Shown one piece after another: positions 1-64,000 of a stretch of 64,000 nucleotides of DNA (its first letter is position 1; each line of letters begins with the position of its first letter). Both the position numbers and the translations under genes were made by a program. The notes under the pieces are model-generated. The model was not told where the DNA came from, ran no database searches, and worked only from the letters and a program-made list of their open reading frames with translations. The DNA lies in assembly GCA_030425205.1 (NCBI GenBank), contig JAUIAP010000003.1, positions 62,001-126,000 of the forward strand. The letters are read 5' to 3'. The DNA is from Anaerolineae bacterium. GTDB taxonomy: Bacteria > Chloroflexota > Anaerolineae > Promineifilales > Promineifilaceae.

Positions 1-762
1 ATCAAGGCTAAAGTCCGCAAGATCGACGATCACACGATCTGCGAAGGGAGTGATCTCGGACTGATTGAAATAGACGTGATTGGCAAGTTTTGAGGCCAGC
101 GCGTCAGGCGTGAAGGCTGAATTCTCCCCCAGCAACCCCACGATTCGCACCAATCCCCCGCGCCGTACCAGTCTAAACAAAAGGCGATTTAAGCCGCGTG
201 ATTGCGATGCCCAGACCAGCGGCATATACATCGTTCGCCGTCGCGCACCCATCAATGAGTCAAACGCTTGGTTCGCTAAATTCCGCGCGGTCGTCTCCTG
301 ACCTGCGAGCATCAGCATGGCGGCGCGTTGCAAATCGCGTGTCTCTTGCGCGCCATTTTGTGCAATAGGGGCCGTGCGGAACATCTCAGCCGCAGCCGCA
401 GCACGGTCAGCGCGCCCATGCCCAATGATTAGTTGCACAAGCTGCTGACCATCCACAATCTCATGCAGCGACCGACCCAACATTGCATGATCAATCGCCT
501 CATCAATATCACCCGCCGCTTCCGCCAAAGTCGCTAAATATGACAAGCAGGTTGCACGCACCCATGTCGCTCCGTCGTCGTCAAACGCCAGCCGTTGCGC
601 AAACAACTTTGCCGCCTCAACATTGCCTGCGCGTAACGCGGCAAGTTGTCTGCGCACTCTTTGCATACGGCTAAAATCGCTGCGCGTGCGCGCATAGGGT
701 TGCCAAAAATCAACGTCTGCGCGTGCTTCCCACTCGTTATGAGGGATTGTTTTCCATGCCAT
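1..762 (-). CDS. Hypothetical protein, TPR-like, C-terminus outside the window
   Basis: An open reading frame starts with ATG at 762, preceded by AGAGG, and stays open for 254 codons to the left edge, so the 3' end is missing. The product starts MAWKTIPHNEWEARAD. It is rich in Ala, Arg and Leu and looks all-helical. A segment at about residues 84-100 (AAGDIDEAIDHAM) resembles a tetratricopeptide unit. Codon use matches the neighbouring genes, and no stop interrupts the frame. I do not recognise a specific family. A helical-repeat scaffold is the best guess from sequence character alone. Confidence 0.75.
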   Translation of the reverse strand, partial: MAWKTIPHNEWEARADVDFWQPYARTRSDFSRMQRVRRQLAALRAGNVEAAKLFAQRLAFDDDGATWVRATCLSYLATLAEAAGDIDEAIDHAMLGRSLHEIVDGQQLVQLIIGHGRADRAAAAAEMFRTAPIAQNGAQETRDLQRAAMLMLAGQETTARNLANQAFDSLMGARRRTMYMPLVWASQSRGLNRLLFRLVRRGGLVRIVGLLGENSAFTPDALASKLANHVYFNQSEITPFADRVIVDLADFSLD

Positions 763-806
763 TGTTGCCTCTTTTAGACATTTTTGCACTCTTTTGGAAG
801 ACAAGC

Positions 807-874
807 GCGTGTTGCGTGTTGCGTATTGCGTATTGCGTATCTAGAGGTCAATACGCAATACGCAATACGCAATA
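807..874. repeat. Hairpin built of TTGCGTA heptamers (copy 1)
   Basis: The left arm is three to four tandem copies of TTGCGTA/TTGCGTG. The right arm is the complementary AATACGC array. The loop is CTAGAGGTC. The same core (GCGTATCCAGAGGTCAATAC, with small changes) recurs at 6778 and 23429. It lies between the 3' end of the glycosyltransferase gene and the 5' end of the first gene, so it may act as a terminator. Confidence 0.85.
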
Positions 875-932
875 GTTAACCCCACGATATTCTAAAGAGC
901 CATCAGTCATTCCAGTTAGTATAAAACGACGA

Positions 933-2003
933 TCAGATCGCATAGATTTCTGCCAATCGTCGTGCAAGCGCGGGATAGCTGTGGTGGGTGAGAAAATGGG
1001 TGCGGACATCGCCATTTTTGCCAGCGAGGACGGCGGCGGCTAATGCCTGCGCATCGCCGACGGGAAATAATCGGCCGATTCTCCCCTCATCTGTCAGCCG
1101 CCGAAAGGCTGGAATGGCGGACAAAATAGGCGTCACACCACATGCCATTGCTTCTAAAACGGCAATACTCGCCACGTCGCGCAGACTCGCCTGAATGAAA
1201 AAGTCTGCCCCATTGTACAATAGTTCCATCGCGGCGTGCGGTACGTTGCCGAGCAGCGTCACGTGGTCGGCAAGCCCGTTTTCTGCAATAAATTTCTGCA
1301 TGTCAGGCAACAGTGTCGCTGCGTGGTATGCCCAGTAGAGATGTGCGTTTGGCCGCTGGAGCAGGATCAGTGGCATGGCACGCAAAATGGTCAGCGGGTC
1401 TTTGTGTGCGATCAGTTGGCAGACGCAAAGCAGTACGGGGTCGCCCGCGCGCTGTCTGTTTGGTTTCGGCCGAAAATCGCTCGACATCTCCGTAAACTCG
1501 ACAACTTTATCATCCGCGCCCCAGCCAGCCGCCTGCTCCCGCGCCGTAAACAACAGCCGCGTCGCTCGTCGCACATTCCCATTTTGCACCCAGCGGCGCA
1601 ACCAATGCTGCGCTGCTGTCCCGCCGTGATACTGGACAACGATTGGCACATCATTCTGCACCCCCCAGCGGGTGACCAGCCACAGATTGAGGTCGAGCGT
1701 CAGGCCGCTAAAGTGAATGACGTCGGGTTGAAATTGGGAGATGATCGAGAGTGTGCGCGTGGCGAGTTCATAGTGTGATCGGCCGAAACTCGCCATGCGC
1801 GCCCACCATGCCGCCTCGACTAAACGGTATGTCACGCCATTTTGAACCCGTTCCCCACTTGTATTGAATGGATAGACCACGAGAACGTCATGCCCTAACT
1901 CTTGTAATTCTTCGGCAAAGCGTTGGAATGCGATGCGGCGGGTGAGGATGAAATCGGCCGAAACTGTCGCATCATAATAACCGGTTGTCAGTACAATTCG
2001 CAT
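933..2003 (-). CDS. Glycosyltransferase family 4 (GT-B fold)
   Basis: The product is a cytoplasmic sugar transferase, probably acting on a lipid or polysaccharide precursor. It has 356 residues from the ATG at 2003 (MRIVLTTGYYD), which begins the usual first beta strand of GT-B enzymes; the frame also has an ATG 45 bases upstream. The N-terminal half has the acceptor-side Rossmann pattern (FAEELQELGHDVLVVYPF). The C-terminal half carries the nucleotide-sugar-binding GT4 signature: YNGADFFIQAS, then IAVLEAMACGVTPILS, with the conserved Glu of the E-x7-E motif. The donor and acceptor cannot be told. It stands alone, divergent from rarA. Confidence 0.88.
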   Translation of the reverse strand: MRIVLTTGYYDATVSADFILTRRIAFQRFAEELQELGHDVLVVYPFNTSGERVQNGVTYRLVEAAWWARMASFGRSHYELATRTLSIISQFQPDVIHFSGLTLDLNLWLVTRWGVQNDVPIVVQYHGGTAAQHWLRRWVQNGNVRRATRLLFTAREQAAGWGADDKVVEFTEMSSDFRPKPNRQRAGDPVLLCVCQLIAHKDPLTILRAMPLILLQRPNAHLYWAYHAATLLPDMQKFIAENGLADHVTLLGNVPHAAMELLYNGADFFIQASLRDVASIAVLEAMACGVTPILSAIPAFRRLTDEGRIGRLFPVGDAQALAAAVLAGKNGDVRTHFLTHHSYPALARRLAEIYAI

Positions 2004-2164
2004 AACTTTACTATTATGAATCTTCCGTCTTAAACCATCATGCATCATTATAAATGCTAAACTCGGTCACAGTAAATCATCTGCAATGGTATTGGTAGCG
2101 ACATATTTCCCACGAATAATAGAACAGGCACAAAAAGCTCCCATCATGTTATCATCTGTCTGAC

Positions 2165-4327
2165 ATGAAAGACAATCTTTTTCAAATCGGCCGAACAGCA
2201 CAAATCCAAGATGAATCCCCACTTGCCAACAGAATGCGCCCACGTACTTTAGAAGAGTACATTGGACAGGAACATATCATTGGCAAGGGACGACTGTTGC
2301 GCCGTGCGATTGAGGCAGATCAATTATCATCGCTGATCTTTTACGGTGCGCCCGGTATTGGCAAAACGACGTTGGCAATGGTGATTGCCAATCGTACAAA
2401 GAGCCATTTCATTACGATCAATGCAGTGCTGGCAGGGGTGAAAGAGATTCGACAAGCGATTGCTGATGCACAAGAGCGGCGAGATATGTACGGGCAGCGC
2501 ACGACGCTGTTTGTTGATGAGGTGCATCGCTGGAATAAAGCACAACAGGATGCACTATTGCCGCACGTGGAGAAGGGCACGATCTTGCTGATTGGCGCGA
2601 CAACAGCCAACCCTTACTTTGAAGTTCAAAAGGCATTGGTGAGTCGCAGCCGTATTTTTCAGCTTCAACCGTTGAGCGAAGATAATTTGCGAGAGGTTGT
2701 GCAACAGGCGTTAGTAGATGAGGAGCGCGGGTATGGCAAGCTCAACGTCCAGATGGATGAAGATGCGATAGACCATCTTGTAAACGTTGCCAACGGGGAC
2801 GCACGCAGCGTATTAAACGCGCTTGAGTTAGCGATTGAGACAACACCCGCCGATAAAGATGGCATCATAGGGATTGATCTAGCGGTCGCAGAGGAGTCGA
2901 TTCAGCGGCGTGCCGTTTTGTATGACAAAGACGGCGATGCACATTACGACACCATTTCTGCATTTATAAAGAGTTTGCGCGGAAGCGACGTGGACGCGGC
3001 GTTGTATTGGGCAGCGCGGATGATTTATGCGGGGGAGGATGCCCGTTTTATCTTTCGGCGCATGGGCATCTTTGCAAGTGAAGATATTGGGATGGCTGAT
3101 CCAGCGGCGGTGAGCGTGGTGGAAAGCTGTTGGCAAATGTTTGAACGCATTGGAATGCCAGAGGGACGCTTTCCACTGGCGCAAGCGATCATTCATTTGG
3201 CAACTTCTCCCAAATCAAACACGACTTTTGCATTTTTTGATGCGCTGGCAACGGTTGGGAAAGAGCAAGAGCATGACGTACCCAACGCGATGAAAGACGG
3301 AAATCGAGATAAAGAAGGGTTTGGGCATGGGATGGGCTATAAGTATCCGCACGCCTATCAAGACCATTGGGTTGCCCAACAGTATTTGCCAACAGAGTTA
3401 CAGGGGCGTGTTTTTTATCAGCCCAGTGATCAAGGGTATGAAGCGACGTTGGCGGAGACGGTCGAGCGTCGGCGGGAAGAACAGTTGGCGGTATTGGCGG
3501 TGAGTGATGACGACTTTGCCGAAATTTTGACGACCAGTCCAGAGAATAAGGGGCGGGAAGCGTGGTTACAACGGGTGTCGTCTAGCACGGGGCAGACATT
3601 AGGGGCGATTCGTGACAAGCTGTTTGCGTTGGCGAAACCACAGCGTCATCACCTCCTGCTTGATTTGACAGCAGATAACGGATTGTTGCTTTGGGAGGCG
3701 GTGCGACAAGTGCCAGAGGGTGGCGTATGGGGCGTTGTTGAACAGCGTGGGGAACAGTTAGGCAAGCAGGGGGAACGTCTGCCTGAATTAGATCGGCCGA
3801 AACTCATCCACTCTCTCGACAATTTAGAGATACAGTTTGATCGTGTGTTGGCATACAACCCGTTGACCCGCTTGCATGAAGGAGAGCAACAGATTGCACG
3901 CTGGCGTGATTTGCTTTTGCCAGACGGCATGATCGTCTTTGCCCAAACGATCCCACGCATGAGCCAGCGGATTTATGATTTGGTGAGTTGGGCAGATGTT
4001 GAGGGGATGAAAGCGGGGGTGATTTCGGCCGAAAATAGCCTCTGGACAAATCCCGACAATCTAACAACCAATTGGGATGTCAATGCGTTACAGCAGTCGC
4101 TTGAACAGCATGGCTGGTCAACGAGCATTACCTTACACACATTCAATGAAGAACGACGTTTGGCACGGTCAATGGTTGGGCGATGGTTTGAGATTGATAA
4201 CCCCTATCGGCTTGCGTTGGAAGCAGTCGGGATTGATGCGGAAGGATTGCGGTCGATCTACATGCGGCAGCTAGGGGATAAAGTTGTTGATTGGACAATT
4301 CAGGTGGCGTTTGTGACGTTGATGTGA
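2165..4327 (+). CDS. rarA: RarA/MgsA-type AAA+ ATPase fused to a methyltransferase-like domain
   Basis: This is a replication-associated recombination ATPase that acts at stalled forks with SSB and clamp-loader-like activity. Residues 1 to about 440 are canonical RarA: Walker A GAPGIGKTT at 61-69, Walker B LFVDEVHRW near 114-123, sensor GATTANPYFEV, and the C-terminal oligomerisation segment (FGHGMGYKYPHAYQDHWV). The protein is 720 residues against about 440 for usual RarA. The extra 280 residues contain a Rossmann-like start (LLLDLTADNGLLLWEAV) that resembles a SAM-methyltransferase fold, though I see no clear catalytic motif. Similar long RarA fusions are known in cyanobacteria, so this is a family variant rather than an artefact. 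Confidence 0.93.
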   Translation: MKDNLFQIGRTAQIQDESPLANRMRPRTLEEYIGQEHIIGKGRLLRRAIEADQLSSLIFYGAPGIGKTTLAMVIANRTKSHFITINAVLAGVKEIRQAIADAQERRDMYGQRTTLFVDEVHRWNKAQQDALLPHVEKGTILLIGATTANPYFEVQKALVSRSRIFQLQPLSEDNLREVVQQALVDEERGYGKLNVQMDEDAIDHLVNVANGDARSVLNALELAIETTPADKDGIIGIDLAVAEESIQRRAVLYDKDGDAHYDTISAFIKSLRGSDVDAALYWAARMIYAGEDARFIFRRMGIFASEDIGMADPAAVSVVESCWQMFERIGMPEGRFPLAQAIIHLATSPKSNTTFAFFDALATVGKEQEHDVPNAMKDGNRDKEGFGHGMGYKYPHAYQDHWVAQQYLPTELQGRVFYQPSDQGYEATLAETVERRREEQLAVLAVSDDDFAEILTTSPENKGREAWLQRVSSSTGQTLGAIRDKLFALAKPQRHHLLLDLTADNGLLLWEAVRQVPEGGVWGVVEQRGEQLGKQGERLPELDRPKLIHSLDNLEIQFDRVLAYNPLTRLHEGEQQIARWRDLLLPDGMIVFAQTIPRMSQRIYDLVSWADVEGMKAGVISAENSLWTNPDNLTTNWDVNALQQSLEQHGWSTSITLHTFNEERRLARSMVGRWFEIDNPYRLALEAVGIDAEGLRSIYMRQLGDKVVDWTIQVAFVTLM

Positions 4328-4587
4328 TTTCGGCCGAATACCTAAGTCAGTATAAATCAGAATGACAGAGATCGCGACTTCGCATGGCAAGAGTTTTCAC
4401 GTGATGATACTAGTGACAAATCGACCGAAAACGCCCTAAATTTAGCAAAACAAACCTCTTTCTTTATCTGACAGGTGACAATTCTCACTTGATCGACTAT
4501 AAATGCGGCAACGAGTAAATTTTGCTTCGTAAATCAGCAGTTGACGATAATAGACATATTTTTCTCTGAGCCAATTGGATTAAAAAC

Positions 4588-4704
4588 GTGAGCAAGCACC
4601 AAAATCCCGAACAGATTGCACGCGACAAAATTGACGCCATGCTTGAGCAAGCGGAGGGGTATGTAACCACCACACTCAAGAGGGTCAACAACTATGCATC
4701 ATGA
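4588..4704 (+). pseudogene. Remnant of type I restriction subunit HsdR (N-terminus)
   Basis: A 38-codon frame opens with GTG and reads NPEQIARDKIDAMLEQA near its start. This closely resembles the beginning of EcoEI-type HsdR proteins, which commonly start with a PEQ-AR-xID-xLxxAGW pattern. After about 24 residues the similarity stops and the frame ends at TGA (4702-4704). Only the amino end of a protein normally of about 800-1100 residues remains, with no nuclease or helicase motifs. It sits next to an HsdS fragment and a DUF262 gene, in a locus that appears to have lost a restriction system. Confidence 0.6.
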
Positions 4705-4748
4705 ACGTTTTGGATGAGTAACTGTCTATTGTTTAGCACATTGCATAA

Positions 4749-4898
4749 CAGATTGCAGAAAATCTGCAAAAAGCCACAGCTATACGCCAATCAATCCTCA
4801 AAAAAGCGTTTGCTGACCAAATTATCCCGCAAGACCCTAATGACAAACCGCTAGCATCCTGCAAACTAAATGCGACGGTTAATCACCAAAACAATTAA
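4749..4898 (+). pseudogene. Remnant of type I specificity subunit HsdS (C-terminus)
   Basis: Forty-nine codons, open from the TAA at 4746, read IRQSILKKAFADQIIPQDP followed by NDKP, then stop at 4896. HsdS proteins end with this conserved helix and tail (IRQSILKxAFxGxLVxQDPNDEP), so this is the last 50 residues of a specificity subunit with no target-recognition domain left. Together with the HsdR fragment 45 bases upstream, it marks an excised or decayed hsd locus. The stop lies only 9 bases before the DUF262 start codon. Confidence 0.65.
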
Positions 4899-4907
4899 GA
4901 TATCCCT

Positions 4908-6743
4908 ATGAGTACCTTTGACAGCACCAAACAGCTTCTCCCCAAAATTCTCGATGAAGTGACTGAAGGAAAGCTTCAGCTCCCCGATTTTCAGCGCGGT
5001 TGGATCTGGGATGACAGCCACGTGCAGTCCCTGCTCGTCAGCATTGCGCGCTCCTTCCCCGTTGGTGCGGTCATGCTGCTCGAAACGGGTGGCGACTTGC
5101 GCTTTCAAACCCGCCCAATTGAAAACGTCCCGTTCAACAGCTCGATTCCCGAACCCGAACGCCTGATTCTCGATGGGCAGCAGCGTCTGACCTCACTCAC
5201 ACAAGTGCTCAAACTCAACACGCCAGTACACACGCGCAATGAGAAGGGCAAAAAGATTCGGCGCTACTACTATCTCGATATCCAGACGGCGCTGGTCGAT
5301 GGCAAGCTCGATGAAGCGTTTGTCGGCGTTGATGAACAGCGCAAAATTTTCACTAACTTCGGACGCGATCTAACGCTCGATCTGTCGTCGCGTGAGCTTG
5401 AGTGCCAGCAACTCCATTTTCCGTGCAATCAAATCCTTAACTCAGACGAGTGGGAAGAAAGCTTACAAGAATATGCACCTGAACATTTTGGCGTCTATAT
5501 GCAGTTCCGCAAAAATGTGCTGAACGCCTTTCGCAATTATGAACTGCCAGTGATTGCACTCAACAAAAGTACGACAAAAGAGGCGGTCTGCCTTGTTTTT
5601 GAGAAGGTCAACACGGGCGGCGTGCCACTCTCCGTCTTTGAACTCATTACCGCAACCTATGCGGCGGACGGATTTAATTTACGCGATGATTGGTTCGGCA
5701 GCAAAATCCGCAAACTAGAAGGGCGGCGCAGTCGCCTCCAGCAAGAACCAATCCTTAGCCCCGTCGATTCAACCGACTTTCTACAGGCGATCACGCTGCT
5801 AGATACGTTAGATAAGCGGCGACAGGATGAGCAGGCTGGCAAGGTTGGCAAGGCGGTTTCGGCCGTTAGCGCCAAGCGCGTGGCGGTGTTGGCGCTAAAG
5901 CTGTCGGCTTATCTCGAGCGAGCTGACGACGTCGAGCAAGGTTTCTTGCTGGCGGCAAAGTTCATGCGCAAGCAATGTTTCTACAGCGCACGTGATTTGC
6001 CCTACCGCACACAGCTCGTGCCACTAGCGGCGGTGATGACGCATCTGGGGAATCGTTGGCTGGAGCCGAAAATATATGACAAGCTGTCGCGTTGGTTTTG
6101 GTGCGGGGTGCTGGGAGAATTGTATGGCGGTGCGGTTGAAACGCGCATCGCCAATGATGTTGAGGAGCTTTTGCACTGGTTTGAAGATGATTCGGCCGAA
6201 CCACGCACCGTCTATGAAGCAGCCTTCCAGCCCGATCGACTCGATACAATGCGCAGCCGCTTGAGTGCTGCGTACAAGGGTTTGAACGTGTTGGTGCTGC
6301 GGCAAGGCGCGCGCGATTTCTTTTGGAAAGCGACGATACAAGAACTTGAGTCGGAAAATATCGCCCTCGACATCCACCATATCTTCCCACGTAAATGGTG
6401 CAAGGAGCACGGTATTGAACGCAAGGTGTACGATGCTGTGGTCAACAAGACGCCTATTTCCTTCAAGGCAAACCGCATGATTGGCGGCAATGCGCCTTCA
6501 CGCTATCTTCACAGCTTGCAAACCCATCATCAGGTGGACTTGAGCGATGCCGCGATGGATGAAATTCTTGCTACGCACCGGGTTCCGGCAGATACGTTGC
6601 GAAATGATGCGTTCGACACGTTTTACCAGCAGCGCAAGATAGCGTTATTGGCGTTGATTGAGGAAGCGATGGACAAGGCGATCATCAAGGATGGATTGTT
6701 TTCGGCCGACATGGACGATTACGATGACGATTACGATGAGTGA
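4908..6743 (+). CDS. DUF262/HNH protein, GmrSD-like type IV restriction family
   Basis: The 611-residue protein has an N-terminal DUF262 (ParB-like nucleotidase) domain with LPDFQRGWIWDD near residue 25 and the hallmark DGQQRLTSL at 89-97. Near residue 480 it has an HNH/DUF1524-like nuclease segment (LDIHHIFPRKWC, followed by an Asn-rich stretch). GmrSD relatives cut modified phage DNA in an NTP-dependent manner, so a defence role is likely but not proved. The tail is highly acidic (DMDDYDDDYDE). It follows directly on fragments of a type I restriction locus, which supports a defence-island origin. No strong ribosome-binding site precedes the ATG at 4908. Confidence 0.85.
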   Translation: MSTFDSTKQLLPKILDEVTEGKLQLPDFQRGWIWDDSHVQSLLVSIARSFPVGAVMLLETGGDLRFQTRPIENVPFNSSIPEPERLILDGQQRLTSLTQVLKLNTPVHTRNEKGKKIRRYYYLDIQTALVDGKLDEAFVGVDEQRKIFTNFGRDLTLDLSSRELECQQLHFPCNQILNSDEWEESLQEYAPEHFGVYMQFRKNVLNAFRNYELPVIALNKSTTKEAVCLVFEKVNTGGVPLSVFELITATYAADGFNLRDDWFGSKIRKLEGRRSRLQQEPILSPVDSTDFLQAITLLDTLDKRRQDEQAGKVGKAVSAVSAKRVAVLALKLSAYLERADDVEQGFLLAAKFMRKQCFYSARDLPYRTQLVPLAAVMTHLGNRWLEPKIYDKLSRWFWCGVLGELYGGAVETRIANDVEELLHWFEDDSAEPRTVYEAAFQPDRLDTMRSRLSAAYKGLNVLVLRQGARDFFWKATIQELESENIALDIHHIFPRKWCKEHGIERKVYDAVVNKTPISFKANRMIGGNAPSRYLHSLQTHHQVDLSDAAMDEILATHRVPADTLRNDAFDTFYQQRKIALLALIEEAMDKAIIKDGLFSADMDDYDDDYDE

Positions 6744-6777
6744 TTTGCAGGACACTGGGAAATCAAGGGGAAGGTCA

Positions 6778-6834
6778 AATGTATTGCGTATCCAGAGGCC
6801 AATACGCAACACGCAACACGCAACACGCAATATT
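6778..6834. repeat. Hairpin built of TTGCGTA/CACGCAA heptamers (copy 2)
   Basis: The left arm is TATTGCGTAT, the loop CCAGAGGCC, and the right arm AATACGC followed by three ACACGCA units. It lies between the convergent 3' ends of the DUF262 gene and oppF, as expected for a bidirectional terminator. The bases just beyond it (TTACGATATTCTGAAGA) also match the flank of copy 1 (CACGATATTCTAAAGA), so the repeat unit is longer than the hairpin. Confidence 0.85.
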
Positions 6835-6875
6835 ATGTAACCTTACGATATTCTGAAGACCTGCCCTTTTTGAGT

Positions 6876-7871
6876 TTATATAAACTGCTCCGCATGATGA
6901 CAGGCGACCCAATGCTCTTGCATGGTGCCAAGATTCCGCAACACTGGATCATCTGTCGTGCAGATGTCTGTTGTAAAGCGGCAGCGCGGGTGGAAGTTAC
7001 AGCCGGATGGCGGGTTCGCGGGGTTGGGAACATCCCCTTCCAAAATGATCGAATCACGCACCGCTTCCAAATCGGGATCGGGAACGGGATTGGCCGAAAC
7101 GAGTGCTTGGGTGTAGGGGTGGAGAGACCTGTCGTAAACATCATCGCGGTCGCCTAATTCAACAATGCGTCCCAAATACATCACGGCAACACGATCACTC
7201 ATATAGCGCACCATCGACAAATCATGCGCGATAAAGAGATAGGTTAGCCCGAGCTTCTCCTTCAAATCATCCATCAGATTGACGATCTGTGCCTGAATCG
7301 ACACGTCGAGCGCGGAGATCGGCTCATCGGCAACGATAAAGTCGGGATTGGTCGCCAATGCACGAGCAATGCCGATCCGCTGGCGTTGCCCGCCTGAAAA
7401 TTCATGCGGATAGCGGTTGATCATGTTGGCGTTGAGGCCTACCGTTTCGAGCAGTTCGGCAATGCGTCCCGCGCGATCGGCGCGGCTGCCGATGCCGTGA
7501 ATTTCGAGCGGCTCGGTCAAAATGCCCTGCACGGTCATGCGCGGATTGAGCGACGAATATGGATCTTGGAAGATGATCTGCATTCGATTTCGCATCAAGC
7601 GCAACTGTTCGCTGCTCATCTTTGCGAGGTCTTGCCCATCAAAGACAACGCTGCCTTCCGTTGGATCGAGAAGCTGTAATACGGTGCGTCCTGTGGTCGA
7701 TTTACCACAGCCGCTTTCACCCACCAAACCAAGCGTCTCACCCCGTTTAATCTCAAAGCTCACGCCATCAACCGCTTTAACATGCCCAACCACGCTGCGA
7801 AAAACACCGCGCCGAATCGGAAAGTACTTTTTAAGATTAGTGACTTTTAGCAACGTCTCTTGATCAGACAT
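6876..7871 (-). CDS. oppF: Oligopeptide ABC transporter ATP-binding protein OppF/DppF
   Basis: This is the cytoplasmic ATPase subunit of an Opp/Dpp-type peptide importer, 331 residues. It has Walker [10 protein letters not shown] near 51-59, Q-loop [12 protein letters not shown], signature [14 protein letters not shown], Walker [14 protein letters not shown] and H-loop IAHDLSMV. At the C-terminus is the oligopeptide/dipeptide extension with [10 protein letters not shown] and its cysteines, found in OppD/F subunits that may bind an Fe-S cluster. The start overlaps the 3' end of oppD by 8 bases, so the two are translationally coupled. No permease gene lies nearby. Confidence 0.95.
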
Positions 7872-8871
7872 TTTTTAGCTCCAGTGCGGCCGAATGTTTG
7901 ACCGTTTCCCATTCCCAACAGGCGGAAAAATGACCTTCCTCTACTTGAATGAGTGGTGGATTTTCTTGATGACATTTATCGACTGCAAAGCGGCAGCGCG
8001 GTGCGAACGGACAGCTTACGGGCGCGTTCGTCATGTTGGGAGGTGCGCCGTCGATGGGGACAAGACGTGTTTTGAGGCCGATGCCGACTTCCGGCAAAGA
8101 TTCGAGCAGCCCGAGCGTGTAGGGGTGGCTCGTCGCTTTATAGAGTGCGCGAACAGGGGCGAGTTCGACGATGAATCCCGCGTACATGACGGCGACCTTA
8201 TCGACAAGCCCCGCAACGACGGCGAGATCATGCGTAATCCAGATAATCGCCGTGCCAAACTTGTCGCGTAAATCTTTAACAAGGGCGACGATTTGGGCTT
8301 GAATGGTGACATCGAGGGCGGTAGTTGGTTCATCGGCGATGAGCAGCTTGGGGTCGCAACTGAGCCCGATGGCGATCATGATGCGTTGACGCTGGCCGCC
8401 GCTGAACTGGTGTGGGAAGTCGTTGAGACGGTCGGCCGCATTGGGGATGCCGACCAAGGAAAGCAGTTCGGCCGCCTTCTCGCGTGCCGCCTGTTTGCTC
8501 AACCCCAAATGTTTGCGCATTCCCTCCGTCATCTGCCGCTCAATCGAGAGAACAGGGTTGAGCGATGTCATCGGGTCTTGAAAGATCATGCCAATGTCGT
8601 TGCCGCGAATTTTGCGTAGTTCACGCATCGAGAGTTTGGTCAGATCATTGCCATCGAAAAGGACTTCGCCCTGTTCAATTTTGCCCGGCGGGGAAGGTAT
8701 CAGTTGCAGCAGTGACAACACACCAACCGATTTGCCAGAGCCGCTTTCACCGACAATCGCCATCGACTCACCTGCATCGAGCGTGTAGGAGATGCCATTG
8801 ACAGCGTGTACCGTGCCTTCACTGGTGTAAAAGCGGGTGACTAAGTTCTTGATTTCTAGGAGGTGCTTCAT
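7864..8871 (-). CDS. oppD: Oligopeptide ABC transporter ATP-binding protein OppD/DppD
   Basis: This 335-residue ATPase partners OppF. It has Walker [11 protein letters not shown]-loop [12 protein letters not shown], signature [14 protein letters not shown], Walker [13 protein letters not shown] and H-loop [10 protein letters not shown]. The oligopeptide-binding C-terminal extension carries CPFAPRCRF. It lies 132 bases downstream of the solute-binding gene, beyond a strong terminator, so it may be expressed at a lower level or from its own promoter. The two membrane permeases usually placed between binding protein and OppD are absent from this locus. Confidence 0.95.
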
Positions 8872-8922
8872 TGTGATGCAATGTGTAGGGTTATTTTTCG
8901 GTCGATTCTATCACTAAATTTG

Positions 8923-8956
8923 AAAAGAGCCTCGTTCCTCACAAGAAACGAGGCTC
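8923..8956 (-). terminator. Intrinsic terminator after the solute-binding gene
   Basis: On the minus strand, GAGCCTCGTT pairs with AACGAGGCTC around a short loop and is followed by TTTTC. It would separate the abundant binding protein mRNA from oppD/oppF. A second GC-rich hairpin (GCGGGC/GCCCGC, about 8980-8996) lies between it and the stop codon. Confidence 0.85.
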
Positions 8957-9003
8957 ACAAATGCCCAAACGGGGAAGAGCGGGCGTGCGCCCGCTCAACA
9001 TTT

Positions 9004-10800
9004 TTACTCTGCTGGTGGTTTGTTGATCAAGCCCCAGAGGTAATCATAGTATTCGTAAACACCTGTGTTACCAGCATGGTTGGGGTTCTCAACATCGAGG
9101 TTTGCACCAAAGGTCGCGATCACGTCGTTAGCATCAAATGCGCTTCCGTCGTGGAAGGTCACACCTTCACGGAGGGTGCAGACCCACTGTGTCAACTCTT
9201 CATTAGGCGCACATTCGGTTGCCAATGCGGGAACCGCACCGGTGCCACCGATTTCGTACGTGTAGAGTGCTTCTTGCACCTGCTCGCACGCACGCAGTGA
9301 TTCGCCGTCGGTTTCATCTGCACAGAAAAGGCTGATAGGTTCAGCATTTTGCATCCAGACGAACTGACCGCGGTCGCCGGGCGTCATTACGGCGAAGTAC
9401 TCGTTACCGAGTGGGCTAGCGAAGCCGCCTTCAACGTCACCACGATAGGCAACGGCCGAACCACCATGAGCAATTGGCACCATTGGCACCAACTCTTTGA
9501 TCATGTTGTTGGCTTGTTCATAGAGAGGGGCTGCGACCGCTGGGTCGGCAACACTTGCAGCTTCAGCCAGTACTTCGTAGATTTCAGGATGAGCAGCACC
9601 GAACTGTGTGTTCGCCTGTCCAAAGTGGAAGTCCAAGAAGTTGGTTGGATGTGGATAGTCCGCACCCCAGCCGAGCAAATGGAAACCTTCTAAGTTACCT
9701 GCGCTCGATTCTGCGATAAACGCACCTGACTCCATTACCTCAATTGTCGCAACGATGCCGAGATTGTTCTCAAGCTGTGCTTGCAACTCTTGGGCGACGA
9801 GGCCGGGTTCTGGCAAGTAGCTGCGGAAAACGTCACGATAGTAGATGGTCGTCTCGAAACCATCGGGGTAGCCAGCGTCTGCCAACATTTGACGTGCAGC
9901 TTCTGCGTCGAAGTCGTACCATGATTCACCTTCGCAACCGTTTGGAATGGCGCATGGGGTGAAGTGCGAGGCAACTTCTGAACCACCGGGGTAGAAGTTG
10001 TCAACGATACGCTGACGGTCAATACCCATTGCAACCGCTTGACGGACTTGAACGTTGTCAAATGGTGGGAAGGTGTTGGTCATCCCGAAGTAGAAGATGT
10101 TGAGCGCAGGACGCTCGATCAGTTGCAGTGAATCATCGTCAGCAATTGTGTCGAAATCATCTGGGCTGGGGTTGTCGATACCGTCAACTTGACCAGATTG
10201 CAGTTCGAGCAAACGTGCTGCACCTTCAGATGCCCAACGGAAAACGAGCTGATCAGCTACGGCTGGCTCGCCCCAGTAAGCTTCGTTCTTGCTGAAAATG
10301 ATGCTGTCGCCACGGTTCCAAACATCAACTTTGTAGGGGCCTGTGCCAACGGGCGCCTCAAGAATTGCACCAGTGCCACCTGTTTCGTTCAGGTAATCAT
10401 CTGAGAAGATTGCGAATGCGGCAAATGCAATTTTAGCGAGGAACGCTGGGTCTGGGTTACAAAGATCAAAGGTGACTTCGTATTGGCTGGTTGCTTCAAT
10501 ACGCGAAAATGCGCCAGCACAGCTGTCATCAACAACTGGGTCGAGGGCGGCAAACTCCATCATCTCTGGCTCTTCGGTTGCTTCTTCAACCATCGGTTCT
10601 TCCGTTGCGACGGCTTCGCTCACTTGCGTGGCGGCCGATTCAACCTGTTCAACCACAGCCGTTACATCAATGTTGGCATCGGTTGCCAATGCTTCCACTT
10701 GATCGACAGCTTGGTCGATTTGCTCTTGTGTTGCAGCATCGCACGCAATGGCGACCACGGCAAGAACAAGAGCGAAAAAGAGTAATCTTAAATTCTTCAT
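9004..10800 (-). CDS. Peptide-type ABC solute-binding lipoprotein (family 5) with permuted domain order
   Basis: This is a secreted lipoprotein receptor for an Opp-type importer. The signal peptide ends in a lipobox (VAIAC, Cys20), followed by an acidic, Ala/Glu-rich linker to about residue 85. The family-5 domain then starts in its middle (SRIEATSQYEVTFDLCNP). It proceeds through GTGPYKV, the LELQSGQVDGID helix, FDNVQVRQAVAMGIDR and LLGWGADYPHP to the normal C-terminal segment (SPLGNEYFAVM). It continues into what is normally the N-terminal segment: NAEPISLFCADETDGES near 486 and LREGVTFHDGSAFDANDV near 544-561, ending at 598. The order is therefore circularly permuted. GGAGAAG precedes the ATG. 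Confidence 0.9.
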   Translation of the reverse strand: MKNLRLLFFALVLAVVAIACDAATQEQIDQAVDQVEALATDANIDVTAVVEQVESAATQVSEAVATEEPMVEEATEEPEMMEFAALDPVVDDSCAGAFSRIEATSQYEVTFDLCNPDPAFLAKIAFAAFAIFSDDYLNETGGTGAILEAPVGTGPYKVDVWNRGDSIIFSKNEAYWGEPAVADQLVFRWASEGAARLLELQSGQVDGIDNPSPDDFDTIADDDSLQLIERPALNIFYFGMTNTFPPFDNVQVRQAVAMGIDRQRIVDNFYPGGSEVASHFTPCAIPNGCEGESWYDFDAEAARQMLADAGYPDGFETTIYYRDVFRSYLPEPGLVAQELQAQLENNLGIVATIEVMESGAFIAESSAGNLEGFHLLGWGADYPHPTNFLDFHFGQANTQFGAAHPEIYEVLAEAASVADPAVAAPLYEQANNMIKELVPMVPIAHGGSAVAYRGDVEGGFASPLGNEYFAVMTPGDRGQFVWMQNAEPISLFCADETDGESLRACEQVQEALYTYEIGGTGAVPALATECAPNEELTQWVCTLREGVTFHDGSAFDANDVIATFGANLDVENPNHAGNTGVYEYYDYLWGLINKPPAE

Positions 10801-11009
10801 GTTTCTTCTCCAGTATTAGGGTTCGGATTGAAGTTTCCTAGCGTAAAGCCTTGCGACAACATTGTGCTAGGAAGAGAGGGTAAATAGACCAAAAACGGTT
10901 TGGGCATGAAACTATTGTCTCGATTTCGGCCGAAAAGTCAATTACCTGTACCAAAAAACATGACAATATATGTGAATATAGACTCAGTTATTGACGCTAG
11001 AAGGGCGAA

Positions 11010-13133
11010 TTGGCTGCGGGATTCGGCCGAAAGTTGAATGCAGTCACGCTGTTCAGTAGAATCGGCAGGATGTCTCGACGGTGGTTTTGGATCACGTTTA
11101 TTTTATTGGTAGCGGCGTTCTTGCGCCTCTATTTGCTTGCCGATGTGCCGCCGGGTATGACGCATGATGAGGCGGATCATGGGCTGGATGCGTGGGGGGT
11201 TGTGCAGGGAATTCGGCCGATCTATTTCCCCACTGCCTACGGGCGCGAACCCTTTTTTGACTACGCCACCGCCATTCTCATGTCCTTTCTCGGCCCCACC
11301 TTTCTGGCGGGACGCTTAGTTGCGGTCTATTTCGGTCTGATCCTCATTGCCGCTACCTACGCATGGGCCAATCTAGCATTTAATCGCCGGGTCGCCATTT
11401 TGACGGCGGCGGGGATCGCGGTCAACTTTTGGGCAGTGATGACGGCGCGACATGCGTTGCGGTCGGTCGTGATGCCCGCGATGTTGGCGGTGGGGGTGGC
11501 GTTGTTTTGGAAGGGGATGCGATGCAGGTTGCAGGTTGCAAGTTGCAGGGTTTGGATCATTGCGGCGGGGATTGCGGTCGGGGTCTCTTTCTATACTTAT
11601 TTGCCAGCACGGATTACGTGGTTGCTGTTTCCAGCCTTGCTGGGGTATTGGGCGATTTTTGCACGTGGAATGTTGCGTGCACATTGGCGCAAGCCGTTGC
11701 TGGTGATTTTGCTGGCGGGCGTGATCGGTGCGCCGCTGTTTTATCATTTGGCGACAACCGATGCGGAGGCGCGCTTAGGGCAGTTGGATGGCCCAATTGA
11801 TGCGGCGCGGGAAGGAGATTTTAGTCGGCTGTGGGACAACATACAGAGCGGCGCGAAAATTTTGACGGTGCGGGGGGAGGATGGGCCGATTTCGTTGCGC
11901 TATAACTTGCCGGGTCGGCCGCTGCTGACCCCTATCGTCGGGATTCTTTTCTATCTTGGCTTACTCATCGCGCTAAGAGACGCGATTTTTTCAAAAAATG
12001 GCGACACTGGCACATCAGCAGCCTTTGCGCTGATGTGGCTCATCGCGGGTCTGGCTCCGTCGCTGATCACGGGTGCGGACGCAAGCACAACGCGGGCGAT
12101 TGCCATGCAGCCCGTTTTGTTTTTATTCCCTGCGCTGGCTCTCGATTGGATCTTTAAGATGCTGCTCACGTTGCGTGACCGTGCGGCACAAAACGCCGAC
12201 ACGCCTGCCGACAGGGACGCGCGTTTTACACGCAACGGGTCAATCCTAACTGCGATTTTGCTGTTCAGTTGGGTAGGCGCAGATACAGCTCAGGCCTATT
12301 TTGTCGAGTGGGCGAACTTGCCCGATGTGCGCGTGCAGTATGAGACGACGCGGGTGACGGCAATCGAGTGGCTGAATGAGCATCCAGCGCAAGTTGCCGC
12401 GATCTCTTCGCCACGCCCTGACCGTTTTCATGATCCGTCAACGGCGTTGATGTTTGCGGATGATGTGGCGCGGCTGCGCTGGTTTAATGGCGCGGGCAGT
12501 CTGCTGCTACCCGATGAAACGGCGAGCTATTTGGTGTTGTCAGGATGGGCAGCGTTACATCCCGCACTGGCTGATTTTATCGATACAAGCGCAGTCGCTG
12601 AGATTGAGATGCGGGAAGATGATTTGGATCGGCCGATTACCATCTACGACCTCCCCACCCAACAGCTTGCCCAATCTATTCAAACAAAATTTGCGGCCAT
12701 TGAACCTGTCACCTTTGACGACAAGATGCGACTGCTCGGCTATCAGCTACTTGAAGATGCGGCAGCAACACCATTGCCCTGCGTGGCCGAATGGCAGCTT
12801 GACCCAGCACGTCAGACCGTGCTCGTCTTAACCTTATGGGAAACAATCGCACCTGTTGAAGGGATCAAGCTATTCACGCATATCACCAATGACGCGACGC
12901 AAGCACCTGCGGCGGGGTATGATTGTCTGGACGTGCCGAGCTACTATTGGCATGCGGGTGATAAATTTGTGCAGGTACATCAGGTGCAGTTGCCACCTGA
13001 CTTGCGCGGCGAATTTGAAGTCCGCATCGGTGCATATACGCAACCCGAACCCAACCAATTTCAACGCCTCATTGCTGAGCGTAACGGCTCGGAGATCGGG
13101 GATACAATTTTATTGACAACAATTGATAGGTGA
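11010..13133 (+). CDS. Polytopic GT39/ArnT-like glycosyltransferase (paralogue 1)
   Basis: This is an integral membrane enzyme of the PMT/ArnT superfamily, expected to move a sugar from a polyprenyl-phosphate donor outside the membrane. The N-terminus has one membrane helix and then RLYLLADVPPGMTHDEADHG, where the Asp-Glu pair matches the catalytic acid position of the family. About ten hydrophobic segments follow to residue 430, then a soluble C-terminal domain. The TTG at 11010 opens the frame, but the ATG at 11070 (MSRRWFWITF) directly before the first helix is the likelier start. A tandem of GCAGGTT-like heptamers sits inside the gene near 11522. It is followed by paralogue 2. Confidence 0.85.
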   Translation: MAAGFGRKLNAVTLFSRIGRMSRRWFWITFILLVAAFLRLYLLADVPPGMTHDEADHGLDAWGVVQGIRPIYFPTAYGREPFFDYATAILMSFLGPTFLAGRLVAVYFGLILIAATYAWANLAFNRRVAILTAAGIAVNFWAVMTARHALRSVVMPAMLAVGVALFWKGMRCRLQVASCRVWIIAAGIAVGVSFYTYLPARITWLLFPALLGYWAIFARGMLRAHWRKPLLVILLAGVIGAPLFYHLATTDAEARLGQLDGPIDAAREGDFSRLWDNIQSGAKILTVRGEDGPISLRYNLPGRPLLTPIVGILFYLGLLIALRDAIFSKNGDTGTSAAFALMWLIAGLAPSLITGADASTTRAIAMQPVLFLFPALALDWIFKMLLTLRDRAAQNADTPADRDARFTRNGSILTAILLFSWVGADTAQAYFVEWANLPDVRVQYETTRVTAIEWLNEHPAQVAAISSPRPDRFHDPSTALMFADDVARLRWFNGAGSLLLPDETASYLVLSGWAALHPALADFIDTSAVAEIEMREDDLDRPITIYDLPTQQLAQSIQTKFAAIEPVTFDDKMRLLGYQLLEDAAATPLPCVAEWQLDPARQTVLVLTLWETIAPVEGIKLFTHITNDATQAPAAGYDCLDVPSYYWHAGDKFVQVHQVQLPPDLRGEFEVRIGAYTQPEPNQFQRLIAERNGSEIGDTILLTTIDR

Positions 13134-13184
13134 AACGTCAACCGTAAAAGTCTCAATCCTTGCTGACCGTTCACCGTCCACTTC

Positions 13185-15134
13185 ATGAAACGCCATCACA
13201 TAATTCTTCTCGCGATCACACTGCTGGCACTCTTCCTGCGCGTCTATCGCCTAAACGACGTGCCGCCCGGTTTTCGGGTTGATGAGTTGAGCAACGGCTT
13301 TGTCGTGTCACAACACGTTTTGGATGGTGAGTATCGCTTTTTCTTTAGCGATGCGTCGGGGCATGAAGGCTTGTGGCATCTGTTGCAAGCGGGATTTTTG
13401 GCTGTTTTCGGCCGAACGCCCTTCGGAATGCGCGGCATTAACATCTTGCTGGGCACGCTGACTGTTCCACTAACCTACCTAGTTGGCAAGGCATTGTTTG
13501 ATCGGCGCGTTGGCCTGCTCGCGGCCGCAACGTTGGCAGTTAGCTTTTGGTCACTGATGTATTCACGCACGGGGATTCGACATGTGTCGAGTGTGGTGTT
13601 TTTGCTGGGGGCGTTTTATTGGTTTTGCGTGGGCGTGAACGCTGACGTTAAGTTAGGAGCGTTGCAGAGGCGTGCATGGATAGTTGCGGGGATATTGATG
13701 GGGATCGGGCTGCATACCTATTTTGCGGCGTGGGTGATGGTGGCAGTTTTAGGCGCGGCGGTTGGGTTTCTGTTCTTGTTTAAGCGTAAGCGGTTAGAGG
13801 GGGATTTGGGCGGGATTGCCCTGCTGTTTGGGATTGCAGGCGTGCTGGCAGTGCCGATTGTGTGGGGGATTGCGACGATGCCCAAGGCTGAGGAAGAAGG
13901 GCGCATTAGTGTTGTGGCGGGGCCAATTCGAGCGGCGCAGGAAGGTGACTTTTCAGTGATCTGGGAGCATGTCGTCAAAACGGTGACGATGGTTCACGCA
14001 CAAGGGGATGAAGAGTATCTGTACAATGTGCCGTTTCGGCCGATTTTCGCACCTCCAATCGCCCTCCTATTTTGGCTCGGCGTTCTCATCTCACTGTTTC
14101 AACTAATACGCTACCGTTCGTTTCCCCACGCCTTTTTACTGATCTGGTGGCTCGGCGGATTAAGTCCTGCCTTTATCAGCGTGCCCGCCGCCTCATTTGG
14201 GCACACAATTGCTGCACAGCCAGCCGTATTTATCCTCTTGGCGTTGCCGCTATTCACGGCATCTGACTATGCGAAAACAGGAGTCGCTGATCGGGAGAAT
14301 GGTGACAAACACTTAGCTCCCTCCCCCCTACTCTATTCGCCCTACCTCCTACTCTTCATCGGCGCATTTCTCGTTTTTGCGATTGGCAGACGTGACCATT
14401 ATGGCTATTTTGTTGAGTGGCCGCGTCTGGGATTTGTGCGCTTTTTGTACCATGAACCCCAGAAGGCCGTGGGCGAACTGTTACAAAGTGAGCCAGACTT
14501 TACAGATTTTGGGATGGCGGGTGTGTTGAATGAACGTTGGGAACAAGTCGCTTTTGGGATGTATGCGCCAGAGGGGGTGCGAGCGCGCTGGTTTTCGGCC
14601 GATCGCGCCATTCTGCTCAATCCACCCGTTAGCTTCACCGATTTTCCCACGACAGGAATTTTTGCCGACCTATATGAACCATCGGCTGGCAACGTCAGCG
14701 CATACTCACTACGCGAAGTCAATCCACCGCCGTTGCCCAGTAATGATCTCGTCTGTTTTGTCAATGGCTTGTGCCTTGAAGCGTTCAGCTACACCGCGCC
14801 GCAACTCAATTTGACATGGCGCGTGGCAGAGCCTTTAACGTTGCCACCAAATCCACTCAACAGCTTCCCGCCTAAACCAAATGCCTATGCTGGTGCACGG
14901 CTTACCGTGTTTGCACAATTGTGGAATGCAGAGGGGACGTTTTTGACGGGAGATGATGGGCTATGGGTTGACCCAATGACGCTGTATGAGGGGGATCGAT
15001 TTATGCAGCAACATCTGTTGATTCCCCCCGATGAGACGGCCACCCAGATCGGGGTCGGCCTTTACGATCCGATGACGGGGGAGCGGATCTTAACGATTGA
15101 GGGGCAAGACACATTTGCGATGCCGTTGCCTTAA
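13185..15134 (+). CDS. Polytopic GT39/ArnT-like glycosyltransferase (paralogue 2)
   Basis: This 649-residue membrane protein is clearly related to the upstream gene. It starts with a hydrophobic helix followed by RVYRLNDVPPGFRVDELSNG, which aligns with RLYLLADVPPGMTHDEADHG of paralogue 1 and keeps the Asp-Glu pair. Multiple transmembrane segments follow, among them the shared pattern RRVGLLAAATLAVSFWSLMY. The C-terminal 200 residues are soluble and presumably extracytoplasmic. The gap to the upstream gene is 51 bases, so the pair is probably one operon from a tandem duplication. Donor and acceptor are unknown. Confidence 0.85.
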   Translation: MKRHHIILLAITLLALFLRVYRLNDVPPGFRVDELSNGFVVSQHVLDGEYRFFFSDASGHEGLWHLLQAGFLAVFGRTPFGMRGINILLGTLTVPLTYLVGKALFDRRVGLLAAATLAVSFWSLMYSRTGIRHVSSVVFLLGAFYWFCVGVNADVKLGALQRRAWIVAGILMGIGLHTYFAAWVMVAVLGAAVGFLFLFKRKRLEGDLGGIALLFGIAGVLAVPIVWGIATMPKAEEEGRISVVAGPIRAAQEGDFSVIWEHVVKTVTMVHAQGDEEYLYNVPFRPIFAPPIALLFWLGVLISLFQLIRYRSFPHAFLLIWWLGGLSPAFISVPAASFGHTIAAQPAVFILLALPLFTASDYAKTGVADRENGDKHLAPSPLLYSPYLLLFIGAFLVFAIGRRDHYGYFVEWPRLGFVRFLYHEPQKAVGELLQSEPDFTDFGMAGVLNERWEQVAFGMYAPEGVRARWFSADRAILLNPPVSFTDFPTTGIFADLYEPSAGNVSAYSLREVNPPPLPSNDLVCFVNGLCLEAFSYTAPQLNLTWRVAEPLTLPPNPLNSFPPKPNAYAGARLTVFAQLWNAEGTFLTGDDGLWVDPMTLYEGDRFMQQHLLIPPDETATQIGVGLYDPMTGERILTIEGQDTFAMPLP

Positions 15135-15146
15135 TGCGTTGTCGGC

Positions 15147-15986
15147 TCAGAACGGCACGGTTTTCCCGTCTGTAAGTGCTTGCCACCATTGGCGCAAGAA
15201 GTCGATGGCTTCAACAAAGTGGGGCGCGGGGAGCGAGCGGTAATCGGGGATTTCAAAGCGACGATGCAGTTCACCATAAACACCACCAAACTCGTTGCGA
15301 CCTGAACGCCGACTCATTTCGAGCGCGATCTGCTTCACCGCTTGGGCAATCTGCACCGCTTGGGCGTTGGTGATATACCGACTATCGTCGCCGCGATCGG
15401 CTTCAAGGATTTGGATCCGATCTTCATGATTGAGGAGCTGACTTTCGGCCGATTCCAAGCGCGCCTTGATCATCAACTGCTCGCGCGCCATGTTCGCAAT
15501 CGCCATCGCTTGTCGATAGGCAATTGCGGTCGGGTCGTCCCCAGCGAGTAGTGTGTCGATGACGGGATCGGGCGCGGCAGTGACGGCGTTGCGTCCGAAT
15601 GCCTCGTACAAGACATGGTACACATCCCGCTGATATTGCATCAACTTGGGCCGAATCTCTTCTTTTACCCGATTGACATTGATACCAAAAATCCAGCCAT
15701 TGATGTAATCGAGCGGCAAGCACAGCATGTTGGTAGAGTTGGGTCGGCGACTATCCTCTGATGTCTGTGAACTTAAGTTCACGGACATCGTAACAGAGAT
15801 AGAAGACAACACGGGGTCATTCCGCAGCTTGCGGGCTTGACCCGTCAACGAAATACCGAGCTGGTCACAAATCGGCCGAATTGGCACATAAACCGTCCCA
15901 TCTTCAACCTTTACCGCGATCACTTGGTCATCGTAAAAACCAATTTCACGTTGTTCAACAACCGTTAGCTGTTTTTTATCGCTCAT
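15147..15986 (-). CDS. Phage antirepressor-like protein (P22_AR_N plus ORF6C-like)
   Basis: The N-terminal 115 residues match the phage antirepressor N-domain pattern: YVPIRPICDQLGISL, LPLDYINGWIFGIN and RVKEEIRPKLMQYQRDVYHV. A coiled helical middle precedes a C-terminal ORF6C-like region (YITNAQAVQIAQAVKQIA and FEIPDYRSLPAPHFVEAIDF). In phages such proteins inactivate repressors or bind DNA. Here it stands alone among chromosomal genes, so it is probably a domesticated or stranded prophage gene. The ATG at 15986 (MSDKKQL) is preferred over an upstream TTG at 16004. A HIP-like palindrome lies inside it in frame. Confidence 0.85.
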   Translation of the reverse strand: MSDKKQLTVVEQREIGFYDDQVIAVKVEDGTVYVPIRPICDQLGISLTGQARKLRNDPVLSSISVTMSVNLSSQTSEDSRRPNSTNMLCLPLDYINGWIFGINVNRVKEEIRPKLMQYQRDVYHVLYEAFGRNAVTAAPDPVIDTLLAGDDPTAIAYRQAMAIANMAREQLMIKARLESAESQLLNHEDRIQILEADRGDDSRYITNAQAVQIAQAVKQIALEMSRRSGRNEFGGVYGELHRRFEIPDYRSLPAPHFVEAIDFLRQWWQALTDGKTVPF

Positions 15987-16057
15987 AATTTCATCATAGC
16001 CCAACGCTGCCCAAAGTGCATTAGCTTTTCGCTGCTGATTTCAGGTGCTACTACCAC

Positions 16058-16747
16058 TTACTTTTTTGTCCGATTGAGCAAAAATCGGCCGACTAACAGA
16101 CAGACAACGCCCAGCCCAAATGTCCCCCCAACGATAAATGTACCGACATCTTGCCACAGCCTTTCAGGAAATAGCCGAATCAGCGAATCCGTATAATAAA
16201 ACGTCCAAGAGCCTTCGGGGAACAGCAGTTCATGAAATTGGACAAAAAATGTGTTCCATGCAGCCGCCATGAACAGGCCAATGCCCACCAATATGGCAAG
16301 CGTCGCCCAGCCACCATTGCGGATGGCACGATAGGCGGTTGGCTCCGTTTCACTGCGGTAGAGCAGCAGCGTCGTGCCAGCGACAGCGATAATTGCCAGC
16401 ACCCAACCCCCGCGTCGAATGCGGTCTGTCAGGTGTTTGACGTCGATCATGTGGCTAATTTCGCGCTCATTGTAAAGTGGCTCATCACTACCGGGCATCC
16501 GCTGTTCTTCGAGCAGGTAGATACTATTTTCGGCAGAATCGCGCACCGACAGATATTGCACCGCCACCAGCGCAAGTTCGAGCCGCTCCGCTTGTTCCCA
16601 GCCAAACTCATCAGGCGCAACGCGATTGTTGTACTCAAATTCAGGCAGCCAATCACCGATGACTGTTCCAATGACAAAGGAGGCAAGTGCGAACGGAATA
16701 CAAAGGGTGATGACCCATTTAAGAATATTTGCTGTTTTTTGTGACAT
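16058..16747 (-). CDS. DUF1461/TIGR01906 integral membrane protein (Lit-like family)
   Basis: The 229-residue protein has four membrane segments: near residues 10-30, 112-132, 147-167 and 203-225. The second extracytoplasmic region carries SHMIDVKHL, and before the last helix lies FFVQFHELLFPEGSW followed by LIRLFPERLW. This matches the TIGR01906/DUF1461 family, in which conserved His residues are essential in Lit, the lipoprotein intramolecular transacylase of Firmicutes. Whether this member has that activity is unknown. It lies alone between the antirepressor-like gene and a glycosyltransferase. Confidence 0.75.
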   Translation of the reverse strand: MSQKTANILKWVITLCIPFALASFVIGTVIGDWLPEFEYNNRVAPDEFGWEQAERLELALVAVQYLSVRDSAENSIYLLEEQRMPGSDEPLYNEREISHMIDVKHLTDRIRRGGWVLAIIAVAGTTLLLYRSETEPTAYRAIRNGGWATLAILVGIGLFMAAAWNTFFVQFHELLFPEGSWTFYYTDSLIRLFPERLWQDVGTFIVGGTFGLGVVCLLVGRFLLNRTKK

Positions 16748-16797
16748 AGTTATTACGATTGTCGCATGACGCGATTGATATTGTAGCAGGAATTTTA

Positions 16798-18822
16798 TTA
16801 CTGATCGGTGAGGATACGGGTGAGTTCTTCGGCCGAAAATCCCTCAACATTTTGAAAGATCATCACCATCGACTGATCATAAAGTATAAAGCTCTCATCG
16901 ACGCGACCGAGCGTCACACCGCCTAGCCCGTCCAAAAAGCGACGCACCATTCGCGGTGGACGCACGCCGGGCCAGCCAAAAAAGTCAGGTTTCAAGTGAA
17001 AATCGCCAAGATGTGGAAAGCGCGCTGTGACAAAGACGGGTTCAAAACCCAGTTCGCCGTCAAACAGCGGCTGATAAAATTGGGATGAGAGCGGGTATAG
17101 ATCGGGTAGGCGTGGCACAACCCCATAGACACGATTGGAGTCAATGATTAGATAGTCACTGTCGACAACGCGATTTAGGTTCTCAGCAAGTTTTCGCTCA
17201 CTATCGGCGACATAAAGCGTCCCATCCCGCAACTGATTGATGCCCGAAAGCCATGTCAGTTCGTTAAATTGATAATCAAATCTGCTGGCTGAATAGACCG
17301 TGTCCTCTTCAATCAACATACTCGGCAAGCGATCGCCCCACTTTTCTGTCGCAATAGTGCTGCGCTGTGGCACATTCGCATAGATCCACTCAGAGGCGGT
17401 GATCCATGGATGGGGTTGCTGATAGATGGCGACAAATGCCAGCGCATACAGTCCCGTTGCGATCAGCGTCAATCCAAGCACCGTCTGCCTGAGACGCCGC
17501 CAGCGCACCGCCAACACAACCGCCGCCGCATAAAGCATCAAAAATGGCGTGAGTGGCAGCAGATAGCGCATAAATTTAACAAAAAAGCCGCCCGTCAATG
17601 CAAAAAATGGCACACACCACGCCAATACAACCCATTGAACCTGCGCCTTCTGTCGCAATAGCGGCTTGCCCTCTAAGCGAATTGACCGCCAATTCATCGC
17701 GCGCAGTGCGCTGATAATCGCCCATGCAAAGCCGAGCAACGCCACCGTCCCCAACAGAAAACCCATTCCCCAGCGCAACTGCATTTCAGCAAAGTAGAAG
17801 TAAGGTTGCGTGCCAATATATTGACGCACAAACGGAAATGCCGTGCTGCCACCGACCATTTCACGTTGGGCCGCGACGTTGTAGAGATAGCAGGAGCCCC
17901 AATTGATTTCGGGGATGTTAATGCCAAGCAGCTCGGTCGCGGGGGTGATCGCCTCACAAGACCAGTCGAGGAGCGCAAATGGATTAGAGAGGGCAAATGT
18001 AGCCAGCGTCGTCAATCCTAAACCGACAAACGAACGCAACGCCAGCAAGCGGCGACTTGCCTGACTCAGCAGCCGACCACGTGCCCACCACCACGCTTGC
18101 AAGAGCGGAAAGGCGAGCAGAACCGCACTAAACTTCGAGCCAATCGCCAAGCCACACAGAATCGCCGCGAACGAGATGCGCCACGTCGAATTCTTCTGCA
18201 CCGCGAGAACCATGTTGTAGAGTGCCGCGACGACGAAAAAGGTCATATACACATCGACCGTAAAAAAATGGGACTGCTGGATGTGCATGACGTTAAGGGC
18301 AAGAAATGCGGCAGCGAGGATACCGACCTTTTCATTAAACAAGGCGCGTCCCAGCAAAAAGAGCGCAAGCACAGTCGCCACATCGACGAGTGCAGTCAAC
18401 GCACGACCGACAACGGTAATGCGATCAAATTCGCCAAAGGTGAATGAACTATCGGCCGATTGGCATGTCACGGGGAATTCGTCAAATAGCTGCGGCGCAA
18501 CTTGCTCAACGATGCGCGTCGCCATTACGCCAAGATAGAGCGGCAAATGCCCGTAGGCAAATTCGCGCTGTGCATCTTGTAAGTTGACGATGCATGGGTT
18601 TTCATTATTGGCGGGCCAATAGTAGGGGTTAAACGTCGATTTTTGGGGATCGAGTGCGGTGCGAAGCGTTACGGGGGCTTCTATTGAAGTGGCTACCCAT
18701 GCAATGTAGCGTTCATCGGGATGATAGTGCTCATACTGATCCCACCCATTGCCCGTGAGACGCAGTGCGCCCGCGATGATCAAAATCGGAAAAAGGAGAA
18801 CTGTCCACCAATTTTTTGGCAT
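16798..18822 (-). CDS. Polytopic glycosyltransferase, PMT/GT39-like
   Basis: This 674-residue membrane protein starts with a signal-anchor helix, followed by WDQYEHYHPDERYIAWV, where the HPDE acidic pair fits the catalytic position of the PMT/ArnT superfamily. About ten further membrane helices run to residue 475, then a soluble C-terminal region rich in Tyr and Phe. It is not close in sequence to the two tandem paralogues at 11-15 kb, so it is a separate lineage with a similar topology. The likely role is transfer of sugar from a lipid-linked donor at the outer membrane face. It is the downstream neighbour of the PHAX-like gene, beyond a terminator. Confidence 0.82.
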   Translation of the reverse strand: MPKNWWTVLLFPILIIAGALRLTGNGWDQYEHYHPDERYIAWVATSIEAPVTLRTALDPQKSTFNPYYWPANNENPCIVNLQDAQREFAYGHLPLYLGVMATRIVEQVAPQLFDEFPVTCQSADSSFTFGEFDRITVVGRALTALVDVATVLALFLLGRALFNEKVGILAAAFLALNVMHIQQSHFFTVDVYMTFFVVAALYNMVLAVQKNSTWRISFAAILCGLAIGSKFSAVLLAFPLLQAWWWARGRLLSQASRRLLALRSFVGLGLTTLATFALSNPFALLDWSCEAITPATELLGINIPEINWGSCYLYNVAAQREMVGGSTAFPFVRQYIGTQPYFYFAEMQLRWGMGFLLGTVALLGFAWAIISALRAMNWRSIRLEGKPLLRQKAQVQWVVLAWCVPFFALTGGFFVKFMRYLLPLTPFLMLYAAAVVLAVRWRRLRQTVLGLTLIATGLYALAFVAIYQQPHPWITASEWIYANVPQRSTIATEKWGDRLPSMLIEEDTVYSASRFDYQFNELTWLSGINQLRDGTLYVADSERKLAENLNRVVDSDYLIIDSNRVYGVVPRLPDLYPLSSQFYQPLFDGELGFEPVFVTARFPHLGDFHLKPDFFGWPGVRPPRMVRRFLDGLGGVTLGRVDESFILYDQSMVMIFQNVEGFSAEELTRILTDQ

Positions 18823-18851
18823 AGGGGATTGTATGTCAATTTAGGAGCGGG

Positions 18852-18898
18852 AAACAAAAAATGCCAACCTGCCACTAAAATTAAGTAGCAGATTGGCA
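18852..18898 (-). terminator. Intrinsic terminator after the PHAX-like gene
   Basis: On the minus strand, TGCCAATCTGCTAC and GTGGCAGGTTGGCA form a nearly perfect stem around TTAATTTTA, followed by TTTTTTGTTT. It lies 24 bases past the stop codon at 18922. Confidence 0.93.
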
Positions 18899-18921
18899 CG
18901 TTTCGTTAAAAAGAGTCGGTG

Positions 18922-19686
18922 TTAGGCGTCGGCGTCAGCCGCTTCTTCTACAGCCTGCGCGATTTCATCAGGCTTTTCAGCTTTGGCTGCCTCTTTCTGC
19001 TTGCGGGCCTCTTGTTTTTCCTTCTCAAGCAGCGTCGCCGTTGTGTTTTGTGCCAAGACGGTAATCGTACCAAGCTTTTTATCAAACACTGGCCAACCCT
19101 TGACGATCAGCTTGTTTTCAGGGTTGCTGGCATATTCCTTCACCTTCTTCCACTGCTTAGAGGCAATCAAGATCAAATAGATCGTGGGAGCAGAGGGGGC
19201 CGCGGGCAACCCTTTTGGCAGTGAAGGCGGTTCGCCACTTCGCATGGTGACGACAGTTACTTGTGACTTTTCAATGACTTTGAGGGGTTTCCCAACAACT
19301 TTAATTTCCACGTCTCCGACTCCTATATCTTCTGACTTAAAACGCTTAAAATCCGCAATCCGCATCGGCCATTTATACGGAAGGGCTGGCTCTTTTTTCT
19401 GTGGGGCTTGCCGACTCGCATTCGGATTAAAATACGGGAAGACGGCGCGACGCTGGCTCCACGTCATTCCACCGCGTACAAGATAGAAGAAAACACCACC
19501 GGGCGTGCGACGCCGGTCGCCCTTTTCCGTCATCATACCTTCGCCAGCCTCAATCTCCTGAGTCTTTTGCAGGTAATTGAGCGTCTCTTCTTCACCAATC
19601 AGCTCGATTATTTGAGCGATCTGTGAGATCGGTTTCTCGTCTTTTTCATTGAGCTGTTGTGCAATATGTTGGACGGTCTCATTCAT
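18922..19686 (-). CDS. PHAX-like RNA-binding domain protein
   Basis: From the ATG at 19686 (MNETVQHIAQQL) the product has 254 residues. The first 75 residues follow the pattern of the PHAX RNA-binding domain: IAQQLNEK, ISQIAQIIELIGEEETLNYL, QEIEAGEGMMTE, then RRRTPGGVFFYLVRGGM, where the RRRTPGG motif is the family hallmark. In eukaryotes PHAX binds snRNA for nuclear export, and bacterial copies have unknown targets. The middle is a basic, beta-rich segment. The last 45 residues are Lys/Glu/Ala-rich and probably helical. The frame extends 84 bases further upstream, including an ATG pair near 19728. A strong terminator follows. Confidence 0.72.
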   Translation of the reverse strand: MNETVQHIAQQLNEKDEKPISQIAQIIELIGEEETLNYLQKTQEIEAGEGMMTEKGDRRRTPGGVFFYLVRGGMTWSQRRAVFPYFNPNASRQAPQKKEPALPYKWPMRIADFKRFKSEDIGVGDVEIKVVGKPLKVIEKSQVTVVTMRSGEPPSLPKGLPAAPSAPTIYLILIASKQWKKVKEYASNPENKLIVKGWPVFDKKLGTITVLAQNTTATLLEKEKQEARKQKEAAKAEKPDEIAQAVEEAADADA

Positions 19687-19936
19687 AACGGCGTTCTTTA
19701 ATCTTCCTATCTCTTGAATACCCATCATTTCCAATTTTAAGCAGTTACGGCTCAGATTGCCACTGTCCATTGAAAGTCTTATTTGATTCCGTTCTCACTT
19801 ACTGAATTGGTGTCCCCTAGATGTGGTTTCGGCCGAATTCACTGGACTGCTTATGTGTCAGGACAGTATGATGCAATACAATACCATCAATACAATGTTT
19901 GGACAATAGGTAAATTAACTACATCGAGTTGGACAT

Positions 19937-21019
19937 ATGACACAATTTAAGATCACGGCAGTACGTAAATTATTGGCTGAATGGGAAGTAGATGGCTTGA
20001 TGCTCCAGACCACTACAAATCGACAATGGCTGACCGGTTTTACCGGTTCGGCAGGTTGGGCATTTGTCACGGCAGATCGTGCCGTCCTCGCGACCGATGG
20101 TCGTTATTGGGCGCAGGCGCGGGAGCAAGCGCCTGCATTTGAGCTATATGAATTTCAGCGTGAAAATGGTGCGATGGAAAAGATGATCGCCTCGATCGGT
20201 GTTGGCAAACTCGCCATTGAAGGCGGTCATGTGACATTGGCAGATTATCACACCCTCAAAAAGGTAGATGGTGTGAGTTACAAGCCTTTGAAGACGACGG
20301 TCGAACAGATGCGTTTTATCAAATCGGCCGATGAGATCGACAAGCTGCGCGTGGCCGCCGCCATCTCCGACTATGCGATGGCACAAGTCAACGAAATTGT
20401 CCACGTTGGCATGAGCGAAAAGGCACTCGCATGGGAGCTTGAAAAGACGATGCGCGAGCGCGGTGCGGACAAACTCGCCTTCGAAATTATTGTGGCGGCT
20501 GGCGTCAATGGCGCACGCCCCCACCACCATCCAACCGACTACAAAATGCAACTTGGCGACGCGATCACCATTGACATTGGTGCAACGGTCAACGGCTACA
20601 ACAGCGACATCACGCGCACGTTCCATCTTGGCGACAATCCAAGTGACAAATTCTGGGAAATTTACACGCTGGTTCAAGATGCGCTTGAATCGGCAACAGA
20701 TCACCTGCGCGCCGGTGTGTCGGGGAAAGAGGTCGATCAAGTTGCTCGCGAGCTATTTGAAAAGGCGGGGTATGGGGATGAATTCAAACATTCGCTCGGT
20801 CATGGTGTTGGCTTAGATGTCCACGAAGGACCACGCCTCGCGAAAACGTCAAGTGATGAGATTCCAGCTGGCGCAGTTGTCACCATCGAGCCCGGTCTCT
20901 ACATCGACGGCTGGAGCGGGATGCGCATAGAGGATTTGATTTGGGTCACGGAAGAGGGTGTCGAGATTTTGAGTCAGTGCCCGAAAAATCCGATCATTCC
21001 AGTCAACAGTCAATCGTGA
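19937..21019 (+). CDS. pepP: Xaa-Pro aminopeptidase/dipeptidase (peptidase M24)
   Basis: This is a cytoplasmic two-metal peptidase that removes residues next to proline. Residues 1-130 form the creatinase N-terminal domain (WLTGFTGSAGWAFV, LATDGRYWAQA). The pita-bread catalytic domain supplies the metal ligands: Asp pair in DIGATVNGYNSDITRTFH, His in HSLGHGVGLDVHEGP, Glu in TIEPGLYIDG and Glu in GMRIEDLIWV. At 360 residues it has the length of PepQ/YpdF-type enzymes, shorter than E. coli PepP. All ligands appear present, so it should be active. Confidence 0.95.
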   Translation: MTQFKITAVRKLLAEWEVDGLMLQTTTNRQWLTGFTGSAGWAFVTADRAVLATDGRYWAQAREQAPAFELYEFQRENGAMEKMIASIGVGKLAIEGGHVTLADYHTLKKVDGVSYKPLKTTVEQMRFIKSADEIDKLRVAAAISDYAMAQVNEIVHVGMSEKALAWELEKTMRERGADKLAFEIIVAAGVNGARPHHHPTDYKMQLGDAITIDIGATVNGYNSDITRTFHLGDNPSDKFWEIYTLVQDALESATDHLRAGVSGKEVDQVARELFEKAGYGDEFKHSLGHGVGLDVHEGPRLAKTSSDEIPAGAVVTIEPGLYIDGWSGMRIEDLIWVTEEGVEILSQCPKNPIIPVNSQS

Positions 21020-21118
21020 GCAGAAAATGATGCTGTTTACGTTTGATTACATGCTGTCCACTCCGTAGGGCAATCGTAAGACGACAATCTGGGAAAAACC
21101 TTCTACAATAGGGAGCGT

Positions 21119-22435
21119 ATGAGCGCAAACAATCCATTTTTCCATCGGGGTGCAATTCGGCGAGCTGAAGAATTTTTCGGCCGAAATGCACAAATCACAG
21201 AAATTCTCGGTCTCCTGCGTAATGGGCAGAGTGTTTCCATCATTGGGTCACGACGGATCGGCAAAAGCTCGCTGATGTTGCATCTTTCACGTGGGATGGT
21301 GCGTGAAGAGGCAAATCTTGCGCCACCAAAGGCGATTTTCATCTTAGTCGATTGTCAAGAGTTGGGCGGCTCACCGCCAGAAGAGGTCTACGACGCACTT
21401 TATACGGGCGTTTTAGACGCGGCCAACGATGCCGACATTCCCCTCAAACCCTCCAATCGACCCGGCACCTACCGCGCGCTCGACCGTGCGCTCAACCAAG
21501 TGACCCAAGCGGGAACGGCCGTCGTTGTGCTGCTCGATGAGTTTGAACTACTGGCCGCCAACGAACAGCTTGGCCCTTACTTCTTTGCTCGCCTGCGCGG
21601 GCTGACGACAAAATATGGCCTCGCCTACGTCACCGCCAGCCAGCGACCTCTTTACGCGATCACGGCCGATGAAGAGGTGTTGAGTTCGCCATTTTTTAAC
21701 ATTTTTGTGACCTTACAGTTGGGGCTATTTTCCACTGAGGAGGCGCAAGGATTGCTGCAACAGCGGCTCGCCAATACAGAGATCTCGTTTGATCAGACGC
21801 TGTGTGACTATCTGCTCAATCTCGTTGGCGCACACCCATTTTTCCTGCATGTTGCTGGCTATCACACCTATCAGGCGTTGCAAAATGGGGAAGCGCTCGA
21901 TTCGGCCGAAAATCGCTCCCAAATCGATGCCGCCATTGAAATTGAAGCCAACTCTCACATCAGCTATCTCTGGAACAATCTCTCACATGAGGAGCAGTAT
22001 AGCCTCGCCACGCTCGACGGCTCCATTGACATAATCCGCCTCCTCGAACAACAGTGCCTGATCGTTCGCAGCGATGACAATGGTTACGACTATACGAGCG
22101 CGATTTTGCGCCGTTTTGTCCGACGACAAGAGGTTGCAGGGTTGATCCAAGCTGGCCCATTCGTCATCGATCCATCGCGCCACCAAATGAAGGCGAAAGG
22201 CAAAACGATGGCGCTGACAAATTCACAATTTGCACTCTTAACGCGACTCGGCGAAAGTTATGGAACGGTCGTGCATGGGGAAGATTTAGAAAGTGCCGTT
22301 TGGGGTGAAGTGCTGGTCGATGACCCAGATCGACTCAAAACGCTCATCAAGCGTCTACGCCGTGCTGTCGATCCCTACAGTGAGTGGATCGTCAGCGAAC
22401 GCGGCGTTGGATATGCGCTGCGACCACCCAGCTAA
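21119..22435 (+). CDS. ATPase with C-terminal OmpR-type winged helix
   Basis: The 438-residue protein has an N-terminal STAND/ATPase_2-like module with P-loop GSRRIGKSSLML near 40-51 and Walker B AVVVLLDEFELL. The helical region of such ATPases follows. Residues 345-438 are a PhoB/OmpR-type DNA-binding domain (MALTNSQFALLTRL, DRLKTLIKRLRRAVDP, IVSERGVGYAL). The protein therefore joins an NTP-driven switch to a transcription factor output. The stimulus is unknown. It opens with REEFFGR-like FFGRNAQITEIL, as in other AAA regulators of this kind. The next gene starts 27 bases after the stop. Confidence 0.85.
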   Translation: MSANNPFFHRGAIRRAEEFFGRNAQITEILGLLRNGQSVSIIGSRRIGKSSLMLHLSRGMVREEANLAPPKAIFILVDCQELGGSPPEEVYDALYTGVLDAANDADIPLKPSNRPGTYRALDRALNQVTQAGTAVVVLLDEFELLAANEQLGPYFFARLRGLTTKYGLAYVTASQRPLYAITADEEVLSSPFFNIFVTLQLGLFSTEEAQGLLQQRLANTEISFDQTLCDYLLNLVGAHPFFLHVAGYHTYQALQNGEALDSAENRSQIDAAIEIEANSHISYLWNNLSHEEQYSLATLDGSIDIIRLLEQQCLIVRSDDNGYDYTSAILRRFVRRQEVAGLIQAGPFVIDPSRHQMKAKGKTMALTNSQFALLTRLGESYGTVVHGEDLESAVWGEVLVDDPDRLKTLIKRLRRAVDPYSEWIVSERGVGYALRPPS

Positions 22436-22461
22436 CTTTTGGCGACCTCTTCCTAGCGTTA

Positions 22462-23427
22462 ATGCACCACTTCATCCGTTCGACCCTCACCCCAACCGCC
22501 TATCACGGAACCGATCAGCCTGCCCCATTTTTCGAGGGTTGGTATTTCAAGCTCGTCGACGCCAGCCAGCGCACCACCTTTGCCATCATTCCCGGCATCT
22601 ACAAGGGCAAAGACGCCCACAGTTTTATCATGGTGCTAGATGGACGCACGCATGAAGTGACGACAACCCGCTTCGCTGTGGCTGACTTTCGGGCGGCGAC
22701 TGACCGCTTCGCCATCCAGATCGGCGGCAACACCTTCACCGATCGCTCGCTGACGCTCAATTTGCCATATTTACAGGGTGAGTTGCGGTTTGATTCAATA
22801 ACGCCATGGCCTGTTACACTTCTATCACCGGGGATCATGGGCTGGTTTGCCTGGATGCCATTTATGGAGTGCTATCATGGCGTTGTCAGTCTTGACCACA
22901 CGATTCAAGGCAGCTTGCTAGCAAATGGCGAACGGCTCGATTTTACGGGTGGACGTGGATATACCGAAAAAGATTGGGGGCGCAGTTTTCCGCAAACGTG
23001 GATTTGGACGCAGGCAAACCATTTTGACAGCGTTGGCACATCGCTAACCGCCTCAGTTGCGCGAATTCCGTTCAAGGGATTAATTTTCCCCGGCTTTATT
23101 ATCGGCTTGTGGCATGAGGGCCAACTGCATCGCTTCACAACCTACGCCCAATCAAAGTTGGAGCACGTCGAGATTGACGCGGACAAGGTGACGGTTCGTG
23201 TGCGAAATCGACGTCATCGCTTATGGTTTTCGGCCGAACGCCACACAACAGCACTTCTCCCCGCCCCGACAAAAACCGACGGAATGGTTCCCATGGTCAA
23301 CGAATCGGTGGCAGGAACAGTCAAACTCCAACTCAGCACGCGGCGCGGCAAAGTTCTTTATGCAGGGGAAAGCAAAAACGCGGGGCTAGAAATTGAAGGG
23401 GATACGACGATTCTGCAAACGTCATGA
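22462..23427 (+). CDS. Tocopherol cyclase-like protein (PF14249 family)
   Basis: From the ATG at 22462 (MHHFIRSTLTPT) the product has 321 residues. Family landmarks are FFEGWYFKLVDAS near residue 25 and GRGYTEKDWGRSFPQTWIW near 172-190, with the following Gln-Ala-Asn. Plant and cyanobacterial members close the chromanol ring of tocopherol. Many bacterial members outside cyanobacteria have unknown substrates, and no tocopherol genes are visible here. The frame is open 78 bases further upstream, overlapping the ATPase gene, but that start is unlikely. No signal peptide is seen. Confidence 0.8.
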   Translation: MHHFIRSTLTPTAYHGTDQPAPFFEGWYFKLVDASQRTTFAIIPGIYKGKDAHSFIMVLDGRTHEVTTTRFAVADFRAATDRFAIQIGGNTFTDRSLTLNLPYLQGELRFDSITPWPVTLLSPGIMGWFAWMPFMECYHGVVSLDHTIQGSLLANGERLDFTGGRGYTEKDWGRSFPQTWIWTQANHFDSVGTSLTASVARIPFKGLIFPGFIIGLWHEGQLHRFTTYAQSKLEHVEIDADKVTVRVRNRRHRLWFSAERHTTALLPAPTKTDGMVPMVNESVAGTVKLQLSTRRGKVLYAGESKNAGLEIEGDTTILQTS

Positions 23428-23428
23428 T

Positions 23429-23484
23429 ATTGCGTGTTGCGTATTGCGTATTGACCTCTGGATACGCAATACGCAATACGCAAT
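23429..23484. repeat. Hairpin built of TTGCGTA heptamers (copy 3)
   Basis: ATTGCGTGTTGCGTATTGCG and its complement face each other around TGACCTCTGGA, the reverse complement of the loop in copy 1. It fills the short gap between the convergent cyclase-like and acyl-CoA dehydrogenase genes, a position suited to a two-way terminator. Confidence 0.88.
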
Positions 23485-23503
23485 TTCTCTCCTCCAACAA
23501 ATT

Positions 23504-24676
23504 TTAACGTAGCCCTGTCAACCCACGCGCAATAACCATACGCTGAATCTCACTCGTTCCCTCATAAATTTCGGTGATTTTCGCGTCGCGGAAGTAGCGT
23601 TCGATAGGCAACTCTTTGCTATAGCCCATGCCGCCGTGAATCTGAACCGCTTCCGTGGCACAATACATCGCCGTTTCGCTAGCGTAGAGCTTTGCCATGC
23701 TTGCTTCCATGCTAAAGCGACCGCCGTGTTCTTCGGTGTGCATTTCGGCAAGTGCGGCCTGATAACACAACAAGCGGCTGGCGTCGACGCGACATTTCAT
23801 GTCGGCCAGCTTCTGTTGAATCATCTGGAATGAACCGATCGGCTGCCCAAATGCCTCGCGCACTTTCGAATATTCGACGCTCGCATCGAGGCACGCCTGC
23901 GCGATTCCTAAGGCTTGCGAGGCAATTCCGATTCGACCTGCATCCAACACAGCCATCGCAATTTTGAAGCCGTCTCCCTCTTTGCCAACGCGATTCTCAA
24001 CGGGGCATTCGTAATTATCAAAGATGATTTCGCTCGTTGCACTGGCGCGAATACCGAGTTTTGGCTCCGTTTTACCGCGTTCAAAGCCGGGTTTGTCTGT
24101 TTCGATGATAAAGGCTGAAATCCCCCTGTGCTTTTGCTCGGGCTGCGTCATGACAAAAAGAACGACAAAGTCGGCATACGGTGCAGACGTAACCCATGAT
24201 TTGCGTCCGTTGATGATGTAATGGGTGCCAGCATCGTTGAGAACGGCACGGCTTGCCATATTGCCTGCATCACTGCCGCTCATCGGCTCGGTCAAGCTGT
24301 AGCTGCCAATCGCCTTACCTGTTGCAATCGGGGTGAGATATTTGTGTTTTTGTTCTTCTGTGCCAAATTTGATGAGCCCATGTGAAAACAGTGAGTTGTT
24401 AACCGACATGATCGTGCCGTGACTGGCATCGACCTTGCTGATTTCTTCCAATGCCAAGACGTAGGCTAGCGCATCCATCTCTGCACCCCCATACGCTTCG
24501 GGGACATTGATACCCATAAAGCCGAGTTCACCCATCTGGCGCACCGTTTTAAGCGGAAATTCACCCGTGTGATCATGTTCTTCAGCGATTGGGGCAATGC
24601 TGTTTTGGGCGAAGTCGCGAGCGGCTGCGCGGATCATTTCATGTTCTTCTGTAATAAATGGGAAGTAATTAGCCAT
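23504..24676 (-). CDS. Acyl-CoA dehydrogenase
   Basis: This 390-residue FAD flavoenzyme carries out the first oxidation step of acyl-CoA breakdown and passes electrons to ETF. It has the two family signatures: YSLTEPMSGSDAGNMASRA in the FAD-binding beta domain, and IHGGMGYSKELPIERYFRD with IYEGTSEIQRMVIARGL at the C-terminus, which includes the catalytic-base Glu of short- and medium-chain type enzymes. The length is typical. AGGA lies 7 bases before the ATG at 24676. It stands alone, so the chain-length preference cannot be told. The upstream region carries a REP-like repeat. Confidence 0.95.
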   Translation of the reverse strand: MANYFPFITEEHEMIRAAARDFAQNSIAPIAEEHDHTGEFPLKTVRQMGELGFMGINVPEAYGGAEMDALAYVLALEEISKVDASHGTIMSVNNSLFSHGLIKFGTEEQKHKYLTPIATGKAIGSYSLTEPMSGSDAGNMASRAVLNDAGTHYIINGRKSWVTSAPYADFVVLFVMTQPEQKHRGISAFIIETDKPGFERGKTEPKLGIRASATSEIIFDNYECPVENRVGKEGDGFKIAMAVLDAGRIGIASQALGIAQACLDASVEYSKVREAFGQPIGSFQMIQQKLADMKCRVDASRLLCYQAALAEMHTEEHGGRFSMEASMAKLYASETAMYCATEAVQIHGGMGYSKELPIERYFRDAKITEIYEGTSEIQRMVIARGLTGLR

Positions 24677-24718
24677 TTTGTATTCCTATTGGGATATTTT
24701 TCTTTGCACCTACTTAGC

Positions 24719-24822
24719 CGTCATTCCCGCGCAGGCGGGAATCTACTCTGTAACGCCAAAGCATGGATGCCTGCCTTCGCAGGTATGACAGACTCTCTTC
24801 CAGAGCGTCTGAGTAGTTACTT
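24719..24822. repeat. REP/BIME-like element, copy 1
   Basis: A palindromic unit GTCATTCCCGCGCAGGCGGGAATC is followed about 40 bases later by an inverted relative (GGATGCCTGCCTTCGCAGGTATGAC), then CTCTTCCAGAG. The whole 104-base element recurs at 38107-38210 with a few differences, and partial copies lie at 36561 and 37738. No transposase is present. Confidence 0.85.
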
Positions 24823-25136
24823 TTCTTCTTAGAGATTATAGGAAGAGTGACAAAACAGGACAAAGGTTTTTGATTGTGTTGCTGAAACGCTTGTGAACAC
24901 TTTGTGCCGACGGGCTCTTGTCCAGTAAAAGTACACGCTGAGGAAAACGTGGGTGAAGATTTCTATACTTTTCTGCGCTGCGAAAAACGGGTAAGAAATC
25001 GGCCGATATAATAGCCCCTAAAAGTTATCAACCGATTGGGGGTTGCATTTTTACCATAAACGGAACATCATGATGTCGTTCCCCGTTACTGTTTTGGAAT
25101 GTGATTTCGCATTTAATGTTATGTATGGAGAGAAAT
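24823..25136. other. Intergenic region before the META lipoprotein gene
   Basis: No gene is visible in these 314 bases. There is a HIP-like TCGGCCGA followed at once by TATAAT (about 25000-25012), which could be a -10 box though I see no good -35. Near 25062-25082 lies an imperfect inverted repeat, GGAACATCATGATGTCGTTCC, of unknown meaning. Confidence 0.4.
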
Positions 25137-26555
25137 ATGGGCTTGTTTGTTCAAAATTTTAGACAGCAACTGTGGATCATCGTGATCCTAATCAGTTTGA
25201 TCGCAGTTGGAGCGGCGTGCAGCACGGCGGCCGATCAGTACGTCTATTCCCCCACTGGGACGACGGCAGCGAGTAGCGGTGCGCTCGATGCAGCCGCAAC
25301 GCCAACAATTGCCGTTGCCGTACCACAGGAGCCGACGACGGGCATCACGGTGATTGCGGCGGTACGTGCTGACTTGAGCGGCACACTTTGGCAGTTGCGT
25401 TCACAAGCTGGCACAGCCGTCAATGCACAGATCACATTGCAAATTGTCGGCAATCAGATCAGCGGACTCGGTGGCTGCAACACCTATTTTGCAACTTATG
25501 AAGGGATTGAGGATTCGCTGATTGTAGATGAAATCGGCCGAACTGAAATTTTCTGCGAACAGACGATGGAAGCTGAAAACAACTATCTCGCCGCACTCAG
25601 TTCTGCCGCCACTGCAACACGCGAAGGCTCAACCATGACCATTCAAACCGCAATGGGCGACCTCGTTTTCAAGCCGGTCGGCGTTGTTGCGATGGAGAAT
25701 GAGATGGCAGCGACGGAAGCGGCCGAAGTGGCGCCCGAAGTAGGTGAAGAACCAACCGTCGTTGCGGAGCCAACCGAGATTGTCGCCGCGCCAGAACCGA
25801 CGGCCGTTCCCGTGCAAACTGACAGCATCACGGGCAACTATCTAATTCAACAAGTACGACAGGGAGATATGGTGCGGCGGATCATCGATGGCACATCCAC
25901 CTCCACATTGACCTTTTCAACGGGTAATCTGTCTGGCTATGCCGGTTGCAATAACTTTAATGCCACCTACTCACTCGACAGTGATCAGCTCTCCATAAGT
26001 CCGATAGCCAGCACGCGCATCGCCTGTACGCCTGCGCTCACGGCTCAGGAACAGATGGTGTTTGAAGCGTTGCAGACGGCACAAAGGTTCACGCTACAAG
26101 GGCGTGACCTGATCATCGAACACGCATCGGGAACCTTGTTGCTGCGCTCAACCGAACCGCTAGCAGAGGCGCAACCTCCCGTCACTGATAATCCTGAAAG
26201 TGAGGCGACACCCGCCCCAACGCCTGAACCAACACCAGCTAACACCGAACCGTCCCTCCCCATCGTCACTGGATTTGACATCAACATCTTCAGTGCGACC
26301 GCCGCCCGAATCGGGGTCAATGGCCTTTTATCTGATGGCTGCACGCAGATCACCAATTCAGAACAAGCGGTAAACGGCTTCATCATTACGTTTAACGTCT
26401 TTGTGGAACGCGACCCAACGTTGACCTGCATTCAACAAGCGATCCCTTTCCGCGAAACGTTCGACTTCGACATTATCGATCTGCCACCCGGCGACTACAC
26501 CGTTATCGTTAATGGGGCGCAGGGGGCGTTTAGACTAAACGACCTGCGCAACTAG
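25137..26555 (+). CDS. Lipoprotein with two META (HslJ-like) domains
   Basis: The ATG at 25137 (MGLFVQNFRQQLW) is preferred because GGAGAG lies six bases ahead; the frame opens 36 bases earlier. A signal peptide ends in lipobox VGAAC. Two META domains follow. The first is at about residues 83-190 (GTLWQLRS, ISGLGGCNTYFATY). The second, at about 235-345, starts GNYLIQQVRQGDM and contains LSGYAGCNNFNATY. Both keep the GGCN/GCNN and a later Cys. Between and after them lie Glu/Pro/Thr-rich linkers (TPEPTPANTEPS). The last 95 residues form an unknown domain with two Cys. META domains are linked to motility or stress functions, and the role here is unknown. Confidence 0.85.
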   Translation: MGLFVQNFRQQLWIIVILISLIAVGAACSTAADQYVYSPTGTTAASSGALDAAATPTIAVAVPQEPTTGITVIAAVRADLSGTLWQLRSQAGTAVNAQITLQIVGNQISGLGGCNTYFATYEGIEDSLIVDEIGRTEIFCEQTMEAENNYLAALSSAATATREGSTMTIQTAMGDLVFKPVGVVAMENEMAATEAAEVAPEVGEEPTVVAEPTEIVAAPEPTAVPVQTDSITGNYLIQQVRQGDMVRRIIDGTSTSTLTFSTGNLSGYAGCNNFNATYSLDSDQLSISPIASTRIACTPALTAQEQMVFEALQTAQRFTLQGRDLIIEHASGTLLLRSTEPLAEAQPPVTDNPESEATPAPTPEPTPANTEPSLPIVTGFDINIFSATAARIGVNGLLSDGCTQITNSEQAVNGFIITFNVFVERDPTLTCIQQAIPFRETFDFDIIDLPPGDYTVIVNGAQGAFRLNDLRN

Positions 26556-26735
26556 ACAGTGAAAAAATCCAATTTCAAAATTGGTCAAATTGAGTGTCGA
26601 TTTTCGGCAACCTTTTTCGTTGTTATTATAGACGACAACAAATTGGGAAATAGACGGACTATCTTAACAAAACAATCTGCCCGTTTCCAAAGCGTATTGT
26701 CGGCAAGAAAACTATAACTTTAACGGAGAAACACA

Positions 26736-27086
26736 ATGAAATATGCAATACTGATTTACCACAACGAAGAATTGAACCAGTCGATGACCCCAGAAGAGGG
26801 ACAAGCCTTGATGGCAGCCTACTATGCCTTTGGCGCGGGTCTGACAGCAAATGGTGTTGAGCATAGTGGTGAAGCACTGCTTCCTGTGGCAACAGCGACA
26901 ACCGTGCGCGTGCGCGAAGGTCAGACATTGACAACGGATGGCCCCTTTGCTGAGACAAAGGAGCAGCTTGGGGGCTTCTACATCGTCGATGCAGAAAATC
27001 TCGATGATGCCATCGCTATCGCCGCAAAGGTGCCTGATGCGAAGAGTGGGTCAATTGAAGTCCGGCCTGTGATGGTCTTCGATTAA
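26736..27086 (+). CDS. YCII-related (DGPF) domain protein
   Basis: This small 116-residue protein of the YCII/DGPF fold starts MKYAILIYHNEELNQS. The DGPF element is near residue 68 (TTDGPFAETKEQLGGFYIVD), and the ending IEVRPVMVFD is typical. GGAG precedes the ATG. Such proteins are encoded next to ECF42-type sigma factors in many bacteria, as here (the sigma gene starts 193 bases downstream). A role as target or modulator of that sigma factor is suggested by studies of the pair. The biochemical activity is not settled. Confidence 0.9.
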   Translation: MKYAILIYHNEELNQSMTPEEGQALMAAYYAFGAGLTANGVEHSGEALLPVATATTVRVREGQTLTTDGPFAETKEQLGGFYIVDAENLDDAIAIAAKVPDAKSGSIEVRPVMVFD

Positions 27087-27126
27087 CTACTAAAGATTCA
27101 GGACGCACGCACTTGATAGATTTGTT

Positions 27127-27192
27127 GCCACGAATTGACACAAATTACACGAATTGAGTAATTTTATTCGTGTAATTCGTGTAATTCGTGGC
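27127..27192. repeat. Hairpin built of CACGAATT-type repeats
   Basis: GCCACGAATTGACACAAATT plus ACACGAAT forms the left arm. ATTCGTG repeated with TAATTCGTG units forms the right arm, ending GGC. The stem is nearly perfect over 27 bases. It lies between the DGPF gene and the sigma factor gene and could reduce read-through between them. Confidence 0.85.
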
Positions 27193-27278
27193 TCGCTTTC
27201 TCTACTGTGAAAGTCCGAAGAACAAGAGGGGAAGGGTTTTGTCGACGTCCATCGATATAGCTAGTCAAGTTTTTCACT

Positions 27279-28544
27279 ATGCGAAACAACATCAATGATG
27301 CGATCACGACCGTCTTCCGCGAAGAATGGGGACGCGTACTGGCGGGATTAATCGGCCGATTTCAAGACTTCGATCTCGCTGAAGACGCCCTGCAAACGGC
27401 AACGGTCAAGGCATTGGAGACGTGGACCGAACGCGGGATTCCACAAAATCCCGCCGCATGGTTGACACGCACGGCCCAAAATCACGCCCTCGATCGCATT
27501 CGCCGCAGCAATAAACACACTGCCCCACCCGCTAGCGTGCGTTTCGACACATTTGCCTCCGCTGCGCCCAATCCTGAGCAAGCCGCCATGACCGACATTC
27601 CCGACGAACGGCTCAAGCTGATCTTCACCTGTTGCCATCCCGCACTGGCGTTAGAAGCACAAATCGCGCTGACCTTACGCACGCTCGGGGGCTTGACAAC
27701 AGACGAAATTGCCAACGCCTTTCTCGTCCCCAAAAAGACGATGGCACAACGCCTCGTGCGGGCAAAGCGCAAGATCAAGCAGGCTGGGATTCCCTTTCGG
27801 GAGCCGCCCGCCGATCTGTTGCGCGAACGCCTAAACGCCGTTCTGAGCGTCATCTATCTGATTTTCAATGAGGGCTACACAGCGACTGAAGGGGATGCAC
27901 TTGTGCGGGTGGACTTGTGTAAAGAGGCGATCTTTCTCGGCAAGGTGCTGCTCGATCTACTGCCAGACGAGCCAGAACTGTTGGGCTTGATGGCATTGAT
28001 GTTGCTGCAACATGCGCGTTACGCGGCTCGATACGACGGCACGGGTGATCTTGTGTTGCTGCCCGACCAAGATCGCACGCGCTGGAATCAGCCGTTGATT
28101 GCAGAAGGGACACGCCTGCTCGATCGGGCATTGACGTTTGAGCGCGGCGGTGCCTATCAAATTCAGGCAGCCATTGCCGCGTTACATTGTGAGGCGCAAT
28201 CGGCCGATGCAACCGACTGGCACCAAATCATGCTGCTCTATCAATCGCTCTATCTGCAAAATCCCAACCCCGTCGTCGCACTCAACCACGCCGTCGCGGT
28301 TGGGATGGCACGTGGTCCATTGCGTGGCTTAACCGCATTGGAGCGACTCGAAAAAGACGGCGCCCTATCCGACTATCATCTTTTCCATGCGACAATGGCG
28401 TACTTTTTGCGACAGGCTGGCTTTTGGCAAGAATCGGCCGAATCCTATGCAACCGCCCTTGCATTGACAAATAATCAGCGTGAACGGTCATTTTTAGCAA
28501 AACAACTCGCTGAAGTTGAGAATGCAGTGGGCCGCGATGCGTAA
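27279..28544 (+). CDS. ECF42-type sigma factor with C-terminal TPR extension
   Basis: This RNA polymerase sigma factor of the extracytoplasmic-function class has 421 residues instead of about 180. Region 2 contains [19 protein letters not shown] and [16 protein letters not shown]. Region 4 contains [20 protein letters not shown]. The long C-terminal part ([19 protein letters not shown], then helical repeats) is the ECF42 extension, predicted to be TPR-like and to replace an anti-sigma factor in control. The gene pair with a DGPF protein upstream is the known context of this group. No anti-sigma gene is near. Confidence 0.93.
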
Positions 28545-28548
28545 GCAT

Positions 28549-29367
28549 TCACTGTGCACTGACCATTGACCAGCGACTCGGTTGCTCCCCCGTAAACAAT
28601 GTAAACGCTTTTGTAAACGCGCTGAGACTCTGATAGCCGACGGCAAACGCGACTTCTGTTACGGATTGCTCCCCTGCCCCAAGCAGTTCCATCGCCCGTA
28701 TCATGCGGGCATCGTGCAAGAACTGTCGCCACGTCATCTGCATTTCGCGCTGCATTTGCCGCCGCAATGTGCGCGGCGAGACGGCTATTAGGTCTGCGGC
28801 GGTGTCGAGATCGGCCGAATCGACCGCACGCAACACATAGTCAACAACCACCCCCAATGACTCACTTTGTGGGCGCGGCAATCGCAACGCTAACTCATCC
28901 GCCATCCACTGCTGACACAGTAGCAACAACGTCTCAAAATAGTGATTGGCAACAACGTCTGCGGGATCGCGCTGCACGCCCCAGCGCGAGGCATAGCGAA
29001 TCATTTCACGCGCCAGTGGTGAGACGGCAAAGACGCGCATCGGTAGCATTTGGCTAATTTGGCTCGGTGCGAAGAAGATCGAGTGAAAATGTGTTGGGGC
29101 AAGACAGTCGGTGCGGTGGGGAACATCGGCCGAAATCCAGATCGCCCGCTGCGGCGGCAGCAACCATAAGCTATCCGCCACCTCAACGCGCATCATGCCA
29201 CTGACCGCATATAAGATATGTGACCAACGATGCGTGTGCCAATCGAATGCACCCTGCGCAAAATCTCCACTATGACAAAACGCTACCTCTGTCTGATCGA
29301 TAAAAAGATTGTCGTATTTCATGTCCGCAAATGCAAAAAAGTTGTCCGATGCGCGTATGTCGTCCAT
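28549..29367 (-). CDS. AraC-family transcriptional regulator
   Basis: The N-terminal half is a cupin sensor domain (FDWHTHRWSHILYAVSG, ending in LLPPQRAIWISADVPH). The C-terminal 100 residues hold two helix-turn-helix motifs: LDTAADLIAVSPRTLRRQMQ and VTEVAFAVGYQSLSAFTKAF, followed by GEQPSRW. The ligand is unknown. The gene is divergent from the MFS transporter gene, 184 bases away, and a regulator-exporter pair is plausible. It converges with the sigma factor gene with only 4 bases between the stop codons. The start is uncertain: the frame opens at TTG 29394, and ATG 29367 (MDDIRASDN) is my choice. Confidence 0.9.
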   Translation of the reverse strand: MDDIRASDNFFAFADMKYDNLFIDQTEVAFCHSGDFAQGAFDWHTHRWSHILYAVSGMMRVEVADSLWLLPPQRAIWISADVPHRTDCLAPTHFHSIFFAPSQISQMLPMRVFAVSPLAREMIRYASRWGVQRDPADVVANHYFETLLLLCQQWMADELALRLPRPQSESLGVVVDYVLRAVDSADLDTAADLIAVSPRTLRRQMQREMQMTWRQFLHDARMIRAMELLGAGEQSVTEVAFAVGYQSLSAFTKAFTLFTGEQPSRWSMVSAQ

Positions 29368-29551
29368 TTTCGCACCATGTATCATGCAAGTCAATCTGGG
29401 AGCGCAGCCAGCATGGTTGCCCAGAATAAAGGCTTATAGGATCTAATGCGTGGTGCGTATCCAGCGATTGTTACGCAGGACCACACGAATTTCTAGCGAG
29501 CCAAAATAGATCGCGATCAAGCTGATCGTACTTCGTTTAGGTGGTAATAAG

Positions 29552-30727
29552 ATGACACAACTCGCCCTACGCAAACCTATCCTCAATCTTCCGCTCGCCG
29601 TCGCAGGCTCTCATGCAGCAATCGAGGTCATGTTGACTATTTTGCCTGTTCTCTATCCATTGTTGATTGCAGAGCGTGGCTATAGCTATGCGCAAATCGG
29701 CACGCTGGCACTAGTCGCTGGTATGAGCGGCACGCTAGCGCAGCCGCTATTTGGCTGGATCAGTGATCGCTGGGATGCGCGTTGGATTGTGCTGATCAGC
29801 CTTGCCGTGAGTGGCGCAGCAATTGGCATGACGGGCTTGGCGATGCCCTACCGCTGGCTCATGGTTGTAATCGGGGTGGCGATGACGGCAAGTGCCGCCT
29901 ACCATCCCGCCGGCGCATCATTGGCCGCAGCCGTCTCACACGGTCGTGCAGGCGCAGTCATGTCACTCTTTTCAACAGGTGGCGCGGCAGGCTCTTCTCT
30001 GAGTCCATTGCTGATCGGTATTTTATTGGCAACAAGCGGCTTAACAGGAACGCTGATTCTGGCTCCGATCGGTATTTTGTTAGCGATCTTCTTTTATTTT
30101 CCATTGCGGCAAATTGAGTTGGTGGAAAAGCAGGATCGTTCGGGTGTATCGGGCGAATCGGCCGAATCTCAACGCGGCGCGCTCCTTCCCATGCTGTTGC
30201 TGATCCTGATCTGCGGCGCACGCTCATGGTTGCAAGGGGCAATCGGAAACTATCTGCCCGAATGGATCACGTTGCAAGGCGCCTCACTTGAACGTGCCAG
30301 CGCGGTTTTCTCACTCTATCTTATCGCCGTCACCGTTGGCGGGTTTGGCAGCGGTTTTATCGCCGACCGCATCGGCAACCGCCGTGTTGTCTGGATATCA
30401 ATTTCGCTGCTCGCCCCGCTCTACTGGCTCTTTTTCCACACCCCTCCCATCCTTTCTCTGCTTGCGCTCACCCTACTCGGTCTTGCTCTCGGCTCAACCT
30501 ATCCCACAACCATTTTGATGGCACAACGTGCGTGGCCGCGCGCGATTGGGGTTGCATCGTCAATGGTGATCGGAATCGGCTGGATGCCTGCCAGTTTGGG
30601 GGCATGGGCGGTCGGTCGACTTGCCGACGCCCAATCGCTTGCCGTCGCCCTCAATGCGCAAACGCTTGTGCCACTGGTCGGCGTGCTTGGATTGGTCGTG
30701 TACACCTATGTCACACGCCATGATTGA
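29552..30727 (+). CDS. MFS transporter, fosmidomycin-resistance (Fsr) type
   Basis: This 391-residue major facilitator has about twelve membrane helices. Features of the Fsr-like branch include the opening LAVAGSHAAIEVMLTILPVLYP, GWISDRWDARWIVL between helices 2 and 3 (the MFS motif A position), and AAYHPAGASLAAAVS in helix 4-5. It probably exports a small drug-like molecule by proton antiport. AGGTGG lies ahead of the ATG. It is divergent from the AraC regulator, which may control it. The MOSC gene follows after 32 bases. Confidence 0.88.
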   Translation: MTQLALRKPILNLPLAVAGSHAAIEVMLTILPVLYPLLIAERGYSYAQIGTLALVAGMSGTLAQPLFGWISDRWDARWIVLISLAVSGAAIGMTGLAMPYRWLMVVIGVAMTASAAYHPAGASLAAAVSHGRAGAVMSLFSTGGAAGSSLSPLLIGILLATSGLTGTLILAPIGILLAIFFYFPLRQIELVEKQDRSGVSGESAESQRGALLPMLLLILICGARSWLQGAIGNYLPEWITLQGASLERASAVFSLYLIAVTVGGFGSGFIADRIGNRRVVWISISLLAPLYWLFFHTPPILSLLALTLLGLALGSTYPTTILMAQRAWPRAIGVASSMVIGIGWMPASLGAWAVGRLADAQSLAVALNAQTLVPLVGVLGLVVYTYVTRHD

Positions 30728-30759
30728 CAGCCCAGCAGTTCTCACCGACAATCTGACCT

Positions 30760-31410
30760 ATGCAAAATGACATTCAAATTCTATCAATTAACTGTGCCAC
30801 CGAACGGCAAATCGAAATCGGGAACGAACGTGTCCCTACGGGTATTTTTAAGCAACCTGTCGCAACAGCGAACGTCACAAAGCTAGGCATCGCAGGTGAC
30901 ACGGTGGCCGATCAAGTGCATCATGGCGGGGTTGATCAGGCGGTCTATTTGTACAGTTCGGCCGATTATCGCTACTGGGCAGACCGTCTCCAGCGCGACC
31001 TGCCCTATGGAATCTTTGGTGAAAACATCACGCTCTCCAACTTCGGCAGTGCAACGCCACGCATAGGCGACCGCATTCAGCTTGGTGCTGTGCTGCTTGA
31101 AGTTACATCGGGACGGGTTCCATGTTCAAAGCTGGCGGCTCGCGTTGGCATCCCCCAATTTGTCAAACAGTTCGCACAGGCAGAACGTCCCGGCCTCTAT
31201 ACGCGCGTCCTCAAGACAGGAACGCTGCAACTCGGCGATAGCGTCACGTGGCTTCCCACATCGGCCGATCAGCCAACCGTCAACGAACTCCTCGCAACAT
31301 ACTATGCGAGAGAGCATAATGCGACAACGTTGGAACGAATGTTAGCCGCCCCGATTGCAGAACGTGCACGCGCACTTTTTCAACGCTGGCTTGCAGAATT
31401 AGCGCAATGA
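30760..31410 (+). CDS. MOSC domain protein, YiiM type
   Basis: This 216-residue protein has the YiiM layout: a MOSC core with VADQVHHGGVDQAVYLYS, YGIFGENITLSNF and the conserved Cys in TSGRVPCSKLAARVG, which binds molybdenum cofactor in family members, then a helical C-terminal domain. YiiM reduces N-hydroxylated compounds in E. coli. The substrate here is unknown. It follows the MFS gene closely and is probably co-transcribed. A different MOSC protein lies in the arginine cluster at 44.3 kb. Confidence 0.9.
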   Translation: MQNDIQILSINCATERQIEIGNERVPTGIFKQPVATANVTKLGIAGDTVADQVHHGGVDQAVYLYSSADYRYWADRLQRDLPYGIFGENITLSNFGSATPRIGDRIQLGAVLLEVTSGRVPCSKLAARVGIPQFVKQFAQAERPGLYTRVLKTGTLQLGDSVTWLPTSADQPTVNELLATYYAREHNATTLERMLAAPIAERARALFQRWLAELAQ

Positions 31411-31539
31411 TGCAAAACAGCATCGATTGGCATTGGGGAAAGTTAGCCGTGTACCCTGAGTAAGTTAACGAGCAAAAACAAATACATACTTGGTAGATGT
31501 AGAAAGATCCCTGTTAACGACGGCAAACAACTTCCGACC

Positions 31540-32757
31540 TTACCCGTCAAAAAAAATCCAGACATTGCGACCACCAATTTGCTGATCGCGCACATATCCA
31601 TTTGTTGCCTTGCTATCAATCATCGTGCGACCGTCCGCGAAATAACGCCGTTCAAACTGCACGTTCCCCCGTCTCCCTTGATTGACGAGGTCTTGCAGTT
31701 TTTTGTTAAGACGTTTTTTCGATTGGTTAATCACTCGAAATGGACAGCGATAGCTGTTAGGTAGCTGATGGGCTAGTCGTCGTTGGCCCTGTCTATCTTT
31801 GAAAACGAACGCCGCTCCACCATACTGGTAGATGTGTTCTTGTAAGTTTGCTGCGGTGACAGTTGCACCTAGCCCCCAATTAATCTGTTTTTGTGTGTCG
31901 GTAACATTGTCATAATGACGTTGGGTGCGCTCTGGTACAGCCGTTATCTCTGCTAGTGTGGCGCGAGCGATCGGCGCATCCCCCGTATGTTGGGCGGCAA
32001 ACAACGCTGCCCGCACCGAGCCAATTTTGTTGACCAAAACATCGAACGGAAGCTCAACGGTTGCCTTTGAGAGCTGTTTAACGCCTAAACTCGCGGCAAC
32101 TTGCACCTGCCCGCTCAACCATAGGCGTCCCTGATTGTCGCGCTGCCAGAACTGTCCGTTGCCGGCTGCTAATATCTGGCGCAACCGTCGCCAACCGCAA
32201 ATACGCCATATGCTACCCTTGCCCGTCAACTGCTCGCGTAACGTTTCGACGTGAATCCAGCCACGCCCTGCCTCATCCAACGCCCGTGCCAACAACCAGA
32301 CTCGTCCAGCCGCGACCGCCTCGGCGCGCAACATTCCCGCCAATATCTGCGGCGAAACTCGAATCACGCCTGCTTGTTGCACCGCATTTAACGGTGAACG
32401 ACCCGCATCTTTGGGTTGCTGTTCCAGAGAGTATTGAGTTTTGGAAGTCGATTCGGCTTGATGTTGTTGGGCTATTTCGTGAAGTGGGGTTAGCCAACCG
32501 TCAACTGTATGAGAATTTTCTACCCTTTCGCCATCTGCTAACGCACTATCCTCGCTTGAGTAAGCGGGTTGCACGCTGCGCATGGGGGCAGACGATTTTG
32601 CTCCGTGCTGCTGCCGTAGGGCGGCTAGACGCCGATTCGCGGCACTGAGCGATAAATTGACTCCCTGTTCGATGCTTGACTCGGCACAGCCACCACATGA
32701 ACGGGCAGGAACAGGCGATCCATTGACGCATGGATCGCTGTATGGTATTCTTTTCAT
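31540..32757 (-). CDS. Unknown 405-aa protein, possibly DNA-binding
   Basis: I do not recognise the family. The first 115 residues are low in hydrophobic content, with a Cys-rich start (CGGCAESSIEQG). From about 120 the protein is folded: AEAVAAGRVWLLARALDEAG, then a basic stretch (WRICGWRRLRQIL). A short segment (RATLAEITAVPERTQRHYD, near 275) reads like a helix-turn-helix. The C-terminal 90 residues are basic and aromatic (INQSKKRLNKKLQDL). The 5' leader is covered by a divergent structured RNA, and parA lies 2.5 kb away, so a replication-initiator-like role is conceivable. I have no motif that proves it. Confidence 0.7.
   Translation of the reverse strand: MKRIPYSDPCVNGSPVPARSCGGCAESSIEQGVNLSLSAANRRLAALRQQHGAKSSAPMRSVQPAYSSEDSALADGERVENSHTVDGWLTPLHEIAQQHQAESTSKTQYSLEQQPKDAGRSPLNAVQQAGVIRVSPQILAGMLRAEAVAAGRVWLLARALDEAGRGWIHVETLREQLTGKGSIWRICGWRRLRQILAAGNGQFWQRDNQGRLWLSGQVQVAASLGVKQLSKATVELPFDVLVNKIGSVRAALFAAQHTGDAPIARATLAEITAVPERTQRHYDNVTDTQKQINWGLGATVTAANLQEHIYQYGGAAFVFKDRQGQRRLAHQLPNSYRCPFRVINQSKKRLNKKLQDLVNQGRRGNVQFERRYFADGRTMIDSKATNGYVRDQQIGGRNVWIFFDG
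32723..32751 (+). promoter_or_regulatory. Promoter for divergent small RNA
   Basis: TTGACG (32723-32728) and TATTCT (32746-32751) are separated by exactly 17 bases and point rightward. They lie inside the 5' end of the 405-aa gene, on its non-template side. Transcription would begin near 32758, next to that gene's start codon. Confidence 0.6.
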
Positions 32758-32898
32758 TACAGTTTACGGGCTACGCAAGGCAAAAAGCCCCCTCCCCTAT
32801 TTGGGGTTGCACTTCAGGCAAGCGGCCGGCACGCCGCAGGTATGTAGCCAAAACGGTTCAATTAGACTAGAGGCGGCACCCTCTGGTCTTTTTGTTTT
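32758..32898 (+). ncRNA. Candidate structured antisense RNA over the leader of the 405-aa gene
   Basis: About 140 bases lie between a good promoter and a strong intrinsic terminator, with no coding frame. GGCTAC (32769-32774) pairs with GTAGCC (32844-32849) and encloses two hairpins: CCCC/GGGG (32794-32806) and GCGGC/GCCGC (32822-32837). The RNA is complementary to the 5' leader of the gene at 31540-32757. This geometry is that of plasmid copy-control antisense RNAs. It does not match a riboswitch class I know. The start site is inferred. Confidence 0.55.
32864..32898 (+). terminator. Intrinsic terminator of the small RNA
   Basis: AGACTAGAGG and CCTCTGGTCT form a 10-pair stem with one wobble, around loop CGGCAC, followed by TTTTGTTTT. 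No plus-strand gene ends nearby, so it must serve a short transcript. Confidence 0.9.
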
Positions 32899-33007
32899 CT
32901 AGGGGTCAATGGCTGGGCATCAGCCTCTCCCTACCCATGGTCGAAACCACAGGTTATGTTAGAAAATGCGCTCGTGCGCACTTAGCTAAACGGCATTCAG
33001 TGTGCCG

Positions 33008-33050
33008 TGTTCAGCATTCAATCAACGATTGAATACCGAATACGGGATAC
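33008..33050. repeat. Inverted repeat after the ATPase gene
   Basis: GTGTTCAGCATTCAATC faces GATTGAATACCGAATAC across AAC, with GGGATACTCAAT continuing. It is another hairpin made of short near-tandem units and lies directly at the 3' end of the minus-strand ATPase gene, as a terminator would. Confidence 0.6.
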
Positions 33051-34547
33051 TCAATTTAGTTCGGCCGCCAAGGTCCAGCGAGTGAGATCTGCGTCTACTC
33101 GCTCCAGGTCGATTAACTGGACACCCGTTGCATCCCAATTCTTATTGCGACTTCCCTGTTCCACAACCCAATCGGCGCGCTCTCTTGCGTGACCGCTCCA
33201 GCCGCTTGATGCGAATGCGACAAAATGGACTTTCCAGCGATGTGGGTCATCAGGCACAATGGAATCAGCTTTGTTGACAAGAGACTCAATTCGGCCGATT
33301 GATTCCAACCCGTCGTGCCAATGACAACTTCCCATCACCAGCACATGTTCCGCCCAATTGATCCCGACGACATCGACATAATCTGTGCGATGCCATGCGC
33401 CCCCCACCCCATCGAGCGTATGTGGAATGTCCCCATGCACACTTGCACGCAACAACCATTCACGGCACATGTCCTGCCATGTGTTTTGCTCCATAAATTG
33501 CGGTAAATTGGTTTCAATGGTGTTGAGGATCAGCTGCTGTTCACCCAATGCCAGTTGCGCCTGATGTGCGGAGACGAAGCGATAGTAGAAGCGCAGAAAC
33601 GGATCGGTGATGTGGTAATGACCGCGCCGAGATTTGCTGGGATCTTCAGTGATCGGCACTTCACGCCGCACAAATCCTGTCTCGCGCAATACGCTCAGAT
33701 ATTTTGAGATGTGTCCACGTGATAATCCCGTGCGCGTTGAGATACGTGCATTGGTCTGTGCACCGCTGGCAATTGCACGCATGATTCCCACATAATTGTG
33801 GGGATCGTTGATGAAATCTTGCAGCAATATACGGGGTTCTTCCTGCATCAACGTATTGCTAGGCAAAAGCTGATGGCGAATATTTTCGAGGATTGAGGTT
33901 TTCGGATCGAGACGTTCCCAGTATGCGGGAACCCCACCCCAAATGCCATACAGCGTTGCGCGTTGTGCAGTATCGTACTCGGGAAAAAATTGTTGGGTGG
34001 CAGCATACGGCAGCGGGGGTAACTTGACCTGCGCGGTTGCTCGGCCATAGAGTGGCGCCTCGTAAGTGAACATGTTCTGCATTAGCCCCATCTGACTACC
34101 CGACAAGGCAAGGATCAACTTTGACTTACTTAGCCAGCGATCCCACGCCTTTTGCAAAATGCCAGCAAGTGGTGGATTAACCTCGATCAAATAGCCTAAC
34201 TCGTCGATGAAAAGAATAAACTTTTCGGCCGATGCCATCAGTGCGACTTGTCGAAACGCTTGTTCCCAATTGGCGTACGTAAAATCAAGTGGCGCAGGCT
34301 CGTCAGGCGTTTGATAGTTGTAGAGTGCTTGCGAGAATGAACGTAATTGATCGAGCGCAGAGGTCGGTTCCGCAACCCAATAGATGCCTTTGTTGGCATG
34401 ACGTTGGGTTAGCCAATGGGTGAGCAAGCGGGTCTTGCCAACACGCCGTCTTCCGTATAGAATCAATAGGCTTGCGCTTGGAGATGCCCATAAGTCATCC
34501 AATAAATCAAGCTCAATGCTACGTCCGACAAATTGTGGTTTCGACAT
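33051..34547 (-). CDS. ATPase_2/DUF234 family ATPase
   Basis: This 498-residue protein is of the archaeal-type ATPase family. The ATG at 34547 (MSKPQFVGRSIELDLL) follows GGAAGAA and is preferred over an ATG 21 bases upstream. P-loop LYGRRRVGKTRLL is near 35-47 and Walker B KFILFIDELGYLIEV follows. Near residue 280 is a winged helix (RISTRTGLSRGHISKYLSVL). The C-terminal DUF234 nuclease-like domain contains HVLVMGSCHWHD. These proteins often occur in mobile or defence-rich regions, but their function is not established. Short half-palindromes AGTAGACTACTT and AGTATACTAC lie just upstream of the start. Confidence 0.88.
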   Translation of the reverse strand: MSKPQFVGRSIELDLLDDLWASPSASLLILYGRRRVGKTRLLTHWLTQRHANKGIYWVAEPTSALDQLRSFSQALYNYQTPDEPAPLDFTYANWEQAFRQVALMASAEKFILFIDELGYLIEVNPPLAGILQKAWDRWLSKSKLILALSGSQMGLMQNMFTYEAPLYGRATAQVKLPPLPYAATQQFFPEYDTAQRATLYGIWGGVPAYWERLDPKTSILENIRHQLLPSNTLMQEEPRILLQDFINDPHNYVGIMRAIASGAQTNARISTRTGLSRGHISKYLSVLRETGFVRREVPITEDPSKSRRGHYHITDPFLRFYYRFVSAHQAQLALGEQQLILNTIETNLPQFMEQNTWQDMCREWLLRASVHGDIPHTLDGVGGAWHRTDYVDVVGINWAEHVLVMGSCHWHDGLESIGRIESLVNKADSIVPDDPHRWKVHFVAFASSGWSGHARERADWVVEQGSRNKNWDATGVQLIDLERVDADLTRWTLAAELN

Positions 34548-34907
34548 AATTTCTTCCAAAAGTTTCAATCTGTATACTCAACAGTAGACTACTTGAAAGT
34601 ATACTACCCGCGATTATCCTACTTGTCAACGATCAAATCCAGAGAAAACGCCAATAACCTGCAATTTGCAGGTTTTTTTCGATCATTCGATCTATTCCTC
34701 TCATTTTACATGCTGTGAAGCACGTTTGTTCGTAAATAGGGTTTGGCTATCTATTGAAAGCGCGCATGACGTTGTTGTTGAACGGAACCATGCAACGAAG
34801 CTGCAATTGGAAGAATATTATTAACTAGCCGTTGATCTATCAGAAATGCAACGATCATTAGTGAGAAGCGCGCTTTTGATCGCTGCATTGCATATTCTCG
34901 CGCAAGC
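34548..34907. other. Non-coding gap between ATPase and RHH genes
   Basis: No gene is visible. Near 34575-34610 are related short motifs (GTATACTCAACAGTAGACTAC, then AAGTATACTAC) that may be an operator for the ATPase gene. A clear hairpin with T-tract sits at 34656-34680. The remaining bases to 34907 show nothing I can name. Confidence 0.4.
34656..34680 (+). terminator. Intrinsic terminator of unknown plus-strand transcript
   Basis: ACCTGCA-ATT-TGCAGGT is followed by a run of seven T. No plus-strand gene lies upstream, so it implies a short unannotated RNA starting near the ATPase gene, or a decayed locus. Confidence 0.65.
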
Positions 34908-35276
34908 TTAAACTTGACTTGACCAATGAGACTTTCGCGCAGTCAACTTTTCTGTTCGACGCTCAATTTCTGGTCGTTCGCCTTCCTCATAATGGCGAAT
35001 CGCCATATCAATCAGCCAGCGATAAGTTTCAAGGACACCCATCCCTTCCTGCATCGCAATCTGTTTAATGTAGCGCACTTGTCCCGGCGGAAGGCTAATC
35101 GTCTTGCGCTTATATTGCCCTGCCATGCTCTTTTCTTGTGTTGCCTTTGCAATCTCGCTAGAACTTACACCATCCAGCGGGGTCTCAAATCGACTCCGTG
35201 TAGGCGTTTTAGGCTTGGGAGGATCATCTTGTGATAATTTGCGTAGTTTTGCCAAAGGATCGTTAAATTTCGCCAT
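34908..35276 (-). CDS. Ribbon-helix-helix partner of ParA (candidate centromere-binding protein)
   Basis: From the ATG at 35276 (MAKFNDPLAKLRKL) the product has 122 residues. The N-terminal half is basic, Pro-rich and probably disordered. The C-terminal half is a ribbon-helix-helix fold: the strand RKTISLPPGQVRYIKQIA, two helices, and the tail RPEIERRTEKLTARK. The start overlaps the end of parA by 14 bases, with GGAGCAGG as ribosome-binding site. ParA plus a small RHH protein with a disordered arm is the ParF-ParG (type Ib) arrangement, in which the RHH protein binds the centromere and stimulates ParA. A paralogue lies at 40418-40765. Confidence 0.82.
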   Translation of the reverse strand: MAKFNDPLAKLRKLSQDDPPKPKTPTRSRFETPLDGVSSSEIAKATQEKSMAGQYKRKTISLPPGQVRYIKQIAMQEGMGVLETYRWLIDMAIRHYEEGERPEIERRTEKLTARKSHWSSQV

Positions 35277-36123
35277 TGTGTACCTGCTCCACGACGGCCC
35301 AATACGCCTTTGCGGGGGCGGATTCGGGCGCGTACTCAAAGATCGTCAATCCCCCTTCTGCGGCTGGAGATTCTTCCAGCTTTACACTAGAGGGAATTGG
35401 TTCACTTACTCGTTCATTTCCATATGTTTCACGCAATGTCCCTAATACCTCGCGGGCTAACACCTGTCGACTCCGCACAAAAGTTGGCACAATTAGACCA
35501 ACTTTGATGGCGATGCCTTCCGCCTGAGCTTCAAGGATATCTCTCGTATGGCGAACCGCACCTGCCGCGCCAAGATAATCAACCTTGACGGGGACGATTG
35601 CCGCGTCTGCAAATTGATAAACGGCATTATTTAGCGCATCGAGCGATGGTGGACAGTCGATAATAATGTAATCGAACACTTCAGCCGCATGTTTCAAGCG
35701 CGTCGTCAGCAGTTGGTCAATGGGAACCGAGCGATTTGCGTTCCGTGTCATACGGCTAACAACCTCGTTTACAGCTTCATTGGCTATTAGGGCTAATTTC
35801 GTTTCTGCGAGGCGATCTGTCGCAGGTATAAGGAAGAGGTTAGGTCGCTCGGGACCGCCTGTTGCAGAGCGGTCTGTTGGGAGAATGGCATTTTCGGCCG
35901 AAACTTCCCCCAACAGCAAGGCACTTATTCCATCCCCTTCAACTTCAATCCCCAATGACGTACTGCAGTTCCCTTGTGGATCGAGATCAATCAGTAGAAC
36001 ATGACCCGTAGGTTCCCCGCTGTCATCTGTTAGTTTGCGTGCAAGCCCGTGCGCTAAACTGATCGCTGTGGTTGTTTTGCCTACCCCACCCTTGCGATTT
36101 ACCACTGCAAAAATTTTTGTCAT
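35263..36123 (-). CDS. parA: ParA-family partition ATPase
   Basis: This 286-residue deviant-Walker ATPase has KGGVGKTTTAISLA near 11-24 (with the signature first Lys), LLIDLDPQGNCSTSLG, and FDYIIIDCPPSLDALNNAVY. There is no N-terminal helix-turn-helix, so it is the small ParA type, whose operon is repressed by the partner protein rather than by ParA. AGGA precedes the ATG. A TATAAT-like -10 box (36150-36155) abuts a phased TTGAGT array, so autoregulation is likely. The RHH gene overlaps its 3' end. No ParB gene is present in the window. Confidence 0.93.
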   Translation of the reverse strand: MTKIFAVVNRKGGVGKTTTAISLAHGLARKLTDDSGEPTGHVLLIDLDPQGNCSTSLGIEVEGDGISALLLGEVSAENAILPTDRSATGGPERPNLFLIPATDRLAETKLALIANEAVNEVVSRMTRNANRSVPIDQLLTTRLKHAAEVFDYIIIDCPPSLDALNNAVYQFADAAIVPVKVDYLGAAGAVRHTRDILEAQAEGIAIKVGLIVPTFVRSRQVLAREVLGTLRETYGNERVSEPIPSSVKLEESPAAEGGLTIFEYAPESAPAKAYWAVVEQVHNGEI

Positions 36124-36149
36124 AGCGTTCCTAAATTTATGTTTGGTCT

Positions 36150-36222
36150 ATTATATTGAGTGATATTGAAAACGCTAGTACTCATTTGAACTTATATTGA
36201 GTTCAATTGAGTGTATTTGATG
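36150..36222. promoter_or_regulatory. Phased TTGAGT array A over the parA promoter
   Basis: TTGAGT or one- to two-base variants start at 36156, 36166 (TTGAAA), 36186 (TTGAAC), 36197, 36207 and 36217 (TTGATG). Spacings are 10, 20, 11, 10 and 10, so all lie on one helix face. The array touches the -10 box (ATTATA on this strand, 36150-36155) of parA. An RHH protein bound here would repress parA. Confidence 0.75.
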
Positions 36223-36560
36223 CACCGATTTACGTTTTGGCAGCGATTGAATGAATTTGGCGGAGTGATTACGCTTCGGATACGTTCACCTTGTGCGCTA
36301 TTGTATTAGCGTAACTATGTCTAACATTAGGTTGCAGAGCTGGTTTGTTTGAATATCTGCATGTCCGCGATAGATACATTAGATGACGTGCGATGTGTGC
36401 TGCAATCTTTGTCCACATCACTACATGGGCTTCGTTCATGCAGACAGCAAAGTTAGATTCGTCTGTATCTGCGTGGCTGAGCACTTTTGTAATGAGGGCA
36501 TTCATCAGACACAATCGTGGGCATCAAGCATTCATTGCGGATTAGGCCACCATAAAGTAA

Positions 36561-36600
36561 GTCCTGTCATACCCGCGAAGGCGGGTATCCATTCTTTTCG
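36561..36600. repeat. REP-like element, half copy
   Basis: GTCATACCCGCGAAGGCGGGTATCCATTCTT is one palindromic unit of the REP element. With its flank AAAGTAAGTCC it matches the reverse complement of the right half of the copy at 37738-37815. Confidence 0.8.
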
Positions 36601-36894
36601 AAGTCTGAACTCCCGTGAGGGTGATAACGACAACCCAGAGAATTTATTTTGCGCTGTAATTTAGACTTGTGTCAATGACGTGGTGCAACGCCTATCAATT
36701 CCACTTAGATCAGACACTGTGATGACTCTCTCGGAAATTTGGGCTTTGACTTTGTCAGACGCCGTTTTGCATTTAGAGTATCTCTTATTTACATCCTGAG
36801 ACTTTGTGCCACAGCAGTTTCAAACATTCAATAACACAGCAAGGAATTCATCTACATTCAAGTTGTGATAATTGTATCTCATGAGACTTATAAT

Positions 36895-36951
36895 TTGAGT
36901 ACAAGTGTGTCCTATAGAACTCAGTTGAGTGTATAGTGAACTCAATTGAGT
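36895..36951. promoter_or_regulatory. Phased TTGAGT array B
   Basis: TTGAGT lies at 36895, 36925 and 36946, with weaker matches at 36915 (TAGAAC) and 36935 (AGTGAA). The distances 30 and 21 are whole helical turns. The last two copies sit in 12-base palindromes of the form ACTCAxTTGAGT. Confidence 0.7.
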
Positions 36952-37148
36952 GGGCAGAGAATTCGTAGCTCTTTCTTTTCAGTAGGGGAGATCACGGATT
37001 TTGTATGTGTTGAGTTGTTGGAAATTGTAATCTGAAGATAGAGAAGGGCTCATATCATTCAGCTCCCACGTTGGCAATGATTGAAGTTAAACGTGATTGT
37101 TTGCGCGACATCACGATTGAAAACGTAACGACTCTCTAGACATCTGTC

Positions 37149-37215
37149 TTGAGTGCTGATGAGTTCAAATGTACTCAAATGTACTCAATTGAGTTTATAA
37201 TGCACTCAATTGAGC
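37149..37215. promoter_or_regulatory. Phased TTGAGT array C
   Basis: Forward copies start at 37149, 37159 (ATGAGT), 37189 and 37210 (TTGAGC). Reverse copies (ACTCAA) start at 37173, 37183 and 37204. All spacings within one orientation are 10, 21 or 30 bases. Two full ACTCAATTGAGY palindromes are 21 bases apart. Confidence 0.72.
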
Positions 37216-37297
37216 ACAACCGACAATTTGTGACCCTATAGCATGTCGTGTGGTTTATACAAATGGCTCTCTTTCCTAGGTTCGCGATTTATCAAAG

Positions 37298-37359
37298 GCG
37301 GGCTAATGCCCGCAAGATACTGTTCATGGGTGTGGGTCGGTACGCCGACCCATACCCGC
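37298..37359. repeat. Two strong GC-rich hairpins
   Basis: GCGGGC-TAAT-GCCCGC (37298-37313) is followed by a longer stem in which GTGTGGGTCGG faces CCGACCCATAC around TACG. They resemble the GCGGGC/GCCCGC hairpin near 8980. No gene ends here, so their role is unclear. Confidence 0.6.
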
Positions 37360-37522
37360 AGAAAAATTATCGCCGTTTACGGGGCGGGAAGCGTGAGTTT
37401 GGTCACGCCCTAATGTGGAGACTTAGGAAACAGACGCCTTGAAACTTGAGTCTTTATCGATTGACATCTAATCTCAGCCGTTCAGGTTAGGGGAGGTAAT
37501 GTTGAAAGTCGTCCGCACAAAT

Positions 37523-37579
37523 TTGAACACAACTGAGTCTTGATGAGTCCAATTGTGTTCAAATAGTACTCAATTGAGT
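37523..37579. promoter_or_regulatory. Phased TTGAGT array D
   Basis: Six-base matches start at 37523 (TTGAAC), 37533 (CTGAGT), 37543 (ATGAGT), 37553 (TTGTGT) and 37574 (TTGAGT). The spacings are 10, 10, 10 and 21. The strict 10-base step with variable spacers argues for protein binding on one DNA face. Confidence 0.72.
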
Positions 37580-37737
37580 GTGCATACGATAAATTGCGAT
37601 TGCTGATTGGTCTCAAAAGGACATTTAGATGGTTTGCCAACTAATCTGGAAGATCTAGCTAACGGGTAATGCCTGAAACCAATCATTGCCCCTAGGATAA
37701 GGCGTAGTAGTACAGCATAAAGGAAATCGTATGGCAC

Positions 37738-37815
37738 TGTCATTCTCGCGCAGGTGGGAATCCAGTCCCAGAACAAGAATGGATACCTGCCTCCACAGGT
37801 ATGACGGGACTTACT
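37738..37815. repeat. REP/BIME-like element, copy 3
   Basis: GTCATTCTCGCGCAGGTGGGAATCC faces GGATACCTGCCTCCACAGGTATGAC across about 20 bases. It is a diverged version of the element at 24719 and 38107 with a shorter middle. Confidence 0.82.
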
Positions 37816-38106
37816 TTGCGGTGTAATAGTTACGCTTCGGAATGAGTGATGCTTGACGAAAGCGTCGCGGCTCTAGTCCGACGTTTTCTAGGGCAGGGGA
37901 AATAGCGCAGGTGTTTACGCTCATGCAGTTCAGGACAATTAATGCGAAAAAAACCACATTGTGAATGCCACGCAACAAATGCTAACTGAATCAAATTTGT
38001 AAACTGCAATGGTAATCACACCTAAATTTGAAGGGCTTCGTATCGCTTGAACTACGTTGGATAACTCGGAAGCCAATCATTATCTATGATCGAGGTAACG
38101 ACTCAG

Positions 38107-38210
38107 ACGTCATTCCCGCGCAGGCGGGAATCTACTCTGGCACGCCGAAGAATGGATATCTGCGAAGGTAGGTATGATAGATACTCTTCCAGAGAGTTTG
38201 AGCAGTAACT
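38107..38210. repeat. REP/BIME-like element, copy 4
   Basis: This copy is almost the same as that at 24719-24822, including the outer CTCTTCCAGAG and the closing AGCAGTAACT/AGTAGTTACT. The two copies lie 13 kb apart. Confidence 0.85.
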
Positions 38211-38236
38211 GATGGCGTTTTATGCAGATTTCCCAA

Positions 38237-38272
38237 TTGAGTGCGATTGAGTTACTTTGAACTCAATTGAGT
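38237..38272. promoter_or_regulatory. Phased TTGAGT array E
   Basis: TTGAGT or TTGAAC starts at 38237, 38247, 38257 and 38267, a perfect 10-base period, and TTGCGT at 38276 may be a fifth. This is the most regular of the arrays. Confidence 0.78.
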
Positions 38273-38300
38273 TATTTGCGTTCCGCTATGACGATATAGG

Positions 38301-38442
38301 GGCGAGATAAACGGCATCAGATATGTTTCGTGCTGGAATCAAACGCCGTTTATTTAGCACTGTTTGTGAAATATGCCATACAAGGCGAGATAAATGGCGT
38401 GGAAATCGTACTACTTGCAAGCTCTAAGCCATTTACCTAGCC
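38301..38442. repeat. Tandem pair of covarying inverted repeats
   Basis: GGCGAGATAAACGGC (38301) faces GCCGTTTATTTAGC (ending 38358). GGCGAGATAAATGGC (38384) faces GCCATTTACCTAGCC (ending 38442). Both span 58-59 bases. The one stem difference, AACGGC/GCCGTT versus AATGGC/GCCATT, is compensated on both arms, while the loops are unrelated. The stem itself seems to be under selection. Confidence 0.65.
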
Positions 38443-38644
38443 ACTACGATAAGCTGTGGAACATCAGTGAGATGGTGATGGTTAGAACCTCGTTCCTGAT
38501 GCGATTATCAGCGAACTAAATACAGTTGATTGACTGGGGGAGGGGTTTCATGTGGAACATGGATTGCTTATTGAAGGGAAGTTTGGGGATTCAGAAATAC
38601 CGAAACAGGAGTAACAGTACAAACTGACATTAGTTAGACCGACT

Positions 38645-39502
38645 TCACAAGAGTATGTCTTCTTTGGAGTAACATGCAGCCAGTTGGTGCGGGGAAATCT
38701 GAGTCCCACGTAAATCGGCCGAATCCAGCATTGCCCCATCCAACTTCGCCAAACGCAAATCAACACGCCGCAAACTGGTTCCACGCAAATCCGCGCCCCG
38801 TAAGTCTGTCCCAACACAACGCGCACCATTTAACAGCGCACCGCGTAAATTTGCCTCTGTAAGCGTCGTTCCCGTTAAATCCGCCCTGCGCAAGTCTGCG
38901 CGAATAAGTCGCACACGCGCCAATTTTGCGCCTCTCCAGTTGGCGTTATTAAATTGGCGGTCGTGTAGTCGTCCACCGCGCAGCCAGTTCATGACCGTTT
39001 GATCTTGAAACGTACGTAGTGCTGTCTCGTGATCAGCGGTCAAACGGGTCACGATATGTTCAATTTGCTGTTTGCGTTGTCCCCGTTGGTGCGAAAGACG
39101 TTCAATCACGGCAATAATCAGAGCGATACTGAGCAGTTGGGTGCTGACGGTCGCATAAAAGTCGGCTATCACCTGTTGCCACGTGGCCTCCATTCCATAA
39201 AGCTGCACAACCCCAAGCCCCCCAGCCAGTGCGCCAGCCATAACAAGCAAACTACCCGTGATCCAACGCGGAAACTGGTCGAGCATTTCAACCAGCAATA
39301 ACAGCAAGATTGCACTTCCGATCAGGCGAATAGGTAAGGCAGTTGCTGCACCTTGTGTTGTCAGTACCAGCATCGCAATGGCTGCCAGCATGACATTGAG
39401 TAAGATGAGTGGCCGCCACCAATTGATATTTGGAAGTTGTCTTGTAAGGTTAAATTGTCTCCACAAGTGACCAAACCAGTCCACATTATCTCCGTTGACC
39501 AT
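38645..39502 (-). CDS. Pentapeptide-repeat membrane protein
   Basis: From the ATG at 39502 (MVNGDNVDWFGHL) the product has 285 residues. Four membrane helices occupy about 30-145. A short helical linker follows, and then residues 195-265 are pentapeptide repeats A(D/N)LRG (for example RADLRRADLTGTTLTEANLR), which form a right-handed quadrilateral beta helix. Such helices can mimic DNA or serve as scaffolds, and the membrane-anchored form has no assigned role. A TTG at 39517 is a less likely start. It lies next to tRNA-Pro, which reads in the same direction. Confidence 0.88.
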   Translation of the reverse strand: MVNGDNVDWFGHLWRQFNLTRQLPNINWWRPLILLNVMLAAIAMLVLTTQGAATALPIRLIGSAILLLLLVEMLDQFPRWITGSLLVMAGALAGGLGVVQLYGMEATWQQVIADFYATVSTQLLSIALIIAVIERLSHQRGQRKQQIEHIVTRLTADHETALRTFQDQTVMNWLRGGRLHDRQFNNANWRGAKLARVRLIRADLRRADLTGTTLTEANLRGALLNGARCVGTDLRGADLRGTSLRRVDLRLAKLDGAMLDSADLRGTQISPHQLAACYSKEDILL

Positions 39503-39560
39503 TACAACATTTGCCAAATTGTATCACACTAATTGTTGTGGAACTGCAACAACACGGGGT

Positions 39561-39590
39561 AAAAAAAAAGCTTATTCAGTCAGAATAAGC
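39561..39590 (-). terminator. Intrinsic terminator of tRNA-Pro
   Basis: GCTTATTC-TGACT-GAATAAGC is followed by nine T on the minus strand, directly after the tRNA 3' end. Confidence 0.95.
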
Positions 39591-39594
39591 CTTG

Positions 39595-39668
<74 letters not shown>

Positions 39669-39678
39669 AGTAGCAACG

Positions 39679-39708
39679 ATTATAGCAATAGTGTGTAGGG
39701 AATCGCAA
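39679..39708 (-). promoter_or_regulatory. Promoter of tRNA-Pro
   Basis: On the minus strand, TTGCGA and TATAAT are separated by 18 bases. The -10 box ends 10 bases before the tRNA. Confidence 0.7.
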
Positions 39709-39754
39709 TGCTCGTCAACTTGCCAATGTCAATCGACAACGCTACGATGTGCGA

Positions 39755-40417
39755 ATGACCCAAAAAACACTCTCAATTAGCGAAGTTAAGTCGTTTTACA
39801 ACAACCATGGCTTAAAACAAGACCGTGCGAAGTTCGAAGAGGCGGCATTTGAGACGATTCTGCCCGAGATGCAGCTTGGCAGCGCCGAATCACTCTTTGA
39901 ATTTGGCTGTGGAACAGGACGTGTTGCAGTACAAATGTTGGAGCAACATCTATCTAACACGGCGACCTATCTAGGGGTCGATGTGAGCGAGACAATGGTT
40001 GGAATATCTATGGAACGCTTGGCGCGTTTTGGTGATCGGGCGCAGGTAATGCAATCACAGGGCGGAACGACAATTCCCACGAAAAACAGCCAATTTGACC
40101 GTGTTTTCTCAACATTTGTACTAGATCTACTCCCAATCAGTGAAATCGAGCACTTTATTGGTGAAGCATGGCGTGTATTACAGCCCAATGGCCTACTCGC
40201 GTTGGCTGGATTAACCCATGGGGCGACACCATTTGCAAAAGTTTTTGAGCAGCTTTGGATGACCGCCTATCGGATTCGTCCACGTTGGGTGGGCGGGTGT
40301 CGGCCGCTTGCGTTAGAACCGTTCATGAATTCGGCCGATCGCTGGCAGCCCGTGTTTCACGACGTCGTTACACAAGGAGGTCTCAGCTCCGAAGTGCTTG
40401 TCGTTCGCAAACGCTGA
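39755..40417 (+). CDS. Class I SAM-dependent methyltransferase
   Basis: This 220-residue protein has motif [16 protein letters not shown] near 47-61, motif [15 protein letters not shown] and a post-motif aromatic region ([12 protein letters not shown]). It is a small-molecule type of UbiE/Methyltransf_11 shape. The substrate is unknown. I start it at ATG 39755 ([11 protein letters not shown]) rather than GTG 39749. The stop is immediately adjacent to the stop of the minus-strand RHH gene, so the two converge without a gap. Confidence 0.88.
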
Positions 40418-40765
40418 CTACTCTTTCCACTCAGGCAGTGTCACTTTTGAAGCGGTGATGCGCTCAATTTCTGGGCGAACACCGTTTACGTGATATTCGC
40501 GTAAACCCAAACTCAACAGCCAACGAGCTGTTTCATTTTTGCCCAGACCATTTTCGCGTGCTAAGTTTTCGATCTCTTTTTCTAACTCGGGTAAGAGCAA
40601 GAGTGTCACGCGGATATGTTTCCCCGCGACTTTAGAGCTTTTGACTTTGCGCGTGTCTGGTTGGGACGCATCGCTCAGTGGATTTTGATATCCAAAGCGT
40701 TTGCTCTCTTGCTTATGCGATTCATCGTAACCAGAACGGGGGTCTAAAGGATTATTAGCCGTCAT
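40418..40765 (-). CDS. Second ribbon-helix-helix protein
   Basis: This 115-residue protein has a polar N-terminal arm and an RHH-like C-terminal half: KHIRVTLLLLPELEKEIENL, then ENGLGKNETARWLLSLGLRE, and the tail VRPEIERITASKV. That tail repeats the G-x-RPEIER-x-T ending of the RHH protein beside parA, so the two are paralogues. The start overlaps the upstream gene by 11 bases, with GGAGAG as ribosome-binding site, copying the parA-RHH layout. A DNA-binding or second centromere-binding role is likely. It may bind a different site. Confidence 0.8.
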   Translation of the reverse strand: MTANNPLDPRSGYDESHKQESKRFGYQNPLSDASQPDTRKVKSSKVAGKHIRVTLLLLPELEKEIENLARENGLGKNETARWLLSLGLREYHVNGVRPEIERITASKVTLPEWKE

Positions 40766-41585
40766 ATATTCTCTCCACTAGCTTTTCAAAGGTGTTTGTT
40801 GCAGGAAGATCACCCCGTGTTCCATGTCGAAACAGCGTTGGGTCGTTTGATGCGGTAGGCCTAACGACTTGCGTGCTGTCCAGTATGGGTTCAGCATTGC
40901 TGCTGTATCCAGCCCACTCAGGCGACAAGTTCAGACTTGCATTGTGAGTGCGCTGACTTGCCGTGAGGATTGATACACGGATGTGAATTTTGATGTCGCT
41001 TTCGGTCAGCCGTGCTTGTTGCACAGCATTAACGTGACGATTTGCCTCATGTTGATTGAGACAGTCGGTTTTTTTGACGTTGACCGTGTCCGCAAAGTGC
41101 AAGTTCGCGCGTGGTTGCGCATCGAGCGGACCGTTGTTGAAGTCAAGGCGAGCTGCAACGCTGCCCAGTTTGTAAGCTAGTAGAGAAATGAGGCTATTAT
41201 CGAAAGTTTTGGAATTGGAAAAGGCGGGGAAGGTGGACCATTGGAGGGTGTTTGTTGTGTTATCGGCCGAAACCATCGCCTCACGGATAGCTTTACGACC
41301 TATCATGCACGCACGATTGATTGTCCTTGTCGGGGCGCAATCGCGTGCATCCGCGCAATTTTCCATTCGATCAAGATCTCCGAGAGGTTCTTCTCCCAAT
41401 ACACGAGTTTGTTTACGATCTAACGTTACATGGTCATTCTCGTCTATTATTCGTTCTGCTGGTGCGAGTAATTGCCGCGACAACGTATCTGCGCATGGCA
41501 TCGTTGTTGTCGTCTTCGTCCCATCACTGCGAATCAGTGCAGTGTAGATGCGATTAAGCGTTCGTCTCGGCTGATTTTTTACCAT
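40755..41585 (-). CDS. Unknown 276-aa protein upstream of the second RHH gene
   Basis: I do not recognise this protein. From ATG 41585 (MVKNQPRRTLNRIY) it has 276 residues, no P-loop, no signal peptide and no membrane segment. It is polar, rich in Asn, Thr, Asp and Arg, and looks partly disordered. It holds the place that parA occupies in the other operon, overlapping the RHH gene by 11 bases. Plus-strand frames over the same stretch are longer than usual, so coding status rests on the overlap, the ribosome-binding site and an in-frame TCG-GCC-GAT element. Upstream GTATAC repeats (near 41620 and 41673) may be an operator. Confidence 0.55.
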   Translation of the reverse strand: MVKNQPRRTLNRIYTALIRSDGTKTTTTMPCADTLSRQLLAPAERIIDENDHVTLDRKQTRVLGEEPLGDLDRMENCADARDCAPTRTINRACMIGRKAIREAMVSADNTTNTLQWSTFPAFSNSKTFDNSLISLLAYKLGSVAARLDFNNGPLDAQPRANLHFADTVNVKKTDCLNQHEANRHVNAVQQARLTESDIKIHIRVSILTASQRTHNASLNLSPEWAGYSSNAEPILDSTQVVRPTASNDPTLFRHGTRGDLPATNTFEKLVERIYDG

Positions 41586-41721
41586 AAGAACAATAGTCCG
41601 ATCTTTAATCGAATGTGTAGTATACAAACTCAACTTTAACCGACAAGTGGCGATGGGTGGTTTTCAATTGTATACAGGGTGTGTTCACAACATTTTTCAC
41701 GCCTGCACAGCCAATTTTCAA

Positions 41722-41782
41722 TTGGATCGAATGTTGACACTAGTATAAATGCGGTTGACATTCAATTTGCATCTGTTACCAT
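41722..41782 (+). promoter_or_regulatory. Promoter region of the arginine cluster
   Basis: Two overlapping candidates exist: TTGGAT with TATAAA (41743) at 15 bases, and TTGACA (41755-41760) with TACCAT (41777-41782) at 16 bases. A second TTGACA lies at 41733. Either would give a transcript that starts shortly before the leader peptide. Confidence 0.5.
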
Positions 41783-41792
41783 TACCGCCATT

Positions 41793-41852
41793 ATGTTTTC
41801 GCAGACGATTGTTCGCCGACTCCGACGCCGCCCAAATCAGACCCACGTCTGA
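41793..41852 (+). CDS. Arginine leader peptide, 19 codons
   Basis: The frame encodes MFSQTIVRRLRRRPNQTHV. Five of six consecutive codons (41814-41831: CGC CGA CTC CGA CGC CGC) specify arginine. It ends at TGA 41850-41852, inside an RNA segment that takes part in the downstream antiterminator. The peptide itself presumably has no function. Its translation would sense charged tRNA-Arg ahead of argC. No strong Shine-Dalgarno is visible, which is the weak point. Confidence 0.65.
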   Translation: MFSQTIVRRLRRRPNQTHV

Positions 41853-41931
41853 CAATGGTTGCTGTTTAGCGAACGATAGCGTTTATCAATCATTTTGCCC
41901 GTCAGACAATTGCTGTTTGACGGGCTTTTTT
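41838..41931 (+). promoter_or_regulatory. Attenuator with mutually exclusive hairpins before argC
   Basis: Segment 1 CAGAC (41838-41842) can pair with segment 2 GTCTG (41847-41851). Segment 2 GTCTGAC (41847-41853) is also fully complementary to GTCAGAC (41901-41907), part of segment 3. Segment 3 (41897-41908) pairs with segment 4 (41914-41925) in a 12-pair terminator stem. A ribosome stalled on the arginine codons would mask segment 1 and favour 2:3 (read-through). A ribosome at the stop codon would mask segment 2 and favour 3:4 (termination). Confidence 0.72.
41897..41931 (+). terminator. Attenuator terminator of the arginine cluster
   Basis: GCCCGTCAGACA and TGTTTGACGGGC form a 12-pair stem (one G-U) around ATTGC, followed by six T. 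No complete gene lies upstream on this strand, so it acts on a leader transcript. Confidence 0.92.
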
Positions 41932-41986
41932 ATTGCCTAGATTTCAGCGACAAATCCGAATACGGTTTTGTTGCTAATGATAAGTC

Positions 41987-42985
41987 ATGATCAGAGTTGG
42001 TGTATTTGGTGCTACAGGATATGCAGGGGTGGAGTTAGTCAAGTTGCTGACACGCCATCGGCATGTTGAAATTATTTTTGCGACATCACAGACGTTTGCT
42101 GGTAAGCGATTAAACGATCTTTATCCAGCAGCGCATCCAGTGACGTTGATTGAACCCGATTCGGCCGATCTTAGCCAAATCGATGTCGCATTTCTTTGCC
42201 TACCCCATGCGACGGCCGCACCGACAGCGGTCAAGGTGCTGGCTGCGGGAGCGCGTGTCATCGATCTTAGTGCGGATTTTCGCATTAACGACGTGGCGAC
42301 CTACGAAAAATGGTATGGCGTGACCCATCCCGCGCCCGAACTGCTTGATGAAGCGGTCTATGGGTTAACCGAAATTGCACGGCACAAGCTGCCAAATGCA
42401 CGCTTGGTCGCCACGCCGGGTTGCTATCCGACGAGTATGTTACTTGGGTCACGCCCACTGCTAGAGGCAGGGGTTGTGACTGGTACGATTATCTCCGACA
42501 GCAAATCTGGTGTAAGCGGGGCGGGGCGTAAGCCGTCGATGACAACTCACTTTGTCGAAATCGGCAATAATTTGGTGCCATACAAAATTGGTCAAGCCCA
42601 TCGTCATCTGCCAGAAACACAGCAGGTGATGAAGTGGTTTGATCCCAATGCGCCCGAGCTGATATTTTCACCTCATTTGATTCCAATTCCACGCGGCTTA
42701 TTAAGTACGCTTTATGTGCCAATTTCGGCCGATTCCGTGACCGTCCGCAAGTTATACGACGAAATGTATGCAGACGAACCACTTGTCGACGTGCTGCCCG
42801 ATGGTCAGATCGCTACGATTGCCCACGCGGCCAACACCAACAAGTGCGTCATCTCAGTGCAGGTAGTCGGTAATCTCGCGATTGTCGTTTCGGTGATTGA
42901 TAACCTAGGCAAGGGTGCGGCCGGGCAGGCGTTGCAAAACATGAACGTCGTTTTCGGCTGTTCTGAAACAGAGGGACTGCAATAA
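41987..42985 (+). CDS. argC: N-acetyl-gamma-glutamyl-phosphate reductase
   Basis: The enzyme makes N-acetylglutamate semialdehyde from the phosphate with NADPH, the third step of arginine synthesis. It has 332 residues. The N-terminal NADP site is GVFGATGYAGVELVKLL, the catalytic Cys lies in ATPGCYPTSMLLG near 147-155, and SGVSGAGRKPSMTTHF is conserved. It is first in the cluster, behind an attenuator. The stop codon TAA shares its last base with the ATG of the next gene, so the two are coupled. Confidence 0.97.
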   Translation: MIRVGVFGATGYAGVELVKLLTRHRHVEIIFATSQTFAGKRLNDLYPAAHPVTLIEPDSADLSQIDVAFLCLPHATAAPTAVKVLAAGARVIDLSADFRINDVATYEKWYGVTHPAPELLDEAVYGLTEIARHKLPNARLVATPGCYPTSMLLGSRPLLEAGVVTGTIISDSKSGVSGAGRKPSMTTHFVEIGNNLVPYKIGQAHRHLPETQQVMKWFDPNAPELIFSPHLIPIPRGLLSTLYVPISADSVTVRKLYDEMYADEPLVDVLPDGQIATIAHAANTNKCVISVQVVGNLAIVVSVIDNLGKGAAGQALQNMNVVFGCSETEGLQ

Positions 42986-43449
42986 TGTCACTGACAGTAC
43001 GACAGGTGGAATTAGATAATGCTGAGGCGATGCAGCTAATTGCCGCCCTCGATGCCGCATTGTGGGAAGTTTACCCAGAAGATCAAGAGACCTATGCGGC
43101 GGGAAATCGCTTACCTAGTGATACAACGCTGGTTGTTGCCTATCTCGATGGTGTTGCCGTAGGCTGCGGCGCGTTTAAGCCCTTCGATGCAGAAACGGTT
43201 GAGATCAAGCGCATGTTTACGCATCCCGATGTGCGTGGGCATGGCGTGGCAACGGCGGTCTTGGCAGCGTTAGAGAAGCTGGCATTAGGCATCGGTCACA
43301 CGCTAGCGGTATTAGAAACTGGCAGCCGACAGGTCGAAGCGATGCGCCTTTATCGCAAATTGGGCTACCAACGCTGTGACTGTTTCGGTATGTATGCCGA
43401 TATGCCGCTGAGTATTTGTTACAAAAAAAGGTTGGTAGAACGTGGCTAA
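42985..43449 (+). CDS. GNAT-family N-acetyltransferase
   Basis: This 154-residue acetyltransferase uses acetyl-CoA. The A motif is EIKRMFTHPDVRGHGVATAVL, followed by MRLYRKLGYQRCDCFGMY (B motif). It lies between argC and argB with one-base overlap at the start, so it is surely transcribed with them. It is not the N-acetylglutamate synthase type, because the Cys-rich end of that family is missing and a better candidate lies at 46350. The substrate is unknown. Confidence 0.9.
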   Translation: MSLTVRQVELDNAEAMQLIAALDAALWEVYPEDQETYAAGNRLPSDTTLVVAYLDGVAVGCGAFKPFDAETVEIKRMFTHPDVRGHGVATAVLAALEKLALGIGHTLAVLETGSRQVEAMRLYRKLGYQRCDCFGMYADMPLSICYKKRLVERG

Positions 43450-43486
43450 GCGGCACAAATTGCCGAAAAAGTGCGATTAGACCCAA

Positions 43487-43513
43487 TTGAGTTCAATGTG
43501 AACGTAATTGAGT
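43487..43513. promoter_or_regulatory. Phased TTGAGT array F, just before argB
   Basis: TTGAGT starts at 43487 and 43508, with GTGAAC at 43498 between them (spacings 11 and 10). It lies 7 kb from parA and ends 7 bases before the argB start codon, in the place of a ribosome-binding site. Confidence 0.62.
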
Positions 43514-43520
43514 GCAGACT

Positions 43521-44288
43521 ATGCGAGTATTGAAAGTTGGTGGAAACGAGTTAGACAATGACAAGTTCTTGCGCACGCTGGCAGCGGCTGTGGCCAAAAT
43601 TCAGAAGCAGGAACCCGTTGTCATTGTGCATGGCGGCGGTCGTGCGATAGCGGAGATGCACACCGAATTGAAGTTGCCGATCCGCAAGGTTGACGGTCTG
43701 CGGGTGACAAGTTCGCGCTCGCTCGATATTGCCGAAATGGTGTTATCAGGCAAGGCGAACAAACTGCTGGTACGTGCGCTGTTGATGGCTGGGGTCGATG
43801 CGTTGGGGATCAGCGGTGTCGATGGCGGCATGCTCGTGGCTCGCCAAAAGATACATCCAACGGCCGACTTGGGTTTTGTGGGCGAGATTGTCGATGTGCG
43901 TACCGATGTAATTACGCGGCTGATCGCGGCTGGCTTTACGCCGGTTGTGTCACCCATTTCGGCCGAAACCTCCCACACCCAACACTTCAACATCAACGCG
44001 GACGAAGCCGCAACCGCGCTCGCCGCCGCACTAAAAGCGGATTTGTTCGATTTTATTTCCAATGTTCCCGGCGTTTTGCACAATGACAAACTGGTTCCAA
44101 CGCTCTCCGCAGCACAAACGGCTTCCTATATAAAGGAAGGCGTCATTCATGGCGGCATGATCCCGAAGGTGAAGGCGGCCCTATTCGCGTTGGAAGCAGG
44201 GGTCAAGCGGACGCGCATCGTAAATGTTGATGGATTATTGACAGATGGGGGAACGGTGTTTGAAGAGAGTGGTGCCAACAGACCCTAG
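43521..44288 (+). CDS. argB: Acetylglutamate kinase
   Basis: The enzyme phosphorylates N-acetylglutamate, the second step of arginine synthesis. From ATG 43521 (MRVLKVGGNELDN) it has 255 residues, the length of the arginine-insensitive short form without the N-terminal helix. Landmarks are KVGGNEL, VIVHGGGRAIAEM, DGLRVTSSRSLDIAEMVLSG and FNINADEAATALAAAL, with KADLFDFISNVPGVL near the ATP site. A GTG at 43512 is an alternative start. The preceding 8 bases belong to a TTGAGT array, and no normal ribosome-binding site is seen. Confidence 0.96.
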   Translation: MRVLKVGGNELDNDKFLRTLAAAVAKIQKQEPVVIVHGGGRAIAEMHTELKLPIRKVDGLRVTSSRSLDIAEMVLSGKANKLLVRALLMAGVDALGISGVDGGMLVARQKIHPTADLGFVGEIVDVRTDVITRLIAAGFTPVVSPISAETSHTQHFNINADEAATALAAALKADLFDFISNVPGVLHNDKLVPTLSAAQTASYIKEGVIHGGMIPKVKAALFALEAGVKRTRIVNVDGLLTDGGTVFEESGANRP

Positions 44289-44317
44289 CCGGCGACCGTT
44301 GGCCGCCTGAGAAAAAG

Positions 44318-45133
44318 ATGCAAGTACAAGATCTTTATATCTATCCCGTGAAATCATGTGCTGGAATTCGGCTGGAATCGGCCGATCTAACCCCAACAGG
44401 TCTCAAGCACGACCGCGAATATGTCATCACAAAACCCGATGGCATGTTTGTGACACAGCGACAGTTGCCTCGTTTGGCACTAATTAAGCCGCGCATCGCT
44501 GATAACGTACTAACGCTCGACGCACCTGACATGGAAACACTTCGCATAGTCAAGAATGAAGATGCGAATATCCAACCTGTCACCGTCTGGAACAGTACCG
44601 TATTGGCCGCCGACCAAGGGGATGCTGTAGCGGCGTGGCTGCAAAGCTATTTGGGGGTTGAACTGCGGCTATTCGCACTGTGCGCGGCGACCCATCGGCC
44701 GATCAACCCCGATTTCGCCCGCAATCCCGACGATGTGGTCAGCTTTGCAGATGGGTATGCAATGTTGCTGATTTCACAAGCATCGCTGGACGGGTTGAAT
44801 GAAAAGCTGGCCGAGCAGGTCGGGATGGAGCGATTTCGGCCGAATATCGTTGTCAGCGGTGCAACCCCACACGCGGAAGATTTCTGGAAAGAGTTACATA
44901 TAAACGACATTCCCATGAGCGGCGTGAAGCTCTGCGCCCGCTGTTCCATCCCCGCCATCGATCAGGCAACCGCCAAAATGGGCAAAGAGCCCAACCGCAC
45001 CCTCGCTAGCTATCGTCGCCACGAACGGGGCGTCATGTTTGGCATGAATATGGTGCATCATGCGCTTGGAACGCTCCGCGTTGGCGATGCTGTCACCATC
45101 AATGAACATCACGCGACGCTGGGCGGACTATAA
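44318..45133 (+). CDS. MOSC protein with N-terminal beta-barrel domain
   Basis: This 271-residue protein is of the YcbX/mARC shape. The MOSC_N barrel starts LYIYPVKSCAGIRLESADL and runs to about 110. The MOSC domain contains RFRPNIVVSGATPHAEDFW and the conserved Cys in MSGVKLCARCSIPAIDQ, the molybdenum ligand. Related proteins reduce N-hydroxylated compounds with an external electron donor. No C-terminal ferredoxin domain is present. It sits between argB and argD, 29 bases after argB, though no link to arginine synthesis is known. Confidence 0.9.
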   Translation: MQVQDLYIYPVKSCAGIRLESADLTPTGLKHDREYVITKPDGMFVTQRQLPRLALIKPRIADNVLTLDAPDMETLRIVKNEDANIQPVTVWNSTVLAADQGDAVAAWLQSYLGVELRLFALCAATHRPINPDFARNPDDVVSFADGYAMLLISQASLDGLNEKLAEQVGMERFRPNIVVSGATPHAEDFWKELHINDIPMSGVKLCARCSIPAIDQATAKMGKEPNRTLASYRRHERGVMFGMNMVHHALGTLRVGDAVTINEHHATLGGL

Positions 45134-45177
45134 CTTGCAATGTCACGAATAGAGTAAAAAAGCCATTCAATACCACT

Positions 45178-46353
45178 ATGATTATTCAAAACGAAAAACA
45201 GTTTATTGCCCCCACATACACGCGCCCCGACATCGTCTTTTCTCATGGATCGGGTGTGTATCTCTATGACACCGACGGCAAGCAGTATCTCGACTTTTGC
45301 GCCGGCATCGCCGTCAACGCATTGGGACATAGCGATCCCGATTGGGTGGCTGCGGTCAGTGAACAGGCGGGATTATTGACGCACGTCAGCAATTTGTATC
45401 ACACCGCCCCCGCTGTTGAATTGGCAGAACGCTTGGTCACGGCATCGTTTGCCGACAAGGTTTATTTTGCTAACTCGGGAGCAGAATCGAATGAAGGGGC
45501 GATCAAATTTGCCCGTAAATATCAACGGATGCACGGTCGTGAAGGCAAGACGACGATTGTCAGCTTTAGCGGCGCCTTTCATGGGCGCACGATGGGTGCG
45601 TTAGCCGTCACACCACGTGAGAAATATCAAGCCTACTTTCGTCCGCTGATGCCTGATGTGCGGGTAGGGGAATTTAATGATTTAGAATCGGCCGAAAATG
45701 TCATCACATCAGACACAGCCGCTGTCATCGTTGAACCCGTGCAGGGGGAGGGTGGCATTCGTCCCGCTACGCAAGCATTTTTGCAGCGCGTGCGTGAACT
45801 GTGTGATCTGCATGATGTTTTGCTGATCTTCGATGAGGTGCAGTGCGGGTTGGGCCGCACGGGCTATCTGTTTGCCCATGAAGCGTTTGGTGTTGCGCCC
45901 GATCTGTTGACGTTGGCAAAACCGTTGGCGGGCGGCTTGCCCATTGGAGCAGTTCTGATGACCGACGCGGTGGCCGCGACCATTCAGCCCGGCGATCATG
46001 CCAGCACATTTGCTGGAGGGCCGCTGGTTGCCCGTGCCGCACAGGTCGTTTTCGATAGAGTTAGCGATCCCGCCATGTTGGCACACATCCGTGATATGGG
46101 TGAACATCTGCACGAACAGCTTGAAGGCAAGCTGCCCCAAGATAAGGTCGTTGAGATTCGCGGGATGGGCTTGATGATTGGGGTAGAGCTGACCGTTCCC
46201 GTCGCGCCATTGGTTCCACAGATGGCTGAACAAGGATTATTGACGGTGGGTGCGGGTGAAAAAGTTTTGCGCCTTGTTCCACCGCTGATTATCGACAAAG
46301 ATGATGTGGAACAAGCCACCGACATCATCGCATCGGTCTTGGAGGCGGCATGA
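45178..46353 (+). CDS. argD: Acetylornithine aminotransferase
   Basis: This is a PLP-dependent class III aminotransferase that converts N-acetylglutamate semialdehyde to N-acetylornithine with glutamate. It has 391 residues. The PLP contacts include NSGAESNEGAIKFARKY, the Asp in LLIFDEVQCGLGRTGYLF, and the Schiff-base Lys in LLTLAKPLAGGLPIGAVL. THVSNLYHTAPAVELAERL is typical of ArgD. The last four bases overlap the start of the N-acetylglutamate synthase gene. Confidence 0.97.
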   Translation: MIIQNEKQFIAPTYTRPDIVFSHGSGVYLYDTDGKQYLDFCAGIAVNALGHSDPDWVAAVSEQAGLLTHVSNLYHTAPAVELAERLVTASFADKVYFANSGAESNEGAIKFARKYQRMHGREGKTTIVSFSGAFHGRTMGALAVTPREKYQAYFRPLMPDVRVGEFNDLESAENVITSDTAAVIVEPVQGEGGIRPATQAFLQRVRELCDLHDVLLIFDEVQCGLGRTGYLFAHEAFGVAPDLLTLAKPLAGGLPIGAVLMTDAVAATIQPGDHASTFAGGPLVARAAQVVFDRVSDPAMLAHIRDMGEHLHEQLEGKLPQDKVVEIRGMGLMIGVELTVPVAPLVPQMAEQGLLTVGAGEKVLRLVPPLIIDKDDVEQATDIIASVLEAA

Positions 46354-46868
46354 GCGGACGATATGCCATTCGAATGGCTGGAGAGGCAACCACGCTAGAG
46401 CGAGAGATCGAGATTCGTTCAGCAACGCTCGCTGATGTACCTGCGATTGCCGAATTGGTTGCACAGTTTGTTGTGACGGGTGATCTGCTCCCCCGATCAA
46501 GTGAGTCGATCCAGTTGACCATTAATGATTGGGTTGTCGGAATTCTTGATGGGGAGATGGTAGGGATCGGCTCGCTATTGGTTTACACGCCCGTGTTGGC
46601 AGAGGTGCGTTCACTGGCGGTTTTGGGCAAGGCGCAGGGGACGGGAATCGGCCGAAATATCGTCACCACGCTCATTGAAATGGGCAAATCCCGCCAAATC
46701 CCGACACTCTTCGCCCTTACACGCGCCGTCCGCTTCTTTGAGAAGCTCGGTTTCACCGTCACCGACAAAGAAAATTTTCCAGAAAAAATTTGGCATGCCT
46801 GCCGACTCTGTCCAATTCAGGATAATTGTGATGAGATCGCGGTCGTTTTGCCATTGGAGGCGACATGA
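46350..46868 (+). CDS. argA: N-acetylglutamate synthase-like GNAT (ArgA type)
   Basis: This 172-residue GNAT is of the short ArgA/YokL group, which acetylates glutamate, the first step of arginine synthesis. The A motif is VRSLAVLGKAQGTGIGRNIV. The diagnostic C-terminus is WHACRLCPIQDNCDEIAVV, with the paired Cys and final Asp-Glu of amino-acid N-acetyltransferases. It lacks the kinase-like domain of classical ArgA. It overlaps argD by 4 bases and the next GNAT gene by 4 bases, so the three are translationally coupled. Confidence 0.88.
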   Translation: MSGRYAIRMAGEATTLEREIEIRSATLADVPAIAELVAQFVVTGDLLPRSSESIQLTINDWVVGILDGEMVGIGSLLVYTPVLAEVRSLAVLGKAQGTGIGRNIVTTLIEMGKSRQIPTLFALTRAVRFFEKLGFTVTDKENFPEKIWHACRLCPIQDNCDEIAVVLPLEAT

Positions 46869-47287
46869 ATATTCGCCCATTTCACAGCGCAGATACAGAG
46901 GCCGTTGTCAACCTGTGGGTCGCGTGCGGTCTGGTTAAGCCGTGGAATGATCCCTATCTCGATATTGAGCTTAAACAGCGGGTTGCACCCGAACTGTTTC
47001 TTGTGGGCGAGGTCAATGAGCAACTGGTCGCCACAGCGATGGGTGGCTATGAGGGTCATCGTGGCTGGGTGAACTATCTCGCTGTCGCCCCCGACCTGCA
47101 AGGTGGTGGCTATGGTCGACAAATGATGCGCGCGCTGGAGCGACGGCTAATTGCACGCGGTTGCCCCAAGCTCAATCTACAAATTCGTACAAACAACATA
47201 GACGTGATCGCATTTTATGAAGCGATTGGCTATAAGCAGGATGATGTCGTCTCAATGGGCAAGCGGCTCATTTCGGACGATTCGTAA
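46865..47287 (+). CDS. GNAT acetyltransferase, YpeA type
   Basis: This 140-residue acetyltransferase begins MNIRPFHSADTEAVVNLW. The A motif is NYLAVAPDLQGGGYGRQMM, and the B motif includes NNIDVIAFYEAIGYKQDD, which is the YpeA pattern. The substrate of YpeA is not known. It follows the argA-like gene with a 4-base overlap and precedes argG by 79 bases. It is the third GNAT gene in this cluster. Confidence 0.9.
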   Translation: MNIRPFHSADTEAVVNLWVACGLVKPWNDPYLDIELKQRVAPELFLVGEVNEQLVATAMGGYEGHRGWVNYLAVAPDLQGGGYGRQMMRALERRLIARGCPKLNLQIRTNNIDVIAFYEAIGYKQDDVVSMGKRLISDDS

Positions 47288-47366
47288 AAACACGAACAAA
47301 AATAGAAATTTGCGTTAATTCGGCAAGCTGCGTAATTAGCGTTCCTATCAAAAACAAGAGGAAAAC

Positions 47367-48632
47367 ATGTCAAAAAAGGATATTAAAAAAGTTGTTCTCG
47401 CCTACTCTGGCGGGTTGGATACATCGGTGATCGTGCCATGGTTGAAGGAAAACTATGGATGCGAAGTGATCTGTTTCTGCGCCAATTTAGGGCAGGGGGA
47501 TTTTGAGCTAGAGGGTTTGGAGGAAAAAGGGATTGCCAGCGGTGCCAGCAAAGTGATCATCAAAGATTTGCGCGAGGAGTTTGCGGCCGATTTTCTCTTC
47601 CCAATGTTGCAATCGGGCGCGATTTATGAGAAGCAATATCTGCTCGGCACGTCAATTGCACGCCCCCTAATCGCGCAGCATTTGGTGATGATTGCCGAAG
47701 AAGAAGGGGCGGATGCAATTTCGCACGGAGCGACAGGCAAGGGCAATGACCAGGTGCGCTTTGAACTGACGGTGAAGGCGCTCAACCCAACACTCAAAGT
47801 GGTTGCACCGTGGCGCGAGTGGGAGATTCGCAGCCGTGAAGATGCGATTGATTATGCCAAAAAGCACAACGTCCCGATCACGCATACGAAAAAGTCGATT
47901 TACAGCCGCGATGCTAACCTATGGCATCTATCGCACGAGGGCGGCATCTTGGAAGACCCAATCAATGAGCCAGAAGAGGCGATGTTCCAACTGACCGTCT
48001 CACCAGAAGCTGCACCAGATGAAGCAGAGTATGTCAAGATCGATTTTGAAGATGGAATTCCAAAGATGGTCAACGATGTCGCATTGAGTCCCGCCAATTT
48101 GATTATGAAGCTGAACGAGATTGGCGCACGCAATGCAATCGGCCGAATTGATCTCGTCGAAAACCGTTTGGTCGGCATGAAGTCGCACGGTGTCTATGAA
48201 ACACCGGGTGGCACATTGCTCTATGACGCGCATCGTGAACTCGAATCGCTCTGCCTTGACCGCGACACGCTCCACTTCAAAGAGATGATGGGTGTGCGCT
48301 ATGCAGAGCTTGTCTACTTTGGCAAGTGGTTCCATGCGTTGCGCGAGGCGATGCAGGCATTTGTCACGACGACACAGGTCGATTTAACCGGCTGGGTCAA
48401 ATTTAAACTGTATAAGGGTAACGTCATCGTTGCGGGTCGCTATAGCCCCAGCAGCTTGTATCGTGAGGATTTTGCGACCTTTGGTAAAGAAGATGTCTAT
48501 GACCAAAGCGACGCGGAAGGGTTTATCAACCTGTTTGGCTTGCAGATGAAAGTGCGTGCGATGCAAGAGATCAGCGGTGGTGGACGCACCCGTTACGCTG
48601 CGCCTGACTACTCTGTTTTTAAGCGTGATTAA
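47367..48632 (+). CDS. argG: Argininosuccinate synthase
   Basis: The enzyme joins citrulline and aspartate with ATP to argininosuccinate, the seventh step of arginine synthesis. It has 421 residues. The PP-loop is [18 protein letters not shown] near 9-26. Further family blocks are [31 protein letters not shown] and [29 protein letters not shown] precedes the ATG. It is the last gene of the cluster. argF, argH and an argJ or argE gene are not in the window. A strong terminator follows about 200 bases later. Confidence 0.98.
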
Positions 48633-48696
48633 ACGGCAATCAGAGAGCGGAGTTCAATGATTTATTGGTGTCTTTAGGTTTTTGCCGCTTAGGTAA

Positions 48697-48751
48697 GTGG
48701 TGCGTGATGCGTGGTGCGTACTCTGATCACGCACCACGCATCACGCACCAC
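48697..48751. repeat. Perfect 23-pair hairpin of GTGCGTG heptamers
   Basis: GTGGTGCGTGATGCGTGGTG plus CGT faces its exact complement around ACTCTGATC. The arms are built of 7-base units (GTGCGTG, ATGCGTG, GTGCGT), as in the TTGCGTA hairpins elsewhere but with another sequence. It lies after argG. Confidence 0.88.
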
Positions 48752-48829
48752 GACTTATCAAGTAGCGAAAACTCCGTGACACTAACACAATTTCCCTGCC
48801 AGAGTTATACAGAAGAATAACCTTCATAG

Positions 48830-48862
48830 ACCGAGTTTCTTGCTGAAACTCGGTTTGTGTTT
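48830..48862 (+). terminator. Intrinsic terminator after argG
   Basis: ACCGAGTTTC-TTGCT-GAAACTCGGT is a perfect 10-pair stem followed by TTGTGTTT. Confidence 0.85.
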
Positions 48863-48875
48863 CAGGTGTATTCAA

Positions 48876-48902
48876 TTGAGTTCTAGCTGAGTGTAATTGA
48901 GT
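48876..48902. promoter_or_regulatory. Phased TTGAGT array G
   Basis: TTGAGT at 48876, CTGAGT at 48887 and TTGAGT at 48897 have spacings of 11 and 10. It lies 77 bases before the hydrolase gene and 12.7 kb from parA, the most distant array in the window. Confidence 0.65.
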
Positions 48903-48978
48903 TCAATACAATAAGTAATGTGCAAATATGACGCAAGGTGTCATTTGATCGGCCGAATTCAGGCTAGAATGAGTTGTT

Positions 48979-50706
48979 ATGATGCAACGTGATAAAAAAT
49001 TCTTCGGTTTTGGAATTGGAATTGGTTGGACAGCACTCTATTTGGCACGGCGGCAACTGCTGGCACGCCTGCTGAACCTGCCACCAGTCGAGTGCGGTGT
49101 CACCGTCGAACGTGGAATCGAAATTGTGATGGCTGATGGGGTGAAGTTGGTTCACGATCATTATCGGCCGAAAACCACCAAACCGCTTCCCACTATCTTG
49201 ATCCGCACCCCTTACTTCCGTAGCAATCTCTACACGCGCCTATTTAACACGTGGGTCGCCAATCGTTTTGCCGAACGTGAATATCACGTCATTTGGCAAG
49301 ATTGTCGTGGGCGTGGGGACAGTGACGGCACGTTCGAGCCATATATCGATGAGGCGGAGGATGGGCGTGCGACGATAGAATGGATCAGTAAGCAAAGCTG
49401 GTCAGATGGTCAAGTTGGTATGTTTGGCCAGAGCTACGTGGGGTATGTACAGTGGGCCGCCGCGTCAACGCAACCATCTGCGCTCAAGGCATTGGTGCCG
49501 ATCATCACGCAATCTCAGCTGGGACGGATGACGGAACATGCCTATGACCTCGATCTGTTGATGCGCTGGCTGGTCGTGCTGGATGCGATGGAAAACGAAG
49601 ATTTATCGCCAATTGAAGTGGCGCGACGCTCAGGCATTGACGTGCAGCGGCAAAATGCGCTGCTGCAACCGGGCTTTGAAATGCTGCCACTTTCAAAGGC
49701 GGATGAGGCGATTTTCGGCCGACCCAACCCAACCTATCGGAACTTTATCGAGCGGTTGAACAATGAAGAATTCTGGGACAGCATCGATCATCGTGACATT
49801 GTGGCGACCGCGCCCTCCGCACACTTTATGGGCGGTTGGTACGATCTGTTTATTGACGGGCAGTTAAATGACTACGAGATGCAGCGTGATGCGGGACTCA
49901 ATCCATATTTGACTGTTGGCCCCTATCATCATCTCGACCGTCAAAATCAGGTCGATGTGTTGGGGCCGAGTTTGCGCTGGTTCGATTACCAAATGAAGGG
50001 GATCGACCGACGACGCAAGCTGCCCGTGCGACTTTTTGTGATGGGCGCAAATGAGTGGCGCGACTATGCGAGCTTTCCGCCGCAAAGCGAGCCAACACTC
50101 TTCTACTTGCAGGGCAATGGTTTTATCGGCGGCGCGTTGCAACAGAATCCGCCCTTACCCCAACAGAAACCATCCACCTATCGTTACGATCCCTATCATC
50201 CAACGCCGAATGTTGGCGGGGCGTTGCTTTCATTGCAAGCGGGCGCAATTGACAACCGAGAGCTTGAGGCGCGCGATGACGTGTTGATCTTCACGACGCT
50301 GCCGTTGGTTCAAGATATTGAGATGATCGGTCGGGCGCGCTTGGTGTTATATGTCAAGAGTTCGGCCGAAAGTGCAGACTTTTTCGGCCGAATCACCGTC
50401 GTCAAACCGGATGGTAAATCGCTCAATTTATCTGACGCGCTCTATCGCCTGAAACCCGGACGTGGCGAGCTCCAACCCGATGGTTCCATTTGCATCTCCT
50501 TCGATCTCTCGCCGACCGCCTATCGGTTTGCGGCAGGTGAACGAATTCGCCTTCAGGTCAGCAGCGGCGCTCACCCACGCTACTCGCGCAATCCCGGCGT
50601 TGATACAGACTTGACTTATGCAGGGGATCTGATTGCGTCTGAACAGACGATCTGGCATGATCAGGTTCATCCGTCGCGGTTGATTTTGCCTGTGACGACA
50701 GCATAA
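48979..50706 (+). CDS. CocE/NonD-family serine hydrolase (X-Pro dipeptidyl-peptidase type)
   Basis: This 575-residue alpha/beta hydrolase with a C-terminal jelly-roll domain belongs to the S15/CocE family. The nucleophile Ser is in [17 protein letters not shown], the oxyanion region near [18 protein letters not shown], the acid probably in [16 protein letters not shown], and the His in [12 protein letters not shown]. The C-terminal domain ([18 protein letters not shown]) is PepX_C-like. A short hydrophobic helix ([15 protein letters not shown]) at the N-terminus may anchor it to the membrane. Substrates of such enzymes range from esters to acylamides and cannot be told here. Confidence 0.93.
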
Positions 50707-50728
50707 TAGGACGAAATCGGAGGGTGTT

Positions 50729-51676
50729 ATGAATCTTCAAGAAATCTATCAAGATTTACGCGCGGAAGCAGAGAAAGTGATCGTTGGCTTGGATGAGCCA
50801 TTTGAGCTGTTGGTCATTGCGCTGTTGACTGGTGGACATGTTCTACTCGAAGGTGTTCCCGGAACGGCAAAGACGTTGATGGCGAAGACGCTGGCGCGTG
50901 TGGTTGATACAGATTTCGGCCGAATTCAGTTCACGCCCGACTTGATGCCCTCCGACATTCTCGGCACAAGCGTTTTCGATATTGCCACAGGCAAATTTTA
51001 TCTGAAGAAGGGGCCAATCTTCACACAAATTGCGTTGGCTGATGAAATCAACCGCGCCCCTGCAAAGACGCAATCCGCCATGCTAGAGGCAATGGAGGAA
51101 AAGCAGATCAACCTCGATGGCGAACGCTATCCGCTTGGCCCGCCTTTCATGGTCATCGCGACGCAAAATCCCATTGAGTATGAAGGAACCTATCCGCTCC
51201 CCGAGGCGCAACTAGATCGCTTTTTATTTAAGGTAATCGTGCCGTATTCGTCCCAAGAGACGGAGATGGAAGTGTTGCGACGCTATCATCGCGGGTTTTC
51301 GGCGATTGATTTGGATGCGGCGGGATTACAGAAAGTGGTTTCGGCCGAAACGATCGCGCAAGCTCGCACCACCATCAATAACATCACCGTTGAAGATGGC
51401 ATCATTCGTTATATCACGGACATTGTGCGGGGGAGTCGGGAATCGGCCGATTTGCTGCTCGGCGCGAGCACCCGCGCAGCCACCCACATCCTCCTCGCCA
51501 GCAAAACGACCGCCGCTCTACAAGGCCGCGACTATGTTACCCCTGACGATGTTAAATTCATCGTCCCCCCCGTCTTCCGCCACCGCCTTATCCTCAAACC
51601 CGAAGCTGAAATCGAAGGACTGAACGCCGATGCAGTTATTCGCCGACTGCTCGCACAAATTGATGTGCCTCGTTAG
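50729..51676 (+). CDS. MoxR-family AAA+ ATPase
   Basis: This 315-residue chaperone-type ATPase has Walker [18 protein letters not shown] near 38-54, Walker [21 protein letters not shown], sensor 1 [20 protein letters not shown] and the lid domain ([18 protein letters not shown]). MoxR proteins usually mature metalloenzymes or complexes with a VWA partner and a DUF58 protein, but neither is adjacent here. A GGAGGG ribosome-binding site lies ahead of the ATG. The gene follows the hydrolase gene by 22 bases, which suggests co-transcription. Confidence 0.95.
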
Positions 51677-51740
51677 ATAATCTAATCCATCTTTCGGTAT
51701 AATCCAGCGCGGTAAAACAGAAAACTATTCGGGAGCAGCA

Positions 51741-53834
51741 ATGAACTTAGTGACGCTTGCGACGTGTAATTTGAATCAGTGGGCGATGGACTTTGATGGC
51801 AATCTGGGGCGGATTGTCGAATCGATTGAGGTGGCGAAAGGCAAGGGCGCAAAATATCGATTGGGACCAGAGTTGGAGATTCCCGGCTATGGATGTCAAG
51901 ACCACTTTTATGAAGGGGATACAACGCGCCATTCTTGGGAATGTTTGGCCGAGATTATCAAGAGCGGGGTGACGAACGGCATCTTGTGTGATGTCGGAAT
52001 GCCCGTGATTCATCGCAGCGTGCGCTACAACTGTCGCGTCCTGTTATTGGATGGGCAGGTGTTGCTGATTCGGCCGAAAAAGTGGCTCGCCAACGACGGT
52101 AACTACCGCGAAATGCGTTACTTCGTCCCGTGGACAAAACACCTGCAAACAGAAGAACACGCACTCCCGCGCACCATTCAGAACTTGACCGGACAGATCA
52201 GCGTGCCAATCGGTGATGCCGCCATCTCGACCCGCGACACGACGGTGACGAGCGAAATTTGCGAGGAACTGTTCACGCCTCAAGCAAGCCATATTGCCTA
52301 TAGCCTCAACGGAATCGAAATTATCGGCAACAGCAGCGGCTCACACCACCAACTGCGCAAGCTCCACAAGCGCATCGACCTAATCATCAACGCAACGGCA
52401 AAAAATGGTGGCATCTATTTGTATGCCAATCAGCAGGGCTGTGATGGTGGACGACTCTATTTCGATGGGTGCGCGTTGATTGCGATGAACGGTGAACTGA
52501 TCGCGCAAGGGACGCAATTTTCGCCGCACGATGTTGAAGTCGTGACGGCAACCGTTGATTTGGAAGAGGTGCGCTCGCTGCGAACGGGGTTTGTCAGCCG
52601 AATGCACCAAGCGAGTCAGGTGGAGCAGGTTCCGCGCATTTTTGCCGATTTTGAGATGACGCACACGGATGACGATGCGGATGATCCGATCAACCGTCCC
52701 ATCGAAATCCGCTATCATACGCCACAAGAAGAGATCGCGTTTGGGCCAGCGAACTGGCTCTGGGACTATCTGCGGCGATCCGGCGCAGGTGGCTACTTTT
52801 TGCCCTTGAGCGGTGGCGCGGATAGCTCATCGACGGCGACAGTCGTTGGATCGATGTGCCAGATTTTGGTCAAACAGGCTCAGGCAGGCAATCAACAGGT
52901 AATCGCTGATGTGCGACGTATTGTTGGGATTGCGGATTACGAATTAAACGATCCGCGTGATTTGGCGAATCGCATATTTGTCACCTGCTATATGGGGACG
53001 GAGAACAGTTCGGCCGAAACGCGCCGCCGCGCACGCAATCTCGCCGACCAAATCGGCGCACACCATCTCAACATCGAAATCGACGGCATGGTTGCCGCTA
53101 CTGTCAAAATGTTCACGACGTTGACGCGCAAAACGCCGCGTTTCAAAGTGCATGGTGGCACGAACAGCGAAAATCTTGCCCTACAAAACATTCAGGCACG
53201 CCTGCGCATGGTCTCCGCCTACTTCCTCGCGCAGTTGACCCCATGGGTGCGCGGCACAAACGGCTTTTTGCTTGTACTTGGCTCATCCAATGTCGATGAG
53301 GCATTGCGCGGCTACATGACAAAATATGATGCCAGCAGTGCAGACATCAACCCAATCGGCGGCTTGAGCAAGCACGATTTACGCAGCTTTTTGCGCTGGT
53401 CCATTGACAACTTGGGCTATACGGCGTTGGCAGATGTGGTGGATGCGGCACCGACGGCCGAGCTTGAACCGATCACGGAAACGTATACGCAAACAGACGA
53501 AGCAGATATGGGATTTTCCTATGATGAGTTGGGCATTTTCGGCCGATATCGCAAACTACATGCACTTGGCCCCGTCGCTATGTTTGAACGACTTGTCTAC
53601 GAATGGGATCATCTACCGCCGGCCGTCGTCGCCGACAAAGTCAAACGCTTCTTCCGCTATTACGCCATCAACCGCCACAAAATGACGACGCTCACGCCCA
53701 GCTATCACGCTGAAAACTATTCCCCCGACGACAACCGCTACGACCTGCGCCAATTTCTCTACAATACACGCTGGACGTGGCAGTTCAGAAAAATTGACGC
53801 ACTTGTTGCTAGAATCGAGCAGGAGCGTGTTTAG
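51741..53834 (+). CDS. nadE: Glutamine-hydrolysing NAD synthetase
   Basis: The last step of NAD synthesis, from nicotinic acid adenine dinucleotide and glutamine. This 697-residue protein is of the long, eukaryote-like form. The N-terminal nitrilase domain supplies Glu (PELEIPGYGCQDHF), Lys (LIRPKKWLANDGNYRE) and Cys (TVTSEICEELFTPQ). The C-terminal ATP-pyrophosphatase domain has the P-loop PLSGGADSSSTATVVGSM and GTNSENLALQNIQARLR. All key residues are present. GGGAGCAGC precedes the ATG. The last 4 bases overlap the 3' end of the opposite-strand gene. Confidence 0.97.
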   Translation: MNLVTLATCNLNQWAMDFDGNLGRIVESIEVAKGKGAKYRLGPELEIPGYGCQDHFYEGDTTRHSWECLAEIIKSGVTNGILCDVGMPVIHRSVRYNCRVLLLDGQVLLIRPKKWLANDGNYREMRYFVPWTKHLQTEEHALPRTIQNLTGQISVPIGDAAISTRDTTVTSEICEELFTPQASHIAYSLNGIEIIGNSSGSHHQLRKLHKRIDLIINATAKNGGIYLYANQQGCDGGRLYFDGCALIAMNGELIAQGTQFSPHDVEVVTATVDLEEVRSLRTGFVSRMHQASQVEQVPRIFADFEMTHTDDDADDPINRPIEIRYHTPQEEIAFGPANWLWDYLRRSGAGGYFLPLSGGADSSSTATVVGSMCQILVKQAQAGNQQVIADVRRIVGIADYELNDPRDLANRIFVTCYMGTENSSAETRRRARNLADQIGAHHLNIEIDGMVAATVKMFTTLTRKTPRFKVHGGTNSENLALQNIQARLRMVSAYFLAQLTPWVRGTNGFLLVLGSSNVDEALRGYMTKYDASSADINPIGGLSKHDLRSFLRWSIDNLGYTALADVVDAAPTAELEPITETYTQTDEADMGFSYDELGIFGRYRKLHALGPVAMFERLVYEWDHLPPAVVADKVKRFFRYYAINRHKMTTLTPSYHAENYSPDDNRYDLRQFLYNTRWTWQFRKIDALVARIEQERV

Positions 53835-54202
53835 CGGTTTTCTTGTTCTAAATCTTGCTTCCACTTCCATGTAGTATAGAAATAGACAATTGACAAAAGT
53901 AAAAATACAATGCCAAACACTGTTGTAAGACCAAAAGGATCACTACTCATTAATCCAAAGATGAAAAAGACAACACCACTTGCCCCAAAGAAAGTGGGAA
54001 AGAGATAGCTATTTTTCTTTTGTGCCATAATCGATTTGCGACTAGCCAAGATTTGTGCGTTTACTTGGCGTGCTTCCTCTTCACAAGTGAGAGAACACGC
54101 TAACGAATGACCGAGATCCACAGCGCACTCACGACAAACGCCTTTGTAGCACGCCTTGCAGACACCTACTGCATCTATATCGGGGTGGCGAAAACATTTC
54201 AT
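53831..54202 (-). CDS. Small membrane protein with B-box-like zinc finger
   Basis: From ATG 54202 (MKCFRHPDIDAVGVC) the product has 123 residues. The first 45 hold a B-box-like pattern: CFRHPD, GVCKACYKGVCRECA and LGHSLACSLTC, a Cys/His set for two zinc ions. Residues 65-110 contain two membrane helices, and the C-terminus is charged. GGAG lies upstream. Its function is unknown; similar proteins exist in several environmental phyla. Its 5' end is just outside the amylase gene, and both read leftward. Confidence 0.8.
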   Translation of the reverse strand: MKCFRHPDIDAVGVCKACYKGVCRECAVDLGHSLACSLTCEEEARQVNAQILASRKSIMAQKKNSYLFPTFFGASGVVFFIFGLMSSDPFGLTTVFGIVFLLLSIVYFYTTWKWKQDLEQENR

Positions 54203-54216
54203 CGCGCTATAAACTC

Positions 54217-55953
54217 CTATTGACGAACGAGGATACTGCCCCACAGTGGGGAGAGGGTGACCATTTCGGCCGAAATCATCCCCCCATTCAAAACATCCTC
54301 AAAATTCCCATCCACGCGCACCGTCTGTGTCGCATCCGACCGATTTAACAACACAACAACTTCTTGCCCTTCCGTTCGCCGCACAAACCCGTAAACATCT
54401 TCCTCCACCAGCAACGTCTCAAAATCACCCACTTTCAACGCTGGTAAATCGTTGTGAATCTGGATCATGCGCTTGTAAAAGGCGTGCAGTTCGTGGTCAA
54501 ATCCGACGGGTTGGGGGGCGTCAAATGGGGTTTGATCGGGGGCGGTTGTTTGTGCGTCAAATGTCAACTCAGGCCAGACCATCGGCTGACGGTCATCGGG
54601 ATCATTTGCGCTCCACATTCCCGCCTCATCCCCATAGTAAATCATCGGCGCACCCACATAGGTCATTTGCAGCAGCACAAACAGCTTTTGTAATTTGCGC
54701 TCTTCGTCAGTTGGTTTGCGCAAGTCGAGGAGCGGATTGTTCTCAGGCTTGGACGCGGCATGATAGACAAACCAATCGCGGAAATCGAGTGCAGAACGAT
54801 TGACGATGTGTGTGCCGATGCGTGCGCTATCGTGGCTACCGAATAGATTCTGCTGAACGTAGGCAACACCAGCGGGATATTCGTCGATCAGTTCATGCAG
54901 TTGGCGATCAAGCTCGGCCGTCGTGATGCGGTTGTTGTGTTGGATAATCCACTCAGCACCCGCCCACGCAAAGTTGTAGTTCATCACGGCGTCAAATTCG
55001 TCGCCTTGCAGATAGGGTTGTGTGGTGGCAATCGGCCGAATTATCTCCGCTGTCAAATACGCGTCTGGCTTGATCGATTTGACATGCTTGCGCCAATCCT
55101 TCCAAAATGGATGCTCGACACAAAACGCCACATCCAGCCGCCATCCGTCAATCCCCGCACTCACATCCCCATTGGGCGCAAGCCAGCGTTCCGTCGCCGC
55201 AAACACATACCCTTTTGGGCCCGCCGTCAGCCCGTTCTCATCCTGATTCAACTCTGGCAACGTCTCGTAGCCAAACCAGCCCGTATACTTGAACGCTGTG
55301 CCGGCCGCCTCGTCGCGCCAGCTCTCCACCTTCAACCAATCGGCAACGGGCGACGCTTGCTGATTCTTTTCGACATCGCGAAAGACCCAGCTATTCAAAC
55401 CCATGTGGTTAAAAACGCCATCAAAAATGACGCGCATTCCGCGCTTGTGTAGTTCCGCGATCAGCTTGAGCGCGAGTTTGTCCGCGCTTGTCCAGACCCA
55501 TGTGGCGGGATCGTGGGGCTGTTCCGTCGCCATCAGTGCGCGGTCGCCAGCAGGATCGGGGCCAAAATTGGGGTCAATATGATGATAAGATGCGCCATCG
55601 TATTTATGTTCGCTAGGCGCATCAAATACGGGGTTGAGGTAGATTGCGCCAACGCCTAAATCTTCCAAGTAGTCGAGTCGGTCGATAATCCCCTGCAAAT
55701 CGCCGCCATACCGCCGCCGATGTAGCGTCTGCCACATATCCAGCCCGTTGTTCTGCTCATAGGGTTGGCGGAGATACCATTCGGCCGTCCAATCATGAAT
55801 CTCAAACGGGGCATCCTGATCCAGCGGCCACGCATTGCGCTGATCTGTCAATTTGGGATCATTTGACCGATCGCCGTTCCAAAATCGCTCTGGAAAAATT
55901 TGATACCAGACAATCCCTTTTGCCCATTCAGGCACAAATTCAGCGCGCATCAT
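54217..55953 (-). CDS. Alpha-amylase family glycosidase (GH13)
   Basis: This 578-residue enzyme acts on alpha-glucans, possibly neopullulanase or cyclomaltodextrinase-like. GH13 regions are in order: LEDLGVGAIYLNPVF, region I VIFDGVFNHMG, region II IDGWRLDVAF (nucleophile Asp), region III LTAEII (acid Glu), region IV FGSHDSARIGT (Asp). No signal peptide is seen, so it is probably cytoplasmic. The short C-terminal beta domain ends LSPLWGSILVRQ. The start overlaps the stop codon of the upstream protease gene (ATGATG over TGATG), so the two genes are coupled. Confidence 0.95.
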   Translation of the reverse strand: MMRAEFVPEWAKGIVWYQIFPERFWNGDRSNDPKLTDQRNAWPLDQDAPFEIHDWTAEWYLRQPYEQNNGLDMWQTLHRRRYGGDLQGIIDRLDYLEDLGVGAIYLNPVFDAPSEHKYDGASYHHIDPNFGPDPAGDRALMATEQPHDPATWVWTSADKLALKLIAELHKRGMRVIFDGVFNHMGLNSWVFRDVEKNQQASPVADWLKVESWRDEAAGTAFKYTGWFGYETLPELNQDENGLTAGPKGYVFAATERWLAPNGDVSAGIDGWRLDVAFCVEHPFWKDWRKHVKSIKPDAYLTAEIIRPIATTQPYLQGDEFDAVMNYNFAWAGAEWIIQHNNRITTAELDRQLHELIDEYPAGVAYVQQNLFGSHDSARIGTHIVNRSALDFRDWFVYHAASKPENNPLLDLRKPTDEERKLQKLFVLLQMTYVGAPMIYYGDEAGMWSANDPDDRQPMVWPELTFDAQTTAPDQTPFDAPQPVGFDHELHAFYKRMIQIHNDLPALKVGDFETLLVEEDVYGFVRRTEGQEVVVLLNRSDATQTVRVDGNFEDVLNGGMISAEMVTLSPLWGSILVRQ

Positions 55954-58331
55954 TCCTCTTCTTCCTCTTCATCGTCCGAATCATCATGGCGTTTGGCAAG
56001 CAGATCGAGCTTTGCCTGCACAATGCCATGAATGCTGTCGGGCGGATATTCGCCATCTTCATCCCGTTTGCCAACACAGTGACCTGTCAAAATTTCCAGC
56101 CCTTCCGTCACGTTCTCAATCGCCCAGATCGTGAACTGACCCGCCTTGACCGCATCGATCACATCTTGGTGCAGCATCAAATCTTTGACATTGGAGCGGG
56201 GGATGACCACCCCTTGCTCACCCGTCAATCCTGCATGGCTGCACACGCGGAAAAACCCCTCGATCTTTTCGGTTGCACCGCCGATTGGTTGGATGTCGCC
56301 ATATTGGTTGATCGAGCCCGTGACGGCGATGCCCTGTTTGAGTGGAATGTTGCCGAGCGCGGAGAGCAGCGCGTAAAGTTCGGCCGAACTTGCGCTATCT
56401 CCACCAATGCCCGCATAGTTTTGTTCAAACGTCAAACTCGCTCCAAACGACAGCGGATGCTCCTGTGCGTACTGTCCACCCATGTATCCCATCATGATCA
56501 GCACCCCTTTGTCATGAATTGGATCGGACATATCGACTTCGCGCTCAATCTGCATCACGCCGCTGCCCGCATAGGTGCGCGCCGTAATCCGCGACGGTCG
56601 GCCGAAAGAGTAATCCCCAATATCTAGCACCGATAGACCGTTGACCTGCCCAATCCGCTCCCCATCGACGGCGATCATCAACAGCCCTTCTTCGATTTGC
56701 TCATCGATGATCACTTCTAGCTTATTGGATCGGCCGATTCGCTCATCCAGCGCATGTTGGACATGTTGGCGCGTCACGACGTTCGCCCCTGCCTGTATTG
56801 TCCAAAATGCCGATTCACGCACCAAATCAGCCAACACGCGGAAGCGCGCGGTCAACTTTGTCTGGCTTTCGCTCAGCTCGGAGCCATATTCGACCACGCG
56901 GGCGACGGCCGATGGATCAAAATGGGGCAGCTTCTCCTCATTGCAGCGGGCCGCAATAAACTTTGCATACGCCATCTCATGCCCATTGTCACGATTCATG
57001 CGCGACCCAAAATCCGCTTTAACCTTAAACAGTTCGTTGAAATCTTCTTCCTGCTCAAACAGACCATAGTATAGATCTTCTGGCCCAATCAGAATGATTT
57101 TGATATCGAGCGGTATGGCCTCTGGATCAATCGTCTTTGCCAAAACGCGCCCGCTGTTGTCGATGGTATTCGATGGTTGCAGCACGATTTTGCGCCCCTT
57201 AATCGACTGCTTTAACGCCTCCCACGCGCTGATGTCACGCAACAGGTCGAGCGCATCCATGATCAGATATCCGCCGTTCGCCTTATGCAAGCTGCCCGGC
57301 TTGATGTTTGAAAAATGGGTAGACATCACGCCATCGCGCATCTCATATTCGATGCGCCCCATCAAATGGTTGTAGGTCGGAATCTGTTCGACATAGACGG
57401 GCGCACCCTCCGTTTTGCCATTGTCCACAAACATGTTGACGCCATAGCGGCTCAGGTCTGGCTCCTTGTCGGGACGATTTGGATCGGGGCGAAACTCGCC
57501 AACATTTTCAAGCACATCATCGTGGACTTCACTCAAATAGAGCAGCACCTCAGCGTGGTCGTTATACAGTTCACGCAGTTCGGTCACGTGGTGTGAAATC
57601 GCTTGTTGGGCGACACGGCGGTCAAGCTCTTCGAGCTGCGTGCGTGCCTGTTGCTGCGCGGTGCGTGCCGCCGCCAACATTTGCTCAAGATCATGCTCAA
57701 GCTCTTGCTGGTTGACATCGATCTCGTCCTGCTCGTCCAGCGTTAGGGCTGCATAATGCTCGGCCGTCATCACCTCATCGCCGACCATCGGTGCAATCGA
57801 CAAGCCAGAGGCGGCCTTGATGACACGGAACCCGACGTCACGCGCCTTGCGCTCTAACTCGCGCATCAGCAAGCTCTGCTTGATCTCCATGCGATTCCAA
57901 AGATCGTCCACCTCTTCATTGTACGCTTCAGTCGTAAACGATTTTGGCAAATCATCGCGCAGACTCGCAACGAGGTTCTCCATCTGTTTCTTGAATTGCG
58001 CCCCCTGACCAGCGGGGAACTCGATGGCACGCGGCTGATGCGGAATGCTAAAGTTATGGACGTAAATCCAATCGAATGGGGTTTCTTGTTCGCGTGTTTT
58101 TGCGCGCAAATAGTTGAAGATGACAGAGGTGCGGCCCGTTCCCGTTTCCCCTAAGACATAGATGTTGTACCCATGACTGCGAATGCCTATTCCAAAGTCG
58201 AGCGCACGGACCCCCCGCGGCTGTCCAAAGATTCCATCCGTTTCGGTCAATTCGGCCGTTGTCTTAAACTTAAATTGGGCGGGGTCACAGATGCGACGCA
58301 ATTGTTCAGGCGATAATGGTGTTACGGACAT
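55950..58331 (-). CDS. LonB-like ATP-dependent protease (AAA_32 type)
   Basis: This 793-residue soluble protease belongs to the Lon-related family with an extended N-domain. P-loop YVLGETGTGRTSVIF is near 54-68. A long coiled insert (residues 140-260) precedes Walker B-like GGYLIMDALDLL. The S16 protease domain is complete: catalytic Ser in GIGGDSASSAELYALL and Lys in GGATEKIEGFFRV. PRSNVKDLMLHQDVIDAV is typical of Lon-like enzymes. The C-terminus is an acidic tail (DDSDDEEEEEE). It is the first gene of a two-gene unit with the GH13 amylase. Confidence 0.93.
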   Translation of the reverse strand: MSVTPLSPEQLRRICDPAQFKFKTTAELTETDGIFGQPRGVRALDFGIGIRSHGYNIYVLGETGTGRTSVIFNYLRAKTREQETPFDWIYVHNFSIPHQPRAIEFPAGQGAQFKKQMENLVASLRDDLPKSFTTEAYNEEVDDLWNRMEIKQSLLMRELERKARDVGFRVIKAASGLSIAPMVGDEVMTAEHYAALTLDEQDEIDVNQQELEHDLEQMLAAARTAQQQARTQLEELDRRVAQQAISHHVTELRELYNDHAEVLLYLSEVHDDVLENVGEFRPDPNRPDKEPDLSRYGVNMFVDNGKTEGAPVYVEQIPTYNHLMGRIEYEMRDGVMSTHFSNIKPGSLHKANGGYLIMDALDLLRDISAWEALKQSIKGRKIVLQPSNTIDNSGRVLAKTIDPEAIPLDIKIILIGPEDLYYGLFEQEEDFNELFKVKADFGSRMNRDNGHEMAYAKFIAARCNEEKLPHFDPSAVARVVEYGSELSESQTKLTARFRVLADLVRESAFWTIQAGANVVTRQHVQHALDERIGRSNKLEVIIDEQIEEGLLMIAVDGERIGQVNGLSVLDIGDYSFGRPSRITARTYAGSGVMQIEREVDMSDPIHDKGVLIMMGYMGGQYAQEHPLSFGASLTFEQNYAGIGGDSASSAELYALLSALGNIPLKQGIAVTGSINQYGDIQPIGGATEKIEGFFRVCSHAGLTGEQGVVIPRSNVKDLMLHQDVIDAVKAGQFTIWAIENVTEGLEILTGHCVGKRDEDGEYPPDSIHGIVQAKLDLLAKRHDDSDDEEEEEE

Positions 58332-58430
58332 TTAGCAAGTACCTATCGAATAAATTTAGTGGGCAAGTCTATTCGATCCCTGCATTTTTTACGAATGGTT
58401 TGGGAAGGGGGTAAAGAGAGTTATTAGGAA

Positions 58431-60761
58431 CTATCGCCGCCCCACAATCCCGCCAATCCCATTTCCGACCCAAACTTCATCCGCAAATTGTGGATCAGAA
58501 GCGGACGCCACAAAGTAGCTAATCCCATGCACCGTCGGCCGTTTTTTCAATTCATCCCAAAAGAGAATATATTCGCTCGCCTTGTGTGCAAACGTGCGCC
58601 CAGGTCCGTTGTTGCTCGCTTCGGTGACGTAGATGGGGAGGTTAGGGAAGCGCGAGATGTAATCATCGACGACATGGAGTGCTTGCCAAAGTGGATAGTG
58701 GATCGACCAGTAGACGTGAATGCCTAGACCATCGGCCGATTGTACCGCCCAGCGCGACTGCTCAATAAAGGAGACGTGATCCTGTCGTAATCCTGCAATC
58801 GTGTGGCCGGGTGAGAGGCCGGGAAAGATAAAGCGGGTGACTGGAAAGCGTTGGCGAAACAGACGCAACAGCTCAAACCACCAGACGGCAAATTGGCTGC
58901 CATTTGACCAGTTGTAGTTGCCGTTTAACACCATGCCTTCCGTCGTTAAGTTTGGCTCGTTGTGCAGTTCGACAACGACATCTTTGCCCCGCAACTCGTT
59001 GAGCGCACGGGCGATATCGCTGACGGTATCGTTAAAAAACCGCTGCGGTGTGATGTTGCGGATGTGGTTATTTTGACGGAATTCGAGAAATGCCCGCAGT
59101 ACCCAAGTCGCCTGTGGGTTTTCGCGTGCCAAGCGTTCGACCGCCTCTCTAGGATGAAAGGACAGCACCTTGATCATGCTGACGCGGGCGTTGCGAAACT
59201 CGGCAAATTCGGCCTCTGTGATCAGGGGATCGGCCGATGCGTGCAGGCCCAAGCGCGCGGGGCCATAAATGGGCGGCGGTGGCGTGGGATTGGGCAGGAT
59301 GGGTGCTGGGTCAGGTGGCAGTGGAATGGCAGGTTGCAGGACATCGGTGCGGACGGATACGGGGGTGTAGAGACCGTTTACGCCGCCGGTAATGTTCATC
59401 TGCCCATTGGCGGGAATAAAGCCCAATTCGGCCGAATTTCCATTGGCCCCGCTCCGCAACGTTACCCCACCCGGTCGTGCCGTCGCGACATAATCCCGAA
59501 CCCAAATGCCGCCTGTCGGAACCCAGCCGTTGCGGACGGTGGGTGGCGGTGAGTAGGGCGGTTGTAAATCGTCGTCGGCAACGCTGATCGGCGTGAAGAC
59601 TTCAAACGCAGCACCCAAAATTTTGACATCGATGCCTGCCGCGATATAGCCCTTTTTCTGTGAATCACGCTCTGGCTCGGTAAACAGCGTCACGCCGCCG
59701 GGACGTGTTTTGGCCGTTTGACCCTGCACAATCAGCCCGCCCGTCGGCGCCCATCCCTGCGTCACGGGGTCGGGTGGTGGCGGCAGCGGACGCAGTTTGG
59801 CGGTCGCCACACGGATTGGTGTAAAGCCACGCACCGCACCGCCACGCACTATGACTTGCTCATTTGCCACGACCTGACCCAAGCGATCTGAAAAGCCAGT
59901 GGCGGCGGCGAAAACGGTGATTCCACCCTGCTTGACGGTTGCGACGCTGCCATTGATCGTCATGCGGTGTGTCAACGCCCACCCGTCGACAAATTCGGCC
60001 GATTCTCGATTCACAAATCCCAGTTCGTTGTCAAAGTCGGGACGCGACGTGCTGATGATAGGCAGAAATACGTTGAACGTTTCGGGTTCCGCATCGATCC
60101 GCAACTCAACTGGCGCAAAGCGACCACGAAACAAGCCCGTGATATGCAAAATGGTGCCAGCGGGGATCAGGCCGAGATTCTCAGCGGTCAATGAGGGCGC
60201 ACTGCGCAGAATTGTTCCACCCCAAGAAACTTGGGCCAGATCGTCGTAAATTGAAAGACTTGGCCGATAGGCCCAACCCGTTATGAACGGCGGTTCTGGT
60301 CGCGTCCACCCTGCCAGCGGCAACAAAAATGGCATCGGATCGATGATGTCATCGGGATAGCCGGGAGCCGCGCTATTTGCGAGATGCAACATCAACTTGA
60401 GATGGGGATAGACCGCATCGCCAGAGGTGCCGGCCGTGCCGATGACATTGCCCGCCTCGACGTGCTGCCCCTCATTCAAACCAATGCGATTGAGATGGGC
60501 ATAGGTTGTCGCATAGCCGTCTTGGTGCGTGATGCGAATGTGGTTGCCGTAGCGTTCAAATGCGGCGTCGTCACTTTCCTGCACGACGCGAGTCACCGTC
60601 CCTGCGGCGACGGCCAAAATGTTGCTGTCGAGTGGTGCCGCAATATCCACACCATCATGACCGGGCAATCCAAATGCACGATAGCGGGCGGGGTTTTGCC
60701 CAAAATACTCTAAGATATCCTGTTGTTCCGTCGGCCAATGCTGAAACTCAAAAACTGCCAT
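58431..60761 (-). CDS. M23-like domain, SH3-like repeats and clan-A glycosidase-like domain in one protein
   Basis: From ATG 60761 (MAVFEFQHW, with GAGAAG ahead) the product has 776 residues. Residues 25-150 are LytM/M23-like (GLPGHDGVDIAAPLDSNILA, ITHQDGYATTYAHLNRIGL). The second zinc motif reads HLKLML where active enzymes have HLH, so this domain may bind rather than cut. Four to five SH3-like segments with TARPGGVTLRSG-type cores follow (about 190-485). The last 260 residues form a TIM barrel with Glu in VVELHNEPNL and IYVTEASNNG, the acid and nucleophile positions of clan A. No signal peptide is seen, which is odd for a wall enzyme. Confidence 0.85.
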   Translation of the reverse strand: MAVFEFQHWPTEQQDILEYFGQNPARYRAFGLPGHDGVDIAAPLDSNILAVAAGTVTRVVQESDDAAFERYGNHIRITHQDGYATTYAHLNRIGLNEGQHVEAGNVIGTAGTSGDAVYPHLKLMLHLANSAAPGYPDDIIDPMPFLLPLAGWTRPEPPFITGWAYRPSLSIYDDLAQVSWGGTILRSAPSLTAENLGLIPAGTILHITGLFRGRFAPVELRIDAEPETFNVFLPIISTSRPDFDNELGFVNRESAEFVDGWALTHRMTINGSVATVKQGGITVFAAATGFSDRLGQVVANEQVIVRGGAVRGFTPIRVATAKLRPLPPPPDPVTQGWAPTGGLIVQGQTAKTRPGGVTLFTEPERDSQKKGYIAAGIDVKILGAAFEVFTPISVADDDLQPPYSPPPTVRNGWVPTGGIWVRDYVATARPGGVTLRSGANGNSAELGFIPANGQMNITGGVNGLYTPVSVRTDVLQPAIPLPPDPAPILPNPTPPPPIYGPARLGLHASADPLITEAEFAEFRNARVSMIKVLSFHPREAVERLARENPQATWVLRAFLEFRQNNHIRNITPQRFFNDTVSDIARALNELRGKDVVVELHNEPNLTTEGMVLNGNYNWSNGSQFAVWWFELLRLFRQRFPVTRFIFPGLSPGHTIAGLRQDHVSFIEQSRWAVQSADGLGIHVYWSIHYPLWQALHVVDDYISRFPNLPIYVTEASNNGPGRTFAHKASEYILFWDELKKRPTVHGISYFVASASDPQFADEVWVGNGIGGIVGRR

Positions 60762-60892
60762 GTTACTTCTCGCCATGCGTTCACATTTGTTATGCGCGTT
60801 TACGCATTCACGGTTAGTTTACATCGTTTGTGGCGTAGAGGCAGGAAAAACATAAATCAGACCGGCGAAGTTGTTGTTGCCGCCCGTGATTT

Positions 60893-60909
60893 TTGATATA
60901 AAATATCAA
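60893..60909. promoter_or_regulatory. Perfect palindrome before the metal-binding lipoprotein gene
   Basis: TTGATAT-AAA-ATATCAA is an exact 7-3-7 inverted repeat, 53 bases ahead of the start codon. Position and form suit an operator of a metal-responsive repressor (Zur, MntR or DtxR type). Which one cannot be told. Confidence 0.55.
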
Positions 60910-60962
60910 TTCGATAGTAAATCAGCGTTCCTGCTCGACTGGGAACCTAACAAGGAGAGGCA

Positions 60963-61958
60963 ATGTCACTAAAAAATATTCTTTGGGTGTTTCTACCCTT
61001 ACTACTTCTACTCGGTGCGTGTACGCAGGAAAGCGAGCCTCATAGCGAAGATGAACATGTGCATCACGGAACGGGCGGCACGCTTGAGCTACCCGAATTT
61101 CAGGCGATTGAACTAAACGGGCGCAAGCTTAAGGTTGTTGCGACGACGAGCATCATCGGTGATGTGGTCGAACACGTGGGGGGAGAGGCAATCGATTTGG
61201 TGGTGCTAATCGACCCAGATCAAGACACCCACAGCTATGAACCAACCCCTCAAGATTTCGTCGCGCTGGAAGAGGCTGACGTCATTTTTCTCAATGGCTG
61301 GCATCTGGAGGAGCAGTTGGCGGAAGCGGTGGAGGCGAGTTTTGCGGAGAAGGAGGTGGCAATTTCGGCCGAAATCACCCCATTGCAACTTGCCAATGGC
61401 TCGACCGATCCCCACGTCTGGTTTGACATTCACAATGTTGAGCAATGGTCAAACAATACGGCACAGATCCTCAGTCAATTGGATCCGGCCAACGAGACAA
61501 TATATACCGAGAACCTGGCTGGCTATCTAGGACGATTGGAGTTCCTCGAACAAGCGGTTGATCATAAATTGACTGAACTACCAGCCGAAAAACGCAAACT
61601 CGTCACCAATCATGCCGCGTTTAACTACTTTGCAGAAGAATATGATTTTGAGGTCGTGGGAACGGTCATTCCATCATTCAGCAGCAGTGCTGAACCAGCG
61701 GCAAGTGATTTGGCTGATTTAGTGATGGCGATGGAGCGGGAAGGGGTCTGTACGCTATTTGCGGAAACGACGCAGAATAACGATTTGGCGGGGGTGATTT
61801 CGGCCGAAATCTCCCACTGCGATCAGGTGCAAGTTCTTTCACTGTACACGGAGTCTATTCCAGACGGAGAGGCACTATACGTTGGCGATGAAGACAAATT
61901 CGGTTATATCGGCATGATTCATGCCAACGTCGAAACAATTGTTGAGGGACTGCGTTAA
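60963..61958 (+). CDS. Zinc/manganese ABC transporter solute-binding lipoprotein (ZnuA/TroA family)
   Basis: This 331-residue cluster A-I receptor has a signal peptide ending in LLLLGACTQ with the lipobox Cys. A short His-rich stretch (EDEHVHHGTGG) follows, then the TroA fold: KVVATTSIIGDVVEHVGGE, DPDQDTHSYEPTPQD (first His ligand), DPHVWFDIHNVEQW (second), TNHAAFNYFAEEYDF (third) and a C-terminal Asp/Glu. The His-rich part favours zinc. GGAGAGG precedes the ATG. No permease or ATPase genes are adjacent. A perfect palindrome upstream suggests metal-dependent repression. Confidence 0.93.
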   Translation: MSLKNILWVFLPLLLLLGACTQESEPHSEDEHVHHGTGGTLELPEFQAIELNGRKLKVVATTSIIGDVVEHVGGEAIDLVVLIDPDQDTHSYEPTPQDFVALEEADVIFLNGWHLEEQLAEAVEASFAEKEVAISAEITPLQLANGSTDPHVWFDIHNVEQWSNNTAQILSQLDPANETIYTENLAGYLGRLEFLEQAVDHKLTELPAEKRKLVTNHAAFNYFAEEYDFEVVGTVIPSFSSSAEPAASDLADLVMAMEREGVCTLFAETTQNNDLAGVISAEISHCDQVQVLSLYTESIPDGEALYVGDEDKFGYIGMIHANVETIVEGLR

Positions 61959-62074
61959 AACCAATCGTGCTATCAGAATCGTATCGTCAGAAAGGACAAG
62001 GCGTGTGGCAATGATTTACGACTTTTTCGTGAATTTTTTCTACACGCCCCGTCCCTAAAGATACGATATGTAAT

Positions 62075-62590
62075 CTAACCCGCTAACTCACCTAACTTGG
62101 CAAGTGCTGCGTCATAATCGGGAAATTGGGCAATTTCGGGAATGTACTCCGTGTAGGCAACCGTATCATCCGCATCGATGATAATGATGGCGCGCTGCAA
62201 CAGTCGCCACTCCTTAATCGCCAATCCATAATCCTGTCCAAACTGCATCGCCATGTGATCACTCACGACGTCGATGTTGCTGCAACTTTCCTGCTCGCAC
62301 CAGCGTTTTTGATTAAACGGATGCTCTGCGCTGACGGTGAAAAACGCAACGCCGTCATAGTTGAGCGCCTCGTCATTAAACCGCTTTGTCTGTGCGTGGC
62401 AAATCCCCGTGTCGAGCGACGGCACGACTGAGATCAAGCGGATTTTCCCCGCTGAGTCTGCCAGTGAAACGGTCTGCAAATTGTTCTTGACCAGCGCAAA
62501 ATCGGGGGCCTTTGCCCCAACGTCCACATGCTCACCGATTGTGGTCAGCGGATTGCCTTTGATGGTGACACCACCTGTATTTTCTTTCAT
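62075..62590 (-). CDS. tpx: Thiol peroxidase
   Basis: This 171-residue atypical 2-Cys peroxiredoxin reduces lipid and hydrogen peroxides with thioredoxin. The peroxidatic Cys is in VVPSLDTGICHAQT, with the Thr three residues before it, and the resolving Cys in RWCEQESC. The N-terminus (VTIKGNPLTTIGEHVDVG) is typical of Tpx. The length is as expected. It stands alone, followed by nothing on its strand for 100 bases. Confidence 0.96.
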   Translation of the reverse strand: MKENTGGVTIKGNPLTTIGEHVDVGAKAPDFALVKNNLQTVSLADSAGKIRLISVVPSLDTGICHAQTKRFNDEALNYDGVAFFTVSAEHPFNQKRWCEQESCSNIDVVSDHMAMQFGQDYGLAIKEWRLLQRAIIIIDADDTVAYTEYIPEIAQFPDYDAALAKLGELAG

Positions 62591-62600
62591 TGAGTTTCCT

Positions 62601-62668
62601 AGTGGGCTAGTTGCAAGTAGCTAGTTGCTAGTAAATTACTAACGACTAGCCACTATGCACTAGCAACT
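62601..62668. repeat. Hairpin built of CTAGTTG heptamers
   Basis: GCTAGTTGCAAGTAGCTAGT plus TGCTAGTAA faces TTACTAACGACTAGCC and its continuation (ACTATGCACTAGCAAC), with six T after it on the plus strand. The arms again repeat in 7-base steps. It lies between the cold-shock-domain gene and tpx. Confidence 0.75.
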
Positions 62669-62671
62669 TTT

Positions 62672-63124
62672 TTACAACGGCTCGTCGTACTCTTCAACGT
62701 CCATCGCTTCCGACTTGCCACGATATTCGCCCACATTGTAGAGCAACGCCTGACCTTGTGACATGTAGCGAGGATCGTCTAACGCTTTCTTTTTGTGGAA
62801 ATAGAGGCGTTCACCCCCATGATTGATAAAGCCAAATCCTTTGCGCTCGATAAACTCAATCAGCTTACCGATATATTTGCCCGTCGCAGGATCGATTTGA
62901 ATTTCTGCACCGCTCAAATCATAATCGTCGGGTGCTTGCCGCGTTTCTTTGCGTCGCTCACGATTGGGGTCTGGCGCTGCCTGCGGCGCACGTTGCATCC
63001 GAAAATCTTTTAGCGAGGCTGGTTCAACGGGCAATCCCGCTTCATGCAATGCTCGCTGCATCTCAATTGTAAAGACGAATTTTTCGCCGTTCTCATTTTC
63101 TGCCCACTGATCCTTGAAGTTCAT
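62672..63124 (-). CDS. Cold-shock-domain protein with N-terminal extension
   Basis: This 150-residue protein has its last 65 residues as an OB-fold cold-shock domain: GKLIEFIERKGFGFI with RNP1 (KGFGFI), and RLYFHKKKAL with RNP2-like aromatic residues. The first 85 residues are polar and Arg/Pro-rich, probably disordered (PDPNRERRKETRQAPDD). It should bind single-stranded RNA or DNA. It is twice the length of classical Csp proteins. The gene follows the gyrase A gene 64 bases downstream on the same strand. Confidence 0.85.
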   Translation of the reverse strand: MNFKDQWAENENGEKFVFTIEMQRALHEAGLPVEPASLKDFRMQRAPQAAPDPNRERRKETRQAPDDYDLSGAEIQIDPATGKYIGKLIEFIERKGFGFINHGGERLYFHKKKALDDPRYMSQGQALLYNVGEYRGKSEAMDVEEYDEPL

Positions 63125-63188
63125 ATTTGTCCATTGTCGCGTCGCGGCATTGATTTCTGGAAGTTCAAAAGCCCGACGACATATCGTG

Positions 63189-64000
63189 TTAAATCAAGCT
63201 CAACTGCTGCACCACTTCTTCCGCTTGTTCTGCGACAGAGGAGGTCGCACTGACAACGCCAACGACGCGATTTGTTTCGCTGATGGAAAGGTCTTTGATC
63301 GGTTTCGGCCGAACTGTGCGCTTCCCTGATACAGCCTTGCTCAGCTTTAAGCGTTTGCAAGTGTTGCGCTTCGATTTGATGTAAAGGTCTGTTTTTGCAT
63401 TCCCGACAGTCATCGCCACCACTTCATCCGCTCCTTTTAGCAGTTTGAAGTTGACAACGCCTTGACCATTGCGTTTCTGACTCGGATACTCATTCAACGG
63501 TGTCGATTTCGCAATGCCATTATCCGCAATGCTCCACACCAATGCAACGTCCTCTGCAATATCGGTCGGACTGACCGTCGCCATGCCAATGACACCTGCC
63601 GCCTCAGATTTTAACCGCATTCCACCAACTCCCCCCGCTTTTAGCCCCGATGACCTCACATCATCCTCATTAAAGCGAATCAACTGACCATCGGTTGAGG
63701 CGAGTAGTACATCATGCGCCCCGCTTGTCCACTCGACCCAGCCAAGCATATCCCCATCCGCCACACGCATCAACGTAAACGACTGGTCGCTCACGCCGGG
63801 CAGATCGTTGACGCGCACACGCTTGACCTCGCCGGCGACCGTCGCCATTGTCAGATAGCCCCCATTTTCTTCATCGGACATTACCTCTTCAGGGACGGCA
63901 ATCGCGGCGGCGAGATAGGTGTCACGGACAAAGTCGTTGCCGTCTGTCCAGTGGACGCCATGACCAATTTCGGCCGATTCTGGCAAATCATAGACAAAGC
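63189..64000 (-). CDS. gyrA: DNA gyrase (or topoisomerase IV) subunit A, C-terminal part
   Basis: The frame runs off the right edge, so the breakage-reunion domain is missing. The visible 270 residues are the DNA-wrapping beta-pinwheel, with repeated blades: ENGGYLTMATVAGEVKRVRV, LLASTDGQLIRFNEDDVRSS, VWSIADNGIAKSTPLNEYP and IKSKRNTCKRLKLS. Each blade has the G-x-(I/V)-R/K pattern. A canonical GyrA box is not visible, which would lie upstream or be degenerate; topoisomerase IV subunit A is therefore possible. The start lies outside the window. Confidence 0.88.
   Translation of the reverse strand, partial: FVYDLPESAEIGHGVHWTDGNDFVRDTYLAAAIAVPEEVMSDEENGGYLTMATVAGEVKRVRVNDLPGVSDQSFTLMRVADGDMLGWVEWTSGAHDVLLASTDGQLIRFNEDDVRSSGLKAGGVGGMRLKSEAAGVIGMATVSPTDIAEDVALVWSIADNGIAKSTPLNEYPSQKRNGQGVVNFKLLKGADEVVAMTVGNAKTDLYIKSKRNTCKRLKLSKAVSGKRTVRPKPIKDLSISETNRVVGVVSATSSVAEQAEEVVQQLSLI

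Follow-up and report, generated by a model that had tools for sequence, protein, structure and literature searches.

A circular permutation in family-5 (cluster C) solute-binding proteins in the gene context of Dpp/Opp-type importers

The closest described system is the dipeptide importer DppABCDF of E. coli with its cluster C binding protein DppA (PDB codes 1dpe, 1dpp, 8z1y and 8z1z), in which R383 binds the carboxylate and D436 the amino group of the dipeptide (PMC12136057). A naturally circularly permuted ABC binding protein has been described in Treponema pallidum; this protein, TpMglB-2 (Tp0684), is membrane-tethered, has the cluster B sugar-binding fold with D-glucose as ligand and founds its own family, named 'Cluster Bc' (PMC4990184). 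Two binding domains on one polypeptide are found in GlnPQ, where both domains bind amino acids and are linked to the permease (PMC8025302). For cluster C, searches of the open-licence literature found no report of a natural permutation; they yielded engineered sensors and, as a natural case, the cluster B protein. Natural circular permutation is rare, and cases with a clear family, an origin on a single branch and close unpermuted relatives are useful.

Here we describe a gene on the reverse strand (9004..10800) of a 64,000-nucleotide stretch of DNA from an Anaerolineae bacterium, the whole of which is referred to as the window. The encoded protein is a real, old and inherited variant of a common transporter part, with its front quarter moved to the back. 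With a probability of roughly 0.85, we read it as a permuted cluster C lipoprotein of a Dpp/Opp-type importer, which acts as a peptide-binding flytrap and belongs to a family of single origin. It shares with DppA the cluster C fold, both dipeptide anchors and the types of partner proteins, including a permease with a scoop-like motif, and the same lobe-closing mechanism would be expected. In contrast to DppA, its order is rotated, so that the equivalent of DppA residues ~7–122 follows that of residues ~119–507, a predicted lipid anchor and a spacer are located at the new N-terminus, and four extra cysteine pairs are present. With TpMglB-2 it has in common the natural permutation, the predicted membrane tether and the founding of a family of its own, but it differs in protein family and break point, and its sequence and fold matches are cluster C proteins and its Pfam family is SBP_bac_5, rather than the cluster B (type I) fold.

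Segment order and predicted fold

The open reading frame starts with ATG and encodes 598 amino acids in one uninterrupted frame. Residues 1–20 (10741..10800) form a putative signal peptide ending in the lipobox VAIAC (residues 16–20), which predicts lipidation of Cys20; a lipobox-like motif is present in 126 of the 130 permuted family members in which it could be tested. A helical, acidic spacer modelled with low confidence (residues 21–93, 10522..10740) separates Cys20 by about 70 residues from the domain proper, which begins near residue 94; in some relatives this place is occupied by an SBP_bac_3 or a Peripla_BP_6 domain. The middle and C-terminal part of a normal protein, here termed segment B, comprises residues 94–476 (9373..10521) and corresponds to residues 119–507 of DppA (1dpe) according to the VIA and phmmer alignments. 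It is followed by a joint which connects the old C-terminus to the old N-terminus (approximately residues 474–483, 9352..9381, ..TPGDRGQF..), and by segment A (residues 484–592, 9025..9351), the normally N-terminal ~110 residues, which correspond to DppA 7–122. All these features lie on the reverse strand.

The swapped order is evident from alignments with proteins of known structure. The Pfam profile SBP_bac_5 matched the protein with 252.4 bits (cut-off 32.4) in two stretches, the better of which places residues 96–398 on profile positions 63–366, the start of the profile being absent there. A phmmer search against the PDB aligned residues 99–469 with residues 132–507 of 3tpa and residues 488–588 with residues 18–125 of the same chain, and 3m8u and 5f1q gave the same swapped order. 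When the sequence spanning the joint was searched against the PDB, no chain matched both sides in the permuted order.

A full-length AlphaFold2 model built with 45 family members as input reached a mean pLDDT of 89.8 and a pTM of 0.81, its weak part being the N-terminal signal and spacer. As VIA is a sequential aligner, the two pieces were fitted separately. Residues 94–476 superimposed on 3m8u 144–531 with a Z-score of 29.8 (381 residues, 2.5 Å) and on 1dpe 119–507 with a Z-score of 28.6. The C-terminal 122 residues modelled alone gave a best model with a mean pLDDT of 89.8, while the others ranged from 71 to 84, and segment A was placed on 1dpe 7–122, 3m8u 31–146 and 3tpa 14–129 with Z-scores of 6.9–7.4; the value of 7.4 falls in a range which unrelated folds can reach and a Z-score of about 7 is by itself indecisive, but the sequence alignments agree with this placement. 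The Foldseek E-value of this segment was weak (2e-3), and the matches listed were overwhelmingly cluster C proteins. Both pieces thus fit complementary parts of the same cluster C chains, and together they tile the normal DppA chain once (7–122 and 119–507), in swapped order and with almost no overlap or gap. The preliminary description of this locus had proposed a circular permutation of an OppA-type protein whose mature form starts in mid-domain; the first point is borne out by the swapped PDB alignments and the separately fitted model pieces, the second by the beginning of the domain near residue 94, behind lipobox and spacer. From the two piecewise alignments we infer that segment A would close onto segment B to form one domain.

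Two other arrangements of the C-terminal segment have to be considered. It might be an additional domain, a duplicated fragment attached to a truncated binding protein, an independent fold which the preliminary description had itself named as a result that would speak against a permutation. Segment A can indeed be predicted alone with fair confidence, but what it matches is exactly the part that is missing at the N-terminus (1dpe 7–122), it complements segment B along the DppA chain, it is under the same constraint as the rest of the domain, and a second segment A was found in no permuted protein; we therefore consider this explanation very improbable. Scarcely more credible is a strand-swapped dimer, with segment A filling in the fold of the adjacent molecule. 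Among cluster C proteins, pneumococcal AliC (8qlh) is known to form a domain-swapped dimer, and the joint could serve as a hinge loop, but the intramolecular AlphaFold2 model is confident and the length of the joint suits a normal link between adjacent termini. The intramolecular permuted domain, with the old N- and C-termini linked by a short loop, thus appears as the best description of the fold.

At the break, normal-order relatives retain an uninterrupted sequence, which in the protein L099 reads 'FEYYEYMWGGF-DDDSV-ITAVTAIDEYTV'. The two ends of the permuted protein had been suggested to meet at a natural break, running from YEYYDYLWGL to SRIEA, and this unbroken sequence matches that suggestion. 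The new termini are located in a loop around DppA residue 120, away from the two residues that clamp the ligand. In OppA and DppA this region belongs to domain II, outside the ligand-clamping lobes.

A permuted family and its single clade

When about 85,000 genomes, each of a species, were scanned, 198 relatives were obtained, the best 80 of which cover nearly the whole permuted query with 54–72% identity; two isolates, Bellilinea caldifistulae (L004) and Thermanaerothrix daxensis (L015), contribute contigs to these 80. Profile HMMs built from residues 480–592 (segment A) and 98–470 (segment B) separated the relatives cleanly by segment order into 138 distinct permuted and 29 normal-order proteins. 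In all 138 permuted homologues segment B precedes segment A, instead of the canonical order of N-lobe start, middle and C-terminus, and segment A scored between 70 and 213 bits. The joint measures 8–13 residues in 136 of these proteins and 17 at most. The preliminary description had suggested that the join is well formed, that a whole family might exist and that proteins of the same order and a predicted structure should be sought; the joint of 8–17 residues in 138/138 proteins, the homologues themselves and the swapped fit of the AlphaFold2 pieces to DppA (1dpe) answer to each of these points.

These data also bear on the possibility that two genes or a mis-joined contig simulate the rearrangement, a case which had been named as a potential refutation. 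In its favour stood only the unusual order, seen in one draft genome of 108 contigs. Against it stand 138 distinct permuted proteins from many genomes, named isolates included, the single uninterrupted frame, the uniform joint length and cysteines specific to the permuted proteins, so that an assembly or sequencing artefact is effectively excluded.

The carriers of the permuted family are mostly Chloroflexota. Of 400 Chloroflexota genomes sampled, about 56 were counted to have a match running across the joint. Such a match was also present in 4 of 198 genomes from the phylum to which an Acidimicrobiia record belongs, and the remaining matches in this phylum start after the joint, as expected for normal-order proteins. 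One permuted gene was detected in a metagenome-assembled genome labelled Acidobacteria (L076), a label which could result from a binning error. None of 3736 matching plasmid records covered 80% of the query, and the four plasmid matches examined (L170–L173) all have normal order. The Chloroflexota genome G351 carries tandem pairs of permuted genes at two places (L111 2929–6347 and L112 2541–5982) and thus at least four copies. Domain models which cover only the middle of family-5 proteins conceal the permutation, and the members therefore pass as ordinary substrate-binding proteins in family scans.

A FastTree phylogeny based on segments B and A together united all 138 permuted proteins in a single clade that contains no normal-order protein (support 0.99). 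This result leans on the combination of both segments, as one error arose with segment A by itself, and segment B by itself reproduced the split at poor support. In an IQ-TREE analysis of 67 proteins, the permuted clade obtained an ultrafast bootstrap value of 100; its sister among the sampled normal proteins is L116, weakly supported (86). Relative to the 29 normal-order proteins, the permuted proteins hence form one clade, consistent with a single origin: the permutation would have arisen once and then been inherited. The normal-order Chloroflexota family-5 lipoproteins L099, L100 and L101 have the same break-region sequence as the permuted proteins and the top segment A scores among the normal relatives (90–103 bits), but differ from them by the canonical order and by the lack of the cysteine at position 114. 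A duplication or fusion followed by truncation is a plausible route to the permuted order. None of the permuted proteins contained segment A twice within a frame, and no intermediate was seen; the tandem duplication proposed in the preliminary description is therefore not demonstrated.

Ligand anchors, cysteines and partner genes

The residues equivalent to R383 and D436 of E. coli DppA are Arg326 (codon 9823..9825) and Asp381 (codon 9658..9660, both on the reverse strand), which were placed by counting along the alignment with the DppA of Yersinia, a close relative of the E. coli protein, the matched range of which is numbered as the E. coli chain. Arg326 is conserved in 135 and Asp381 in 136 of the 138 permuted proteins. 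With both anchors kept and a dipeptide-type transporter gene context, the protein most likely works as a Venus flytrap of the DppA type, and by analogy it would close on peptides with R326 holding the carboxylate and D381 the amino group. In the NCBIfam DppA equivalog model NF043070 it scored 181.3 bits, below the cut-off of 1005.

A permuted protein with a ligand other than a peptide, such as a nickel chelate, haem, glutathione or a sugar, has also to be weighed. The ligands of family 5 are many, HbpA/GbpA are among the nearest relatives of known structure, and the pocket may differ, with an arginine at position 322 (R322) in 135/138 permuted and 0/29 normal proteins. Both DppA anchors for the peptide ends are retained, however, and the gene context is of the Dpp/Opp type, which makes a non-peptide ligand rather unlikely. 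A dipeptide or short-peptide importer is accordingly the best reading of the system, other family-5 ligands being less likely. Arg322 (codon 9835–9837) lies four residues before the carboxylate anchor, and its distribution makes it a possible candidate for a residue of ligand specificity.

C283 and C289 occur together in 127 of 138 proteins and are both missing in 11, and C530 and C541 occur together in 115 and are both missing in 23, with no protein having a single cysteine of either pair; this strict co-variation points to two disulfides. At position 114, every permuted protein that has a residue at this site (133) carries a cysteine, as against 0 of 29 normal proteins, and C493 (137/138 versus 1/29) and C505 (137/138 versus 4/29) are similarly distributed. 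C94 and C114 lie on either side of the first strand hairpin that follows the new N-terminus, and a bond between them could secure the new end. In total, disulfides are predicted at 94–114, 283–289, 493–505 and 530–541.

Directly downstream of the permuted gene lies an OppD/DppD-type ATPase gene (7864..8871, reverse strand; ABC_tran and oligo_HPY domains), for which the best NCBIfam model was OppD with a score below its cut-off. It overlaps by 8 bp with a DppF-type ATPase gene (6876..7871, reverse strand; same two domains), whose product scored above the cut-off of NF008453 (dipeptide ABC ATP-binding protein). Within the window only these two ATPase genes follow the permuted gene, and permease genes are not adjacent. 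The matching DppB/DppC pair was found on another contig of the same genome (G000 contig C82, 46133–48227; L129 6134–8228), which indicates a split operon, and the first permease on this contig is 64% identical to the permease of L001. Permease genes of a DppB-type cluster (72 ORFs) and of a DppC-type one (69 ORFs) recur across 80 loci, mostly just downstream of the permuted gene on the same strand, and Dpp/Opp ATPases also recur beside permuted genes. All 70 permeases caught by the motif contain the scoop-like sequence PGDPC..GE[KR]A...C, which includes the pair E-[KR] that a scoop loop should have. The two cysteines of this motif in the DppB-type permease are likewise invariant (70/70, e.g. 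L004 7669–8748). Taken together, the permuted protein would be a membrane-anchored lipoprotein of a Dpp/Opp-type ABC importer with a single permuted cluster C domain, passing its peptide to a DppB/DppC pair powered by the adjacent DppD/DppF ATPases.

Binding domains fused to the new N-terminus

In at least nine members an SBP_bac_3 amino-acid-binding domain is located between the signal peptide and the permuted domain (L002, L009, L052, L053, L055, L066, L070, L079 and L118), and in three or four members a Peripla_BP_6 domain of the branched-chain amino acid type precedes it (L011, L018, L097 and L046, the last three being cut by the end of the contig or stretch). Fused members occupy at least three places in the IQ-TREE phylogeny of 67 proteins. 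Matches of SBP_bac_3 to spacers with 29–34 bits in phmmer searches were rejected as low-complexity linker. No further Pfam family was matched by the N-terminal extensions of L134 (430 aa), L168, L109 and L146, which may represent an unannotated upstream frame or spacer.

The domain composition and the gene context suggest that the fused members may be two-ligand receptors. They resemble GlnPQ in having two binding domains per polypeptide, but one of their domains is of a different class and permuted, and the protein is a predicted lipoprotein. In L002 and L070 the gene for the fusion is followed by genes for DppB, DppC, a redoxin and a GlnP-type permease, and L058 has a separate trio of SBP_bac_3 protein, permease and ATPase genes directly upstream. 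The redoxin/AhpC-like gene recurs in operons with an SBP_bac_3 fusion and lies between the genes of the DppC-type and the amino-acid-type permease (L002 9997–10512, L070 9896–10414, L052 10139–10744). As a tentative and still doubtful extension, the permutation may have shifted the N-terminus, together with the lipid anchor, out of domain I into domain II and thereby left the N-terminal side open to the repeated fusion of SBP_bac_3 or Peripla_BP_6 domains, and the fused two-ligand lipoproteins might feed a dipeptide and an amino-acid importer encoded in one operon.

Normal-order and permuted proteins exist side by side and can be compared in their stability and folding and in how they deliver to one type of importer. 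The family suggests that the anchor point of a binding protein can be moved while the ligand clamp and the set of partners are spared, that new cysteine pairs may hold the new ends in place, and that entire additional binding domains are tolerated at the new N-terminus.

Follow-up and report, generated by a model that had tools for sequence, protein, structure and literature searches.

Ribosome-mediated transcription attenuators of the trp, his, leu and thr type have been described for Proteobacteria and trp, leu and cys attenuators for Actinobacteria; no RNA structure was found upstream of the actinobacterial arginine operons (PMC1262725). The attenuator motifs available in Rfam at the time of another study were limited to His, Leu, Thr and Trp, with Ile/Val and Phe attenuators described besides, and a gammaproteobacterial origin of attenuators was suggested there (PMC3766115). 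A Shine-Dalgarno sequence before the leader ORF is typical of enteric attenuators without being universal or defining. For arginine-related genes, a leader peptide has been described for carAB of Pseudomonas aeruginosa (Kwon et al. 1994, cited in PMC4997734). Classical attenuation, the mechanism considered here, is already known, and so are Arg-codon leaders acting by other mechanisms (PMC6386406, PMC13009471). No report on arginine attenuation in Chloroflexota was found in the literature searched, in which the survey nearest to this topic (Lopatovskaya et al. 2010) was not included.

Here, the region upstream of argC was analyzed in a Chloroflexota (Anaerolineae) genome. The window, i.e. the whole stretch of DNA analyzed (64,000 nt), lies on contig C36 in a draft genome of 7.8 Mb with a completeness of 96% and a contamination of 7.7%. 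Among named sequences, those closest to its ArgC belong to Chloroflexota/Anaerolineae MAGs, including a Promineifilum sp. The sole tRNA gene of the window is a tRNA-Pro (CGG) at 39594-39668 on the reverse strand. The argC leader is very likely a trp-type ribosome-mediated transcription attenuator sensing arginyl-tRNA, although no RNA or reporter data are available. Its link to the cognate operon is shown; the leader is followed by the gene order argC-GNAT-argB-MOSC-argD-GNAT-GNAT-argG; co-transcription from argC to argG is inferred from gene order and spacing. The operon consists of the following genes:

41987-42985, forward strand: argC, first gene of the operon (TIGR01850, 366.8 bits)
42985-43449, forward strand: GNAT gene after argC
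43512-44288, forward strand: argB
44318-45133, forward strand: gene of a MOSC-domain protein, between argB and argD
45178-46353, forward strand: argD
46350-46868, forward strand: GNAT gene, NAGS-like
46865-47287, forward strand: third GNAT gene of the operon
47367-48632, forward strand: argG, last listed gene of the operon

The leader region comprises the following elements:

41755-41782, forward strand: promoter with -35 TTGACA (41755-41760), 16-nt spacer and extended -10 TACCAT (41777-41782), 10/12 consensus matches
41793-41852, forward strand: leader ORF of ATG plus 18 codons (19 in total), peptide MFSQTIVRRLRRRPNQTHV, without Shine-Dalgarno sequence and predicted to be leaderless
41803-41884, forward strand: outer helix of 41803-41816 with 41869-41877 and 41880-41884, formed around the Arg codons in the MFE fold of the ribosome-free state
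41814-41831, forward strand: regulatory codons CGC CGA CTC CGA CGC CGC, five Arg in six, an Arg run conserved in relatives
41837-41842, forward strand: segment 1, TCAGAC, pairing with GTCTGA (41847-41852) of segment 2
41847-41861, forward strand: segment 2, GTCTGACAATGGTTG, partner of segment 1 or segment 3 (stall simulation)
41887-41907, forward strand: segment 3, CAATCATT (41887-41894) plus GTCAGAC (41901-41907), forming the antiterminator with segment 2 and also serving as 5′ part of the terminator
41897-41931, forward strand: intrinsic terminator (3:4) with a 12-pair stem (41897-41908/41914-41925), a loop of 5 and T6 (41926-41931)

The -10 hexamer is preceded by TG, and its end is separated from the leader ATG by 10 nt. 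The stop codon TGA at 41850-41852 is located within segment 2. The core of the 2:3 pairing is formed by GTCTGAC (41847-41853) and GTCAGAC (41901-41907), and in the fold with a stalled ribosome it is extended by the pairing of AATGGTTG (41854-41861) with CAATCATT. In folding, the leader region exceeds shuffled sequences by 3.9 sd, and none of them equalled it (0/200). This anatomy is shown: the leader has the clustered cognate codons, the mutually exclusive 1:2/2:3/3:4 pairings, the stop codon in segment 2 and the U-tract terminator of trp-type attenuators; a Shine-Dalgarno sequence before the leader ORF is lacking. A preceding sequence-only reading had described the 19-codon frame with its five Arg codons in six, the three pairings, the 12-pair terminator with six T and the position of the stop codon. 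All of this held, the frame being present letter for letter and the pairings being read directly from the sequence; the promoter, the outer helix and the membership in a set of leaders were absent from that reading.

The conservation of the leader was assessed by searching the 400 nt upstream of argC for a short ORF with at least three Arg codons in eight and an intrinsic terminator behind it. Of 31 regions in the family and its sister family, 29 had this combination, compared with only 1 of 1,240 shuffled sequences, so that a chance combination of ORF and terminator was rejected. In other families of the class it was found before argC in 8/11 cases (shuffles 0/440), the remaining three upstream regions being without detectable leader, and in other classes without ArgR in 5/20 (shuffles 0/800). 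None of 20 genomes with ArgR had an argC leader. The related genomes do not represent independent events in these counts, and the samples outside the class were picked by hand from search lists. The Arg leaders observed before argC outside the class are L254-L256, L251 and L253. Concerning the two misses within the family, the element of L027 is located slightly further upstream and was hit by the covariance model with 107 bits, and L016 (genome G024; also L138) carries an in-frame TAG before the Arg codons where its sisters have CAG. The G024 leader retains the remainder of the element despite this TAG, which may have arisen by natural nonsense mutation or by an error in sequencing.

Covariation, which is likewise shown, was analyzed in an alignment of 32 leaders. 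For helices 1:2 and 3:4 together, 96.4% of the cells were paired and 29 double-change cells were counted, compared to 5.7 in shuffles; the 1:2 helix alone was kept in 94.6% of the cells. Sliding the 1:2 and 3:4 partners by 1-3 columns reduced the pairing to 21-47%. Compensatory changes occurred at 8 of the 12 pairs of the terminator stem. The 2:3 antiterminator was paired in 99.1% of the cells, with 7 double-change cells against 1.6 in shuffles, and where the inner pair of segments 3 and 4 changed from C-G to U-A, the segment 2 G changed to A in step. In the distant members L120, L040 and L254, which were read by eye, other letters are used with the pairing logic unchanged. Helices resembling the outer helix were found in relatives only modestly above chance. 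The leader peptide varies outside the Arg run except for a C-terminal QT-x-GLV, which is conserved because the RNA pairing CAGACC/GGTCTGG dictates it.

These data bear on a first alternative, according to which the Arg run is incidental and the hairpin is the ordinary terminator of an upstream gene or a constitutive weak terminator. Chance can produce a resemblance in a single sequence, and intrinsic terminators are common. However, conservation and covariation are seen in leader, 2:3 pairing and terminator, and the codon runs of related leaders follow the downstream gene, as described below. Moreover, the hairpin is not the terminator of the upstream ORF (40755-41633), since that ORF is located on the strand opposite to the leader. 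This alternative is practically ruled out.

The absence of ArgR is shown for the genome under study: the ArgR domain PF01316 had no hits there, with control genomes being positive, and ArgR control of the argC operon was consequently rejected. Within the class, PF01316 exceeded the cut-off in 4 of 396 genomes, in all cases by weak, partial matches of 27-31 bits covering only positions 24-68. In a sample of 400 genomes of the phylum it exceeded the cut-off in 97, none from this class being in the list. ArgR is almost absent from the class, and other Chloroflexota classes have it. A second argC-like gene (G000:C36:146255) was rejected as the true argC because it sits in a lysW-lysX-lysY-lysZ-lysJ-like cluster; no Arg leader was detected in the 17 upstream regions of such second copies. 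Attenuation, as proposed by the sequence-only reading, is supported, the response to arginine itself being inferred only: relatives keep Arg codons, alternative pairings and terminator upstream of argC, and the argR gene it suggested to look for was not found. Its expectation that the arrangement would be unusual in this kind of bacterium needs correction, as within the class it is apparently the usual one.

The start of the leader was surveyed in 53 Arg and Ala leaders. A TTGAC-16/17-TANNNT block precedes the leader ATG in nearly all of them, and the ATG is located 6-10 nt behind the -10 hexamer in all but three; for two of these exceptions (L019 and L198), reading of the printed sequences revealed an in-frame upstream ATG that restores the distance. 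No Shine-Dalgarno-like 4-mer was found before the leader ATG in any of the 53 leaders. Given this spacing and the lack of a Shine-Dalgarno sequence, the leader mRNA is probably leaderless; transcription start and leaderless initiation are inferred.

In the proposed mechanism, RNA polymerase would start at, or a few bases from, the leader ATG, and therefore the ribosome would probably load on a leaderless mRNA. When charged tRNA-Arg is scarce, the ribosome is predicted to stall in the Arg run and to mask segment 1, whereupon the 2:3 helix (15 pairs) would form, the terminator would be blocked and argC-argG would be transcribed. When arginine is plentiful, the ribosome would reach the stop codon inside segment 2 and cover this segment, so that 3:4 would form and transcription would end near 41931. 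In the absence of translation, formation of 1:2 and the outer helix would again result in termination. Stalling, termination and the sign of the arginine response are all inferred.

The switch was simulated by equilibrium folding of fragments, which does not represent kinetics. With a stall on any of the five Arg codons, the leading edge of the ribosome being placed 12 nt past the A-site codon and the RNA ending before segment 4, the best fold was the 15-pair 2:3 helix (-18.2 kcal/mol), and with the ribosome at the stop codon the terminator was free and constituted the best fold. Segment 3 paired upstream in the stall test in 17 of 18 relatives examined and in all six leaders of the genome itself, i.e. 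those described below for Pro, Tyr, Lys, Ala and Phe and the Arg leader. The ribosome footprint at the stop codon covers all segment-2 partners in five of these six and 5/7 in the Lys leader. Shuffled sequences matched the stall test in 1/300 (Pro), 1/300 (Tyr), 13/300 (Lys), 20/300 (Ala), 21/300 (Arg) and 55/300 (Phe) cases, the last value making the Phe case weak. The antiterminator of the window's own argC leader is just moderately better than shuffles and its heptamer is more diverged than those of the relatives, which is a point against the attenuator reading. Further points against it are the in-frame TAG of the G024 leader and the three leaderless argC upstream regions in other families of the class, i.e. 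those without detectable leader.

A covariance model (R1) built from the Arg leader found second copies in relatives, where alaS is preceded by Ala runs (e.g. MKQSCVISAAAAAQTSGLVTSAA), lysX-like genes by Lys runs and argG by Arg runs. Most weak hits of model R2 in relatives (20-30 bits) were rejected as terminators without leaders, and a weak R1/R2 hit in the genome itself (G000:C53:74947; 24.7 and 28.9 bits) has no codon run and was taken as a plain terminator. In L154-L174 and others from relatives, the argC hairpin module CAGACC/GGTCTGG and the CCGCCAGACY terminator were observed to be reused with Ala runs before alaS. The alaS genes were located with a query of the first 60 residues of a locus ORF followed by a generic AlaRS N-terminus, used for this only. 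In the genome itself, leaders were surveyed by a leaderless-promoter pattern search with 73 matches (44 with the reversed pattern), of which 70 places were read. Being restricted to the promoter pattern, this survey is incomplete and no whole-genome scan; it recovered the argC leader and four short ORFs with a terminator before a cognate gene. Together with the Ala leader, the leaders of the same genome other than that of argC are:

L214, contig C79 of the genome (G000): Ala leader MNLFSVAFAPAFAAAAAELPHG before alaS, promoter TTGATC-17-TATCAT
L338: Pro leader MFTAFFAPTAPRPSTR before proS
L352: Phe leader MLTQRFFSFFFSNGRTAVPILAG before pheS
L388: Tyr leader MNQKRAHYYYDDKTKSPRSAAVLHG before tyrS
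L361: Lys leader MKNIAQITRKDKKSRHT before lysW-lysX

In the Ala leader the stop codon lies in segment 2 and the 2:3 pairing is present; its terminator is unrelated in sequence to that of argC. Tyr leaders were found before tyrS in 12 of 24 genomes (shuffles 0/720), and proS was preceded by Pro leaders in 6 of 30 (shuffles 0/900), the own genome included in both cases. Additionally, a Pro-codon leader (MSRNVPLPCPIPRLYPDLRSGYAGVLLD) precedes a proS of the other subfamily (proS_fam_I) in L328 (G046), and a Lys-rich leader (MTTFESNKRKAKKM) with a CAGAC/GTCTGG module precedes an ORF of unknown family in L312 (G001, same genus). Single contigs of this draft genome could be foreign in view of the contamination. 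A foreign origin of the Ala, Lys, Pro and Tyr leaders is disfavoured, since all four recur in relatives; evidence for the Phe leader comes from the own genome only. Inferred from sequence, at least five more leader switches (Ala, Pro, Phe, Tyr and Lys, with Phe weak) are thus probably present in the same genome.

Because the codon run in relatives changes with the gene behind it (alaS, lysX, proS, tyrS) and matches its amino acid, a codon-reading mechanism is favoured; only such a mechanism explains the swap well. A second alternative states that leader translation acts via TnaC-like nascent-peptide arrest in response to free arginine, Rho-dependent termination or mRNA stability and not via tRNA charging. 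Arg-codon ORFs acting by Rho and RNA decay are indeed known (Salmonella speF orf34, PMC6386406). Against this, conservation extends to a dedicated intrinsic terminator and its 2:3 alternative, the peptide is variable outside the Arg run with its QT-x-GLV dictated by RNA pairing, and the same module occurs with codons of other amino acids; we consider this alternative highly improbable. The same holds for a further possibility, namely that besides cis attenuation the terminated leader RNA or peptide acts in trans, like the proposed peTrpL of Sinorhizobium. Only precedent (PMC7298713) and the fact that the terminated RNA would be ~140 nt and carry a short basic peptide speak for it, but apart from codon run and paired segments the peptide shows no conserved sequence.

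The genome also contains eight T-boxes, seven of which were placed (L405-L411) before ileS, trpE, valS, serS, asd, thrS and leuS, with one ORF between T-box and gene for ileS and leuS. The six leader-controlled genes do not overlap with the seven identified T-box targets, and no gene has both. The presence of T-boxes supports a remaining alternative in which the arginine sensor is a riboswitch, a T-box or a protein, as yet unidentified, that binds DNA or RNA, with the ORF as a by-product. However, a search with 4227 Rfam models yielded no match of the element above the gathering score, either in the window or in 14 related loci, the T-box model RF00230 had no match in the window, ArgR is absent, and what changes with the downstream gene is codon identity and not an aptamer. 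This alternative can hardly be maintained.

A bolder reading, to which we incline by a narrow margin, is that Anaerolineae and some other Chloroflexota do without ArgR and employ a genome-wide set of leader-peptide attenuators, leaderless and based on one reusable terminator/antiterminator module, which would be retuned by swapping the codon run (Arg, Ala, Lys, Pro, Tyr, Phe), with the amino acids shared out with T-boxes covering different genes. The amino-acid attenuators of the papers searched come mostly from Proteobacteria and Actinobacteria and respond to a small number of amino acids; here, arginine together with alanine, lysine, proline and tyrosine is seemingly read by leaders in a little-studied phylum, where they apparently replace ArgR. 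One module with swapped codon runs provides a natural test set for changes of attenuator specificity, and the division between T-boxes and leaders in one genome opens the choice of a lineage between both systems to a direct test. As suggested by the leaderless start, the entry point of the sensor would be leaderless translation.

Compared with known systems, T-boxes (RF00230) likewise sense tRNA charging before aminoacyl-tRNA synthetase and biosynthesis genes, but bind the tRNA directly and have no translated leader. The rbfL of S. aureus (PMC13009471) and orf34 of Salmonella speF are short ORFs which, like the argC leader, sense arginine via Arg codons; rbfL blocks a ribosome binding site and orf34 acts through Rho and RNA decay, and in neither case is arginine biosynthesis under the control of a terminator/antiterminator switch. 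For the cysS uORF motif uORFC-8-2 of Rhodobacterales (PMC8632094), ribosome-mediated attenuation has been predicted before an aminoacyl-tRNA synthetase gene, as for alaS, proS, pheS and tyrS here, with the differences that it concerns cysteine and Alphaproteobacteria. The carAB leader peptide of P. aeruginosa also precedes an arginine/pyrimidine gene and is seemingly leaderless (the title states no untranslated region), whereas Pseudomonas has ArgR and the operon is a different one; this likeness is taken from the citation and not from sequence. With the trp/his/leu/thr-type attenuators the argC leader shares the tandem-codon leader ORF, the stop codon in segment 2, the exclusive 1:2/2:3/3:4 pairings and the U-tailed terminator before the cognate operon, and it differs from them in its arginine signal, its occurrence in Chloroflexota, its apparently leaderless ORF and a shared heptamer module that is reused with other codon runs.
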